DNA of 64,000 nucleotides. Source: Hexactinellida sp. DTS-2022. Its lineage: Eukaryota; Porifera; Hexactinellida. Positions 1-64,000 of this stretch are shown one piece after another (positions within the stretch are counted from its first letter, which is position 1; each line of letters opens with the position of its first letter). The position numbers and the translations under genes were made by a program. The stretch spans positions 434,001-498,000 of the forward strand of contig JAPNXP010000004.1 in the NCBI GenBank assembly GCA_028753945.1, written 5' to 3'. A model generated the notes under the pieces. It was not told the origin of the DNA. It saw only the letters and a list, made by a program, of their open reading frames with translations, and ran no database searches.

Positions 1-1
1 C

Positions 2-829
2 AACTTCGGTCATAAGGAAGTGATTCCAATCTGGCTCGCTCAATGGCAATACGTCTATCCTAATCCGATATTCTACATTTCTGAAGTGAGCAAGCACAAG
101 ACTTCAGGGAGTTGTATACTCGAACCTACTGATTATTTCGATATTACTTGTAATGTGAAAGATGAAGAGGGCCTTTACCCTTACGAGAGTATGATCAATG
201 CAATAGCTCGATACCCAAATTATAGCAACTACTTGTATATACATGATGATGCATATATTTCCCATAAAACTTTGCAAAATGTACTTGAAGAAGGAGTAAG
301 TGCAATGTGCAAATCCACTCTCATGGATGCGTCTAGCTCTTGGTCTTGGAAGCCTTATATTCTCAAAAGTCTGAATATGATCGCATCTCACGATAATTTC
401 TTAGAAAACTCAATTTATCGTAAATATACAGGAAAATTTTGCCCTGAGTTATACTCTGATGAATCAAAAATGACTGAAGGTAATTATATATTCTATTTCA
501 CAATGGCAGATGTTTTCATTCTAACCCACAAAGACATTGGAGTATTCAATGACATAATAAATATCTACCTAGATGCTGATATGTTTTTGGAGGTAGCGGT
601 ACCTAACACACTCCGATGCGCACTTAATGCTACAGAAATTGACTCTACCACATATTGGGACGATAGGCGAAACAATATAGAGCACAACATTAAAGAAATA
701 TGTGGAGCCAATCCGTCACAAATATTACATCCTGTTTGGAAAATTTCACATGGTGAAAAGAATGATGAAGACTGGTGGAGCGAGTTAGACAAGTTTATTA
801 CTATACGTTCCTGTGACATTGCTAATTAA
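2..829 (+). CDS. 3' part of a putative glycosyltransferase-like gene
   Basis: An open frame runs from the window edge to a TAA at 827-829, so this is the C-terminal part of a longer gene (about 275 residues visible). There is no convincing start, because the frame stays open upstream of the GTG at 20. An acidic motif, YLYIHDDAYIS, lies near residue 80 of the visible part. It resembles the metal-binding DD/DxD motif of glycosyltransferases and recalls STELLO/DUF288-type proteins. Many Trp, Tyr and Cys residues and the absence of a membrane segment fit a luminal catalytic domain. Family assignment is from the motif only and is weak. Identity of the rest is unknown. Confidence 0.5.
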   Translation, partial: NFGHKEVIPIWLAQWQYVYPNPIFYISEVSKHKTSGSCILEPTDYFDITCNVKDEEGLYPYESMINAIARYPNYSNYLYIHDDAYISHKTLQNVLEEGVSAMCKSTLMDASSSWSWKPYILKSLNMIASHDNFLENSIYRKYTGKFCPELYSDESKMTEGNYIFYFTMADVFILTHKDIGVFNDIINIYLDADMFLEVAVPNTLRCALNATEIDSTTYWDDRRNNIEHNIKEICGANPSQILHPVWKISHGEKNDEDWWSELDKFITIRSCDIAN

Positions 830-899
830 TTCTTGACTATACACGTATCAGGGGGTGCCAAAATGAGAAATTTAAATTTTGTAATGTTCTGTTGATTTA

Positions 900-1330
900 C
901 TAGCGCGCATCGCTTGCTAGGTCGCTTCGTGTTAGAACACAACGACACACCAACCGCTTCGCGGTTAGTGTATGGTTTATATATTATTTAATCTCGATTG
1001 TTGTTTGTTTGTGTGTCTGTGTGTTTTTGTCGGGATTGTATTAAAGTGATGGGGGAATAGAAACCGCGTTTATATATGAGATAGTAACTAACTGCTTAAT
1101 GTTATAATAGGTAAACAAATATGCTGATTTCGAATTTCGCATTTATATATTTATAATATGAATATTTATTGTTGTTGTTGTTTACACAAATTGGTAAAAG
1201 AACAGAAGTTAGCTTTCAACGGGGATTATAGGTAAACAAGTATGCTAAACACGAATTTCGCATTAAAAAAATTCAAATGTGAATATTCGTTGTAGTTGTT
1301 CACAAAAAAAGGTAACAAATAAACGAAAAT
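900..1330 (-). mobile_element. Helitron 3' terminal remnant with tandem internal repeats
   Basis: Read on the minus strand, the element ends with CTAG followed by T. Just inside is the GC-rich segment (900-975) also found at the 3' end of the complete Helitron at 59793-60301. Further in are two imperfect tandem units of about 145 bp, each with a GGTAAACAA block, an AATTTCGCAT block and an AATATTCGTTG-like block. The same units occur about three times at 61060-61500 in the opposite orientation. No 5' TC terminus was found, so this is a truncated copy or part of a larger decayed element. Confidence 0.6.
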
Positions 1331-1359
1331 TCAAAATGTAGCAGCAAAGACCTCTCGCT

Positions 1360-2540
1360 AGAAGAATAGGACTTTGCTGCTACAATTGAAAATGCACAAA
1401 AGGAATTGGTGCACTGGCGAAGAAACATATTCTCGGTGCCCTCTGGAGTTATGGGCAAGCGATATATAAGAGAGATGACCAGACTTTACGACGCACTTGC
1501 AGAGGATACCCAATAGCTATGAGCGCAGCAACCGTACTCCCCATACTACTTCTGCAAAAGGCCGCTCAATACAAAATCTCCTAATAGATAAACAGAACCT
1601 AGAGAAGAATAAGAAATTTGAGAAGAGATTTGTCAAACTAATGCTGGAAGGAAAAATACATGCAGCAATCAAGCTAGGAGGACGGGTTGGGAATCCTACC
1701 CTCAACACGACCATCACTCAAGGAGAATGGGACAAAGCGTGGAACAGTACAGTCAAGGAGATTCTAGAAAGCAAACACCCGGCAGCTAGCGAAATGCTCC
1801 CGAGGCAATGGAGTCCAATCTCAATCAGATAACAAATGTTCACCCAGTTATTTTTGAAAGTATAGATGGAACCTGCATTCGATCAGCTGTTTTGCACAGG
1901 CCCTTCCCATATAGATGCGAATGGATGGCAAAGACTGTGTACATCTTTCAGCTGCGCATCTACTGACCTCTGTAAAACCTAATTTCTCAAAGAGACTATG
2001 CACTGGGATATTGACCAAAGTCCTCTCGGATCCTTTCTAGCATGTAGGCTTGTTCCACTTGACAAGAACCCAGGAGTAATAAGCAGCATGGCCATTCATA
2101 AAGTTATCGGGAAAGATATACAGGAAATAGCCAGAACAATGCTCTACTTTAGTTGACGCATCGAACTCGTTTAACCAACTAAATAGACGTGCTGCCCTCT
2201 ATAACACAATAACCTTTTGTCCCACACTGGCACATAGGTGGGGGAACGTTATACTCAGAAGTTACGACGCAGGGCGAAACCCTCGCCATGCCAATGTATG
2301 CCATTGGCACACTCCCCTTATTCGCAAACTGAAGCGCCCAGGTAAAACTAGTTTGGTAGCAGCCGGATACAGCTTGACTTGATGGGACCAGGTAAATAAA
2401 GCTGGTCCTGCATTTGGATATCTGCCGAACTCGAGCAAGACATGGCTTGTCGTAAAGGAAACGAAGAAAGCCGAAGCCGAAGAACTTTCAACGGGACCGG
2501 GATCAACATTACCTGTCAAGGAAGAAAACTACTTCTTCTG
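1360..2540 (+). pseudogene. Decayed reverse transcriptase retroelement fragment
   Basis: Three-frame reading shows an ordered series of reverse-transcriptase motifs broken by stops and frameshifts. They are ELVHWRRNIFSVPSG near 1400, FVKLMLEGKIHAAIKL near 1650, GPSHIDANGWQRLC near 1890, LVPLDKNPGV near 2050, TTQGETLAMPMYAIGTLPL near 2270 and GPAFGYLPNSSKTWLV near 2410. The YADD box is not recognisable. The motif set matches retroelement RTs common in corals and sponges. The exact clade was not determined. It lies next to Helitron debris and may have been carried or interrupted by it. Confidence 0.75.
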
Positions 2541-3140
2541 AGTTCCTAAATAATAATTTCAATAATTTCTATATTTATTACTATTCTGTTAATTAATTTT
2601 GTTAATAACTTTTGCTCCCAAGATTTGCATTAATCCATTTACCATTGAAATAGATTTATCATGGTGACAAAATAAAACTAGAATATCGAATTTTGTTGAA
2701 AATATTGAATCAGAAATTTCTAACAAATAAAGCGATATTTTTTGAAGTTTTTCCCCGAAATAAAATCAAAAATTTAGAAGAATTCCTTTATACTATGTAG
2801 CATATTATCAACACTTAATTCTGAGTTAATCTTATAGTATTTTAGTTAACCAAAGTTGAAATTACTAATTACTGTATTTCTCGGTCAATTATCCGATACG
2901 GACAACCAATTATCCGATTGAATTACTTTTTATAACAAATGGAGACAAATGTAGGAATATTTAATTTGATAAATAATGAAATTATAATGAACAATAGAGC
3001 AACTAAAAAACATTGAATTGGTATTCTCTAGGATTACCATAGATAACTTAACTACCATTTAGACAGTATGGAATTCATCACAAAGAGCAATTCAAAGCTG
3101 AAAAGATAAAATTTACATGACTGGAAAGTCTATATTTATA
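2541..3140. other. AT-rich spacer without recognised gene
   Basis: This spacer separates the reverse transcriptase remnant from the stop codon of the minus-strand F-BAR gene. I see only AT-rich sequence and no convincing exon on either strand. It probably includes the 3' untranslated region of the F-BAR gene. Confidence 0.5.
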
Positions 3141-6100
3141 TTAGCAAACATCTTCTGAATTAACTATCTTTTTGGCATCATATTTCTCCACATAAGTAGC
3201 TGGGAATATTCCTGCGTTGTTTCCGTCTGTTCCGTGTAGCCAACCATCTCCCTCGTTCCGACTCACAAACACAACCTTGAACAGGAATGGATAATACTGT
3301 ATGGTTCTAATAGGATTATTTAAGCCAGCGATTTGCAACCGTTTCCCCCTTGTTATTATCAGACATTCTGTGGACCCCCTCCCATTGACCGTAATACATC
3401 TTGTGGACCCCAGGTTGGGAACCACTGATTTAAGCTAATATAGGATATAGTCGAATTTCGTTAGCACGAACACGTTTAATACGAAATTCCGGTTAATATT
3501 AAAGCACTATTGATTGTAAATATGCCATTATAATAAGAAGGTTCAAAGTTGAGACACAAGAAGAGTCGAAAAGGAACTGAAAGTGCAATTATACACATTC
3601 CAACTGAACTTATGAGGCAACAGAGTTGTGTCTCAACTCGTACAATGTTGTTTGGTTTGCATATTTTCTATTAATAGTTCATAGTTAATTTTACTAATAA
3701 TAAAAACTGATTGTGTTTCAGAGTAATTTCTCATTAAATTTTGAACAAACAAACAAATTTATGTTTAAATACTATTCGTATACACAATTTTTTTAAAATA
3801 ATTGTGTTTCAAATTTATTATTGTAGTAAATTATTATAAAAACATAGTTTGTTATCGCCATTAATACTAGTTAGGAATTAAAACATTAATAGAACAATAC
3901 TTTATTTAGTACGTATTGTCATTAATGACTCATTATTACCTGTCCTAACTTTAAATGACTCATTATTACCTGTCCTAACTTTAACTTTATTTCTTCCGGA
4001 GTTTGAGGATTGAAATCGTACTTCGCAATATATACTTCCTCATTTTCCTCTAAAGCCTATTAATACAATACATTTAACGCATTTATATAATCCATTATGC
4101 TATAAGAGAATACTTATCCAGTTTTATATGATATGTTAAAAGTGATGATTTTCGGTGCAATGAATGTAGAAAAGAAGTGTAATACAAACGCGGTTCATGA
4201 CTAAATAAAGATTCCGTATTAACTTACATGAACATAGTTGAATGGTACGAATCCGGTTTTGCCTTTCAATGTTGCCTAAAATACAATATTGAATGTAACA
4301 AAATAGGACTGACAAGATTATACCGGATATAATATTCATTCCAAAATGATTAAACGAATATTCGTTTATTAATCTTGGACAACAACATTATTTTTGTATA
4401 GATTGGATAGATCGTAAATATAAATTCCTACCTAAACTTGTGTCTAATACACTTTGTAACTAATATTAAATTATTGTATCTTAACAAAAATATTTTCTGT
4501 CTTGATTTTAATTAAAATGCTTACTCATCTAAACGAATGAATATTCGTTCGTTTGTTACATTTCGAATATTCGTTTCAGCCAAAAATAATGAACAAGATT
4601 TGTTTTTGTATACACTAAACTCCCGATATAACGAAATACAACTTATAAATAAATTAAGCATATTCCCCAGACGGATAAAGTAGTTGGTTTACTCCGCTTA
4701 TATCGAAGCTTATTCCTTGTATATCTGCATATCTGTATAACGGGAGTTCGCTGTATGTATTTACCTGCCACCAATCTCTATCTGTCCAATTTTTAAGTTC
4801 CATAACCTCGCCTTTCCTATATAACATGATAAAATTTAATACATATGAATATTACAGTTAGCTGTTAGCGTATAATGAAGCTGGGTCATTTATTTATGTG
4901 TAAAGTACAGTAGAATTTCGGTTAATACGAAGTCACATTCAAAGCCTTATCGAATACAAATTATATTGGCGAATACGAATTCCGGATAAGGCGAACGCAT
5001 TTTGAAGGTCCCCTGATGACGGGCTGGTGTTCGTACTAACGAGGTTCTAATGTAATTTCTGTGAAAGTTTATACTTAAATTAAAACAAATTGTATAATTA
5101 CTGGTGTATTAAGCCGGAAAATGATCAATTTAATGAATATCCAATTCAATATATATTCATGGTCCAGTAATACAATTAGGTACTAGGTGAGATCGTTGTA
5201 TTCTTTCAAATTAATTAACAATAAAATTACTTGAAACTTAGATCCTGAGTATCTTGTGCTATGTAATCAAAGAGTGTTACACATAATTTCGGCTTTCCTT
5301 TCTAAACAAGAAAATGTATATTTTAAACAATCCTATGTTAATAGAGAGCATAGTAAATAGAAATTGTGATAAAATATACCCAATTATTGCTGTATAATAA
5401 TATAAGAAATAATATTCATATTTCAAACTGACCGGTGTATCTTTATTTATTGATTCTTCAGTCACTAAATATATACAAAAATATACACAGAATTAACCCT
5501 CGTTAAAAGTACATGGATAATATGTATGTCTATTGAAATAATTCATTAATTTATATAAATTACAGATATAATACTTGTGATTATATTCTCAATAGGTATA
5601 GTAGATGTCGGATATAAGCACACCGGTTATAAGAACATATCGGATATAAGCACACTATGTTGGAAAACGGTTGCCATCTACCCTATATAATTTATGTCGG
5701 TTATAAGAACATGCCGGTTATAAGCACATTAAGTGCAGTTCCCGACGATGTGGTTATAACCGGCATCCACTGTATAACCATTGTCGATTATTAGAATAAG
5801 AAATGCCATTGGTTACCTGGCGTTGTTATGGAGAGGGGTTCGAATATTTCCTCCAGCTGATCATTAGAGAGATCCGGTTCTAAGTTAGTGGGAGTTAAAC
5901 CATCTTCTACTTCCTGGAAACTGGAGATGGAGATTGGAATGTTATGTGGATTCGGTGCCTTATAAGTGTCATCTGTCGTAAGTTCTACACTGGGCACAAG
6001 TTCGTAGTGCTGGTCGTCATCACTGTCTTCTGTTAGGAGTATAATATTAAAGAAATTACTTATATAGAGCTCAGCTTTAGTAGAGTTCAGTTTTTCACTA

Positions 6101-9100
6101 TGTGTATTCAGGCACTGAGAAAGGTAAGTTTTTCCCAAACTTTGAAATTGACCTTTAGAAAGTAAGCCTGGGCTTTTAGTATTGGAAAAATCTGAACTCT
6201 ACAAAGCTCAGCTCTATATAAGCATTCTCAATATTAAATTAAATTAAACTAAAATCTAACAATTACAATTACAATACTACTGTGTCTTTATTAATTAAAA
6301 ACAGCATCAGGGAATTTTTTATTTCGCATCCCACAATATTGGTTAGCTACTCATATAAATAGACTGAAACAAACAAACTAACAAACAGACGAACAAACAA
6401 TCTAACAAACAAATTAACAAACTAATAAACAAACAAACTAACTAACTAACAAATAAACAAACAAATAAATAAATAAACAAACAAACAAACAAACAAACAA
6501 ATAAACAAACAAATAAATAAACATACAAACAAATAAACTAACAAACAAACAAACAAACAAACAAACAAACAACCAAATGTTACTAGTTATTATTGTTAAC
6601 GAATATTAGATATGCATTATGTACAAGACTTTGTTGAGCTAATAGAGGAGCTCCCTGAAGACGTAGTAAGCAAGCTAAAAAGAATTAAAGAGTTGGACCA
6701 GGAAGTACAAACTTCTCTCAGAAATATTCGCAAAAGGGAAACGATTTATTTCGCAGAAGCAAGCGAAAAGAGTGAAGAAGAGAGAAAATACGAATCTGAA
6801 AAGATTTTAAAACAATATGACGAAGTCGCGAAAATTGGAAACGAAAAAGTTAAAATAGCCGCAGATTTAGAAAGCATGGTGTCACAGTATTACAAGAAAC
6901 TCGAAAGTGATCTCGACAAGTTTAAGAGAGAATTAGAAGCGGAGACTCCAGGAATAACAGACAAACTCGAGCGCAAGAAACACACTGACCCAGAAATATC
7001 TATTATAGATGACTGGACAGGAAGATTTTCAGAATCAAACAGCCCTGGAATTGAAAGGCAAGAACAAACGCGATTTGAACCTGTTTCAAACATATTCGAT
7101 GAACCTTTCCCTTATGAGCACGACAAATCTCTAACAGACTTAGATCTAATGGAACACGAGGTGTTAATAAACGCACCACAAAACATGGAAGAGATAAACA
7201 TAGTGCCTCGACCCGGACAAACTATAGAATGGCTGCCACATAGAATAGATCCAAACGAGCCGACTTACTGTACGTGTAATCAGGTGTCATATGGAGAAAT
7301 GGTGGGGTGTGACAACCAAAAGTGTCCCATTGAGTGGTTCCACTATGCGTGTGTCGGTATTAAAGAGCCGCCAACTGGGAACTGGTATTGCCCACTGTGT
7401 AGAAGCGTTAAGAAACAACGGGAGAATGTGACAACAGACTAACTGTAATGTTATGTGTTATCGGACTATGGATAAACAAGTTTATGATTTGGTAAATTGA
7501 AATTAACTACGTACTACTGTAGAACCTCGTTAGTACGAACATCAGGGGACCTTCTAAATACGTTCGCCTTATCCGGAATTCGTATTATAAACCAATATCA
7601 TTTGTATTGAAAAGGCTTTGAAGGGGATTCGTATTAAACAGAATTTCGTATTAAAATCGAGGTTCTATTCATATTCACCGATTACCAAACATATTTAAGT
7701 AAATAAGATTTATAGGCAGAGCTTACCCATGTGCTACATAATACAATAACGACAACAACAATAATTCTGAAATATGTATATACCAGGGATTGGTAATTAA
7801 TGATTTTCGAGAAATTTAATTTAATTAAAGAAATTTCGTCATTTCAGATAGTAAAAGTCATTTAATTCAATTGATTTTGATTTTAGTTAAAAAATCATTG
7901 TGTTTATAATCCCTGGAATTAAGAGTGTGTTTACCTTTAGATCTGTTGGTTATAGAATTACTATTGATAGAAGACTCTCTCTTCTAGAAAACAACAACAA
8001 CAATGAGATTAAGAAATTTAATAATCAATACAATCTATAAGTACGTACGTATATTTATACGTGTTTGGGTAATAAAGAATATTTATTATAAACATTCACT
8101 CCGCTTAATTGGGTTACTTTAAATTTCGACCTAATTAACCAAAATATTGAAAACCAAACTGTAATTCCGCTATGTAAATCTGTATAAACTTGACCCAATT
8201 AACCGGAGTATATATAATAGTACCTTTTGAGGTATTTCCTTTTCTCTGATAGGAACACCAGTACAGTAAGAAATATTATTCTGGCATTTCTTATGTAACC
8301 GCATATAACAGATCTCACATTTCAATTCGTTCTTTATCATACCTAGATAGATACGAGATAGTAGATTGACCTCAAATATAGGTCAGGAAACATTAAGGTC
8401 ACTTTAGTTTTTCATTTAATTTAATTACATAGTTTGGTGCAGGGGTTTATCTAGGAATTTTATTGGCCGGCACTTTTTTATAGAAGTTAAATTTTTATGG
8501 CACCCTAAAGGTGTCAGCCATAATACATAATCGGTATAATTCAATGATGGGCATTATTTGAAGGAGGTTAATATGTACGGTACCCAGACAGGGATTTATC
8601 CACTAATTTCTATGCCAAAAAATCTTGTCAGAGAGCTGGCACCAAATTAAGTGCAAACCCGGTACCTAAATGGAATCACAAATCAAGCACTTTTGCACTT
8701 CAAGCGATTGCACATTAATATATTGGACCGTTAAAACGTTACGCAACGCAAAATTCCCAAAAATTAGACACCCCTCCCTATATCACATTATGACGTAATT
8801 ACATACTTAGCTGCTCATTGCAGTAGTCGCATCTTTTGAATTTCTTGTAGTTGAATGAGATCAGCTGATGCAGTCTCTCCGTGCTGTCCGTCTGTCCCTG
8901 CAGCGAGAGAGGCAGCGAGCCCGTGTCCGAAGAGAAGCTGGACATGTCGAGCATGTCGAATAGCTCCGTCTAGTTCAGAGTGTAAACAGACATGTAAATA
9001 AAGTGTAAATAAAGTGTAATCAAACATGTAAACAAACGTGCAAACAAGAGTGTAAACAAGAGTGTAAACAAAGTAAATAGAAGTGTAAACAAGTCTAAAG

Positions 9101-12100
9101 TAGTAGACTGTATTATTGCTCTTATAAAAATGTACTAATTCGTCTATCAAAATTAACTATAGTCAACTCCGCTTAATAGAGTCACCTCGGGACCAGGTTG
9201 CTTTGACCCGATTAAACGGAGAAATCTATTAACCGAAAATATTTTAAGCCAAACTGTCATTCCGTCCTATAAATCCTGTGAAACTTTGACCTCATTAAGC
9301 GTAAATCTATTAACCGGTGCCTCTATTAAGCGGAGTCGACTGTATATATAAGTTATCACTATATACTCTGTAGTATGAATCGTTATGAATTACAGAACAC
9401 AAGCTACCTTTCCCTCTAGAGTAGCTAAGGAGCACTCAGCTGTTGTGAGTTCTAATTTCTTAGAAAGCAGAACTCCCTCGATATCGTCCTTATTCCCGTA
9501 CTCCGGAGACTGGTCGTATCTGTGGAGTGTAATAATAGATAAATAAAATAAAATAAATAAATAAATAGATAAATAAATAAATAAGTAGATAAATAAATAA
9601 ATAAATAGATTAAATAAAGAGACTTTTCTCAAACCTCCGAATATCCGGAACTCTCAGATACCGGGCACCCTTAAAGATAAATATGTATTCATTTTACCAA
9701 ATATAGAAATTTCATGACAAAATCTTTTTAACAAGTACATATCTTATATTATCCACAACCCGTTAAAAGCATCAGTTTTTGATTTTGAATGAATCTAGAA
9801 AATATGGATTAGACACTTGGGATTGCAAATGTACAGTACTAGCCATTGTATTTCTGAGATCCGGCAAATTCCCAGTTACGGGCACCCTCCGGACGACAGT
9901 GCCCGGATAAGGGAGGTTTGAGTGTAATTGCTTATTGAGCTTAGTTTATTCTAATAGTAAAAGAGCCAGGCTTACTTTATAAAGGTCATTTGCCTGAATT
10001 TAGTATTTATAATAAACTGAAGTATAATAAGTACCATTCGTTAGAAAATAAATGCGAAAAACGGATTTACCAAATGTCATTGTACAATATGCAAGAAATG
10101 TCTTGAAAATTAAAGTTGAAATACATTCATAATTAAGTACATGTAATTATAACCTATTCCTGTAAATACTTACTGTTTATAAAGGTTCCTAATTGATTCG
10201 TATTCTTTGGTTAAATTGCCGATTTGTCGAGTAACAGATAGTTTCTATACAAAATAATATAAAATATACTAAATCAAGGTTGTTATTAACAGATTAATGT
10301 TATATGATTTACTTTCTGTCTGACTTCATTAATCCTATGGGAGAGAGCTTGCTGTGTTTGTCTTGTACTTATCAAATTATCTGACATTACGCTCTAAATA
10401 ATTATATTATTGTATTAAAAAGCTTATAAATTGCTAAAGGAAATACAGTGGACTCTGCTTAATAGAGGCACCGGTTAATAGATTTCTCCGCTTAGTGAGG
10501 TCAAAGTAACCTGGTCCCGAGGTGACTCTATTAAGCGAAGTCTACTGTACTAACATCGTAATAAAGTACTAAAGGAATACTTATATATCAGCCATTATCT
10601 AATGTAATTTTCAGGCACTGGCAATATGATTATTTATAGCAAAATAGTGAAAATACACTATGCGAAGCCGGGTTTTATAATGAAGAATTGTTGGCCGATA
10701 TATTAGTAAGCCCTTTGCTAAATTAGCTACACTGGCGTTCGTGTAATATCAAGTCGCATTTTGCATTAAATTTCCTTGTTAATTAATAGGCGAACTTGTT
10801 AATAGAGGATCATAATTAACATTAAATGCACGCTTTTAACTGAAAACAACTTGCTATTAAGCAAACACCAGTAAATTAAGCGAACTTGTAGTTAACTAAC
10901 TTCTCCTGGATTAAGGTTAATATCTGGATCTTGAAATGAGAATCGAATTGGTTCTGGTATTTTCGGTGAATTTTGTAGTTTAACAAAATGCGAAATGTCT
11001 CGCGAGAAACTAACATTATTCATAACATCAGAAAGAGTTTCGAATCTCTCTACTATCTTCTTCAACTGAAATACACAATAAATATAAGAGATTATAAATT
11101 ATCCTATTAAGGTGTGTTTGTTTGTTTGTTTGTTTGGTTGTTTGTTTGTTGTTTGTTTGGTTGTTTGTATGTTTGGTTGTTTGTATGTTGTTTGTTTGGT
11201 TGTTTGTATGTTTGGTTGTTTGTATGTTTGTATGTTTGATGTTTGGTTAGTTGTATGTTGTTTGTTTGTTTGGTTGTTTGGTTGTTTGGTTGGTTGTTTG
11301 TTTGTTGTATGTTGTTTGTTTATATTATAATCTCACCATAGTGTTGCTTCGTGTGATATAATAATGAAGAGAGCTTTTGAACTCATCACTCATACTGTGT
11401 AACACATCTTCTATGCACTATAATCAGACAAAGTATATTAACTACAGTAGAACCTCGTTAGTACGAACACCAGGGGACCGGCAAAATGTATTCGCCTTAT
11501 CCTGAATCGTATTAACCAATATCATTCCGATTGAAAAGGCTTTGAGGGGGCTGAAATAGTTGTACAGCTATTTGAATAAACCAGTTGAAATCAAAGAGTT
11601 TATACAAACCAATATAGCATTCCCTGAAATTCCTTTGTCAATCAGCTATTACAACTATCTGTTAATAAATACATTGCTAATATTTTAATTGAGTCTTAGT
11701 TTTTAATAACTAAACCATTGAATTACAAGATTTAATTAACTAAGGGCTTACTTATATATCGGCTAACATATTTTTATATAAAACCCTGATTTGCAAAAGT
11801 AATTTGTATGTAAGTAAATGACATTGATTGTGCCTAAAATGACATTAGAAAGGTACATATTGCCCAATATATAAGTAATCCCTTTAGCTATAATATTACG
11901 TCTAATAGAGTGAGTAATTGCGTTTTGTTATAGGACACACTGTATGCATTAGAAGCTCCCAATTGTAAAACGTAATCGTTATGCGAGTTGTGAAATTGGA
12001 GAGTTAGAGATTCCTAAATAAATAAGTCATAAAACAAACAACAATAATATAATAAAACACATATAAACAAGGGATTAGTAATGTATCGGCCAACACCTTT

Positions 12101-15100
12101 TAAATGTAAAAAAACAGCATCAAAAGGTGAATTTTGATGTTAAAAAATTACTTTCTTTATTGGCCGATGTATAAGTAATTCCTATAAATTAATACCTTTA
12201 GTATAGGTTTAACGTTTGGTGAAATCATTTTAGAATGGTTTTCTGAATATTCCTTGTAGAGCTATAGAAATAGTAATAGCAACTGTTATAACAAAATAGA
12301 TACATCTAAAGGGACATTTTGAGTTCAGTTAAAAGTATATAAACCAAATTATAGTAGACTCTGGTTAATACAAAAAATAATAATGCGAATTGGTTAAGGA
12401 GTACAAGGTTTAATCCCTTAGCCTATACAAATGCATTCAAAAATGACTCCGGTTAATACAGACTGATTTTTACGGTCCCCTGATATTCACAATAACGAGA
12501 GTATACAATATTTACTATAATTCTATATAATAATAGTATATACCCTTTGATTTTCATCTTTCTGTCTGCTTAAATCAAAAGAAAACTCTTCTCGCGTTTG
12601 AAACACCTGTAATTATGATTATAATCGATTTGTGAGCAACAAATGCATGGAAATTATAATTTATTGAATTCAGTCAGTTTAATAAAATGCCATACTCTTT
12701 ATAAATAAGTAAATAATTAACTTAGCTTTTTTCTAATACTAAATTCAGGCACTTAGAAAGGTCATGTTTTGTCAGTTATCAAATTTATGTAACATTAATT
12801 TGTGATTTAGGCGTATGGAAATTGAATCAGACCAGATTAGGAGCGTACAGTAGATGTCGGATATAAGCACACCGGTTATAAGAACATATCGGATATAAGC
12901 ACACTATGTTGGAAAACGGTTGCCATATACCCTGTATAATTTATGTCGGTTATAAGCACATTAAGTGCAGTTCCCGACGATGTGCTTATAACCGGCATCC
13001 ACTGTATTACAAATGGCTGTATAATACATTAGTGTTCTGTAACTAAAAATGCCTTTTTAAGTAATTCCCTCTTCTGAGTCGCTAACGTCTTTAAGGGAAC
13101 AGATATTCTATCTTTTAGAGTGTGCGCGAACTCTTGATAGGCCAGGGATTGCTGCTCAACTTCTCCAACCAAAGATTCCCAGTAGCTGAACAGCGAGGCC
13201 GCACAGAAGTATCTATAAACCATCCGATTATAGAAAGTATAATACAGTATAATCTCGTTATAATAGATTTGTAAATTACAACCGAGTGAGATATTTGTGT
13301 ACAAATGTTATCACATAGTAACGTTTGAATATAGTAAACTCTCGTTAATTCGAACACCAACGGACAGTAAAATTTGTTCGCTTTATCGGCAGTTCGTATT
13401 AACCGGAGTAATAACCATTGAATAGCCATTGTAGGGACCTGATTTGGTGGAACTGTTTGTTCGTCTTATCCGTAAATCCGTATTAACCGTGTTCGTACTA
13501 ACGAAGTTCGACTGTAGATTTGTAAATACAATTGAGTGGGATATTTGTGTACAAATGTTATCACAAAGTAATGTTTGAAATACAGTAAACTCTCATTGAT
13601 AAGGCCAAATATCGGTTAAATATTAGGTTATTTCCCCTAGTCTATACAAATGCATGCAAGTGACTCCAGTTAATACGAATTCCCGGATAATAGGATCAAA
13701 TTTCGACGGTCCCTTTGTGTTCATATTAATGAGTATCTACTGTACTTATAAATCAGCCTGAATCTTTCCCAATGTAATTTTCAGGCACTGACTGGTAAGG
13801 TCATTTTTAACATCAAAAATTCACCTTTGCGAAGCCGTGTTTTACATTAAAATATGTCAACCGATTTATAAACAAACCCAATAATAATTACAGAATTGTA
13901 TTTAATGCATCAACTCACTTCTCCCGCTTAATATCGTTATTCTTCAAAATGAATTGCTTAACGAGTCCATGAAGACTCTTTGAATAGTTCTCATTTAGTT
14001 CTGATAATTTCTTGAAGAAATCACTCACTAATAAAAATAGATTAAATTCAATATACTATTACAGATAAGATATAATAGAGTATATTATTTTATTACTACT
14101 AAAATAATACACGATTGGTTAAGTACTAATTAGAAATTGCCACTGTTAAAAGTACAGTCAAAATCTGTTATTTCGAACTCTCAAGGGAAAAAATAAATTT
14201 GGTCGAATTTAGCGGATATTCGAATTTTTTAAACGAGTATTGAAATTAACGGATGTTGACTGTACTAACGAGGTATAATAGTAATTATATTTATAATATT
14301 CTTCGTTTGTCAATCACAGAGAAAACAACCTCAATTAATATCAATTCCATTGAAAACTAGCTAATTTATCTATCCATAGTCCAATCAATCTAGCTTATAA
14401 TTAAACAGAATTATTATTAATACTCAGCTCAGGGAACTTTGAATCAAAGAAAAACTACAAATTTGTTCTTTCAATTAATTAAGGAATGGTAGTACATATC
14501 TATAACCTTGAGTATTAAAGAAAGAAATACTGAGAACTCTCGTCATAATGAAGTCCAAGGGAAGCGGAGTAAATCAATTACTTTATCCGTCTGGGGAATA
14601 TATATAACTTCGTTATAACTAGAAGTAATACTTTTACATTTCCCCAAATCTTAACAATCAATTAGTATTAAGTTACTATTAACGGAATTTAGTATCTCCA
14701 TCCATTTACTATAATTTGTCCGAATTGGTGTACTATAAAAGAAATAACTAATTAATAATAAAATATAGTGAACTCTCGTTATAACGAAGTGCTTGGGACC
14801 TGTAAATCTTCGTTATATTATATCCGGATATTCGTTATAAGCGGATAATAATTAATGCATATTCGTTATACAGTAGATGCCGGATATAAGAACATGTCGG
14901 TTATAAGAACATTTATATGCAGTTCCCGACGATGTTCTTATTACCGTATCCACTGTATCCGACTTGGTTATAACGGGAGTTTACTGTATTTATAATAAGA
15001 GCATCCTTATATGTAGATGGTCTATTTCTAGACGGATACCGACAATTCGCACCACGACAATTCGCACCCGACAATTCGCACCGCGACAATTCGCACCACG

Positions 15101-18100
15101 ACAATTCGCACCAACGACAATTCGCACCAACGACAATTCGCACCACGACAATTCGCACCTAATTTGATTGGCCAATTTAATGGCACAATAAATATTTAAT
15201 TGCATTTAGAACAAACGTTAGATAAATGCATTGAACAAATTTTAGATAAATGAATTTTAAGACTATTCTTTATTGGTTTCATAGTTGCTAGCTAAATTAT
15301 ATTTAAGAAATGTTATCCAGTTATGATCTAGTGAATTAGAATACGTATTGATTATTGTTTTGGAATTGTTTTCAAATATACGGAAAGTACAAAAGAAAAA
15401 CCTTAAAGTGATTACCCAAACATTTTGAATCAATTACGTAAATTCTATTAGATCAAGTTGAATTAAGAATACGTATTGATTATTGTTTTGGAATTGTTTT
15501 CAAATATACGAAGTACAAAGACAAACCGTTAGTCAAAGTGATTATGATTACCCAAAACATTTTGATTCCATTACGTAAATTCTATTAGATAAAGTTATTC
15601 TAAATTTAACTTTTTCAATCTAGATTATATCTTTGAGACTTTTTAATTCAAATTAATGCTTATTTAATTAATTAATTTATACAGTTTAACTCGTTTAGCA
15701 CGTACTCTCGGATACTACAGTCGAAACCGGTTTATTCTAAGTTTCTCGGGTTATTCTAACTTATCGGTTTATTCTAACTATTAGTAATGCAATCATTTGT
15801 AAGAAATTCCAATTTTACTTGTATTTTTCATCGGTTTTTTCTAATTATCGGTTTTTTCTTATTATTTTTATCTGAAAAGAAATGGTTAGAAAAAACTGGT
15901 TTCAACTGTACTTACTGTTCTCGAATAACCGATCTTTTTCCCTATCTGATCCATTATAAATGATTCGTTAATACGTAGTCGGATAAGACGTATCAATTTA
16001 TATTACCAAGTAAATAAAATGTATTCATCTTAATTCGGTTAGTTCGTACTCTATAAAACTATCAGCGGAACTCAGTTAGTATTTGATTTAAGTGAGTAGC
16101 TGACAACTAAAATACTTTAATCTTATCGTTAAAAGTACGGTATGTTAAAGACTTGAATATCTTACATCGTATTCATATCATTGAACACAGTATTCGACTT
16201 GTACCTCGGTTAGTACGTACTTTTTCTTGTTTCCCAGGTGGTACGTCTTAACCGAGTTCTACGGCAAATCAAAAGTACAATTTTTGTGTGTTTGTCCAGA
16301 ATTAATAGGAAAGACCACAAGCTCTAGAAATCTGAAAATTTGCATGCAGGGGTAATTTTACACGCTGACAACGATCTATGGGGTTTCTAAACGAAATAAC
16401 GGGATTATGACCTTATAAAGGCACATATTTGGGAATAACTCTTTCAGTTTTTAGCCGATTCGCCCTCAATTTTAGATGGCAACACAGCATACAATGAGAC
16501 ATACGTTACCGATTTATGGGTACAAGGCGTCAAGTGGGAACTAATTAGTATGTGACATTTAAAATTAGATACCATTGTATGTTTCTTTAAATTCACTGTA
16601 CATATTGAAGTTTGGTGATTTACCTGCTGGCTCCACCTGCATGATTTCAGTTTAGTTACTTAGTTCTATTAGTGATTTATTAATGAATAGCATACAGTCA
16701 CGCGGATACACCAGGCACGTCCATAAACTGTAACATTACTTCATTAATCCGAACGGATTAACTAATCGGAACAGATTTTTTTGAATCAGAACACCGCTGC
16801 TCGGATTAGGGTAACTAACTAACATAGTTCAAATTCCTTGAGGACAATAATTAATCCCTGTCAGTTATTCATTTCGCTTAAGAGTTTAAATAGTATATTA
16901 GAATGATTTAATAAATACATTTTACAACAAACATAAAATAATGATATAATTATAACAAAATAGATAAAAATTAATGAATATTTGATTAATTAAGTTGGAG
17001 AATTTAAGTTGATAGTTGTAGGATTAAATAGAGAATTAAGTTGATAGTTGTAGAGTTATGTAGAAGAATTAAGTTGGAGAATTAAGTTGATAGTTGTAGA
17101 GTTATGTAGAAGAATTAAGTTGGAGAATTAAGTTGATAGTTGTAGAGTTATGTAGAAGAATTAATTTGTTTAGTGTAAAGTTAATATATAGTTAAGTTAA
17201 GTTGTCGTATGCTGGTGGAGAGAGATGTAGGTGCAGCTACCACTTCTTGACCTCTGTCCTTGCTTCTTTGGTAGCTGCACCTGATGGAGAGGAGAGAGAG
17301 GAGAGGGTGGCAATGGCTTTTTGAAAAGAGGGAGGAATGCAATACAAGAGTTCACACCCAAGGTACGGAGAAAGTGAAGCGCACGAATGAGCACCTCCAC
17401 ACCCCTGACGAGCAGGCAGTGAGCTGCTGTGAGACCAAGATAGGCATCAAGAGGCGGGCACGGGAGTCGCAGGACAGCTCGCACCACATAGTGGGGGAGA
17501 GTATGGTGACGGTATCTGAGGGCACGGCTGTTAAGCTACCCAAGCTGGACAGCCTGAAGCGGACGATACAGCGCCAGCGCGTGCAGCAGCTGGCAGCCCC
17601 GGTGCAGCCTGCCGGTCTGGAGGAGCTGGTGCTACCGGCAGAGTACCAGCAGACAGCCAAGGGGGAGCAGTTCCTCCTCTACGATTCGGGACCGGAGACG
17701 CAGAGGATCCTCATCTTCGGGACACAGCGAAACCTGGAGATGCTGCGACTGTCGGGCTACTGGATGGCTGACGGCACCTTCAAGACGGCTCCCTCCCTCT
17801 TCGCTCAGGTGTATGTGGTGCATGCACTCCGTGGAGGACCTCAAGTCATGCGGGATGGTCACCTGCTGCCGAGTCTGTTCGTGCTGCTGCCCAACAAGAC
17901 GGAGGCTACCTACAGGAGGATGTGGGAGCAGATTCGCCTACTCTGTCCCCTTGCCCAGCCGAGGGGGATGCTCTTGGACTTCGAGAAGGCTGCGATTAAC
18001 AGCTTTGAGGCGGTGTGGCCGGACACACCGGTCAAGTGCTGCTTCTTCCACCTCACGCAGAACGTATGGCGCAAGGTGCAGGCTGCTGGCCTGCAGGCTG

Positions 18101-21100
18101 CCTACAGCCAGGACGAGGAGCTGGCTATGCGCATCCGACACCTCCCAGCTCTCGCGTTCGCCCCGATCACGGATGTGCCCGGCCTGTTTGCAGCTGTAGC
18201 GACGCTGCTCCCGATGCCAGAGGCCGCCGAGCTGATCCTGTACTTCGAGGGGACCTACATCGGGCGTACTCTCCCAGGCGGCACATACCAGGCGCCGCTG
18301 TTCCCTATCGACCTCTGGAACTACCACATGGAGACGCCCTTCGGACTGCCTCGGACCACCAACGCCGTGGAGGCCTGGCACCGCAGCTTTAACGCCACTG
18401 TTGGCTGCCACCACCCTACCATATGGAAGTTCATAGCTGCCCTGAAGCGGGAGCAGGGCCTTGTGGAGGTGCGGCAGGCTAAGTTCACCGCAGGAGCGGC
18501 GCCCACCAAGCGGAGGAGCGCACAGGCTAACGAGGAGAAGCTGACTAACCTAGCAACCAGCTATTATGACCGCACTAGAATAGAGTTCCTAAGAGTCGTA
18601 GCACACCAATTCAGTAGAGAGGGATTAACAGCCTAGTGATAGGTATTAATCCGCTCCCAAACTGAAATGATGTGCTACTCCTCTCAAGAACTCTATACGA
18701 CTACGACTATAATAACTGGTGACTAGATTAACCAGCTTCTTCTCGTTAGCCTGTGCGCTCCTCCGCTTGGTGGGCGCCGCTCCTGCGGTGAACTTAGCCT
18801 GCCGCACCTCCACAAGGCCCTGCTCCCGCTTCAGGGCAGCTATGAACTTCCATATGGTAGGGTGGTGGCAGCCAACAGTGGCGTTAAAGCTGCGGTGCCA
18901 GGCCTCCACGGCGTTGGTGGTCCGAGGCAGTCCGAAGGGCGTCTCCATGTGGTAGTTCCAGAGGTCGATAGGGAACAGCGGCGCCTGGTATGTGCCGCCT
19001 GGGAGAGTACGCCCGATGTAGGTCCCCTCGAAGTACAGGATCAGCTCGGCGGCCTCTGGCATCGGGAGCAGCGTCGCTACAGCTGCAAACAGGGCGGGCA
19101 CATCCGTGAGCGGGGCGAACGCGAGAGCTGGGAGGTGTCGGATGCGCATAGCCAGCTCCTCGTCCTGGCTGTAGGCAGCCTGCAGGCCAGCAGCCTGCAC
19201 CTTGCGCCATACGTTCTGCGTGAGGTGGAAGAAGCAGCACTTGACCGGTGTGTCCGGCCACACCGCCTCAAAGCTGTTAATCGCAGCCTTCTCGAAGTCC
19301 AAGAGCATCCCCCTCGGCTGGGCAAGGGGACAGAGTAGGCGAATCTGCTCCCACATCCTCCTGTAGGTAGCCTCCGTCTTGTTGGGCAGCAGCACGAACA
19401 GACTCGGCAGCAGGTGACCATCCCGCATGACTTGAGGTCCTCCACGGAGTGCATGCACCACATACACCTGAGCGAAGAGGGAGGGAGCCGTCTTGAAGGT
19501 GCCGTCAGCCATCCAGTAGCCCGACAGTCGCAGCATCTCCAGGTTTCGCTGTGTCCCGAAGATGAGGATCCTCTGCGTCTCCGGTCCCGAATCGTAGAGG
19601 AGGAACTGCTCCCCCTTGGCTGTCTGCTGGTACTCTGCCGGTAGCACCAGCTCCTCCAGACCGGCAGGCTGCACCGGGGCTGCCAGCTGCTGCACGCGCT
19701 GGCGCTGTATCGTCCGCTTCAGGCTGTCCAGCTTGGGTAGCTTAACAGCCGTGCCCTCAGATACCGTCACCATACTCTCCCCCACTATGTGGTGCGAGCT
19801 GTCCTGCGACTCCCGTGCCCGCCTCTTGATGCCTATCTTGGTCTCACAGCAGCTCACTGCCTGCTCGTCAGGGGCGTGGAGGTGCTCATTCGTGCGCTTC
19901 ACTATCTCCGTACCTTGTGTATGAACTCTTGCGTTGCAAACCCCTCTCTTCTCGCAAAGCCAATGCGTCACCTCTCCTGCTCTCCTCTGTATCCCATATA
20001 TATAGCCTCTCTCCACCAGCTTGCTTCCTCCTCTCTGCGACTTAATCAGCCTAAAAGGCTGATTAAGAGGCTCTTCCATGCCGCTTTAGTCTTGTTGTTG
20101 TTGGGGCCAATAAAAATATATTTGTGTATAATGTTTGATAATTAAATTAAGATTTATTTTTTATACTTAGGGCGTGCCTATTTTAATAATAACAGGTGAC
20201 TCGTACGCCTTTGAAAACTTTTGAAGTTTAAGAACAATACAATTTTAAGAACAATACAATTCAGCTGCTATACTTCCATCTCTACATCCTGTTTACTTTT
20301 CGAAAATATTATATCGATTCATAATTTACTTTATTCAAAGAGTCAACTGTAAACCTATATATCACCTTCCTGAGAACAATGCTTTCAAAGAGTGGCAAGT
20401 TAAATTTAGATTTTCGCAAATTAATCAAGTAAGAATCCATAATATAAAATTAAAATTGGGATTAAGTAGTTGGCCAATCAAATTAGGTGCGAATTGTCGT
20501 GGTGCGAATTGTCGTGGTGCGAATTGTCGTGGTGCGAATTGTCGTTGGTGCGAATTGTCGTGGTGCGAATTGTCGGGTGCGAATTGTCGTGGTGCGAATT
20601 GTCGGACTTCCATTTCTAGACGGTCTTAAAAGCCCATACAAAATAAGCCAAAAATTTGTAGGCTGTCTATAAATTCTATAGACCAAAAGCCCCTGCCGTC
20701 TATGGGTAATACTATTGTATATATAAGAAAACTGGTATAGAAATAGACGGTATACATCAGGGAATTATCCAGGAGCGTGAGATGCTCCTTTTCGAGTATG
20801 ATTTTAAGAAAAAAATCAATTAGGAGCGCGAAAAATTGGAATCTTCTCCTATACCGTACATTAATTTATGATTTAGGCGTATGAAAATTGGATCAGACCA
20901 GGATTAGGAGCGTATTTGCAAATGGCTGTATAATACACTGGTCTACATATAATATATTTCTTATAATAATTACCTGATTCAGCGAATTTTATAGACAACA
21001 GAGCGTGTCCTCTAGTGCTATCGACTTTATGCGGAATATCCCTCAGCAATTGCCCGCTCGCTTCGTCCAGTATTGAGACTGGTCTCGGATTGTGGGACCT

Positions 21101-21280
21101 CACGAATAGTGACTCCGATCTCACTCTCCCTGGAGACCCAGATACACTACTGGAATGCGAGGAACTGACACTGAAAGATTTCGGTATAGCCGGAGGTGCG
21201 GGGGTGAAATCAATAGATTCTGGATCCATAACTTCGTCAATTCTTGCGTACGTATCAGTGTCTTCCATTAGAGTCTCCAT
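3141..21280 (-). CDS. F-BAR/C1/SH3/SH3 protein, Bzz1-like, 20 exons
   Basis: I built a 20-exon model on the minus strand in which every junction has GT-AG borders and a consistent phase (2178 nt, about 725 residues). Exons in coding order: 21280-20974, 14027-13919, 13212-13044, 12606-12544, 12261-12196, 12013-11941, 11410-11337, 11065-10901, 10244-10174, 9519-9408, 8969-8807, 8342-8224, 7983-7935, 6029-5817, 5464-5433, 5301-5231, 4816-4765, 4275-4228, 4056-3970, 3275-3141. Residues 1-85 are Ser/Pro-rich and about 85-342 form an F-BAR domain. A C1 zinc finger follows at 437-484, an acidic linker at 514-584, then two SH3 domains (about 600-652 and 660-715). This order is that of yeast Bzz1, which links membrane curvature to WASP-driven actin assembly. 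A similar role here is inferred. Intron 1 carries the MULE transposon and intron 13 carries the ING gene. The donor of exon 3 (GTTACA) is the weakest junction. Confidence 0.88.
3326..3427. mobile_element. hAT-type MITE, 102 bp
   Basis: The ends are CAGCGATTTGCAACC and GGTTGGGAACCACTG, which are near-inverted. A perfect 8-bp target duplication ATTTAAGC flanks it at 3318-3325 and 3428-3435. Eight-base duplications and CAG-type ends are the hallmark of hAT elements. It lies in the last intron of the F-BAR gene. Confidence 0.85.
3925..3984. repeat. 30-bp tandem duplication across a splice donor
   Basis: Two identical 30-bp units (3925-3954 and 3955-3984) each contain the end of the exon and its GTAATA donor on the minus strand. 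Using the second donor (exon end 3940) would add exactly ten codons in frame inside the second SH3 domain. Confidence 0.8.
4625..4756. repeat. Pogo-like MITE, 'CTCCCGTTATA' family
   Basis: The sequence begins AACTCCCGATATAACGAA and ends TATAACGGGAGTTCGCTG, a terminal inverted repeat. The same family occurs at 14766-14989, 22901-23078 and 57330-57440. It is an intronic copy in the F-BAR gene. Confidence 0.6.
4906..5056. repeat. Pogo-like MITE, 'CCTCGTTAGTACGAAC' family
   Basis: The left end is CAGTAGAATTTCGGTTAATA and the right end contains TTCGTACTAACGAGGTTCTA. This is the most frequent short repeat family in the window. Confidence 0.6.
5597..5775. repeat. MITE with repeated 'GGATATAAGCACA' motif
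   Basis: It begins CAGTAGATGTCGGATATAAG-like and ends CGGCATCCACTGTA, an inverted repeat with TA at the ends. The motif GG(A/T)TATAAG(A/C)ACA occurs about five times inside. A near-identical copy is at 12850-13006 and a shorter relative at 14870-14958. It has no coding capacity. Confidence 0.65.
6355..6573. repeat. (CAAA)n/(TAAA)n simple repeat
   Basis: About 200 bp of interrupted CAAA and TAAA units sit directly upstream of the ING start codon, within the intron that holds that gene. Confidence 0.9.
6612..7442 (+). CDS. ING-family protein with PHD finger, intronless
   Basis: A single-exon gene of 276 codons. The N-terminal 115 residues are the helical ING domain ([16 protein letters not shown], then charged helices). 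The central 100 residues are acidic and unstructured. Residues about 215-266 are a PHD finger beginning [20 protein letters not shown] and ending GNWYCPLC, with all C4-H-C3 zinc ligands visible. The PHD signature is closest to ING1/2, which read H3K4me3 as subunits of histone acetyltransferase or deacetylase complexes. The C-terminal polybasic region is short ([11 protein letters not shown]). The gene lies inside an intron of the minus-strand F-BAR gene, in the opposite direction. Lack of introns suggests retroposition or intron loss. Confidence 0.93.
   Translation: [276 protein letters not shown]
7517..7670. repeat. Pogo-like MITE, 'CCTCGTTAGTACGAAC' family
   Basis: The left end is GTAGAACCTCGTTAGTACGA and the right end AATCGAGGTTCTA. 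The internal segment CGCCTTATCCGGAATTCGTA is shared with the copies at 13330, 28205, 34718 and 35343. Confidence 0.65.
8224..8969 (-). other. C1 zinc-finger exons of the F-BAR protein
   Basis: Exons 8969-8807 and 8342-8224 encode residues 404-497. Zinc ligands follow H437-X12-C450-X2-C453-X12-C466-X2-C469-X4-H474-X2-C477-X6-C484, a C1 pattern. Visible pieces are HQLISFNYKKFKRCDYCNEQ and CEICYMRLHKKCQ. Ligand-type C1 domains bind diacylglycerol. Whether this one does cannot be told from the motif, because the loop between the second and third Cys is short and lacks the usual QGxxC context. Confidence 0.9.
8440..8690. mobile_element. Partial hAT-type MITE (CAGGGGTTTATCTAGG family)
   Basis: It starts CAGGGGTTTATCTAGGAA and shares the internal blocks AAAGGTGTCAGCCATAATAC and AATTAAGTGC with the complete element at 52121-52429. 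The right terminal inverted repeat is missing, so it is truncated. It is intronic in the F-BAR gene. Confidence 0.65.
9160..9343. repeat. Pogo-like MITE, 'CTCCGCTTAATAGAG' family
   Basis: The left end is CAACTCCGCTTAATAGAGTC and the right end TAAGCGGAGTCGACTGTA. Internal blocks are GGGACCAGGTTGCTTTGACC and AAACTGTCATTCCGTCCTAT. Relatives are at 10446-10549, 25208-25330, 28875-28980, 35187-35289 and 35990-36177. Confidence 0.7.
9536..9616. repeat. (AAAT)n/(AGAT)n microsatellite
   Basis: A run of AAAT units with interspersed AGAT units in an intron just upstream of the exon at 9408-9519 (minus strand). Confidence 0.85.
10446..10549. repeat. Short pogo-like MITE, 'CTCCGCTTAATAGAG' family
   Basis: The left end is CAGTGGACTCTGCTTAATAG and the right end TATTAAGCGAAGTCTACTGT. 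It is an internally deleted copy with GGTCAAAGTAACCTGGTCCC retained. Confidence 0.7.
10736..10890. repeat. MITE with 'AATAGCAAGT' motif
   Basis: It contains GGCGTTCGTGTAATATCAAG, TAGGCGAACTTGTTAATAGA and GCAAACACCAGTAAATTAAG. Relatives at 31925-32086 and 33930-34076 share CTAATAGCAAGTC and the CGAACACCA end. Confidence 0.5.
11112..11328. repeat. (GTTT)n simple repeat
   Basis: About 215 bp of GTTT, GGTT and GTAT units lie in the intron upstream of exon 10901-11065 (coding order). An apparent 72-codon frame across it is only repeat translation. Confidence 0.9.
12850..13006. repeat. MITE with repeated 'GGATATAAGCACA' motif
   Basis: Near-identical to the copy at 5597-5775. Both start CAGTAGATGTCGGATATAAG and end CCGGCATCCACTGTA. 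The copy lies in the intron between the third and fourth coding exons of the F-BAR gene. Confidence 0.7.
13330..13516. repeat. Pogo-like MITE, 'CTCGTTAGTACGAAC' family
   Basis: The left end is GTAAACTCTCGTTAATTCGA and the right end GTTCGTACTAACGAAGTTCG. A related partial copy follows at 13579-13745 (CAGTAAACTCTCATTGATAA to AATGAGTATCTACTGTA). Confidence 0.65.
14766..14998. repeat. Pogo-like MITE with a second MITE nested inside
   Basis: The outer element has ends GTGAACTCTCGTTATAACGA and TATAACGGGAGTTTACTG. Inside it, 14870-14958 is a short member of the GGATATAAG family (CAGTAGATGCCGGATATAAG to CGTATCCACTGTA) sitting at a TA. The inner family is therefore the more recent arrival here. Confidence 0.65.
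15035..15175 (+). repeat. Left terminal array, 8 units of GACAATTCGCACC
   Basis: Eight units with 1-3-bp spacer variation are followed by a unique tail TAATTTGATTGGCCAA. The mirror image is at 20470-20611. The copies differ only in the spacer between units, so the arrays look recently homogenised. Confidence 0.9.
15338..15605. repeat. Two tandem units of about 130 bp inside the MULE element
   Basis: The blocks GAATACGTATTGATTATTG, TTTTCAAATATACG and TACGTAAATTCTATTAGAT occur twice in the same order. It is non-coding and lies between the left terminal array and the transposase genes. Confidence 0.8.
15717..15910. repeat. MITE with 'GGTTTATTCTAA' motif
   Basis: The left end is ACAGTCGAAACCGGTTTATT and the right end AAAACTGGTTTCAACTGTA. 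The motif TTATTCTAA recurs internally. A relative is at 26813-26966 (CAGTCGAAACAGGTTTCCTA to CAGTTTCGACTGTA). Confidence 0.65.
16990..17166. repeat. 46-bp tandem repeat upstream of the plus-strand transposase
   Basis: About three and a half units of a 46-bp sequence built from GTTGATAGTTGTAGAGTTAT and GTAGAAGAATTAAGTTGGAG. It lies inside the MULE element, immediately upstream of the hairpin at 17229-17282. Confidence 0.85.
17229..17282. repeat. 14-bp-stem hairpin replacing the transposase 5' end
   Basis: AGGTGCAGCTACCA at 17229-17242 pairs perfectly with TGGTAGCTGCACCT at 17269-17282. It sits exactly where the plus-strand transposase should have the start of its FLYWCH finger and overlaps the point where similarity to the minus-strand copy ends. 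Confidence 0.8.
17284..18636 (+). CDS. FLYWCH-MULE transposase, N-terminally truncated copy
   Basis: An uninterrupted 450-codon frame. From about residue 20 on it is almost identical to the minus-strand copy. MULE catalytic residues are visible: D in YWMADGTFKTAP, D in MLLDFEKAA and E in TTNAVEAWHRSF, plus the CFFHLTQN motif. The N-terminal FLYWCH finger is broken: the first zinc Cys of WLCEKRGVC is Phe here (WLFEKREEC), and the preceding RGGSKLVERGYIY segment is absent. A 46-bp tandem repeat and a hairpin lie in its place. The copy ends with a slightly different C-terminus. The catalytic domain could still be active, but DNA binding is probably altered. Confidence 0.9.
   Translation: MERRERRGWQWLFEKREECNTRVHTQGTEKVKRTNEHLHTPDEQAVSCCETKIGIKRRARESQDSSHHIVGESMVTVSEGTAVKLPKLDSLKRTIQRQRVQQLAAPVQPAGLEELVLPAEYQQTAKGEQFLLYDSGPETQRILIFGTQRNLEMLRLSGYWMADGTFKTAPSLFAQVYVVHALRGGPQVMRDGHLLPSLFVLLPNKTEATYRRMWEQIRLLCPLAQPRGMLLDFEKAAINSFEAVWPDTPVKCCFFHLTQNVWRKVQAAGLQAAYSQDEELAMRIRHLPALAFAPITDVPGLFAAVATLLPMPEAAELILYFEGTYIGRTLPGGTYQAPLFPIDLWNYHMETPFGLPRTTNAVEAWHRSFNATVGCHHPTIWKFIAALKREQGLVEVRQAKFTAGAAPTKRRSAQANEEKLTNLATSYYDRTRIEFLRVVAHQFSREGLTA
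18646..20079 (-). CDS. FLYWCH-MULE transposase, full-length copy
   Basis: An intact 477-codon frame. Residues 1-75 form a FLYWCH zinc finger: PFRLIKSQRGGSKLVERGYI, then WLCEKRGVC and an HLH pair supplying the C2H2-type ligands. The MULE transposase domain follows with DGTFK, DFEKAA, the HLTQN motif and NAVEAW. It faces the plus-strand copy tail to tail with nine bases between the stop codons, so together they form a palindrome of about 1.3 kb per arm. Differences between copies are few (for example PLTDVPALF against PITDVPGLF). GC content is far above the neighbourhood. It is the likely source of transposase for the element and its short relatives. Confidence 0.92.
   Translation of the reverse strand: MEEPLNQPFRLIKSQRGGSKLVERGYIYGIQRRAGEVTHWLCEKRGVCNARVHTQGTEIVKRTNEHLHAPDEQAVSCCETKIGIKRRARESQDSSHHIVGESMVTVSEGTAVKLPKLDSLKRTIQRQRVQQLAAPVQPAGLEELVLPAEYQQTAKGEQFLLYDSGPETQRILIFGTQRNLEMLRLSGYWMADGTFKTAPSLFAQVYVVHALRGGPQVMRDGHLLPSLFVLLPNKTEATYRRMWEQIRLLCPLAQPRGMLLDFEKAAINSFEAVWPDTPVKCCFFHLTQNVWRKVQAAGLQAAYSQDEELAMRIRHLPALAFAPLTDVPALFAAVATLLPMPEAAELILYFEGTYIGRTLPGGTYQAPLFPIDLWNYHMETPFGLPRTTNAVEAWHRSFNATVGCHHPTIWKFIAALKREQGLVEVRQAKFTAGAAPTKRRSAQANEKKLVNLVTSYYSRSRIEFLRGVAHHFSLGAD
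20470..20611 (-). repeat. Right terminal array, 8 units of GGTGCGAATTGTC
   Basis: The inverted counterpart of 15035-15175. It starts with TTGGCCAATCAAATTAGG, carries eight units and ends GTCGGACTTC before the target duplication. Confidence 0.9.
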
Positions 21281-22900
21281 TTATTCCAATGCTCTTTCAA
21301 ATATAGAAAGTTGCTACAAATACAGTAGAACCTGCATAATCCGACCCTCTATAATTACTCTTTGGAATTTAGCAAAAACGATACTTTTCCTTATCCCAAT
21401 GAGGGACGGACCTACATAATCGGACAATTTGGCAATCCGACATTTGTTTCTTATCCCAACGGGTGTCGGATTGACTACTATATAGCTATGTACATATTGG
21501 ATATAGTGATAAAGGTGGGACATGGGATTTTTGGATAAAATATCACTATAGTCTATATCCATTATATCACTGCATCCACTGTATCACTGTAATCTAATAT
21601 ATGACTTGTATAAGTATAATCAAATTCAATATCGATTTCAACTGGTAACGATATTAAACTGTAAATATGAAATAATGGCGGCCAAAGAAGGTGAAAAATC
21701 CAATATTCTAGTATAATCTGTGCACAAATTATCACTATATCTACTAATGATATCACTGTAACCAATAAAATTGTATGGGATTTGCTCGGGGGGACACCTA
21801 AAGCGGCAAAATTATCACTATATCCAAAATCATTATATTAATTATGTATATAGTATAGTGAATATATTGAATAAATAAATGTTATATTTATTGAATTGAA
21901 TAAGGTATCGTATTATTCAATATAATATTAGGTCACTGTTCGTTGGAAACCACAGTTCCATTGCTCGCAATATGTTTCCTAACCTATTTTATTGTAAATA
22001 GAATTGTCAGTTAGTAAGAACATTATTAACTAATAATTATTAGCTAGTAAATAGTAATTATCATAAACAAAGAAGGATGGGCAATAATATTTCGTCTAAC
22101 AATTGCATAATTCATAGCAAAATTATTTACAATACTATATAGTCAATAGACTCTCGTTAATAGGAACACCAGGGCACCGTCTAATTATGTTCGTATAATC
22201 CGGAATTTCGTATTACATAACGTGGGTCACTTGCATGCATTTGTATAGGCTAGGTCGCTAGGGGAATTAAATTGTCTACCCTTAATACGTATAATGAGAA
22301 TGATCTTAGGTTATAAGTTAGTTATAATTTTTGTGAATATAATTAGCAAACTGGGCTTAAAATACAAAATCTAACCTTCGAATTGGAAGCATAATGTGGT
22401 TCATTATAAAGCAATCTCAAGTACAAACCAGAGTTTATAATTGTGCAATACAGTTTACAATAGGAATTCAGTTATTCAGACAATAATATAATATAACAAG
22501 TTTATTTACAACATAATATTACAAACCTAACTTTGGTGACCAACTAGTCACTAGTCACTAATACAAATATTATTAATTAAAATTAAAGCACGTATTTATT
22601 TACGTTTTGTCCATAAATGTTGTCTATTTTAATCTAACACCTACAGTGAATATTTCTAGCTTCCTTAATTAAGATAGTAAAGATACCCATTTTACTCACA
22701 GTACTTATTTGGACTAGTTATGCAATTAAAATTAAAATTATAATGTAAGAAGCCATGTGTTAACTAATTCCGTTAACGCACGATTGTTTACTTCTATGTA
22801 CTTATTCTGTTAACTTAACCAGTTCTTATAACGGAATTTGCCTATTCAGCAAAATAAGATTTACTATTAGGCAAACCCAGTGTAATGGCTTTACATTATA

Positions 22901-23078
22901 CAGTCAACTCTCGTTATAACGAAGCGAAGTGTTTGAGACCTGTAAATTCCTTCGTTATATCCGGATATTCGGTATAAGCGGATAATAATTCATACAATTA
23001 GTGCTCTGGGGGAAAATATCCATTTTGTTATAAGCGGTTATTCGTTATATCCGACTTCGATATAACGGGAGTTCAGGT
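22901..23078. repeat. Pogo-like MITE, 'CTCTCGTTATAACGAAG' family
   Basis: The left end is CAGTCAACTCTCGTTATAAC and the right end CGATATAACGGGAGTTCAGG. Inside, CCGGATATTCGGTATAAGCG is shared with 14766-14998. Confidence 0.7.
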
Positions 23079-24927
23079 AGTACTAATCGAGAAATGTACA
23101 ATTATAATGTTCCATGTTACATGATGTGCTTATTAAATCGAGCATATTTATTATGTGGCTTTTTTGCTTTAAATAACTCTGAATAATGTAACTCCATTAT
23201 TCAAAAACAAGTCTCAAAATAATGTACCATACTACTTTAATTAAGTATAATTATGTCTATGACTTTTAGCTGAGAATTTGAATAAATTGCTACAGTTGTG
23301 ATATGTCCTATGTCATCCACTATACTTAATATGATATCCGTCAACAAGTAAATAATTATTGTGCCGACTATAGTGGCCCAGTATTAAATCACTGCCTTTT
23401 ATTTACTTGAATTAAAATATAAGCAAAATATGTTAATTTGTCAATTAAGTCGATAGATTTCAATGAAATCACTCAAATTCGGTACGTATTTTAAAAACTG
23501 TTCATAAATAAAAATACAAATGTATCTATTAATTATTAGGACGAACTACGTAAGTGGAATTGCAGAATGTCTAAATTAAGTTTTATCCCTTTTTTACTTC
23601 AAATTAAAATTGAATTGTAAATAAATGATTACTTAACTATTCACACTTAGATACTATATTAAATCAATAAACGAATTACCCCAGTTTAATCGAATATTCT
23701 GAGAAATTGTGAATATAATATAATATAAGATCCACATTTTGCTTAGTTCAACTACAAATATATTTAGGATGCTCATATATTTAATGATAATGCATTGTTC
23801 TTTAATTAAATTAATAATAAGCTTATAAGGCAGAATGGTTATACAATTGTACATTAATATCCATCAGGCATGGATGGATTAAGACAAAGAAGTGCCCAAA
23901 ATGATATTTTATAAATACATATCTTTAAAGTTTAAACCAAACTGAGAATTGTAGATATCTTCCGATTAGAAAACAACCATTTCTCTCCTGATTTATTTGG
24001 AAAACAATTAATGAACAGCATTTTTATCAATTAAACCCATTTGAATTCAAGTACCACGTATTTAATAATTAAGTTACTGTAGAGATTGTAACTGATTAAT
24101 TCACAAATGTGATTTGCCACGTGATCAAATTTTGTACTTTAGTAATAATTCATTTATATAAATTCTTCATCCAAGCTATTAAATTATCAATAAAATCATT
24201 TCCCAACTAATACAGACGTTTTAAGGGAACTTAATTTAATTATTGGGACCTGACAGCTTTTGTTGATGGAGCAAGATTATTTATGTAAAAGTACGTTATA
24301 TAACTTATATTGTACTGTTAGGATAATTCAACGTTTATTTTTGTTTTAATTTACAATAAATATTTTATTTAGGACAACAATATAACAGCCAAGACGAGAG
24401 TTTATTGGATTATTTTAAGCTGATGTTGTTTTTAGAATTCCATCAAAATATATAACCAACGTTATAAATGTACTGACAACTGGTTTATCTTTACAACAAT
24501 TAGCGACAACTCATTGAAAGTTGTATAGTGTGTGAGTTGTGATTTCAGTGCTAAGCAAAATGTGTACTTTCACTGCAATAATACTATTGCCCAATCAACT
24601 AATAATCATAGGTGAATACAAGTAGATTTACCCATAAAAAGATGCTGACAGACTACAAAGTGGAATAGGCAGTAAACAATATACTCAGAGTGTGCCACAT
24701 TATTATTTATTAAAATTAATTAAATACCGTAGTAAAAGATATTATATGGATATTGGAAGATTTCTAAATGCAGACTATCGTTAATACGAACACGGATAAA
24801 GCGAATATCGTTTAACGAGTACAGTCTAAATTTCCCTCGCCTATCCACTTAATAGAGCCACCGATTAATTGGGTTAAATTTCACAAGATTTACGGACAGT
24901 GTGGCATGCAATATTTCCGATAAATTG

Positions 24928-25409
24928 CATACCTGGCAACCGTACAGGGATTTTAACCATTTTGGCTGTTTTGTACAGGCGTACAGGGATTTTTAGTTGG
25001 GACAAAATTACTGATTGTGAGCCTAAGAATACCCAGTATAGTCTATATAACTCATTGTTTTCTCCTTACCCAAGTGATTAATTTGATTTATGTCAACGTT
25101 GATAAATAGAAATTACATGATAGTATAACTTTGCTATGCATTCTGCATTAATAGCACAATGTTTGGTTAGTGCAGGTAGATAATTATAATTCCTTTCAGT
25201 TTTAGTATAGTCGACTCAACTCCACTTAATAGAGTCCCTCGGGACCAGGTTACTTTGACCCGATTAAGCGGAGAATCTAAAACCGAAAATATTTTAAGCC
25301 AAAATGTGATTCCGTCCTATAAATACGATTTTTTTTGGGTTGGACAGGGATTTTGGCCAATGTACAGGGGAAAATTAGGGACCCGTACAGGATATATTGG
25401 CAGGTATAA
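24928..25409. repeat. MITE with TACCTGGCAA ends interrupting or adjoining a pogo-like MITE
   Basis: The left end is TACCTGGCAACCGTACAGGG and the right end CCGTACAGGATATATTGGCA, then GGTA, so the ends are imperfect inverted repeats. Several ACAGGGATTTT blocks lie inside. A member of the CTCCGCTTAATAGAG family (about 25208-25325) lies within, apparently a nested insertion. The open frames at 24899-25509 are repeat translations. Confidence 0.45.
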
Positions 25410-25686
25410 AATTGGAAACACACGTTACCTAATTAAGCCGTATCTACTGTGTCTCCCTTTACTGACATACAAAAACAAATATAGATTAGTAATAATTTGT
25501 TTTAATTAAATTCATTCAGATATTAGCATCAATAGAAACACCAATCAAATAGTTTGAAACATAACAAACAATAAAATACATAATTAGGTAGAATAAATAG
25601 GTATATGATGAGATATTCCAATTACTCTACAATAAAAGGGGAAATTAAAATATACCCAATTGATAAGGTTTGATAATACAATTATT

Positions 25687-27150
25687 TCAAATGAAAACTT
25701 TATCAAAATGATCGATTAGACTCTTCAACATTAAATTTGCATTTCCAGCATTGACAGTTGGGAATATACTGAGGCCGCATGAGGTGGCAATGGCACCGGC
25801 ACACATTTTATTATCATCGTAGTGTTCAGATACCTAAATAGAAATATATAGAGTTAATCAATTAATCAATTAAATAATACATTCACATGGTGGATTCGGC
25901 TTGATTGTCACTTGAATCACTTTAGTAGACTCGTTTATACATCAATATTAGGGACAGTTGAAATATAATCATATTAACTGGTGTCACATATGATAAGGAG
26001 TTAAACTTTGTACTTCTTAACCGATAATTCGCCTTATCTGTGTTTGAATTTTACTGTATTTAAATATACTATTGGCTATAATTCTATTATTTATTATATT
26101 TGAATAATTACCTCTCTGAATAAGAGCAGAATATCTTTAAGTATATTCTTCAGTTCAGCTGGCATTCTATTGATCACAGTTCGTATTTCCTCAACCTGAA
26201 TAGAAATAAAATTAATAAACAATTCAATAATGTAAATTGGTGGTAATTGGTTGTTTAAATTATATAATTTTTACCAATAAGAAATAACGCAAGTTGGAAA
26301 TACATAAATTGAACAGTAGTTGATGATTAGTTACCAAAATGTGACAAAGGAATGCCAAGGTGGTCGGCGATGGTACGTATGATATAGATATTTTTTATAT
26401 GGTTACCAATTTTTATATAGGAATGTAAAGTTGATGTGTTATATAGATAACTCACATTCTTTTGCCGCACAGCTGTGAATAAATCCCCAGCGTCTCTTTT
26501 AGGCAGTAATCCTCCATTGTCTCTGATGTGCTGTTTGAGTAAACTCGAGATTGTATTGGGATCTAACTCTTCATCTAGATTAGTGTTCATTGCTAGAAAA
26601 TAAAAGTAAACAATAAATATCGGTGGTAAATGATTAATAATTAATTAAGTTTAGCGTAAACAAGTGTATTAGGTTCTTACTTATACACTTTTTGGGTATA
26701 AACATTCGTCTTCGCAAAGGTGAATTTTAGATGTTAAAAAAGACTTTGCCATTGTCTAAAATTCATTAGAAAAGGCGATGGTCAATTATAAAAATTCCGT
26801 ATTATATGTACAGTCGAAACAGGTTTCCTAATCAATTCTTTGCATGGAAATAAAGTAATAAAAATCCGATAGTTTGAATAAACAGATTGAAAATAAACCA
26901 AATTGGAATTTCCTATACGTACAATTAAATAAATAGTTAGTTAGAAAAAAACAGTTTCGACTGTATTATATTATACTAGAACATAACTTACAATAATCGA
27001 ACTGATTGTGATATATTTTAATTTGATTGAGGTCACCTGGCACCCGGAATATGCCCTCTTCCCGTAGACATTTGCACTGTTTGAGATAAGTTAAGCATTC
27101 TGATATGAGCAAGGGATTTAACCCAATAACCTTCGTAGCATTGTGTGTGC
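25687..27150 (-). other. RhoGAP domain exons
   Basis: The last four exons encode residues about 758-932. The catalytic arginine is in REEGIFRVPGD (Arg near residue 793). The second helix bundle reads ISSLLKQHIRDNGGLLPKRD, with the conserved Lys of the LK motif kept but the usual ReLPePL segment altered. DDNKMCAGAIATSCGLSIFP carries the conserved Asn-Lys-Met. The protein ends a few residues after the domain. Confidence 0.85.
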
Positions 27151-30100
27151 CTAAATACAACAAATAAAATAAATAATAAACAAACCAAATAATGGTATAT
27201 TAAATACACATACACTTTTTTGTGTTGTTTATTTGTTTGACGGCATTTGTGTCTACAGGGCTACGCATACACATCATAGCCTGTATTGAAGATCTTATTT
27301 TTTCCATTTGAATAAGTTGAAGTTAATTTTATAAACAATATAAGTTGTATTTAATGAGTAGAAAGATCTATTTATACTACTTTAATGTAAAGTATATACG
27401 TATTGTTACTAAGTAGTAATTAGTACTTTATTTTAAATTAAATATTTAATTCCAATAAGGAATTGTAATCAATATGGTCACAATTTTATGAATTATGGTT
27501 GAAATTCTAAAATGCGTTGTTGTATCATTAATTATATAAACTGATGACGTCCTATAAAAGGACCGAAAGTTACAACGTAATAACTATTGTCCTTCCAATT
27601 CCTATTCTATTGATTATTTATTAAATCTGACCTTACAGCAAGGAAATACATTAGAACCTCGTTAGTGCGAACACGGTTAATTAATACGAAATTATGGTTA
27701 ATACGATCACTATTCACTGTATTCAGTACCCTTCAAACCCGGTTCATTCGACGTGTACGTAAATAAATGATATATTAATACATATAATAAGTAATGTATA
27801 TTAATGACATCATTCATATTTATAGTTTAAATAATTTAATCTGTTGTTCAGTGAAATCTTATAATCAGACCACTTTAATTTTTGAATTATACTATTACAG
27901 TGAGTCTCCCATAACGGACATCTCTCTACAACGGACAATATCCATTCCCCCAAAGTGTCCGTTATTCGAAGACTCCACTGTACATGTATTACTATTTATG
28001 TATTACAGTAGACCCTCGTTTATCGGAACATAGTTCTTCTGTTTCTAATTTTCTGCTCCGATTAGTGAATTCGTTCGGATTAATGAAGTAATACATTTTC
28101 TATAGGCATCTATAAGATAAGAACCTCGATAATCCGAACAAAACATCTAGTGTACTACTTAAAATACTTTCTGAGACTTATTAGTTATACTTCCATAGTA
28201 TTATACAGTAGAATATCGTTAATACGAACACCAAGGGACCTTAAAATTTGTTTGCCTTATCCGAATTCGTATTAACCGTTGTCATTTGTAATGAAAATTA
28301 TTTGAAGGGCCCAAAAAATGTGTTCGTATTAACCGTCTTCGTACAAACCAGTTCAACTGTAGCTACGTAGTATATTTAAGATTTTTCTCCACTTTTATTA
28401 GAAATACATCTTTTTGTCTCCCGTATGGATTAGCGAGGGTCTACTACTGTAATAAATCAATAAAACCTGATGAATATATGTAGTTTGATCATAATAAATC
28501 ATATTTGCGTAACTAATACTAAAATTTAATTTAATAATTAATTTGTGCAAAAATTTTTCAAACTAGTAGTTGACGTACACAACGTATCTTTATTAAAAAT
28601 AACAATTAATATAATTTTTGATTTGTAATGCTGATACAGTGATGTTCTAAGCAAAATTAAGGAATTTTAATTTAATTTTATAATTTTAGTTGATTTAATA
28701 TAATTTAAATTTAAGTTTAAATAATTTCCGTATTAATATACTACATAGTAATGCATACGTACTTACAAAATAATGATCGAAAAATTAAATTAATAAAATT
28801 AGCAAGCGCGAGTATGTAGAGCATAAGGTCCTTACAGCTTATAATTTGTATTTCTTTTCAGTAGCATGTTTTATACAGTAGACTCCGCTTAATAGAGTCA
28901 CCTCGGGATCAGGTTACTTTGATCCCATTAAGCGGAGAAATCTATTAACCGGTTGCTCTATTTAGCGGGGTCCACTGTATTTGTATTTCAGGCACTGACA
29001 TTTTTTACATTAAATCACATTTGCAAAGAAGGGTGTTTATATTGAAAAGGTGCTACCAGTATATATAAGTAGCCCAATAATTTTCCCTTAATTTGGATAA
29101 ATTATTGGAACTAGAATGCCTTAATCAAAACGAAATAGGGACGATTGTATTAATTTAGATTAGGTGTATGTCTTTCGAGTCTCGAGTCGCCTAATTAAGA
29201 TATTATAGTATTGAGATTATTTACAACCAACCAAGTTACTAACTAATAGGAAATGGTGAATTCGAAATTGTTTACAAATACGTAGATACTTATTACATGC
29301 TTTGTTGAGTACTAATTTAATCAGAGCTTTTGAACAGGTTACATTCCGTCAGTAACATAGAAACACAATCCATAAATGGAAAAGCACTGAAACATAATTA
29401 CCTTTTGCGTCCGAATAGAAAATGAAAGTATATTTACTAATTTAGTTCATTAAGCAGAAATTATTGATTAATGAATGGAATAAAGTCAATTTGGCACCAT
29501 TGAATTGAAAGTGAATTAAATTAAATACCTGGAAAGGAACTAAGTGAGTAAAGTACAAGCAACTAATTTAATAGAAAGATTTATATCATCCAAATCTCTA
29601 GACATGAGAACTTTGCAAAAATATACAAAAGTAATCATATTTCTTACAAATATTTAATCTGATTTGACTAACTTTCTTACAAATATTTAATCTGATTTGA
29701 CTAACAAATATTTAATCTGATTTTCTTACAAATATTTAATCTGATTTGACTTGGAATATTATTGTGAAATCGATTAACAACTAGTTCCGAATTAACCACT
29801 AGCATACCGTTCCTTAGTAATGGTAGTCATATTATTTTCTACAATCATCATCATATGTCATAAGCATAGAAGCTGTAAATTGTATAATCTTTAAAAAATA
29901 ATACTAAATTTGTATAAATTTTTGAATTAATAAATTAATTAATGTTATCCCCCCTAACTCATGATGTGCGTAATTTGCACATAATTAAAAGATTCATCGA
30001 CCAGTTCCATTATATAAAATGTTTATGTACTATATAAAAGCACCTCTAATAATATGCTTCGATTACTGATACCAACATAAGTAAACCGGTGACCTCCACT

Positions 30101-33100
30101 TAATATAGTAGAACCTCGTTAATACGAATTTTCGGAGGAGTATAAATTTTTGGGGTTCCTTGGTGTACGTATTAACGAGGTCTATTGTATGTTGATTTGC
30201 TTAAATAAAACACTCTTAAAACGGAACACAGATATTTAGCCAAAGTTAGAAATTGTATATTTATCATTCAAACTAGACCAAGGCAGGCTGAAAAGTGACG
30301 TGAAAATGACCTGATTTACACTGAACAATTTTAGATAGCTCAAAATAATAAGCGCAATAGCAAACCACATCACTAAATCCTATATAATAACATTGGTAAA
30401 ATAAAAGTGATGAAAATTTGCTGAATAAGAACATGTGAATGCAAATGTTGTGAACAAATTGAGGTTGTTTAATGGTTTGATGATATGTTGCGAAGCGATC
30501 GATTGTCTTATGTTGCATATTAATATTAGTTAGATATTTTGACGTGACTACATATGAACAATAGTAATATGGTTTGGAAAACATGAGTTAAAAGGGAAAT
30601 TAAATTATGGAAGTGAAAGTGTTACATACTTCGCAATATTAATGAACTTTTGCTAATCAAAGTACACATATGATATTAACGGACATGTTACCAAGATTGA
30701 TTTGCAAATATAGATTATATAAATGTTGCAATCGAAGTACTAATTACGTACACAAGTCAATCTAAGAAATATACCTAATAAATGGGTATTAAGATAATTA
30801 CGGTACAATTATATGACTTCTGAATTTATAGTTGCATACCACTCTAATCACTATTATCAGAATTAATTAATATTCTTATTCTAAGAAAAATCGTTGCATA
30901 ATAAAAGTACAATTTTTTTCATTAATTCACTAATTTCCTGTCGTTTTTTGCTTAGTATAGCAGTAAAACGAATTTTTCTATAATATTTTTAATTTCAAAG
31001 TAATCTGGGCCGTAGGGTTTGGTCAATTCATCAAAATAAATATAATATTAATAATTTACTTAGAACAGGGATTAAAATAGGGTGTTAGCAACCTGTCGAA
31101 TCCGGAAAATGTCTATATTTTCAAAAAAACGTAGAAATTTCATGACTTCAATATCCGGAGCAAGCTCCTATTTTACTACAAATATTTGCTAATATTTATT
31201 GATAAAATTAAATCTTTGCGTATGCGCATAATTCACATTAAATATTTGGATTTTTACAATAAGCACCAATAAAAACTAGTCAAAGATTATCGTATCATCC
31301 AAATGCCCACTTTTCCTTTCTCAGTAATTAACCACACGGTACCTAGCAGAGACGGAACCGGTCGAGATCTCTATATGATCTATTCGATATCAAAATATCA
31401 TAATTTGTTTTGATTGAATCTGGCTCAAATAGCCCTTGAGAGCTTAGTAGTCTTAAAGGAGGCTTCCTTAAATGGTCTATGGCCATAATATTTATTCCTA
31501 AATTATATGACATGACACTACAGTAGATTCTTATTCTATTATTTATAAATTATTGCTAGCTATGATTGACCGGTCGACCGGTCGACCGGCCGGTCGGGTC
31601 GGGTCATGAAAATCCCGACCGGTTCCATCTCTGGTACCTAGTAATACGTATATAATGGGAATATAAAATTTATCCTATAAGTATAATCTCACCTAGAATC
31701 GGACTTGAAATAGTTGGAGTAGTGCTTTCGCCGCGATCCTTTCCCTTCGTTCTTTTGCTCTTTTGAAATACTTTACTGAATATATTTCCTTCTGATGAAG
31801 AGTCACCTAAAAATTTCCGCATTATGAATTCTCTCTATTATGAAAAGGCGTTTCTGATTGAATTAGTGACTTAATTAAAGTCACTGGGATTAATTCAAAC
31901 CCATTGTAAATAATGATAAAGTCCTAGTAGTGTTCGCATAATAGCAATTGCTCTATTAGCAAGTCATTTTTTTGTCCCGAAGCGAGCATTTAATGCTAAA
32001 TTTGATCCTCTAATAGCAAGTCCGCCTATTAACAAGCAAATTTCGTGCAAAATGCGACTTGCTATTAGGCGAACACCAATGTAGAATTAACATATAACTG
32101 TGTTCGTGAAAAAATTTGGTGCCTGACTATGGCACGATCAAAAGAGATTTATGTACCTAGATAACAACATACCATTCTTTTTAGTTTCAGGTTTAACTTC
32201 AACGGAATTAATGAGATTACTCGAGTTGGGACTTATGGCGATACAACTCCCAATTGTCTGAGACTGAGACCTGTTTCTATAGGCCTGTGGTTTAGGTGGA
32301 ATCCGTGCTTTAATCGGTAAAGTCTTTGTCTTGTTACAATCACTGTTATCTTTCGCAGATGGGATATTGTTATGTGACAAGTCACTCGACTCAAGCGTGC
32401 TTAAAATCGCATAATCTGAATCGTTATTAACCGCAGGTGTCGTTATTGTCGCGGTTAATAATCTCGGGGGTTTTTTAGGTGGAATTATATTTGAGTTATC
32501 AGTGATTAAAGGTGAAGACCCAACTCTCCTGAATTCCAATGGTTTTAATTCTTTTAAAGTTAATGGGTTTATCTTAGGTTTTTCATCACTATTAGCTTGT
32601 ATTTCGTCTACGTTTAATATTGTATATCCTTCGTCTGTTATTAAGTTTTGCGAGTCATTAAGTGTGGAATCTGAGTATGCGTTTAGAAGCGGCGAGAATG
32701 CCGGACAATCAACTGGACTAGCGTCAGGTGACACCGGCGTTAGAACCGTGTAATCCCCGATAGAGGGAGATTTGGGAGGTGTTACTTTCCGCGGGAGAGT
32801 GAGGCTGTGCGCGGGCGGGGGCGGGGGCAGCCTGGCGGGAGGTTTCGCGGGCTTCACAGGGGGCGGAGAGAGCGGAACCTGCTTTCTGAGCTGAGAATGC
32901 TGAGTCAGAGTATTGGGGGTAATATGGGGCTTAAGGTTGGGACGCATTGGAGGCGTAGGGAGAGACTTACAGGGCTTTGGGAGGGGGAGGGGAGGTGTTT
33001 GTAGAGGGGAGGGTCTCCTTGTGATGATGTTGTTGTTGTTTTCAGGTGAAGGGTGTTTGTTGTTGTTTTCAGGAGATGTTTGTTTGTTGTTGTTTTCAGG

Positions 33101-36100
33101 AGAAGGGTGCGGGTGTTTGTTATTGTTTTCAGGAGAGGGTTGTTTGTTGTTGTTTCCAGGAAAAGGGTGTTTGTTATTGTTTAGTGTAGGTGATGTTTGT
33201 TTGTTGTTACTGTTGTTTTCAGATGGTTGTTCGTTGTTGTTTAATGTAGGAAGTAGTTGTTTGTTATTGTTTTCCTTTTCAGAGGGCTGTTTGTTGTTGG
33301 TTAAGATAGGCGAGGGTTGTTTGTTTTTGTTGACAAATGGTTGTTTGTTGTTGTTGTCGTCAAAGGGTTGTTTGTTGTTTTCAGAAGGCTTTTTGTTGAT
33401 GTTGTTGTCAAAGGGTTGTTTGTTGTTGTTTTCAAATGGTTGTTTGTTGTTGTTGTCAGAGGATTGTTTGTTGTTGTTTTCAAATGGTTGTTTGTTGTTG
33501 TTGTCAGAGGATTGTTTGTTGTTGTTTTCAAATGCTTGTTTGTTGTTTTCAGAAGGCTTTTTGTTGTTGTTGTTTTCAAATGGCTGTTTGTTGTTGTTGT
33601 CAGGAGGAGATGGCTTTCTCTGCGGTATAATTGACACCGGGGGAGAATTAATGGCTTTGAATGGAATCGGGATTCGAGGAGGCCTCATGGCAGGTTTGGT
33701 GGGAAGGGACATTATTAATCCAGGCGTGTGTTTAGGTTTTCCTATAGAGAATAGTACAAGTTAATATAATTGGCAAAACTATCGTTAGTAGAACATGGAT
33801 AATAAGTGCTCCAAGTACATATGCTTGAAAGGAAACTTTTATATTACAAAACAGTGTATTTCAGTTCTTCTTTAGAAAAATTCGTTTTTCAATTAATTTT
33901 GCTAAACCAAATAGTATACTTACATACAGAGGTGTTCTTCTAATAGCAATTGCTCTATTAGCAAATATTGCTATAGTAACAAGTTATTTTCAATCCAAAA
34001 GCGAGCGTTTAATGATAATTTTGTTCTTCTAATAGCAAGCACGCCAATTAACAAGCAAATTACGTACTTTTATATTACGTACTAATATACTATATACAGT
34101 AAACAATGGATTTAACGACAGATCGCTAATAACGACTTTTTCTCTTGCCTAGAGGTCTGTAGTAGTACAGTCAGGTCTGCTTAATGTGAAGATATTTCTT
34201 TTGTGAACAAGCCTATGGTCCCAATTTAATAACTTACATAGGGTTTGTATTATGTTGAGAAGAAGTTTTTCATATTAAGAAGACGAAAAATTGTTCACGA
34301 TAAGCAGACCTGACTGTACTACGGATATAGTAACCTTTTTTGCCAGCCCAAAAGTGTGTCGTTAAATACAATGTTTACTATATTCTTATTAGCTTACCTT
34401 CATTGTGTAGTCTGAATGACTGTTGTACTAATCTCCTAGGGCTTATAGTTAATCCGTTTGAAATAATTTCAGCTTTGTTATTAAATTCAAGCTTCAAGTT
34501 CGAATCGTTAACAATTTGTAATTGAGACTTTGAATTAATAGATTTAGAGCGTCGAAAGGGAGAAGAATCGTTTGTCTGCGTTTGTACGACTTCGTAGTCT
34601 CCTCTCAGCTGATAGGGGGGCGGGATGGCGGGAGGGGGCGCGCGGACCTTACTGAAAGTACCCGTGTTGTGTCGCATTAGTCCCGAGTCGTACTACAGAG
34701 TATATTGTGTATAAATACAGTAGAACCTGGCCTCTTTCATAAGAACACCAGGGGAATGTCATAATACGTTCGCCTGATCCGGAATTCGTATTAACCTAAG
34801 TTGAGTAATTCATTGAAAATGGCAAGAATAATTGAATATTCATGAATGTTCATTGTGCTCACAGTCAATTGTGGATCATTTAATACCAGCGGTAGCAGTA
34901 ATATTTGACTCATTTCAGGTTCTCAAAATAATACATTTGCCAATTATATCCAAAAAAAATAGTGGATACAAGTCACACAACCGAAATTATGAAAATAAAC
35001 TTCGAGTAATTCTTGAATAATTCATGAATTCGTTAACTTAGGTATTAACCGGTGTCATTGATATTTGGAAAAGCTTTGAGGGGGACTGAAATAATGTTCG
35101 TATTAACCAGAATTTCGTCTAACGAGGTTCACTCACTCGAATAGTGCCAAATCGATAATAACAATCGCTCGTACTATTCGAGTAATACAGTCGACTCCGC
35201 TTAATAGAGACTAGACACGGTTAATAGATTTCTCCGCTTAATCGGGTCAAAGTAACCTGGTCCCGAGGTGACTTATTTTTTCGACTGTACTATATTTACT
35301 CGAATAGTAGTTAAATATAGTCAATATACCTTATTACCCATGTACAGTCGAACCTCGTTAGTACGAACACAGTGGATTGTCAAAATACGTTCACCTTATC
35401 CGGAATTCGTATTAACCAATGTCATTTGTATTTCAAAGGCTTTGAAGAGGACTGAAATAATGTTCGTATTAACCAGATTATCGTACTTACGAGGTTCTAC
35501 TTTGGTAATTGGAAAATCCTGGATTAAATTATCATAAAAACACCACATAAATACGTGAGAAAGTTAGTGAATGGATTAATTATATGTAACGTATTTTTCA
35601 ATAGCAAATAATAGTTAGGCTAAAACCAATAATGGCCTAGGCTTATAGTTCTCAATGGAAGCATTAATAATGAGCATAATTTAATTCTTACCTACTGAAA
35701 AACATATATTAACCACTACTTAAAATTTTAATAAGGTAATTACAGTAGAACCTCGTCTGTACGTAATACGAAATTCCGGTTAATACGAACACTATTCAGT
35801 CCCCTTCAAAGGATTTTCAATACAAATTACATCGGTTGATACGAATTTCAGATAAGGCGAACAAATTTAACGGTACCTTTGTGTTCGTACTAATGAGGTT
35901 AAACTGTATAAGTTAAATCCATGGTTATAAGAAAGTATAAATATAAATTGTACGTCTAAATAATGGCATTGTGATGTCTATGTAAATACAATATACTCCG
36001 CTTAATAGAGCCACCGGTTAATAAATTTTTCCGCTTAATGGGGTCAAAATTTCACAGGGTATAAATAGGACGAAATTACAGTTTGACTACAAATATTTTC

Positions 36101-37077
36101 GGCTATTAGATTTCTCCGCATAATTGGGTCAAACTACCTTGGAACAAAACTGACACTATTAAGCGGAGTCAACTGTATTTCCTTTCTCGCACCTACATGC
36201 AAACAGAGTCATTAATATAACTTGATTACAAATGGGAATACTGTATCTGACATATTACCTTCATAGTATTTACCATGGATGTTTTAGTCAATAATTATTC
36301 ATATTACGTATAGTAAGTTGTCATATATTAAATTGTTCGACCAAATCATAATATACTAGAATGTGTTATTAATAGTTGCAACAAATAATTTCATATCAAT
36401 TTAGGTACAAAACTGTTTATTGTGTAATTTGAAAGATTTTAAACCTCGTAACGAAAATACGATTTTACAGAAATCACGTGAGTTTGCTAAGGAAATTGGT
36501 GAACGAAAACACGTTTATTCTGGGCATTTATTCCCAGCCTAGGGAGCATCCTTATATGTAGACGGTCTATTTCTATTTCTAGACAGTCTATAAAACCCCT
36601 TACAAAATAAGCAAAAAATTGAAGAACGTCTATAAATTTTATAGACCAAAAGCCCCTGCCGTCTATGGGTAATACTAATGTATATGTAAGAAAACCTGGT
36701 TTAGAAATAGACGGTCTAAGTATAAGTTATTTCCAGCCTAGGGATGTTTCGGGAGATATGGAATGTGAAATTGCAATACTTACAGTTGTCCCGTTTTCTA
36801 GAGATTTGTCACAAATAATGTCATCAGCTGATCCAAATAGAGATCGAGAGGAGAGAAGAGAATCCTTACTTTCATGAGTTGAGTGGAGGTTTGTATCTGA
36901 AGAACTCAATTCTGAGTTCTCAGTTGGAATTATAAACTCGTATTTGTTAGAAATTCTCTTTTCCAGAGTCTTTTTCCCCTGTCGATTAGTTTTGTTCTCC
37001 ATATTTACAATTGCATAGAGAGTGGATTTATCTTGTTGTTCTGGTACTTCCCCAATCTCTATTTCTGAGTAACTCAT
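25687..37077 (-). CDS. RhoGAP-domain protein with Asn/Pro-rich body, 8 exons
   Basis: Exons in coding order with matching phases: 37077-36784, 34692-34398, 33741-32173, 31806-31693, 27150-26992, 26592-26456, 26195-26112, 25833-25687 (2799 nt, about 932 residues). The start is the ATG at 37077. An acceptor-like TTGCAG two bases upstream suggests a 5' non-coding exon. Residues 1-195 are Ser-rich with a proline patch (RAPPPAIPPPYQLRGDYE). The third exon (residues 197-719) is low complexity: repeated NNNKQP units, then SH3-ligand-like proline runs (PPLPLPKP, RLPPPPPAH). The RhoGAP domain is C-terminal with the arginine finger present, so the protein probably inactivates Rho-family GTPases. Proline motifs could recruit SH3 proteins. 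No close named orthologue is recognised. Confidence 0.87.
27990..28450. repeat. Interleaved pogo-like MITEs
   Basis: A MITE starting CAGTAGACCCTCGTTTATCG (about 28006) and ending TTAGCGAGGGTCTACTACTG (about 28449) encloses a complete copy of the CCTCGTTAGTACGAAC family at 28205-28363 (CAGTAGAATATCGTTAATAC to CCAGTTCAACTGTA). Just upstream, 27895-27981 is another short family (CAGTGAGTCTCCCATAACGG to TTCGAAGACTCCACTGTA). Confidence 0.6.
28875..28980. repeat. Short pogo-like MITE, 'CTCCGCTTAATAGAG' family
   Basis: The left end is CAGTAGACTCCGCTTAATAG and the right end TAGCGGGGTCCACTGTA. It is a deletion derivative in RhoGAP intron 4. Confidence 0.75.
29636..29756. repeat. Tandem repeat, four imperfect units of about 30 bp
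   Basis: The core AAATATTTAATCTGATTTGA occurs four times, separated by CTAAC or TTTCTTAC. It is intronic in the RhoGAP gene. Confidence 0.85.
31347..31633. mobile_element. hAT-type MITE with CCGGTCGACCGG subterminal repeats
   Basis: The ends CAGAGACGGAACCGGTCG and CGACCGGTTCCATCTCTG are inverted repeats with one mismatch. A perfect 8-bp duplication GTACCTAG flanks it at 31339-31346 and 31634-31641. Near the right end, GACCGGTC is repeated several times, making a GC-rich palindromic block in AT-rich DNA. It lies in RhoGAP intron 4. Confidence 0.88.
31925..32086. repeat. MITE with 'AATAGCAAGT' motif
   Basis: It runs from AGTGTTCGCATAATAGCAAT to CTTGCTATTAGGCGAACACC with inverted ends and four copies of the AATAGCAAGT core on both strands. 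A related copy is at 33930-34076. Confidence 0.65.
33000..33620 (-). repeat. Coding minisatellite, NNNKQ repeats in the RhoGAP gene
   Basis: About 25 units of 21-27 bp encode variants of DNNNKQPFE, ENNNKQSSD and NNNKKPSE. On the plus strand they read as TTGTTTGTTGTTGTT with short variable segments. Unit length is always a multiple of three, so the frame stays open for more than 600 bp. Such tracts are prone to length polymorphism. Confidence 0.9.
34165..34320. repeat. MITE with 'CAGGTCTGCTTAATGTGAA' ends
   Basis: The left end is CAGTCAGGTCTGCTTAATGT and the right end GATAAGCAGACCTGACTGTA. A longer, diverged relative spans about 49675-50055 (CAGGTCTGCTTATTGTGAAC to AGATAAGTAGACCTGACTTC). Confidence 0.7.
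34718..35115. repeat. Pogo-like MITE split by a nested element
   Basis: The outer CCTCGTTAGTACGAAC-family copy runs from CAGTAGAACCTGGCCTCTTT to CTAACGAGGTTC. It is interrupted by 34796-35041, whose ends are CTAAGTTGAGTAATTCATTG and the inverse of CTAAGTTAACGAATTCATGA. The nested element is flanked by an 8-bp duplication GTATTAAC (34788-34795 and 35042-35049), which the other family members carry once. Confidence 0.78.
35187..35503. repeat. Two pogo-like MITEs of different families
   Basis: 35187-35289 is CTCCGCTTAATAGAG type (CAGTCGACTCCGCTTAATAG to CGACTGTA). 35343-35503 is CCTCGTTAGTACGAAC type (CAGTCGAACCTCGTTAGTAC to CTTACGAGGTTCTACT). Both are in RhoGAP intron 1. Confidence 0.7.
35741..36177. 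repeat. Two further pogo-like MITEs
   Basis: 35741-35908 is CCTCGTTAGTACGAAC type (CAGTAGAACCTCGTCTGTAC to GAGGTTAAACTGTA). 35990-36177 is CTCCGCTTAATAGAG type, ending TATTAAGCGGAGTCAACTGT. Confidence 0.7.
36550..36720. repeat. MITE with TAGACGGTCTATTTCT ends
   Basis: The left end is TAGACGGTCTATTTCT and the right end AGAAATAGACGGTCTA, which are inverted repeats. It contains CTATAAATTTTATAGACC and CCCCTGCCGTCTATGGGTA. A second copy, split by the MULE element, is at about 14999-15034 plus 20612-20750. This intact copy shows what the split copy looked like before insertion. Confidence 0.78.
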
Positions 37078-40000
37078 TTCTGCAACTAATGGAAATTATC
37101 GAACTGTGAAAGTTAAATTATTTATCCATAAATATATACTCATTTATGAAAGCATATAATTTTGACAATATTAGCTAATATTGGAAGTTAGCAAAATATT
37201 AAACTAGCCCAAAAATTAGAGAATTTGAAATATTACTATAGTGTAAAACTAATATTACTGAATATTTAGCTATTCTGTGTAAAATTAATTTCACTCAAAT
37301 CCACTGTTTTCATATTTATTCATGAATGAAAGATTTCCAAAGATAGATAGATAAAGTTTTATCTATACCTAAATAATAATTTAATTATTCTACCAAGTAA
37401 ATTCTTTCATAATTACATAGTATTTTGATAACTACAAATTATTTTGTCATAAATTTTCCACATTTCAAATGAAGAATTAACCAAAAACTCAGAAAATCGT
37501 GGTTTTATACGTAATGCAAATTCCCTGAACATGTAATGAGTCGGATAATGAAATGAACTATGATTACTGATCATACAAAACAAATAATTATACATAAATG
37601 CTATCAGCTCAAGCAAGAAAGCAATTATCCTTTTAAAGTGGGAAGATACCATTTTGTCGACATTTTCAGAAGAAATTTTAGGGTAGTGTAAAACAGGATA
37701 ATTCTTACAGAAATTATTACATTCAAATTGCTTCATCAAAATTACCATAGATCAAAAGGGCTTACTTTCAAAATAATAACTCGGCTTCGTTAAGATTAAT
37801 TTTTGTGTTAAAAATGACCTTACCAGTGCTTGAAATTACACTAGGAAAGGTATTGGCCAATTCAATGAATAATAATAGTAAGTATATATGTTATGTCGAT
37901 TTTACAAAATCAACATCCAAAATGTCGATTTTGTAAATTCACAAACTTAAGTTTAAATTGAAAAATAGTCGATTTTATAAAAATCGACATTTTTAATTAG
38001 TTGATTTTGTAAAATCGACACATCAGAATGTCGATTTTATAAAATCAACATTTTTAATTAGTTGATTTTGTAAAATCGACATTTCAGAATGTCGATTTTA
38101 CAAAATCAACTAATTAGAAATGTCGATTTTACAAAATCATCTAATTAGAAATGTCGATTTTACAAAATCAACTAATAAAAAATGTTGATTTTAGAAAATC
38201 GACATATTTTATTCATTCTAGTAAAAAAATCATTTTGGTAAAAAAATTCTCCATACAAGTCGGTATATACTTGGATGAAGCGAATTCTGAACAAAATGCA
38301 ATAAAACCTAGGCTTATCCGAGTAATATAGCCAAAGTCGAACACTTGTTTTGGTTCCGTTGATTCATGTTGATTTTGTAAAATCGACATGTTGATTTTGT
38401 AAAATCGACATGTTGATTATGTAAAATCAACATTTGACATAATCGACATAACATATACTCTAGCTCCAATTAGTTTATAAATATAATTCTAAATCCGCTG
38501 AGCTCTTACAAATAGTATAATCAACTTCGGTTTATATACAGACTAAAATACGCCCTGGTGTCCGTACTAACGAGAGTTTTATATAAACTATCTAAAGTAT
38601 TGCACCATAAGTTAATCAAAATATAGATTTGGACACCATAGCTATATATAGCTGTAAATTAATTTCATAATACGTAATCAACTGTATGAAATAAAAGATA
38701 TTATGTAAAAATGCTCAATAGCAAAATAACATAATGTAACATTGTTTCTAAAATATCCCTTTTATTACTGTTTAGATCAAACCACTTATAATCCTATTTA
38801 ATGTGATAAGGATCTAAATATTGTGGCTATCCCTATTTGTCCCTGTTTCTATGGTAAAATCAGACATTTAATTGATATTAGCTTATATTACAATGTAATC
38901 ATGAATCAATGATATATAACAAAAGTAGTGGAACTCAAATAAGGATTTTTATCCTGAGTCGAATCAAATTCCCGGTGGTTTATCATTTATTTTAATATTC
39001 CGGTGATTTCTTTTTGGGAAATATTATTAACCAATAATCTGTCAAAATCTGCATGCTTGTTTTCCGGCTATCATACAATCAGACAATAATTATATTCCTG
39101 GGTTGTTGGATGTAAAATCAGAGTTATTTTGGTGAAAATATTGCCAGAACAGCTTAGAGGGAGCAATGCAAATGTGTTATGTTTGTTTGCTTATTTGAGA
39201 GAATGAAGTTTGTCATAAAAAGTTTGTCATAATTACAAATATTTATGACCTAATTGTCTCACCTAAAATCCTTGAAAAATGTCCGGATTTCACTTTGTTG
39301 AAGAACAAATTACGTTTACTTTATTAATAAGTTTATAAGTTGTACGTAAAGTACACCAACTATCGACAAGGGCCTTTATTTGTACAAGTTTGTCAGAGTA
39401 TGAACCGATCTTGTTGATACTTACACTAGACTGGTGGGGAATTCTATAATCTCACTCCAGAGTTGAGTTGACGTGTTTTATCAACAAAAGTATAATTAAT
39501 GACAATTGTAATACAATAATGGATGTTCATTGATAAACTCGAGACTTAAGTATGTCCCTACCAAAGTAACCATTATTGAGTACAATTCCTATGGAATCTG
39601 TAAACTGACATAATTCTTATAATTGAGTTTATGGGGATTCATATAAAGCAGGCTTGTCTAGTTCTTAGAAGTTATAAATCTACAGAAGTATCTGTTTGTT
39701 CAAACTAATAATTAACTATTGGGCCAGTGATTATAGGAAGTAATTTTATTATAATCGGATAATGAAGTTATTATCATTTGACCGTTGAGGTTTGTCTATA
39801 CGATTAACACAATGGGAGGTTGATAATTCTCGTTAATTAATCGGAATTAATATATTATACAGAAGGATAAATATTCAATCTATTTTAATAAATTTATTAA
39901 TTTAACAATGGCGTAGTTCCTGGGGGCAAGGTGGCAATTGACCCCTCTCCATGCTCCAATGTCAATACAGAGAGGGCGAGAATATCATTTCGCCCCGCCC

Positions 40001-40279
40001 AATTAAAGTCCCCTGGTGTACATACTAACAGGAGTTGCTGTGTTTAAAATAAGTTAAAGGGTCTGGACTTACTGAACTTATACGAAGTTCTAAGCTAAAA
40101 TGTAATCGAATATTATTGCACCATAACTAATCAAAACATATATTCTATCTATTCTATAGCAATACAATAATTCATAACACATAGTGCATATAATTAATTA
40201 ATTAATTAATCCTATTCATAAAGCTCTGTCTATACAAATAGATATTTATTTTTGATAAATTGATAATACTATACTCAAC
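37078..40279. other. Intergenic region between RhoGAP and EDC4 genes
   Basis: AT-rich, with no supported exon. It contains the foldback element at 37882-38459, a pogo-like fragment near 38520-38580 and another ending near 40040. The EDC4 promoter should lie in the last few hundred bases before 40280. No clear core element stands out there except AT-rich runs and an ATTA array at 40195-40210. Confidence 0.55.
37882..38459. mobile_element. Foldback element built from TGTCGATTTTGTAAAATCGACA-type palindromes
   Basis: The ends are GTATATATGTTATGTCGATT and TAATCGACATAACATATAC, inverted repeats. The interior is largely tandem copies of a palindrome with core GATTTTGTAAAATC joined by CAACTAATTAGAAA-like or ATTTCAGAATG spacers. 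A small relative with the same ends is at 54735-54908. It has no coding capacity and could form long cruciforms. Confidence 0.8.
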
Positions 40280-43200
40280 ATGTCAACTACAGTCAACCAA
40301 ACTATCCACCTGTCAGGCGACACAAACAGCGACCCTATCCCACTAACAAGTTCTAATGTGTCTGTTCACTGTTCGAACCAACCCACCACGCCCCCTCAGC
40401 TAGGCGGCAGTCTACAGATAAAGTCGGTCGCAAGCAACAGAGTGCAAGTACAAACACTCGCGAATCAACAATGGGACTTGAAACGCCTAACAGACAATCT
40501 TATTTGTGAAAATGATAATTTCTTCGCTTATATTCTTCATGGCAAGAATGGTTGCTTAGTAAGATTGATACACAAACAAAGCGAGCAGAGAGAACTTATA
40601 AAAACATTTACAAGCACGGTTGTTGACTTAGTATTCGTCCATACTGCATGTGATGTAATAGCTTGTCTCGAGTTATCTGGCAATATTACGGTTTGGTCGC
40701 TACAATACAAAGACCAAACACAAACAGATGGAGATTCAAACTTGTCTGCTTCAACTAAACCTGATTCTATCAGTATTGAATTAATGCTGAAAATAATACG
40801 CCCTCAACCCGAGCTTTATGTCTCATTACGTATCGTTTGGTGTAATATCCCATTCACTACCAAAGAGTCTACGGAATCTCTCAAAACAAACCATGGATAC
40901 TCGAATTATTTCTGTGTTACACTCAATGATAAATGCGAAGTATGGAATTTGGAAAAAGCTATTGAGATACAAAAAAATTTCGGAAAAGGCTTCATTTCTT
41001 CAGAAGACACTAACGCATGCGTTCCAATTGTAAACACGCATAATGGGAATATCCTCGATGTCGCATTCAGTCCGAACGAAGCGTATCTAGCCACCTGTGG
41101 AGAGGATGGCGCCGTAAAGTGCTGGTCGATTGAAAAAAACAAATGCGTACACAAACTTAATCCTCATGAAGGAAACGAGGTTTCACAATTGAAATTTTTA
41201 GACGATCTTACTTACTCAATTCAAAGCGAAACACATACGGATAGCTTTTGGAAATTCATTCTTACCTTGTCTCGTCCCAAATGTGAGATAAAACTTTGGT
41301 CTTGTTCAGATTGGGGTTGTCTACAATCAATTTCATTTCACTCCCCCACTGCTGCCCCACCTCTCCTTCGAATAACTACACACCTTTCTTCGCGGTTTCT
41401 CGCGCTTTACGACACACAAAAGCCACTTCTATACCTCATGGAGTTTTCACGCGAATCTTCACACTTTACCACATTAGGAGAATTCACGCTTGTACAACCA
41501 ATATTATCTCTAACAATATCTTCGCTAGAAACTATTCAGCCAACTCACGAACAAGATCCTCTGTCCCTATCGAACACAGGAGATAATCTCCCAGATAAAT
41601 ACACACAAATTGTACTGCATTCGGTGCACACTAAATCTCTACAGGAACTGAGTGTATGTTACTCGCAAACAGAATTATCAGAAGATATAAGTGTTAAGTT
41701 CTCGAGTCCCATTATGCATACGCTAGAAGAAATAGAGGCTTCCCCTACCATAAGCGATTCCACCGACAGACCGCTTTCTGATATAACAGATATAACAGCT
41801 GGGGCTACTGACCTCACGAAAGATGAATCTTTATCCACTGTAAGCGAGCCGATTGAGAAATTAGACGATACAGTAGATACAGTGGATACATTAGCTGACG
41901 ATGAGATTACAATACCACCCGGCCCTGGTTCTGGGATAGAGACTATTAATAAACTGAGGAGTATACTCAATCTCCCTACACCGGAATTTTCCGCTCGTTT
42001 ACAAACACCAGAGCCAATACCAATTGAAGAGGCGTTAAAAATTGCGAACGTAGGTGCTTATAATTATTTCGCAGATGATATTCAGAAAATTGAAAAACAA
42101 GTAGAAGAAGAAATAGCGAAAAGAAATGTACCATTAGAAGATTCAATGACGAATGATTTGTTAAACGATTCGTCTGAAGTTCCTATTCCGATTTCTGAAC
42201 ATTCAGTCTTAGAGCAAAGCGAAATAAATCAAACCGAACACAGTCTAACAAATATCAATCAAGAACTGATAGAACAACGTAAATCTAATTATGAAATGCG
42301 ACGCGAAATTTCACACCTATCTCAACAAATGAAGGTATTACTGCAACAGGAATCATACCTGCTACAAACCCAAGATCACCAAATGCGAACATTATCACAG
42401 TTGGTGTCTGCACAACAACACTTAACACATAGAGTGGAATTAAATTTGAAAGCAAACGAGGCAGAACGAATGGCAGAAAAACCTCGACAAGACAATCTTA
42501 TTTCAAATATAAACTCAAATCTAAATCACATTCTAACAACTCATATTAATAACCTCCTTACAAATGAAATAAACCAAATTGTCGCTAAAGTTATTTCCGA
42601 ATCATTGGATACATTCAAAAAGTCACTACCATCTCTACTTAAAGACATAATTACAGAACAAATGAAAATAATTCAATCGAGCTTAGAAGAATTCTTAATT
42701 CAGTTATTACAGCGACAAGATGTGATTGAGAAAGTTAGTACGCAGTTAACACAAGCCATGTCAGGTACAGTTAAAGAGTCACATAAAAAAGTGTTTTTAG
42801 AAACAGCTATACCTGCGTTTGAAAAATGTTGCAAGCAAATGTTCCAACAAATGAATGACACGATTGTACGCGCTTCCCAGGAATACACCAGGGATATGCA
42901 ACAATGTGTACAAGTTATACGAGACCAAACAGAGACGGTTGTTGCTGAAAAAAAAGAAGAAAATCCTATTAGCCTAGGCAATGAAGATGTTCTACTAAAG
43001 TGTGAGCATATTGCTAATAGTATGGAACAGCTACCAACACTGGTGTGCAATGAAATACAGAGGGTTTTACACAATGAATTAGCTTCATGGTCTCAATCTC
43101 TACCTTCAACTGGGAATCATCAAGTTTCAATCGATCAGATTAAAACTGGGATCGACAAAAGTTTGGGAGAAGGTCATATTGCGCAAGCTTTCGATTTGGC

Positions 43201-43552
43201 TTTAAACGCGAATAATCTCGAAGCTGTTGAGTATATTTGTGGACAGATACAACCAGGCGAAGTTTTAGAATCAGACCCACCGATACTAAGCCAAGCGCTC
43301 CTACTATCACTAATACAACAACTCTCTTTTGACCTCTCATCCAACCTACAAATAAAACTACGCTATTTGATAGACGCTATTCACTCTATAGATCCTACAC
43401 ACGAGCATGCTGGACAAGTATTACGCGATCTCTTACAAACTCTAACACAAACTTCAAACCAACTGGGATCAGCTGAGCCAAACAGTGTACATCTGTCTAA
43501 AGTTAATTGGCTGTTGAAATATGTGAAAAAGACAGTTGATAGTTTGGATTGA
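40280..43552 (+). CDS. EDC4: Enhancer of mRNA-decapping protein 4 (EDC4/Ge-1), intronless
   Basis: A single open frame of 1090 codons. The N-terminal 430 residues carry a WD40-type beta-propeller, best seen as HNGNILDVAFSPNEAYLATC with GEDGAVKCWSI (about residues 253-286). A Ser/Thr- and Asp-rich linker (about 430-640) follows, then helical coiled-coil sequence (about 650-960, with a QQMKVLLQQESYLLQTQ region). The C-terminal helical domain includes LGEGHIAQAFDLALNANNLE and ILSQALLLSLIQQLSFDLSS, which match the conserved EDC4 C-terminus. EDC4 scaffolds DCP2-DCP1 in cytoplasmic P-bodies and stimulates decapping. The protein is shorter than human EDC4 (about 1400 residues), mainly in the linker. 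The lack of introns is unusual for this family. Confidence 0.92.
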   Translation: MSTTVNQTIHLSGDTNSDPIPLTSSNVSVHCSNQPTTPPQLGGSLQIKSVASNRVQVQTLANQQWDLKRLTDNLICENDNFFAYILHGKNGCLVRLIHKQSEQRELIKTFTSTVVDLVFVHTACDVIACLELSGNITVWSLQYKDQTQTDGDSNLSASTKPDSISIELMLKIIRPQPELYVSLRIVWCNIPFTTKESTESLKTNHGYSNYFCVTLNDKCEVWNLEKAIEIQKNFGKGFISSEDTNACVPIVNTHNGNILDVAFSPNEAYLATCGEDGAVKCWSIEKNKCVHKLNPHEGNEVSQLKFLDDLTYSIQSETHTDSFWKFILTLSRPKCEIKLWSCSDWGCLQSISFHSPTAAPPLLRITTHLSSRFLALYDTQKPLLYLMEFSRESSHFTTLGEFTLVQPILSLTISSLETIQPTHEQDPLSLSNTGDNLPDKYTQIVLHSVHTKSLQELSVCYSQTELSEDISVKFSSPIMHTLEEIEASPTISDSTDRPLSDITDITAGATDLTKDESLSTVSEPIEKLDDTVDTVDTLADDEITIPPGPGSGIETINKLRSILNLPTPEFSARLQTPEPIPIEEALKIANVGAYNYFADDIQKIEKQVEEEIAKRNVPLEDSMTNDLLNDSSEVPIPISEHSVLEQSEINQTEHSLTNINQELIEQRKSNYEMRREISHLSQQMKVLLQQESYLLQTQDHQMRTLSQLVSAQQHLTHRVELNLKANEAERMAEKPRQDNLISNINSNLNHILTTHINNLLTNEINQIVAKVISESLDTFKKSLPSLLKDIITEQMKIIQSSLEEFLIQLLQRQDVIEKVSTQLTQAMSGTVKESHKKVFLETAIPAFEKCCKQMFQQMNDTIVRASQEYTRDMQQCVQVIRDQTETVVAEKKEENPISLGNEDVLLKCEHIANSMEQLPTLVCNEIQRVLHNELASWSQSLPSTGNHQVSIDQIKTGIDKSLGEGHIAQAFDLALNANNLEAVEYICGQIQPGEVLESDPPILSQALLLSLIQQLSFDLSSNLQIKLRYLIDAIHSIDPTHEHAGQVLRDLLQTLTQTSNQLGSAEPNSVHLSKVNWLLKYVKKTVDSLD

Positions 43553-43587
43553 AAACTACACTTGGTACAAGTAATATTCGTTTTATA

Positions 43588-43593
43588 AATAAA
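43588..43593 (+). promoter_or_regulatory. Polyadenylation signal AATAAA after EDC4
   Basis: AATAAA lies 36 bases after the EDC4 stop codon at 43550-43552, a usual place for a short 3' untranslated region. TTTTGTTGTTGTTTGTG-like sequence follows within 70 bases and could be the downstream element. Confidence 0.5.
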
Positions 43594-43599
43594 ATAGTT

Positions 43600-45924
43600 A
43601 TTTTCGCTTTGGACTGATAACATCATTATGAAGTACTTTTGTTGTTGTTTGTGTTTATGATGTATCACCTTTGTGTTTATTATTGTCTATTTTTGTACTA
43701 ATTTTTGTTATTTGTTATTGTATCGAGTTATTTAATCATATACGTAGTGTATTTGACAAAGCCACTTATATACGTATCACAATATCCATAATTTCCAAGA
43801 TTTTGTAGCAAACTACAATTTTGCAAGAAGTCCACTAATGAGAAGTATTTTATTTACTATTGGACCATGAATAGGTATTATGATTAATTTGATATTAACG
43901 TTATCAATAGTCCAGCGATATCTTGTGATGATTACGTACCAGTAACGGAGTTCCATACGAACATTGTGTTTTGGAAAATACTTTCTAACCGTGACCGTTT
44001 TCTCTGCTGTTGACAGCCTTAATTTTCTTATACTTGAATTGAGTATTTCTGCCAAAAAAATTATATACAGTGGAACTCGCTTAGTACGTACTCTCGGATA
44101 ATACTTAATTTTCTCTATTTTCCGACTTTCTTCTATTCTGACCCATTATAAATGATTCGGTAATACGTACCAATTTCTATTCCCAAGTAAATAAAATGTC
44201 TTTATTTTAATTCGGTTAGTACGGGCTCTATAAAACTATGAGCAGAACTCAGTTAGTATGTATTTGATTTATGTAGGTGACAACTAAAATACAGTACTTT
44301 TATCTTATCGTTAAGTATGTTCAACCTGTGGATTATGCATACGGATAAAGACGTAGTAAGTACTTTTCTTGTTTCCCAAGTTGGTGCGTCTTAACAGAGT
44401 TCTACTCAGTAGTGTAATTTAAGTTTGAATGACGTACTATTAAAAATTATCCAAATATATATGAATCAGTCAAAATCAAAGCTATTTAATTGCGACCATA
44501 ATATTCTGACTAGGGAAATCAGTTAGTATAAATACACTTAGATAGCAATTAGATTTTATGAGCCATCAGCTACCAATCAGCTCGCACCTACTATTTGGCA
44601 GTAATAATGTAGGTGAACAATAATTGTATTACACAAACTGCCCCGTTGTAAGAGAGGCCATTTTCGTTGTAGTATTTGGTTGGTACCGACCTTATATAAC
44701 TGAATTATGTCTGTCTAACTGTCGCATTGAGTAAGCATGTTTGTAATGAGCAGATTTCCACTCAAACTCGGCTGGCTTACTAGTACAAAGGTTGTAACTG
44801 TTTTGTTACATGCACCTTTGCGTACTGATTAGTATCCATGAGTAGAATGTGAGATTAGAGTTCATTGAGCTGGTAGCTGAATTCGATACTCATACTTTTT
44901 GCCATTTTGTGTAAATCGTATTGAACTGAACTACTGTAAACCTCGTTAGTACAAACGCTATTTCAGTCCCCTTCTAAACCTTTTCAATAAAAATGATATT
45001 AATTAATAATTTAATACGAGTTCCGGATAAGGCGAATGCATTTTGACGGTCCCCTGGATCACCCTGGAAAACTATCCAAGTAAACTCCGTTTTATATACA
45101 TAGGGTCTTCTTAATGAATGAGACTCCTGAAATTATCATAGCCTCCCCCCCCCCCCCCCCTATCACTTTCTGGTACAAGCCTGGGTTCTACTGTAGTTAT
45201 TTTTAAAGTGATTAATCAAATTAATAAATGAAAATGCCTCTCCAGTGTTGACTTAATTTCCCCAAACTCCCAAGTATATCTACGTACCTAAAATACGTAC
45301 AGTATTATTTATTGACTCAGAAGCTACTTACGTACATTTCTCAATACAAAACAGATCCAAGTCCCGATAGAATTGTTTGTTCCACTTGAGTTAAATATAA
45401 AGCCATTCGGGCGGAAAAAGAGTTAAATGTAGAATACTTTCATTATTTCGAAATAGTACTTTTAAAGAGTATACGAGTAGTATACTGTCGTTAGTTCGAA
45501 TTGATTTTAGACACTGTAATTAGTTGGAATTCTACAAGTTATTAAATATTAATAGGTCGAGAGATTATTCTTTATCAATTGAATAATATGCCTATTTCCT
45601 AAATTAAATATCTTAAAATTGCTTCGAACCAATAATAAACTAATGACAGTTCAACAAATTCGAACTAATGCAGCGCCCTCCCCTAGATATGTCCCAATGT
45701 ATCTATTAAGCGGAGTCGACTGTATTTCTGTATTTGTAATCTATTAATTTAGATTAAATTTGATATCAACTCTTCACAGAGTATAACAGCTAATCTAGGG
45801 GGATAGTCACTCAATAATTCAACAACAAAATTACAACAGTTCATATAGTAACTGTGTATACTAGTGAACAATAAATATACGCACAAATTAATAAATAGTA
45901 GTGAATGCACAAGCTTACTGAAGA
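43600..45924. other. Intergenic region between EDC4 and the NLR gene
   Basis: No supported gene. Contents: a MITE with GGAACTCGCTTAGTACGTAC at 44070 and AACAGAGTTCTACTCAGT near 44405; a CCTCGTTAGTACGAAC-type copy near 44935-45060; a 14-base C run at about 45148-45161; a MITE with GTCGTTAGTTCGAATT near 45490 and ACAAATTCGAACTAATGCAG near 45670; and a 3' fragment of the CTCCGCTTAATAGAG family at 45695-45725. Confidence 0.5.
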
Positions 45925-47538
45925 TTACAATTTCTTCCCGTAAAAATTAGATTTCGTTGAGAACTTGTAAATTAATTCTGCCAAAAAATCAGTAATTGCA
46001 TCACACTCCACCGAATATTCTTCAGCCGTTTGTTTCAGTATCTCTACTTGAGTAGGATCTGGATATGATAACTTATTCCTTGAAACACTCAGCTTCTTTA
46101 ACTGAGGTAATGTAGGAATGAGATGAATGAAATGCACACAAGAAGTTGAGTCGAGTACACAACAACTCATTTCTATATCCTTAATAACAGGACTATAAGC
46201 TAAGCCATCACACAGTGTATACACTTCTGATGATGACAATGGGATATCAAAGAGGTGTAATCTGATTAATGACTGTAGATAATCGACAGATGTATTCCTG
46301 GACATAACATCATTATTAACAATTGATAAAATGAGAGCGTCCCTGATCTCTAGCTCTATTAGCTTATTACAATGCTGTATAGGGGCTAGTATACTATCCC
46401 AGCTGTTAATTCCTATAGTGGATAAACGGCTTAACTTTATTCCTCTCAGAGTACTGTTCCTATTGATTAGGTGTATGAGAATATCTCCATAGGATTCATG
46501 ATGAAGTATTTTACCAGTTGGCTGTATAGCTAGATATGTTAGGTTACAGAGGGACTGTAGCTGAGGTAGACATGAGTAGGGATCTGGTATCTCCAGATGT
46601 ATCTCTTGTAGCGAAGAGTGGAGTGAAAGTATGAACGGGGATATATCAAATGATGAATCCAATAAAAACAATCCGATACTAGGTTTATAGCGTGTTAGTA
46701 ATTCGGAGACTGACCAGTCAGGTCGACTATCATAATAATAACAAAAGTAGTCAATGGAAGAGAAATTACTAATCAGATTTGTAGTACATACCTTAGATAG
46801 TTCGGTATAGAGTATACTCAGAGACCCAGTGAATTGATTGGCTTGAGGAGGGAATAGGATATCTGAATACTTAGTGAGATGACACTTATTTAGTCCAATA
46901 CTAATCTTAATATGAGCTGGCATAATAGAGGAGATAATGCTGGTATAAGATAGGATTGTAGAAGCGTCTTTGGTTTGAAATGTTAAAGCAAGATAGTTGA
47001 GACTGCATTGGTCTATTCGTGATATGAGAGAATGGAACTGCTCAGTGGAGATATAATCCACATCAATGAATATTATCTGAATATGTGGCAGGTGTGGCAA
47101 TGATAGTAGGAATGTGTACCACTCATTTGGAGAGACAGCTGATACAAAGTAGAAGTGCAAGGGTTCAGGTAGGATATGCTTAACATGGTTAAGTAGCGAG
47201 GGAACTGGTTTTGATTCGAAAATTGTAGGAATCAACTCAAGCAATGCGGATGAAAATTCTAACCAATTTGATAAATGTAGAAATTTATTTGAACTTTTGT
47301 AGAACTCAAATTGGAGCTCATAACCCAGTTGATAAAACATAGGAATGTCTTTGACCGTATAAGGAATTAGTTTCTTGCAGAGGATTGATTGCATAGCTAT
47401 AGATCTGTCGCACAGGATGCCACACACGAATCGAATTACCATTCTAAACATGACAAATAACTCATTAGAGGATACGAGGTAGCGAATGATCAAACATTGC
47501 TGAGTCCATTTCTGGTAACTAAGCCAGAGTGCGGACAT
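45925..47538 (-). CDS. NLR, C-terminal part (helical end of NACHT module and LRR-like repeats)
   Basis: This frame continues the upstream NACHT frame codon for codon, with only TAA and TTC between the last Gln of the upstream frame and this ATG. It starts MSALWLSYQKW, the normal continuation of the LTxQEF segment that closes the NACHT-associated winged-helix/superhelical region of NLRs. Residues about 120-537 contain LRR-like repeats with leucine spacing, for example LTYLAIQPTG, LRGIKLSRLS, LIELEIRDA, LIRLHLFDIPL and LKKLSVSRNKL. The ATG at the start is probably an internal methionine of the ancestral gene. It might be translated only by readthrough or not at all. Confidence 0.75.
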   Translation of the reverse strand: MSALWLSYQKWTQQCLIIRYLVSSNELFVMFRMVIRFVCGILCDRSIAMQSILCKKLIPYTVKDIPMFYQLGYELQFEFYKSSNKFLHLSNWLEFSSALLELIPTIFESKPVPSLLNHVKHILPEPLHFYFVSAVSPNEWYTFLLSLPHLPHIQIIFIDVDYISTEQFHSLISRIDQCSLNYLALTFQTKDASTILSYTSIISSIMPAHIKISIGLNKCHLTKYSDILFPPQANQFTGSLSILYTELSKVCTTNLISNFSSIDYFCYYYDSRPDWSVSELLTRYKPSIGLFLLDSSFDISPFILSLHSSLQEIHLEIPDPYSCLPQLQSLCNLTYLAIQPTGKILHHESYGDILIHLINRNSTLRGIKLSRLSTIGINSWDSILAPIQHCNKLIELEIRDALILSIVNNDVMSRNTSVDYLQSLIRLHLFDIPLSSSEVYTLCDGLAYSPVIKDIEMSCCVLDSTSCVHFIHLIPTLPQLKKLSVSRNKLSYPDPTQVEILKQTAEEYSVECDAITDFLAELIYKFSTKSNFYGKKL

Positions 47539-47541
47539 GAA

Positions 47542-49416
47542 TTATTGCAGTGTTAAGTGTGCGTATACCCACACCTTAACTCGACCCACAAACTTAAGCA
47601 CCACGAAGTGCTCTTGCATTAATCCCAGTCTCTCACACTGGTATTGCTTTTCTCCCAAACACAGAGTGACATCGTCCTTACAGACGAGCTCTCTGTCATA
47701 TATTCCCTTATAGGCTTCCTGCCCAATGGCACTGATGGATTCTTTTATTTCTGGGGCGAAGTCACTGATGCGGGACACTTTAATGTACCTCTTTAGTCCC
47801 ATTCTGTGCAGCTGTCTCCTCACCATATAGGTTATGAGCTCTTGATACACGTCTGTTACTGTCTGGGCTAGTATATCTTCTGTGTCGTTGAATAGAGCAG
47901 TGAACAGACTTGCATTAACAGGTACCAGGGCCAGGAGGTTCAGCTCTTCGTGTCTCTGGAATAACTTTTGTGTTTCTTCCAGTTTGGATTCAGTTGTCAT
48001 TCTCTTTGTGAAGTATGCATCTCGGTTCTCTGGCGAGAATCCTAGGACCTGATAATGTTTGTTAATTTTCATTTCATTCCCGAATTGTGTGAATACGTTT
48101 GACCAAGCCCCTGGTCTGCTGGTGAGTAGGATTGTAGCGCTAGGAAGAATTCTCTTTTGAAGGAGGAGGTAAAGTAGTGTGGTATCAAATGGGACAGTCT
48201 TAATAAACTCGTCGAGTCCGTCTATGATCAAGAGGAGACTCTCCCCTCCTGTCCTCATTAGGTATCTTGTCAGGGACTCTGCCCATCCCACGCCGAGTGG
48301 CAGACTGATGCGCAGCCATCTGCGTATGTATTTGTTGATCTCTTTGTCTTCCTGTCTGGCCACCTCTATCTCATGCCATTCTGTGTCTCTGCAGGGAATG
48401 CACAGGAGATACTGGAAGTTCTCTATATCATCCATCCCGTAGTTGTACCCTGCGTATTTGCAAAGGAAGGTCTTGCCGCAACCTGGATTCCCTATTAGCG
48501 TCCATACTTCTGGTTCCTCAGTTCTACAATAGGTAAGATGAGATTCAAAGTCAACTATCCCAGATTCTCCTTCACATACATTCTTTTGTGTATCTTTAGA
48601 CACTTCCGTTTCATACCTCCATTGTTCTTTGTTCATTTTTCTCAGGAATTCTATCTCATTAACGGTGGTCTCTTCTTCTGGTTTAATTCTACCAGTTTCT
48701 TGCGTTATGACAGTGAGTGGAGTATACACGGATTCCAATGCAACCATTTCTCTGTCCAGTATAACGCTAACTTCTTTGTGCTGCAATAGCATATACTCCC
48801 TCAGTTTCCTCATCCATTGGGGATGGTTATCTTCCTCTTCGTATTCTATCTCTGACAAGAGTTTTGTTTTAAATTCCTCTTCGCTTAAACCTTCGAATAC
48901 GGATGCATAGTTTTGGATTTTCGGTACCAAATCGTCTCTTTCTATTTCTGTCATGACGTCACACAACACAGATAGATCTTTAGTGACTATTCCTTCTTGG
49001 ATGCAGCAATTCAGTATCTCTTCTGTGTTTTGGCTCTTTGTAATATCATATGCGATTGTTCTCCAGTCATTCACTGCAATATCTCGTAACAGAGTTATGA
49101 ACGTGTGCGCTGTCTTCTTTTCTGTTGCGACCTGCTGTGTGGCTGATGCGTTTAGCCAAGGTATCTTCTTGGCTAGAGATAACAATTCTCTGTTGTTTAT
49201 CTGTTCGAGTACTCGCATGAACTCTTTGGGGTTAAATTCCTCCCAATCTTTCAACTGATGAATCAATTCAATGCCTGGTTCGTTGCTTGCTTTCACTGTT
49301 TCGATTATTCGAGTTGGAATCGGAAGCAAAACTTGGATTTTCTCGATGTCGTTACGGGTTAATTCTTTCGATAATTGCTTCATAGCGGCCCTTACTCCTT
49401 TCACGTACTTGGCCAT
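47542..49416 (-). CDS. NLR, N-terminal part: tandem DED-like domains plus NACHT NTPase
   Basis: Intronless, 624 residues. Two helical death-fold-like units occupy about 1-95 and 100-190. Each ends in a similar motif (LEQINNRELLSLAKKI; MTEIERDDLVPKIQNY), which fits death-effector domains. The NACHT domain has Walker A GNPGCGKT at 309-316, Walker B LLLIIDGLDEF at 394-404 and sensor ILLTSRPGAW. It stops at a TAA immediately after AHLTLQ, where the family has Glu-Phe. NLRs detect microbial or damage cues in the cytosol, and DEDs typically recruit caspase-8/FADD-type partners. Without LRRs the product might be constitutively active, dominant-negative or unstable. Confidence 0.88.
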   Translation of the reverse strand: MAKYVKGVRAAMKQLSKELTRNDIEKIQVLLPIPTRIIETVKASNEPGIELIHQLKDWEEFNPKEFMRVLEQINNRELLSLAKKIPWLNASATQQVATEKKTAHTFITLLRDIAVNDWRTIAYDITKSQNTEEILNCCIQEGIVTKDLSVLCDVMTEIERDDLVPKIQNYASVFEGLSEEEFKTKLLSEIEYEEEDNHPQWMRKLREYMLLQHKEVSVILDREMVALESVYTPLTVITQETGRIKPEEETTVNEIEFLRKMNKEQWRYETEVSKDTQKNVCEGESGIVDFESHLTYCRTEEPEVWTLIGNPGCGKTFLCKYAGYNYGMDDIENFQYLLCIPCRDTEWHEIEVARQEDKEINKYIRRWLRISLPLGVGWAESLTRYLMRTGGESLLLIIDGLDEFIKTVPFDTTLLYLLLQKRILPSATILLTSRPGAWSNVFTQFGNEMKINKHYQVLGFSPENRDAYFTKRMTTESKLEETQKLFQRHEELNLLALVPVNASLFTALFNDTEDILAQTVTDVYQELITYMVRRQLHRMGLKRYIKVSRISDFAPEIKESISAIGQEAYKGIYDRELVCKDDVTLCLGEKQYQCERLGLMQEHFVVLKFVGRVKVWVYAHLTLQ

Positions 49417-50362
49417 CTCAGTCTATATAAACTGAACAGTAACACTACCCATATGCGCTGTGGGTATCGACTGTATACAGCCGATACACTCACAACCGCA
49501 CCATTTAATATCCTATTTGATATATTTGTGCATTGAATATCAGCAAATTTGAACTCATAAATTGCTCTAGGATCTCGGTAATTTCGTATCTGACTACTCA
49601 ATCGCAACGAATTAGCTGAGTTAATTATTCAATTATTTTTGCTTTTAGTATTTTATTGACCAATTATACTATAGGCAGGTCTGCTTATTGTGAACATTTT
49701 TGCGGAGGCTTAATTAATATGTATGTACTATCCCTATGGTCCTAATTTATAACATACATCGGGTTTGTATCATGTTGAGTTCGTTTATTGTGAAGTCTAT
49801 TATGAAAACAATTTTAGTCCCTTGTATGTTCATAATAAAAGAACCAAACTATGTTTATATTTAATATCACCCGGACACATTAAGAAACAAGCAAACACAA
49901 CATTTGTGTTTTTAAACTTCATTGGATTGACTTCATACTAAGCGAACTCAACTAAATAATTAGTAAACGCTATGTAAGTTGTTAAATTGGGATCATAAGG
50001 CTTGTCCTTAATTAAAAGATTTTAATAATGTGCAGATAAGTAGACCTGACTTCGTTGATGTATTTTTTCTTTGAATTGAATGGGGAAATAGGAATTATCT
50101 TCTGAAGCCAACTTTCACTCAACAAATAAAATTGAAGAACCGAAACCAATGTCTAGCCCCCATGACCAAAGATTGGAGTGACCCCAATAGTTTTATAATT
50201 ATTTTTTAAGCTGTAAATTAAATTTTGATTTTAATCAACTACCCTGAAATTTGTAGAACTTGTGCTGGGATTTAAATCACATGTGAATTCCCACACATTC
50301 CTATGGAACTTTACGGTTTTCCTTGGATATTTTATATTAGTAAACACGATTTTAATAGCGAG
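49417..50362. other. Spacer between the NLR gene and the LTR element
   Basis: It contains the upstream region of the NLR gene (a TATATAA-like stretch near 49426-49434 on the plus strand) and a diverged MITE of the CAGGTCTGCTTA family (49675-50055) with repeated TGTGAAC motifs. No coding region was recognised. Confidence 0.5.
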
Positions 50363-50625
50363 TGTTAGTAAATAAACGAGATTAGCAGCGTATAATGCTG
50401 CTGTTCAATAGCAACTAATTAGTCCACTATAGACTTACAATTAACTTACCACTACTTCAATATCTAATCGTCATTATCCAAGAATGATTGTCTATACGTA
50501 TATGACCGATAATAAATCTACATAATTATCAAACGTACTACTTGGGCACAACACAATACTAACGATTTTATGACTGTTTCATTGATGAAAATCTTAAATC
50601 CAATTTAATCCATGGCATATACGCT

Positions 50626-50829
50626 ATGCGGCCAGTGACATCGAATGATATGCTCGGACCGCCATATGTTACGGAATTCAACGACTATAAAAAAGCAGCA
50701 CGCAAAGTATATTTGGTAGTTGACCTTATAGTACTATTAGTACTACTTTGGCTACGAAAGCAACACAATCCAATAGGAGAGTTCAAAAAAGAGCAATTAA
50801 AGGATCTGGCGAAAATATTCGAACGCTAG
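50626..50829 (+). CDS. Small ORF with one predicted membrane segment, inside the LTR element
   Basis: 67 codons starting 66 bases after the left LTR. Residues about 28-43 (VYLVVDLIVLLVLLWL) are hydrophobic enough for one membrane helix, followed by a basic tail. I do not recognise the family. It could be a remnant of the element's first reading frame. Whether it is translated is unknown. Confidence 0.25.
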   Translation: MRPVTSNDMLGPPYVTEFNDYKKAARKVYLVVDLIVLLVLLWLRKQHNPIGEFKKEQLKDLAKIFER

Positions 50830-51035
50830 CAGGTATTGGAAGTCGGATATGAAAGCAGAAGACGTTACAACTGCCAACACTTAACAATATCTAATGGTCT
50901 GCTTTTATAAGTGAAAGGAAGATTTTGGTAACAGAAGTTATGAGAAACCTACCATAATGCACAACAAGCACACCATGGAACTAAACGTACAACGTTTATC
51001 GGGAAGGAACTTCACATGCTGGGCTTCATTTAGGG

Positions 51036-51149
51036 CAGCGTTTCTCAACAGGGGCCCTCGGCCCCCCTGGGGGGCCGCGAGGCCTTCGCCACGAGGCTTT
51101 TTATTGAAGGGTAGGGGGGCCACGGACCATTAAAGGTTGAGAACCACTG
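51036..51149. mobile_element. hAT-type MITE, 114 bp
   Basis: The ends are CAGCGTTTCTCAAC and GTTGAGAACCACTG. A perfect 8-bp target duplication ATTTAGGG lies at 51028-51035 and 51150-51157. The interior is GC-rich with a GGGGGGCC block. The ends resemble the widespread Charlie-like CAGTGGTTCTCAAC terminus and the element at 3326-3427. Confidence 0.88.
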
Positions 51150-52068
51150 ATTTAGGGGATGGCGAGGGATGGTTCTCACAATCCTTTGGTTCTAACTCGC
51201 CACTCCTTGGACCCCCTGACTTACAGCGTGCTTCCGCGCAGGGTCACATCTTCGCCATCCCTTAATACTGAAAATTATAATTTTGCCATCCCTTATATCA
51301 ATGTCTAAATAGGAGCCTGACATGGGATGGTCTATTAGTTTTCGCGCTACAGTGTTGCCACAAGTGCGAAGAACAAACACAAGACTCGACCGAGAGAACC
51401 ATCAACCCAATGACCATTGCGGCGTATAAATTGGGATATGTTTGAGTTGAGGAGCGCGAAGACTTCCGAAAATCCCCGTAGAGTAATACAAAACTAACCT
51501 TTTAGGCGTATAAAATTCATATTCTAGTGAGTAGTGACCTTAGGACAGTTGGGAATGTTCAATTCTAGTACACTATAACACCCTTGTCATAATTTCCTAG
51601 TTCTCGCGAGCAAGTTCCTTGGGAAAGGACGTAGGTTGGCAGCACGGGTAACTATAAGGTAGTAGCTGCAGATGAGCGCCAGTACGAACTGGTAGACATG
51701 AAGAACACTTGGTCAGTACGGTAGAGGTAACACTGGCTCTACGGCAGTACGCATGTGGTCGAGGATTACCCTCCTGATGTGTCCCTGAGATGGGACGAAC
51801 CACCCCCATGAGTGAGGGTAGCCAAGAGCGCCTAGTCTTCATACTAGTGCGTGGCCCTCAGATCATGACACCCTGGGTAATGGATATCGATATTTCCTCC
51901 AGATTACTGACGTGTTTTCGAAATGGATTTAACTGCCCCCATGAGAAAATAAACATCCCTAATCGCTGAAGCTCGGGAATCTTGCTGAGATCTTCCTTAG
52001 TGCGAAGGACCTAACGTTGATGGTGCGGAGATAAGAGACGCTTTACGAAAGTGGGGAATTTATTAAAA

Positions 52069-52112
52069 AACTCAGATCGTCTTACAACCCACAAGGTGAT
52101 GGGCAGTCCGAA
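52069..52112 (+). pseudogene. Gypsy-type integrase fragment with catalytic Glu
   Basis: The plus-strand frame reads SSYNPQGDGQSERG, the YhPQxdGqxER motif that carries the third catalytic residue of LTR-retrotransposon integrases. Eight bases later the reading is broken by the hAT MITE at 52121-52429. Confidence 0.7.
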
Positions 52113-52120
52113 CGTGGAAT

Positions 52121-52429
52121 CAGGGGTTTTCTAGGATTTTCTTGGCCGGAACTTTATAATCGAGGTAAAATTTTAAAGCATCCTAAAGGTGTCAGCCATA
52201 ATACATGATCTGTGTAATACACTGATGCGGGTTCATTTTAAGGAGGTAATGCTTGTATGGAACCAAACAGGGGTTTATTCAGGAATTTCTGGTAGGACAC
52301 TCAACATCAAATTAAGTGCCACCCGGCACTCAAACCACCTAAATAGAATCACACTACAATCAACTTGGAACTTAAACCCATGCCGGGCTGGAACTTAAAG
52401 GTGCGTCCAGGCACCTAGATATACCCCTG
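52121..52429. mobile_element. hAT-type MITE, 309 bp (CAGGGGTTTATCTAGG family)
   Basis: The ends are CAGGGGTTTTCTAGG and CCTAGATATACCCCTG. The flanking 8-mers CGTGGAAT (52113-52120) and CGTGAAAT (52430-52437) are a target duplication with one mismatch. It is inserted in the integrase of the LTR element. A truncated relative is at 8440-8690. Confidence 0.82.
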
Positions 52430-52729
52430 CGTGAAATACAAACCATTAAACAAACATTCCGAGATTCAGTTTGAGCTCAATCATGCACATACATTACTCA
52501 ATTTGCATTACGTCTATTGGAGTATGTATTTAAATACAACCGGCATTTAATTTTGAAAAGGCCTGCGTTTGAATACAACCTAGGGCCGCAGGCCCGAGTG
52601 CAAGTTGTAAGAACGCGCGTAGCGCGGACAAGCAGCTTGTCATGATGAAATACGGTTGTAGATACGATCCGATGGTGCGAGGAGCTAATACTTTCGTTAC
52701 TGATAGAAACGTAACAATCTAGGTAGTGC

Positions 52730-52930
52730 TGTTGCATGGGAATTGGACCCCCGTGGGAAATGAACCCCCTTAATTAGTTGAACCATGGACACTCTCTAGG
52801 GGGTCCAAATCTCATGGGGGTCCTTTTCCTACACTATAAGCATTAGAAATGGACCCCCTTATACTGTTATTTTGCTAATTCATTTTCGCTTACTTCATAA
52901 TCTTACACTATTCGTAACTACGGTTGACAG
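52730..52930 (+). repeat. Left terminal inverted repeat of the Ginger-like element
   Basis: 201 bp with GGACCCCC and GGGGGTCC blocks near the outer end and AACTACGGTTGACAG at the inner end. The inner 30 bp are then partly repeated (52940-52970), a subterminal repeat. Confidence 0.92.
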
Positions 52931-53199
52931 CTTATCACTATTCGTAACTGCGGTTGACAGCTTATTTGACACTATTTGATCTAATTTGACACTATTTGTA
53001 TCTAATTTCTATCAGCTTCATATTATTTGTACTGCCAATAAATTAGTCAACTAAGTACCTAATTGATTCATCTCCATCAATTATAACAACAATAGAATAT
53101 CATATAATGGTTAAAGATACAACTGTTCATGTAAAATATAAAGTATGGAATTAACTTTTCCTAAACAAGCCTCTATTGGACATTCTGAAAGTTTAGGTA

Positions 53200-54687
53200 A
53201 CGACATATCGTTATATTTATACCACATGCCATTAAGTTGTGTCATCATATAGAAATGATTGCCCAATGAAAGTGTGATTCCACTTAGTTTAAAGTGCGTG
53301 TATTATCTTTCATGTAGATTGACTCATCAATATTTTTCTTGTTAAGTTGACATTTATCATCAGGGAGATGCCCAAGCTCTATAATGAATAGAGAAGGTAC
53401 TTCCTGGAAACTTCCTGTGAGTAGTTCGATATTAGACTTACTTGATTGACATACTTTGCATTTTATAGAACGCATTTTCTCATCAACGCAGGCTTGTAAA
53501 GTCGAAGTTACATGATTCAAACTTCCAAGCTGGACTTTAGTTTCAAACGTATCACAGCAGGCGTAACACTGAAGTTTAACAAAGTAGATATCATTGCAAA
53601 TATTGTATTTTCGGAGGAGTTTAATGATTGTAGATTCAGATCCAAAAAATCATACCTTTTTACTAATACATAGTATGTAATCGGAATACCAGTCAGCTTC
53701 GCGATGCAATCTCGAAGCTCATCAAATTTCAAATTATCTATGAGTGAGAAGAAATCATCAACAACAGGATTTTGCGAAATTCCTGCTATTCTTCTAGCAT
53801 TTGGTATCATGCTTCTGAATAAGCTAAATAGTGCGATAAAGTTGTCTATGGAACAGGTATTTATGTGTAGAATACCGTTATATTCTCCTTGCCAAGATGG
53901 CATAAACTTTCAAATTCTGAGTTATCAATTTTGTAATTTGATTCTTGACTTACATCGGGAATTATAATTAGCTCGTGATTGTGTCCAATCTCATCTTTCG
54001 AATTGGTGTCGAAATCTTCAGACTTGATCATGTGTTCAAGTATAACTGGTAAGAGTACTGTTATGGGGTAGTCCCTTTTATAAGTATCATCAACTTCTGT
54101 CCCCCTACTTTCAAGATATTCATTATACCACTCGGAGACCAAGTAAGCAATAGTCTCTTTCACTGTATAATCTACTGAAGTTTGTGGATGATAGTTTATG
54201 ATATCAGAAAACTTCATGTATTTAGACTTGTCATCAAGCTGTTTATGTAAATTTGACAAGTATGAATTTTGATTTAATGCATTCATGATTTTAAGTTTGA
54301 ATCGCTTAGAAATTTTATCTACCACATCTGAAGTATAAGTGATTGGAGATTCTAAAATTTCAACCATCGCACCTATGTCACTCATACCTACATACAACAT
54401 AACAATTTAATACGTAATTATTATGCGAAATTTACTAAACACTTACTTTCAATGCTAAGGTTACTAATCAAATCCATTCCCGTTGAATCTAAATGTTGCT
54501 GAATTGAGCAAGAGTCTTCTAACTAAATTATGGGCAATAATATATAATTTGAAAAATCAAAATCTCACAATATACCATAACTGTATTACTAGAATACCTT
54601 GTTTCGTTTTGTGAGTTGTTTTAAAGTAGTATTGGATTTCTTAGTTTCCTGTCTGCCAATTGTGAGCGGGACATTATCATCATTTTT
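53200..54687 (-). CDS. USP-like cysteine protease of the Ginger-like element
   Basis: Exons on the minus strand, partly resolved: 54687-54598, 54518-54447, 54387-53954, then from 53906 after a 47-bp intron. A Cys box reads GILHINTCSIDNFIALFSLF. Zinc-ribbon-like CxxC pairs follow (CYACC near 53550; CKVCQ near 53455), then FQEVPSLFIIELGHL and finally a His box GNHFYMMTQLNGMWYKYND (about 53262-53206). Order and motifs match ubiquitin-specific protease folds (Cys box, CxxC ribbon, His box with WYxYND). Phases between some exons do not close, so the copy may be damaged or my borders may be wrong. It is probably transcribed with the integrase. Confidence 0.6.
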
Positions 54688-54734
54688 CTATAGAGTTGTA
54701 TTTTCAATAATTATGTAAAGTATACAATATACAC

Positions 54735-54908
54735 GTATATGTTATGTCGAATTTGTCAAATGTTGATTTTACAAAATCAACATGTCGATTTTACAAAATC
54801 GACATCCAAAAGGTCGATTTTGTAAAATCAACATACAACTTGACTTCTAATTTATAAAATAGTTGATTTTGTAAAATCAGCATTTGACAAAATCGACATA
54901 ACATATAC
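54735..54908. mobile_element. Small foldback MITE, GTATATGTTATGTCGA ends
   Basis: The left end GTATATGTTATGTCGA and right end TCGACATAACATATAC are perfect 16-bp inverted repeats. The interior is GATTTTACAAAATC-type palindromes. It has the same ends as 37882-38459 and lies in an intron or spacer of the Ginger-like element. Confidence 0.85.
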
Positions 54909-55126
54909 ACCTTATGAAACTAACCTATGGGACAATGAAAAAATATATGGTGTATATTTTATAGTAAATTTTATATACTTTAGAAGTTAATAATACAGTA
55001 GAACTCGGTTAAGATGTACCCCCTCGGGAAACAAAATTAGAACGTATTAACCGAGTGTACGTCTTAAGCCGAGTACATCTTATCCGAGTTCTACTATAAC
55101 TACTTATTTAAGGACTTTGCAAGATA

Positions 55127-57933
55127 CTAGCGGATACTGACCTGCGTAATTCGCTGCAGATACTTTTTAGTGAGGTGGAATGGAACTTTTTTAGACTTGT
55201 TGATTTTATGGTTGACAACAACATGACCTTTGGTGAGTTTTTCAACTTTATATGGTCCAAAATATTTGGGTTGTGATTTGGTCCCGGGAAGTTTCTTATC
55301 TTTCCCGATGTTACGAATGAGGACTGAATCTGACTTCTCGATGCTGGTCCTAAGGAAAACAATTGGTATGAAACCTAATCGATTGATTAATCGGTCTATC
55401 TCAATAACAGGCTCAGTTACACATCTGCAAAGTGAAAAATTGACTACTGTGGATATATATACACCTGTTTCGCTGAACCTTGGCATCGAATATTTGTTTT
55501 TGCCGAGCTTGTTCTTGTATTATACTTCTACGAGCAACTTGATAGTCAGTATTACGACTCGAATCCATATCTTCTTTCCATTCATCTGAGTTAGCTGGTA
55601 GATCGTAAGGGCTTTCATTACTCTCTGGTTCAAATGTTGGATCATCTTCAGTGTATTCTTCACATTCAACATTACTGGCTCGAGACAGATAAACGGGGTT
55701 AAAATCTCGTCCAAACATTAATTTGAATGGAGTCATTCTAGTTGCCTTTTTTAGGTGAGTGTTAGCAGCTAAGCATGCTTCGGGTATTAGTTTCGGCCAC
55801 TCGATGTCGCCAAAATTGGAACGAAACTTGTCGATCTTACTATAAAAATGTGTATCATAATATTAAATCGGAAACTTTAGTTACACAAACAATGTAAGAA
55901 AGAGAATTACTTTTTCAAGATCTTATTGTGAGCTTCTACCAGCCAGTGGCGTAGCCAGTTTTTACGGACTGGGCCTTCATAGAACCTGCGGCTTTGCCGT
56001 AGGGCCTGCAAATTATATTACGATCTCGTTTATTTATCACTTGCTGATTTCTTATTACGTAGTTTAAAACATGATTTATCTAAAAGGAAAAGCTAAATAC
56101 CGCACATGCACAAGTATAAATGTATGCAAGCTACAAGCAGACCTTAAGATAATGAAATCGATTAAAGGTTTGAAGTAATAAAAAGGCAACTGACACGTAC
56201 CACCATATTACTAATATTTCAAACCAAATATAATACAACTTACCATTTGTAATTAGTCCAGCTCTAGATAATTAAGTGTTGTCGCATTTTCAGAAGAATA
56301 AATTCTGAAAATTCGCAGGCCCAGTTGGGCCTGCGGGAATTAGTTTGGGCCTGCCGGCAGGCCCTGCAGGCCCACTGGCTACGCCCCTGCTACCAGCCCG
56401 TTACTTTGTGGGTGATATGCTGCTGTAGGTCTGTTGTCTATATTTAAAGTCTTATGATATTCTTTGAATTCCTACAATATTATATCGAAATTAATTTTTT
56501 TCTGTCATGGCTGTGGTTCTGTTAATTAATCAAACTATTGAATAACTTTTACATTTGATAGCACTGACCTTACTCTGAAACTCAGGCCCCTGATCGTGCT
56601 GAACTATTTCTGGAGTGCCAAATGTGAAGTATATGTTCTGCAGTTGATCAATTACCTCTCTGGTACGCTTAGATTTGAGTGGTCTGGCTACTATATATTT
56701 GGATAAGTAGCAGATAACTACTAAAAGGTGCAAATATCCATCACTACTTTTTGGCAAATCGCAAACCAAGTCACCCCAATATGATGCCATGGCCTTTCTG
56801 GAGGTGGGATAGGTTGCAATAGACGATTTTGATTGGTATTTAACGCCTGAGTCTTCTGACAGATATCACAACTCTTTACCTAGCAACGGAATATTAACTT
56901 TATATTTTGCATTTACGTATGTATGTATAATGTATGTATGCCCGCGGTAGTGGGTTTATGCAGTGGCAGATTGCATATATGTATAATATACACATATTTG
57001 GAAATAGTCGCAGAATTATAGTTTCAACCGTTATACTGGGGTAATTGGGTATGCTGATTCAGAATGTGGTGTTGTAAGCAACATACTGTGGAAATTTGTT
57101 GTTGTTTATGTATATAAAGTAAACAAATTCAAAATCGTCCCGGAAACTTGATTCCAACGGCTGTATTGTTGTAATCGGCGTATTTTTCCATTCGAGGACC
57201 GAAGGTCAGAGCGTGAACACGAACTGTTTACAAACTCGCGTAGCGAAGCTGCTCGGTAGTTGCAAATTGGAATGTAGCAAAAGTAAATTGCAAAATACGG
57301 ATAACAAAACAAAGAAAGCATAGACAGTAACCATAAACTCTCGTTATAAGAAGCAAGTAATTACATTAATAATTTTACATGCGGACAAAAGCAATTCGTT
57401 GTAACCAGATTATTCGTTATGTCTGACTTGGACATACCGCGAGTTGCTTTCCAAAAATATAATTGAAGCGTTTTTATAAGATGTGAAAATAGATTGAGTA
57501 TTACTTTTATTTCTAAAAGTATAAACTTACATATATTTCCACTTCTTTCGCCATTCCTGACCAGTAGAATTCTCTACGAATATTCGTTAATGTAGCATTG
57601 ATACCAGGGTGGTCCGAATTATGATATATTTTCAGTATATCAGGCACTTGGGTTATCAGTGGGCATTGTAAGGACACTTCTTTTCCATCTTGAATTATGA
57701 CTTTCTATTAAATATGTGAATAAGGTTTGTTATATTACTTTAAATCGTGTTTTTTTATATAATCGGACACTTACTTGATAAAGTGTATTTTCTCCTTGAA
57801 TATAGAATTTTAATGCTCTTTTTCTAAAATTACGCTTGAGGTCTTTGCTATTAGTGATATGTTCAGGATATTTCTTGTGTAGTAGATAGTCACAAATTTC
57901 TCTGTAAGTATCAGAATTCATTGATTTGTTCAA
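55127..57933 (-). pseudogene. Ginger-like integrase with introns, interrupted
   Basis: Exons in coding order: 57933-57775, 57704-57531, 56879-56569, 56471-55911, 55839-55465, about 55435-55130, all with GT-AG borders. The second exon carries the H2C2 zinc-binding domain (HNSDHPGINATLTNIRREF), the third starts CDICQK and continues into the rve core (VVICYLSKYIVARPLKSK, EIVQHDQGPEF), and the last carries a gypsy-like C-terminal domain (YFGPYKVEKLTKGHVVV). Two defects are visible: a one-base deletion in the third exon at the expected first catalytic Asp, and a 446-bp hAT MITE with target duplication in the fourth exon at the catalytic Glu motif. The copy should be catalytically dead. Confidence 0.78.
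55944..56389. mobile_element. hAT-type MITE, 446 bp, inside the integrase exon
   Basis: The ends are CAGTGGCGTAGCCAG and CTGGCTACGCCCCTG. A perfect 8-bp duplication CTACCAGC lies at 55936-55943 and 56390-56397. Subterminal regions carry repeated GGGCCTGC and GCAGGCCC blocks. These GTGGCGTAGCCAG ends are common among animal hAT MITEs. Confidence 0.92.
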
Positions 57934-58062
57934 CAGAAATACGATAATAACTTATATAATTATTCTTCCCCTACCAGTATAAGTAATTTTCACCAACAGT
58001 CCATGACAATGCAAAAGTGCGAGTCAAGTAACAGTCGCTCAGTAAATCGTATCATACATATA

Positions 58063-58264
58063 CCTGTCAACCGTAGTTACGAATAGTGTAAGATTATGAA
58101 GTAAGCGAAAATGAATTAGCAAAATAACAGTATAAGGGGGTCCATTTCTAATGCTTATAGTGTAGGAAAAGGACCCCCATGAGATTTGGACCCCCTAGAG
58201 AGTGTCCATGGTTCAACTAATTAAGGGGGTTCATTTCCCACGGGGGTCCAATTCCCATGCAACA
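58063..58264 (-). repeat. Right terminal inverted repeat of the Ginger-like element
   Basis: The inverted match of 52730-52930, with only a base or two of difference visible. Confidence 0.92.
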
Positions 58265-58989
58265 GTCCCAGCAATCTACATTGTATCTGGCTCAGTGAAC
58301 AAATGCCGGAAACATACCCCTGTTGGCGAAAGCGACAAGTATACATGCGAAATGATGCTAGAATTGATAGTCTTTACCACCGGTTCACAGGACCATCACC
58401 TAGTGTGACAAGGTGTAGGTGGTTACCTGCCACGAGAGAGACCTGTGCGCCGACAGATGGAGGCAGTTCCCATCTGGACGAGGTCGGGCACAATGGTCAC
58501 AAGTGAAACGTACGAACGGAAGAGGACTGGACCGTCATCCTGATGAAGCCAATGAAGCCGAAATCCTTGGGTGGTGGCGACACCACTTGGACCTTTGATC
58601 CGCCGATGTGGCAGACGTGCGTTAGGCCCAAAAGCTTCCATGACACTATAACCAAAGTGAGAGGGCCGAACGTGGTAGTCGATATGGGACAGTCGCGCCA
58701 GGGAATGTTGACTTAGACCGATGCAAACTGATCACGCCTTCCAGCCGCCACCCTGCTCCTCTTGAACGAGATAGCAATGAAAGTGTACCAGAACCACACC
58801 TACCATTTGACGAGAACAACGACTCGATTTTTGGAAAATCCAGAGTCAACCCCAAGCCGCTTAGACAGTTACATAAATGACCCTCCGCTGCAGAGGAACT
58901 CTACCCCACGTCGATACCATCTACCCACACGCAATACGAGACTACCAATCTGGTACAGAGACGACAACTCCCCATATACGGGGAAGTAA
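58265..58989 (+). other. 3' internal region of the LTR element
   Basis: GC content is higher than the surroundings, with several short open frames but no intact one. The last stretch reads as Arg/Pro-rich sequence (STPRRYHLPTRNTRLPIWYR) before a stop near 58989, like the C-terminal tail of retroelement polyproteins. The right LTR begins directly after. Confidence 0.5.
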
Positions 58990-59224
58990 TGTTAGGTAAC
59001 TAACCGAGATTAGCAACGGATAATGCTGTCGTTCATAGCATTCAAATCCAGCTCACACGAGATTATGCGTATTCAATAATTAGTCGACTATTTCCAAACT
59101 TACAATTAACTTACTAATATTGAATTTTAAAATCGTTATTTTTTCATTAATGTTTGTGTACGTCAGCGACCGATATTAAAACAACTTACTTATCAAACGT
59201 ATTATATGCGCACAAGAGGTATAA

Positions 59225-59256
59225 CTGTTGGATGCTTTTGATAAAGCATCCAACAG
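59225..59256. repeat. Perfect 14-bp hairpin just outside the right LTR
   Basis: CTGTTGGATGCTTT pairs with AAAGCATCCAACAG around a TGAT loop. No family relation was seen in the window. It could be the relic of an insertion/excision or a structured end of the LTR element's last transcript. Confidence 0.75.
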
Positions 59257-59744
59257 ATACATTAATGTTTTTAAGAGTTAACAATAAACAAGTACGTAAT
59301 ATATATTATAGTAGTTAAAAAAAATAGAAATCATGTACACCCTCGCAAATTGGCAAAAATAGTGGACCAAAAGGCGAGTATGTACCTAGAACTTATGAAA
59401 CATTGCTTTAATGCAAAATATGAGATTGCATTTAAAATTGGATTTTAATATTTGTATGTAAACTCACTTGATGGGATTTTCTGGAATGTTGATGTAAAAG
59501 TTAGTTCTAATGGGTTTGTCAATAAATCTATAGAATATATTTGATATAATATTTTCCAGAGACAACACAAATAATTACCATTGTATAATTCTGACAAACA
59601 AGTCATAATCATATGGGTCAATAATTCCCAAATGAGTCCCCAACAATTAAATTGCAGCAAATGTATGACAGACCATCTTACAACATAATTATTTTTAAAG
59701 CGTGATATAGGGAGGTGAGGGGATGCATAATTTTGGGGATTTTG
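59257..59744. other. Spacer without recognised gene
   Basis: AT-rich sequence between the LTR element and the large inverted repeat. No exon, repeat family or RNA gene was recognised. Confidence 0.5.
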
Positions 59745-59792
59745 TTACAAAATATAATTTAAACGGAACCTAATTATTTTCAAGAGCTATTA

Positions 59793-60301
59793 TCTATACT
59801 ATTAAAACACAAGCCTGGGTGTGGGTGTGTGACTGTGTGTATATATATATATTTGTTTGTATGTTACGAGTTGATTGAAGAAAGTGGACGGTTTCCAAAT
59901 GTGATTTTTGGCATATAGGGGTAACTTTTGGCACCCGCCAACAAGTTGAGGTTTTCACTCAAAATTTCTCACACCTCGACAAGTTATGACGTCATTGTCA
60001 CATTTCTAGAACCCTGAAAATTCACTTCATCGCACATAATTCGCGCCCTTTAAGAGATAAAAATCTGAAAATCTAATAGAACATGTACATTAATGATGCG
60101 GACATGTTGGTTACACCAGATCGCCACATACTAACTCATTATTACATGATGACGTAATCACTAAATTCAACATTACTATTTTAGGCCTATTTACGCTTTA
60201 TAATCAATATTAGGAGTAAATAAACCACACACCAACCGCGAAGCAGGTTGGTGTGTGGTTGTGTTCTGCCGCGAAGCGACCTAGCAAGCGAAGCGCGCTA
60301 G
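59793..60301 (+). mobile_element. Complete non-autonomous Helitron, 509 bp
   Basis: It starts TCTATACTATTAAAACAC and ends CTAG, inserted between A (59792) and T (60302) without target duplication. A perfect 14-bp hairpin lies near the 3' end (60224-60237 with 60246-60259), and a GCGAAGC-rich segment precedes the terminus. The opposite arm of the large inverted repeat (around 63930-63950) lacks this insert, which confirms both ends. The interior has a TG-rich tract and no coding capacity. Its 3' end matches the remnant at 900-975. Confidence 0.9.
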
Positions 60302-60660
60302 TATCAATGATCTGTTATGTATATAAAGATTGTAATATAACTCACTTGCTGTGTTAACTAGCTACGTAGTGTGTCGATAGTTATGTCGATAATTATTACA
60401 CTTCAGATGTCTATCTATTCCTTGAGATTATTTCTTAGTTCCAATTCAATAAATTAACAGTAACTAACTATCCTATTCACTATATATAAATACGTATATA
60501 AATAGTTAAATACACACATCTGCCTACAAGAAAAAGTTGGTCAGTTGACCAATGGGATATCAGTTACAGAACGTACTTTGTATAATGACTCCACAAGCGG
60601 ATTCCTATCTAATCTGTGTTAGTTGAATCGGATTGAATTGAGCAATTTTGCTGTTGCTTA

Positions 60661-62449
60661 TTAATTAATACGTAGGTACCTTTAAACATATCTCAGGAGC
60701 TGATCTAGGGTTTGCGAAGGGAGGTGGTAATCACTCAGCTGGGGGTCTGGAGGTGCACTGTAAGCCCCCCAATGTATCAATTGAGAAAATATTTATTTTT
60801 TCATTTTTCTAAAATTTTTATACTCGGATATTAAAGGAGAGTCCCCCCCCCTCTGGATCAGGGCCTGTATCTATGGTAGGGGAGTTGCATTAGTTCGAAT
60901 TCTGATGTTGTCATTTATTCGAATTTGTCTCGGTCGCTTTGCAATGGATCGGTGCTATGCACCTCAAGTTAACGACTGCTGTACGGCCTTACTCCTCACC
61001 CTTTCTACCATGGAAAATGGTAGAAAGGGAAGTTAAATACATCCCTTTATAAGATTTCCATAGTTTTAACTTGTTTTTCATATTCTAAATTTTAAAATGC
61101 GAAATTAGTGTTTAGCATATGTACTTGTCTACCTATAATACCCTTTGAAAGCTAACTTCTAGGTTGATTTTGAAATTTCATTAATTTGTTTACATTTTTT
61201 ATAATCAAGAACAATAAATATTCATATTCTAAATTTATAAATGCGAAAAATTCGTGTTCAGCATACTTGTTTACCTATAATACCCGTTGAAAGCTAACTT
61301 CTAGGTTGATTTTGAATTTTCATTCATTTGTTACCTATTTCTGTAAACAACAACAATAAATATTCATATTATAAATTTATAAATGCGAAATTCGAAATCA
61401 ATGTAGTTGTTTTTCCTATTATAACAATGAAAGTTTGTTTTTAACTCTTATATAAATGCGGCTTCTATTGCCCCATCACTTTTTATATAATACAATGATG
61501 CGGTATTATTTTAATTGGGTCATACTACCCTGGAATAAAACTGACCATATTAAACACTTAAGGGGTGAGTCGGGTAGCCAAAGGGTAGAAAAGCACTAAT
61601 TTTGTCCATTCCATTCTACTTGGTATATGTATGCCATTTACAAAGCATACATGATACTGATTCAGATGTTAAAGTGACCTGATTAGTCAAAAAATTTGTT
61701 TAAAATACCCACCCAAAATTTTTCCCCCAAATTCTGAGGGTCTTGTTAATATTTTTGACCTCACACGGTCTGCAAACCTTAAATAGTGTCCATATGTTAT
61801 TTATAATGCTATATCTAAAAATTAGAAAACTTAGTTATATCTATATGTGCAACATTTGCCCATTTATCGTTTTGTCGAATCCTTATGATTTAGTTCATTT
61901 ATTTGTGTTTATGAATCTCACTCTTATCCATGGTGTTATTCATTGTTAATTCATCAGTTATCTATTTCAATTATTAATCCTGGTTGCGAAATATTATAGT
62001 TCTGAAAGGGTATATAGTAACTGTGTTGATTAGGAATCTGCCGGTAAAACTCTGTTAATATGTAGCTGAGTTGAGAGTGACCCAGTGATTCCGAAATTGG
62101 GATTTTCGCCGATTCGATGGGTTTTATATTTAACTCAGATGGAACAAACTATACAATCGGGACTTGGATCGATTAATGGATGGAGGTTAATGGAGGTAAA
62201 ATATGCTTATGGAGTCAGTAATTGAAAGACTAAATTTAGTCTCGTACACGGTCTGTGATTATGTGATAGCGAACTGATACCTCTCTATAAGGAACGAGAT
62301 TATGATCCCATAGGAGCACATGCATTAGTTCGAACTTTCATTAAGTTATTAGTTCGAATTTGTTCAAATGTCGTTAGTTGGAATCTACTAGTTATGAAAT
62401 ATTAAATAGGTCGAGTGATTAGTCTTTATTTATTGGATAATATGCATAT
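60661..62449. other. Insert in the left arm: MITE, Helitron-type tandem module, spacer
   Basis: Absent from the right arm. It includes a small element at about 60695-60868 with ends CAGGAGCTGATCTAG and CTGGATCAGGGCCTG, flanked by TATCT on both sides; about three tandem units (61060-61430) with AAATGCGAAATT, GTTTACCTATAATACCC and AAAGCTAACTTCTAGG blocks matching 1080-1320 in reverse; a GCCCCATCACTTTTTATA segment matching 1040-1055 in reverse; and AT-rich spacer with TTAGTTCGAA-type MITE fragments near 60893 and 62330. Confidence 0.55.
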
Positions 62450-62533
62450 GGCCTGTTGTATGACAGTTCTACTACCGAATTACTACCTCTATTACTATTA
62501 CCATGGATGTTCTCTATCCATGACAGAATTACT

Positions 62534-62728
62534 GGGAGTATGACAACTCGCATCACGACAATTCGCAACACGACAACTCGCAACACCGATAACTGGCAAC
62601 ACCGACAACTGGCAACGCGACAACTTGCAACAAATCTGATTGGACAATTAATGAACTCGTACAATGTTGGAATTGTCCGTTGCGAGTTGTCGTGTTGCGA
62701 ATTGTCGTGATGCGAGTTGTCGAACTCC
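62534..62728. mobile_element. Mini foldback element related to the MULE element ends
   Basis: 195 bp flanked by a perfect 10-bp duplication CAGAATTACT (62524-62533 and 62729-62738). The ends GGGAGTATGACAACTCGCAT and the inverse of GGAGTTCGACAACTCGCAT continue with units of GACAA(T/C)TCGCA(A/T)CAC, the same repeat theme as the terminal arrays of 15035-20611. It has no coding capacity and is probably mobilised by that transposase family. Confidence 0.82.
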
Positions 62729-64000
62729 CAGAATTACTACCCTTTGATCTTGACTTGACTATTACTATGCACTTTTAATGGTTTCTTTCTTTCTTCTACT
62801 TGACTAAATACAAACAGTTGTATACATAGAAAATGGTAATTCATTTATATTATTTATTCTACTCATCAATTTAAGAAAGTACACAAATTATAGTGTTGAT
62901 TCAAGAAATTACATACAATAATGAATATCTCTGAAATCTGAATATTAAAAAAAAAAGAATGTGAATTTTATTTCCCATGTAATTTTGCCGAGCGATTTAT
63001 TGAACTCAACAAAATTCGCGAGACGAAATTTTAAAATGCGTGCCTCAGGCTATCAACTTGGTGAAGTTATTGACATGATACATAGTCGTACTACAACTTT
63101 TTTTTACACAGTCAGCTTCAGTAATGCAATGATTATTGAGTAGAGCGATACGGTTTTTGACAGCTATTATATATATTCTCAGATTTCCCAATAGGTTATG
63201 TATTGTTAAATCCATTAAAAGGTCCTATTTTCGATGTTAGAATAATTATCTATTTGCTATACCGTTCACAATGCTATATGAATACGGGGAAGGCGGATAT
63301 GGAAATGTCAATTATATAGATAATTGAGCAAGTCAAATTCAATAAAATTTTTTAAGATACAAGTAAATATTTCCTATATATGAAATACATACTGTTTGTA
63401 TTTAGTCAAAGTAGAAGAAAGAAAGAAACCATTAAAAGTGCATAGTAATAGTTGATGAGAACTCAAGTCATGATCAAAGGGTAGTAATTCTGTCCTGTAA
63501 GGTAGTAAATCTGTGATGGTTACTAGTAATAGAGGTAGTATCCGTAGTAAGTCTGTCATGGTAGTAAAACTGTCATACAACTGGCCTAAATATCATAAAC
63601 TTGATAAACAACAACAACAAATTACTCAATTCAATCCGATTCAACTAACACATATTAGATAGGAATCCGCTTATGGAGTCATTATACAAAGTACGTTCTG
63701 TAACTGATATCCCATTGGTCAACTGACCAGCTCTTTCTTATAGGCAGATGTGTGTATTTATATATATAGTGAATAGGATAGTTAGTTACTGTTAATTTAT
63801 TGAATTGAAACTAAGAAATAATCTCAAAAGAAAAGAGACATCTGAAGTGTAATAATTATCGACATAACTATTGGCACACTAAGTAGCTAGTTAACACAGC
63901 AAGTGAGTTAAATTACATTATTTATGTACATAACAGATTATTGATATAATAATACAAAAATCTCTTGAAAATAATTAGGGTCCGTTCAAATGATAATTTG

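What the first reader, a model, noticed from the sequence alone, without database searches (positions are those of the whole stretch)
15035..20611. Foldback-type MULE transposon with repeat-array ends and a palindromic pair of FLYWCH-MULE transposases
The sequence shows eight-unit inverted arrays of GACAATTCGCACC at both ends, an 11-bp target duplication and two convergent, nearly identical transposase genes nine bases apart. FB-NOF of Drosophila combines repeat-built foldback ends with a MULE transposase. A cnidarian- or sponge-grade counterpart with a duplicated transposase palindrome is not something I know to be described. The repeat units may serve as multiple transposase binding sites.
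Basis: partly seen in the sequence, partly recalled or inferred. Interest (0 to 1): 0.85.

Follow-up and report, generated by a model that had tools for sequence, protein, structure and literature searches.

The report
Foldback transposon with mirrored transposase genes
This is a jumping gene of an already known type whose enzyme gene is present twice as a mirror image, and comparison with its relatives in the same genome indicates that the two mirror copies keep overwriting each other, so that the catalytic part stays identical while the edges drift apart.

Summary
The element is window 15033-20611, flanked by a 9-bp (not 11-bp) duplication, ATTTCTAGA. Each end is an 8-nt cap plus eight 13-nt units. 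Inside lie two convergent FLYWCH/MULE transposase ORFs nine bases apart: one full length (F), one (T) without the start of the zinc finger. Eleven other palindromic relatives were found in the 112-Mb genome, 8 of them with their own target duplication, so it is not an assembly artefact.

The plan matches Tm1, a Phantom-type Mutator/Foldback element of root-knot nematodes (PMC3169594, parts read). The palindrome is the new part. Over 1,100 core columns F and T do not differ in 7 of 11 elements; truncated-arm edges differ by up to 24%. Core sites group by element (9-250 against 0); inner-edge sites group by side (13-17 against 0) in three of four comparisons. One element has the same two 1-nt deletions in both arms, another has swapped inner ends. 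This indicates arm-to-arm gene conversion and crossover. Of 11 open, nearly full-length transposases of this clade 10 are palindromic; of 25 outside it none has a listed partner. A self-repair function is plausible but unproven.

The parts
15024..15032 (.). left target-site duplication ATTTCTAGA (9 bp)
15033..15040 (+). terminal cap A, CGGATACC
   Evidence: same or one-base-variant cap at one end of the palindromic relatives
15041..15159 (+). left array, eight GACAATTCGCACC units, 14-16 nt period
15160..15175 (+). inner end of the TIR, TAATTTGATTGGCCAA
   Evidence: perfect inverted partner at 20470-20485; similar inner motif in most relatives
15176..17229 (.). interior in which no ORF of 60 aa or more is listed between 15206 and 17196; direct repeats incl. 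three 46-nt units at 17031-17168
17230..17281 (+). conserved hairpin GGTGCAGCTACC...GGTAGCTGCACC directly outside the truncated arm
   Evidence: 11 places in the genome, each beside a truncated arm; folds better than shuffles, z -3.9 to -5.7 for three versions
17284..18636 (+). truncated transposase ORF (T): MULE domain intact, N-terminal half of FLYWCH missing, zinc ligand C42 replaced by F
17390..18489 (+). homogenised core of arm T (alignment columns 200-1300): 3 differences to arm F in 1100
18637..18645 (.). nine bases between the two stop codons, centre of the palindrome
18646..20079 (-). full-length transposase ORF (F), 477 aa: FLYWCH (12-68) and MULE (189-289) domains; D192, D261, C282, H285, E392 invariant in 17 sequences
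18787..19886 (-). homogenised core of arm F
20470..20485 (-). inner end of the right TIR
20486..20603 (-). right array, eight GACAATTCGCACC units
20604..20611 (-). terminal cap B, GGAAGTCC (reads GGACTTCC on +)
20612..20620 (.). right target-site duplication ATTTCTAGA

Best explanation
A potentially autonomous Mutator-superfamily cut-and-paste transposon of the Phantom/Tm1 foldback type. Shown by sequence: repeat-built composite ends, asymmetric caps, 9-bp target duplications, an intact FLYWCH+MULE transposase ORF, a palindromic second transposase copy, and arm-to-arm sharing of substitutions, deletions and inner ends that only gene conversion and crossover inside each element explain well. 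About 1.1 kb of catalytic core therefore evolves in concert, while the arm edges, the FLYWCH start, the hairpin and the TIRs evolve on their own. Inferred: the FLYWCH finger of F binds the repeated units; T, which in the window's lineage has lost a working finger, is not kept as a protein in most lineages and serves (or merely persists) as a spare template. Most likely the palindrome arose once, by inverted duplication of the gene during repair after excision, before the two palindromic subfamilies split; this last step is the least secure.
For: Ends and duplications: of 19 elements, 11 have a perfect 9-bp duplication beside the caps, 4 have 7-8 of 9, 4 have none; 0 of 306 mismatched left/right flank pairs reach 7 of 9. 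Transposase: FLYWCH E 1.2e-11, MULE 8.4e-11; candidate catalytic and zinc residues invariant in 17 sequences, several of them close copies. Conversion: core F-T differences 0 in 7 of 11 elements, 3, 4 and 2 in three more, while the same stretch differs by 7-29 between elements of one subfamily; core sites shared within the element 250, 23, 9 and 42 against 0 shared by side in four comparisons; inner-edge sites by side 17, 14 and 13 against 0 in the three close comparisons; arms pair by element in the tree for L024, L025 and L028 (starred) and L021, L023 (weaker); 69 core substitutions private to an element are in both arms, against 18 positions where arms differ. L025 has the same two 1-nt deletions in both arms; L022 has exchanged its inner ends, as a crossover would do. 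Common origin: the same outer breakpoint and hairpin in both subfamilies; one clade of both is not rejected (p-AU 0.149). Association, read from the listing: 10 of 10 open transposases with 74% identity or more that reach codon 470 have an opposite-strand partner (10 of 11 with C6:1630715, open over codons 1-455, which has none); 0 of 25 open ones below 74% have one.
Against: L022 is an exception in the core: 10 of 831 differences between its arms (five at the broken end of T), no fewer than to L020 (9-12). The L013-L016 arms group by side, not by element, in the whole-arm tree. In the best protein tree the two palindromic subfamilies are separated by relatives with no partner listed (L037/L039, L032/L036), so one origin needs losses or transfer; starred branches force at least two changes. 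Between subfamilies the inner-edge sites do not favour a shared side (1 against 10, 1 crossed), nor do the N-edge sites (2 against 9). The spare-template role is not shown: conversion follows from any long inverted repeat, and it spread frameshifts in L025. Activity is inferred from ORFs and duplications only. L015, L016 and L017 have no target duplication. One search scored 89 of 2363 candidates, so degraded partners may be missed.
Confidence: 0.85

Rival explanations
1. T is a working gene: a transposase without DNA-binding finger that dampens transposition by joining F in mixed multimers.
For: In the window's own lineage T is an open ORF with its own ATG directly after the hairpin and has lost zinc ligand C42 (4 of 4 elements L013-L016); the catalytic core is intact. 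L023T is open at its N edge too.
Against: The open core comes for free from conversion. At the N edge, where T evolves alone, the frame that leads into the core has a stop in L020T, L021T, L025T and L028T (stops also listed for L020, L021 and L028). In L024 the T arm has regained a full finger.
Confidence: 0.15
2. The palindrome is a built-in silencer: F transcripts read into T antisense, fold into a 1.3-kb hairpin RNA and feed small-RNA silencing, as proposed for Mu killer of maize.
For: In 8 of 8 subfamily-1 palindromes examined no AATAAA/ATTAAA lies between the last aligned F codon and the far end of T (first at +1152 to +1737). Mu killer has an inverted duplication of about 1.3 kb of a MULE transposase gene (PMC3440606, abstract and passages).
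Against: In subfamily 2 the first such signals lie at +622 to +732, before T (3 of 3), so F can end earlier. The palindromic elements are the ones with open transposases. Absence of the motif in GC-rich coding DNA is weak evidence. No RNA data.
Confidence: 0.2
3. Two separate elements inserted tail to tail, or an assembly artefact.
For: The palindrome looks like two half elements.
Against: One pair of ends and one target duplication enclose the whole; a short centre (33-50 nt between aligned codons) recurs in 8 elements at different places; in 8 of 12 fetched palindromes the truncated arm ends at the same hairpin, in L025 at a degenerate one; truncated-arm edges differ by up to 24%.
Confidence: 0.02
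4. The palindrome arose independently in the two subfamilies, or its truncated arm moved between them by recombination.
For: Interspersed relatives without a listed partner; different centres (33-50 nt against 1.2-1.3 kb); edge sites not shared by side between subfamilies; cores are exchanged between elements with old, different ends (N-terminal dS 0.47-1.1 against core dS 0.035-0.040).
Against: Same breakpoint at codon 30/31 beside the same hairpin, which under the exact pattern occurs nowhere else in the genome.
Confidence: 0.3

Closest known systems
Tm1 (Tm1-A), Mutator/Foldback family of Meloidogyne, Phantom subclass (PMC3169594; abstract, sections 6 and 9 and passages read)
   Same: Two different short terminal motifs, one per end; TIR of tandem units of mostly 13-15 bp in variable number; a conserved inner motif; 9-bp target duplications; FLYWCH plus MULE transposase of 496 aa (here 477); members without transposase, some MITE-like.
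   Different: Tm1-A is 2.6 kb with one transposase predicted in 7 exons; a term search of the paper for palindromes, inverted orientation and gene conversion showed no mirrored gene. Here the gene is one open frame and is mirrored. Unit, cap and inner sequences differ.
Mu killer of maize MuDR (PMC3440606; abstract and passages)
   Same: Inverted duplication of about 1.3 kb of a MULE transposase gene between two TIRs.
   Different: One silencing locus, not a family; both its TIRs come from one end (here only the arms of L017 and L024 run into the TIR); here F is intact and the palindrome is carried by 10 of 11 open transposases of the clade.
Phantom elements (Marquez and Pritham 2010; not seen, only as cited in PMC3169594 and PMC3688188 and as a group in a table of PMC6446971)
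   Same: MULE transposase, FLYWCH in some members, 8-10-bp duplications where given; tandem repeats in the ends are mentioned for them in PMC3688188.
   Different: No Phantom sequence could be compared here.
FB-NOF of Drosophila (recalled)
   Same: Repeat-built foldback ends with a MULE-type transposase.
   Different: Not compared by sequence; I recall no palindromic transposase pair for it.
Galileo of Drosophila (PMC3688188, abstract and passages)
   Same: Foldback-like ends whose tandem repeats hold further transposase binding sites, shown by binding assays.
   Different: P superfamily, THAP finger; no palindromic gene pair in the passages read.

Membership tests
Tm1/Phantom-type Mutator foldback element | 9-bp target duplications directly outside the ends | tested here: met
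   window 9/9; of 19 elements 11 with 9/9, 4 with 7-8/9, 4 none
Tm1/Phantom-type Mutator foldback element | composite TIR: terminal motif, tandem 13-15-nt units, inner motif | tested here: met
Tm1/Phantom-type Mutator foldback element | different terminal motif at each end (as in Tm1) | tested here: met
   CGGATACC / GGAAGTCC or one-base variants in the 12 palindromic elements except L015 (A at both ends); the compact relatives L030, L031, L032 have the same cap at both ends
Tm1/Phantom-type Mutator foldback element | FLYWCH finger plus MULE domain in one protein | tested here: met
   F: FLYWCH E 1.2e-11, MULE 8.4e-11. T: MULE 8.7e-13, FLYWCH 14.5 bits, below its cut-off of 23.6
Tm1/Phantom-type Mutator foldback element | catalytic DDE with C2H signature (motif assignment recalled) | tested here: met
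   D192, D261, C282/H285, E392 invariant in 17 sequences; geometry not modelled
Tm1/Phantom-type Mutator foldback element | transposase falls in the Phantom clade of a tree | not testable with these tools
   no Phantom or Tm1 protein held; no relative confirmed in viral contigs
Mu killer-like silencer | inverted duplication of the transposase gene | tested here: met
Mu killer-like silencer | both TIRs from one end | tested here: not met
   window caps differ and the palindrome arms do not include the TIRs
Mu killer-like silencer | small or antisense RNAs silence the family | not testable with these tools
   no RNA data
gene-converting palindrome | arms of one copy more alike than corresponding arms of different copies | tested here: met
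   met in the core for 9 of the 10 elements that have a same-subfamily comparison, not for L022; L028 has none
FB-NOF | NOF-type transposase between FB ends | not tested
   no NOF sequence held

The most novel reading that the evidence does not exclude
A cut-and-paste transposon that carries a mirrored copy of its catalytic core as a repair template: arm-to-arm conversion lets mutations in the transposase be erased without a partner chromosome, and the same recombination passes the core between elements with different DNA-binding fingers and ends, so that finger plus ends and catalytic core evolve as exchangeable modules. Selection for this would explain why nearly every open transposase of the clade is palindromic (10 of 11) although its two subfamilies have a core dS near 1.
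Probability: 0.35. Interest if true: 0.8.

Novelty: new variant of a known kind. Interest (0 to 1): 0.55.

Why it matters
Gene-converting palindromes are best known from mammalian sex chromosomes (recalled; the abstract start of PMC6790999, listed, says that conversion between arms is documented), where they are thought to protect genes without a recombination partner. A transposon family that keeps its transposase in such a palindrome across deeply diverged subfamilies makes that idea testable in a small, movable system. It also runs against expectation: an inverted transposase duplication is the structure of Mu killer, which silences its family, yet here it is the form of nearly all open members found.

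Tried and rejected
11-bp target duplication: rejected, it is 9 bp plus a chance CGG. Template-switch correction from the palindrome centre as the homogenising mechanism: disfavoured, because the inner arm ends next to the centre are diverged (20 of 126 in L013) while the core is not. Known RNA family at the hairpin: none up to E 1 in 301 bases. Relatives in viral contigs: 101 pattern matches, none confirmed. Palindromic elements as one clade in the core protein tree: not recovered, not rejected. Structure prediction was not run: the rule for that tool names loci from other sources than mine, and the window's two proteins alone would give a poor alignment. Promoters and introns were not analysed.

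Counts that need care: the right end of L027 was entered one base short, so its duplication shows as 1/9; from the flanks it is 8/9. L026 (nested ends) was left out; its 9/9 is. Only 2 and 3 units of L032 were parsed. L017 was left out of the arm alignment (interrupted arms); L020 and L022 have a shortened T arm, so their edge counts are incomplete, and L024 has no diverged outer edge. The 10-of-10 and 0-of-25 counts use copies without stops that start by codon 12 and reach codon 470; C6:1630715 (L029) falls short of that: open to about codon 455, core complete, no partner. In one search one flank letter of the third hairpin was mistyped; one search repeats the folds from references and is the one cited.
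Full report
Observation. The window holds eight exact GACAATTCGCACC units at 15041-15159 and eight on the other strand at 20486-20603, in two arrays of 15-nt period, and two convergent ORFs, 17284-18636 (+) and 18646-20079 (-), nine bases apart. The window lies at C13:434001-498000 of an unnamed 112.4-Mb genome in 18 contigs, so the claim could be tested against relatives.

Ends and target duplication. The unit occurs 126 times in the genome (60 forward, 66 reverse; the reversed control pattern 0). I fetched 20 loci and compared the ends. The palindromic elements end in an 8-nt cap, CGGATACC at one end and GGAAGTCC at the other (one-base variants in L023 and L028, the first cap at both ends in L015); 9-bp duplications lie directly outside. 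For the window this gives ATTTCTAGA at 15024-15032 and 20612-20620. Of 19 elements 11 have 9/9, 4 have 7 or 8 of 9, and 4 (L015, L016, L017, L032) have none; 0 of 306 mismatched flank pairs reach 7. The unit consensus is the same at both ends in 17 of 18 elements and differs by one base in the other, while units of different elements differ by 2.3 on average.

The transposase. F has FLYWCH (E 1.2e-11) and MULE (8.4e-11) domains; T keeps MULE (8.7e-13), its FLYWCH match is below the cut-off. In 17 aligned sequences D192, D261, C282, H285 and E392 and the finger residues C42, C48, H66 and H68 are invariant (their catalytic and zinc roles are recalled from the families). T has F instead of C42 in L013-L016; L023T keeps both cysteines, L021T keeps C42 only, and L024T has a whole finger again.

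The palindrome recurs. The protein search listed 92 matches, 89 of 2363 candidates having been scored. Ten copies of 74% identity or more without stops that reach codon 470 each have an opposite-strand partner close by; an eleventh, C6:1630715 (L029), is open to about codon 455 and has none. Of 25 such copies below 74% none has a partner in the list. Self-comparison showed transposase palindromes in L013-L017, L020-L025 and L028 (12 loci), compact single-gene elements of about 2.1 kb with array ends in L030-L032, and no transposase palindrome in L018, L019, L026, L027 and L029; L033-L035 hold degraded arms.

Concerted evolution. Arms F and T were aligned for 11 palindromic elements (L017 left out). 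Core columns 200-1300: no F-T difference in L014, L015, L016, L021, L023, L024 and L025; 3, 4 and 2 in L013, L020 and L028; 10 of 831 in L022, whose T arm is truncated. The same stretch differs by 7-29 between elements of one subfamily; L022 is the exception, its arms being no closer to each other than to L020. Core dS between L013 and L021, the two subfamilies, is about 1.0. Edges of truncated arms differ much more: 25 of 106 and 20 of 126 in L013. Counting sites by pattern, the core gives 0 shared by side against 250, 23, 9 and 42 shared by element; the C edge gives 17, 14 and 13 by side against 0 by element among the L013, L028 and L025 lineages, but 1 against 10 between the two subfamilies; the N edge is mixed (2:9, 2:11, 9:6, 2:13). 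In the arm tree F and T pair by element for L024, L025 and L028 with starred support and for L021 and L023 with weaker support; for L013-L016 the T arms group together. Over all 11 elements 69 private core substitutions are in both arms and 18 positions differ between arms. L025 carries the same two 1-nt deletions in both arms, and L022 has a T-like inner end on F and an F-like one on T. In L017 (99.9% over 1416 nt) and L024 (98.8% over 1913 nt) the inverted arms run on into the TIR. Together this is best explained by gene conversion and crossover between arms.

Hairpin and origin. Directly outside the truncated arm lies a 52-nt hairpin (folding z -3.9 to -5.7 in three versions). Its exact pattern occurs at 11 places in the genome, each beside a truncated arm: eight in fetched palindromes and three in L033, L034 and L035. 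L025 has a degenerate copy; L017, L022 and L024 have none. It is present in both subfamilies, at the same break at codon 30/31, which argues for one old palindrome. The protein tree places relatives without a listed partner between the subfamilies, yet a clade of both is not rejected (p-AU 0.149). I hold one origin as more likely but open.

Module exchange. Between L013 and L020 or L028 the first 68 codons have dS 0.47 and 1.10, the core 0.035 and 0.040; between L013 and L016 there is no such contrast (0.047 and 0.035). The core has thus been exchanged between elements whose fingers and ends diverged long before. Whether the palindrome helps this exchange is inference.

Function. That the palindrome is kept because it repairs the transposase is inferred from its presence in 10 of 11 open members and its long persistence; it also spread lesions in L025. 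T as a protein is unlikely in most lineages because the frame at its own N edge has stops in L020, L021, L025 and L028. Self-silencing by hairpin RNA is possible in subfamily 1, where no canonical poly(A) signal precedes the far end of T in 8 of 8 elements, less so in subfamily 2, where one does in 3 of 3.

Known relatives. Tm1 (PMC3169594) matches the anatomy closely except for the palindrome. Mu killer (PMC3440606) is the nearest inverted duplication of a MULE transposase, of similar size, but is a single silencing locus. Galileo supports repeated units as binding sites by experiment (PMC3688188). My searches listed no paper whose title or abstract start describes a palindromic transposase pair kept by conversion; most subscription papers are not held.

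Limits. One genome, one haplotype, unnamed host, no expression data, no reads.

Noticed in passing
window 62534-62729: A 196-bp miniature foldback relative: inverted GACAACTCGCATC/GACAATTCGCAAC units, caps GGGAGTAT/GGGAGTTC, flanked by the 9-bp duplication AGAATTACT (62525-62533, 62730-62738).
   Followed up: partly
L022 and L016: In L022 F and T have exchanged inner ends, as expected from a crossover between the palindrome arms; L016 inner ends are mosaic.
   Followed up: yes
L025: The same two single-base deletions sit in both arms, so lesions spread by conversion too.
   Followed up: yes
L013, L014, L016 against L020-L023, L025, L028: The full-length gene faces cap B in the window's group but cap A in the others, and L015 has cap A at both ends; recombination between the inverted end arrays would explain it.
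   Followed up: partly
L018 (C1:13633500-13638500): A 3.3-kb member with the same ends and no transposase match; two stretches (915 and 290 nt) 99% identical to L016 suggest a deletion derivative.
   Followed up: partly
L020, L022, L025, L027 interiors; L015 at 2-586: Pieces of a second, distant MULE transposase (35-42% identity) inside or beside these elements.
   Followed up: no
L032 (C15:3391900-3400500), 977-1020: A lone end array of the window's type lies about 1.6 kb before a compact single-gene relative.
   Followed up: no
window 45925-49416 (-): Two adjoining ORFs that look by eye like an NACHT ATPase and a leucine-rich-repeat part of one NLR gene (assignment recalled, not searched).
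   Followed up: no
window 6612-7442 (+) and 40280-43552 (+): ORFs that look by eye like an ING-type PHD finger protein and an EDC4-like WD40/coiled-coil protein (recalled, not searched).
   Followed up: no
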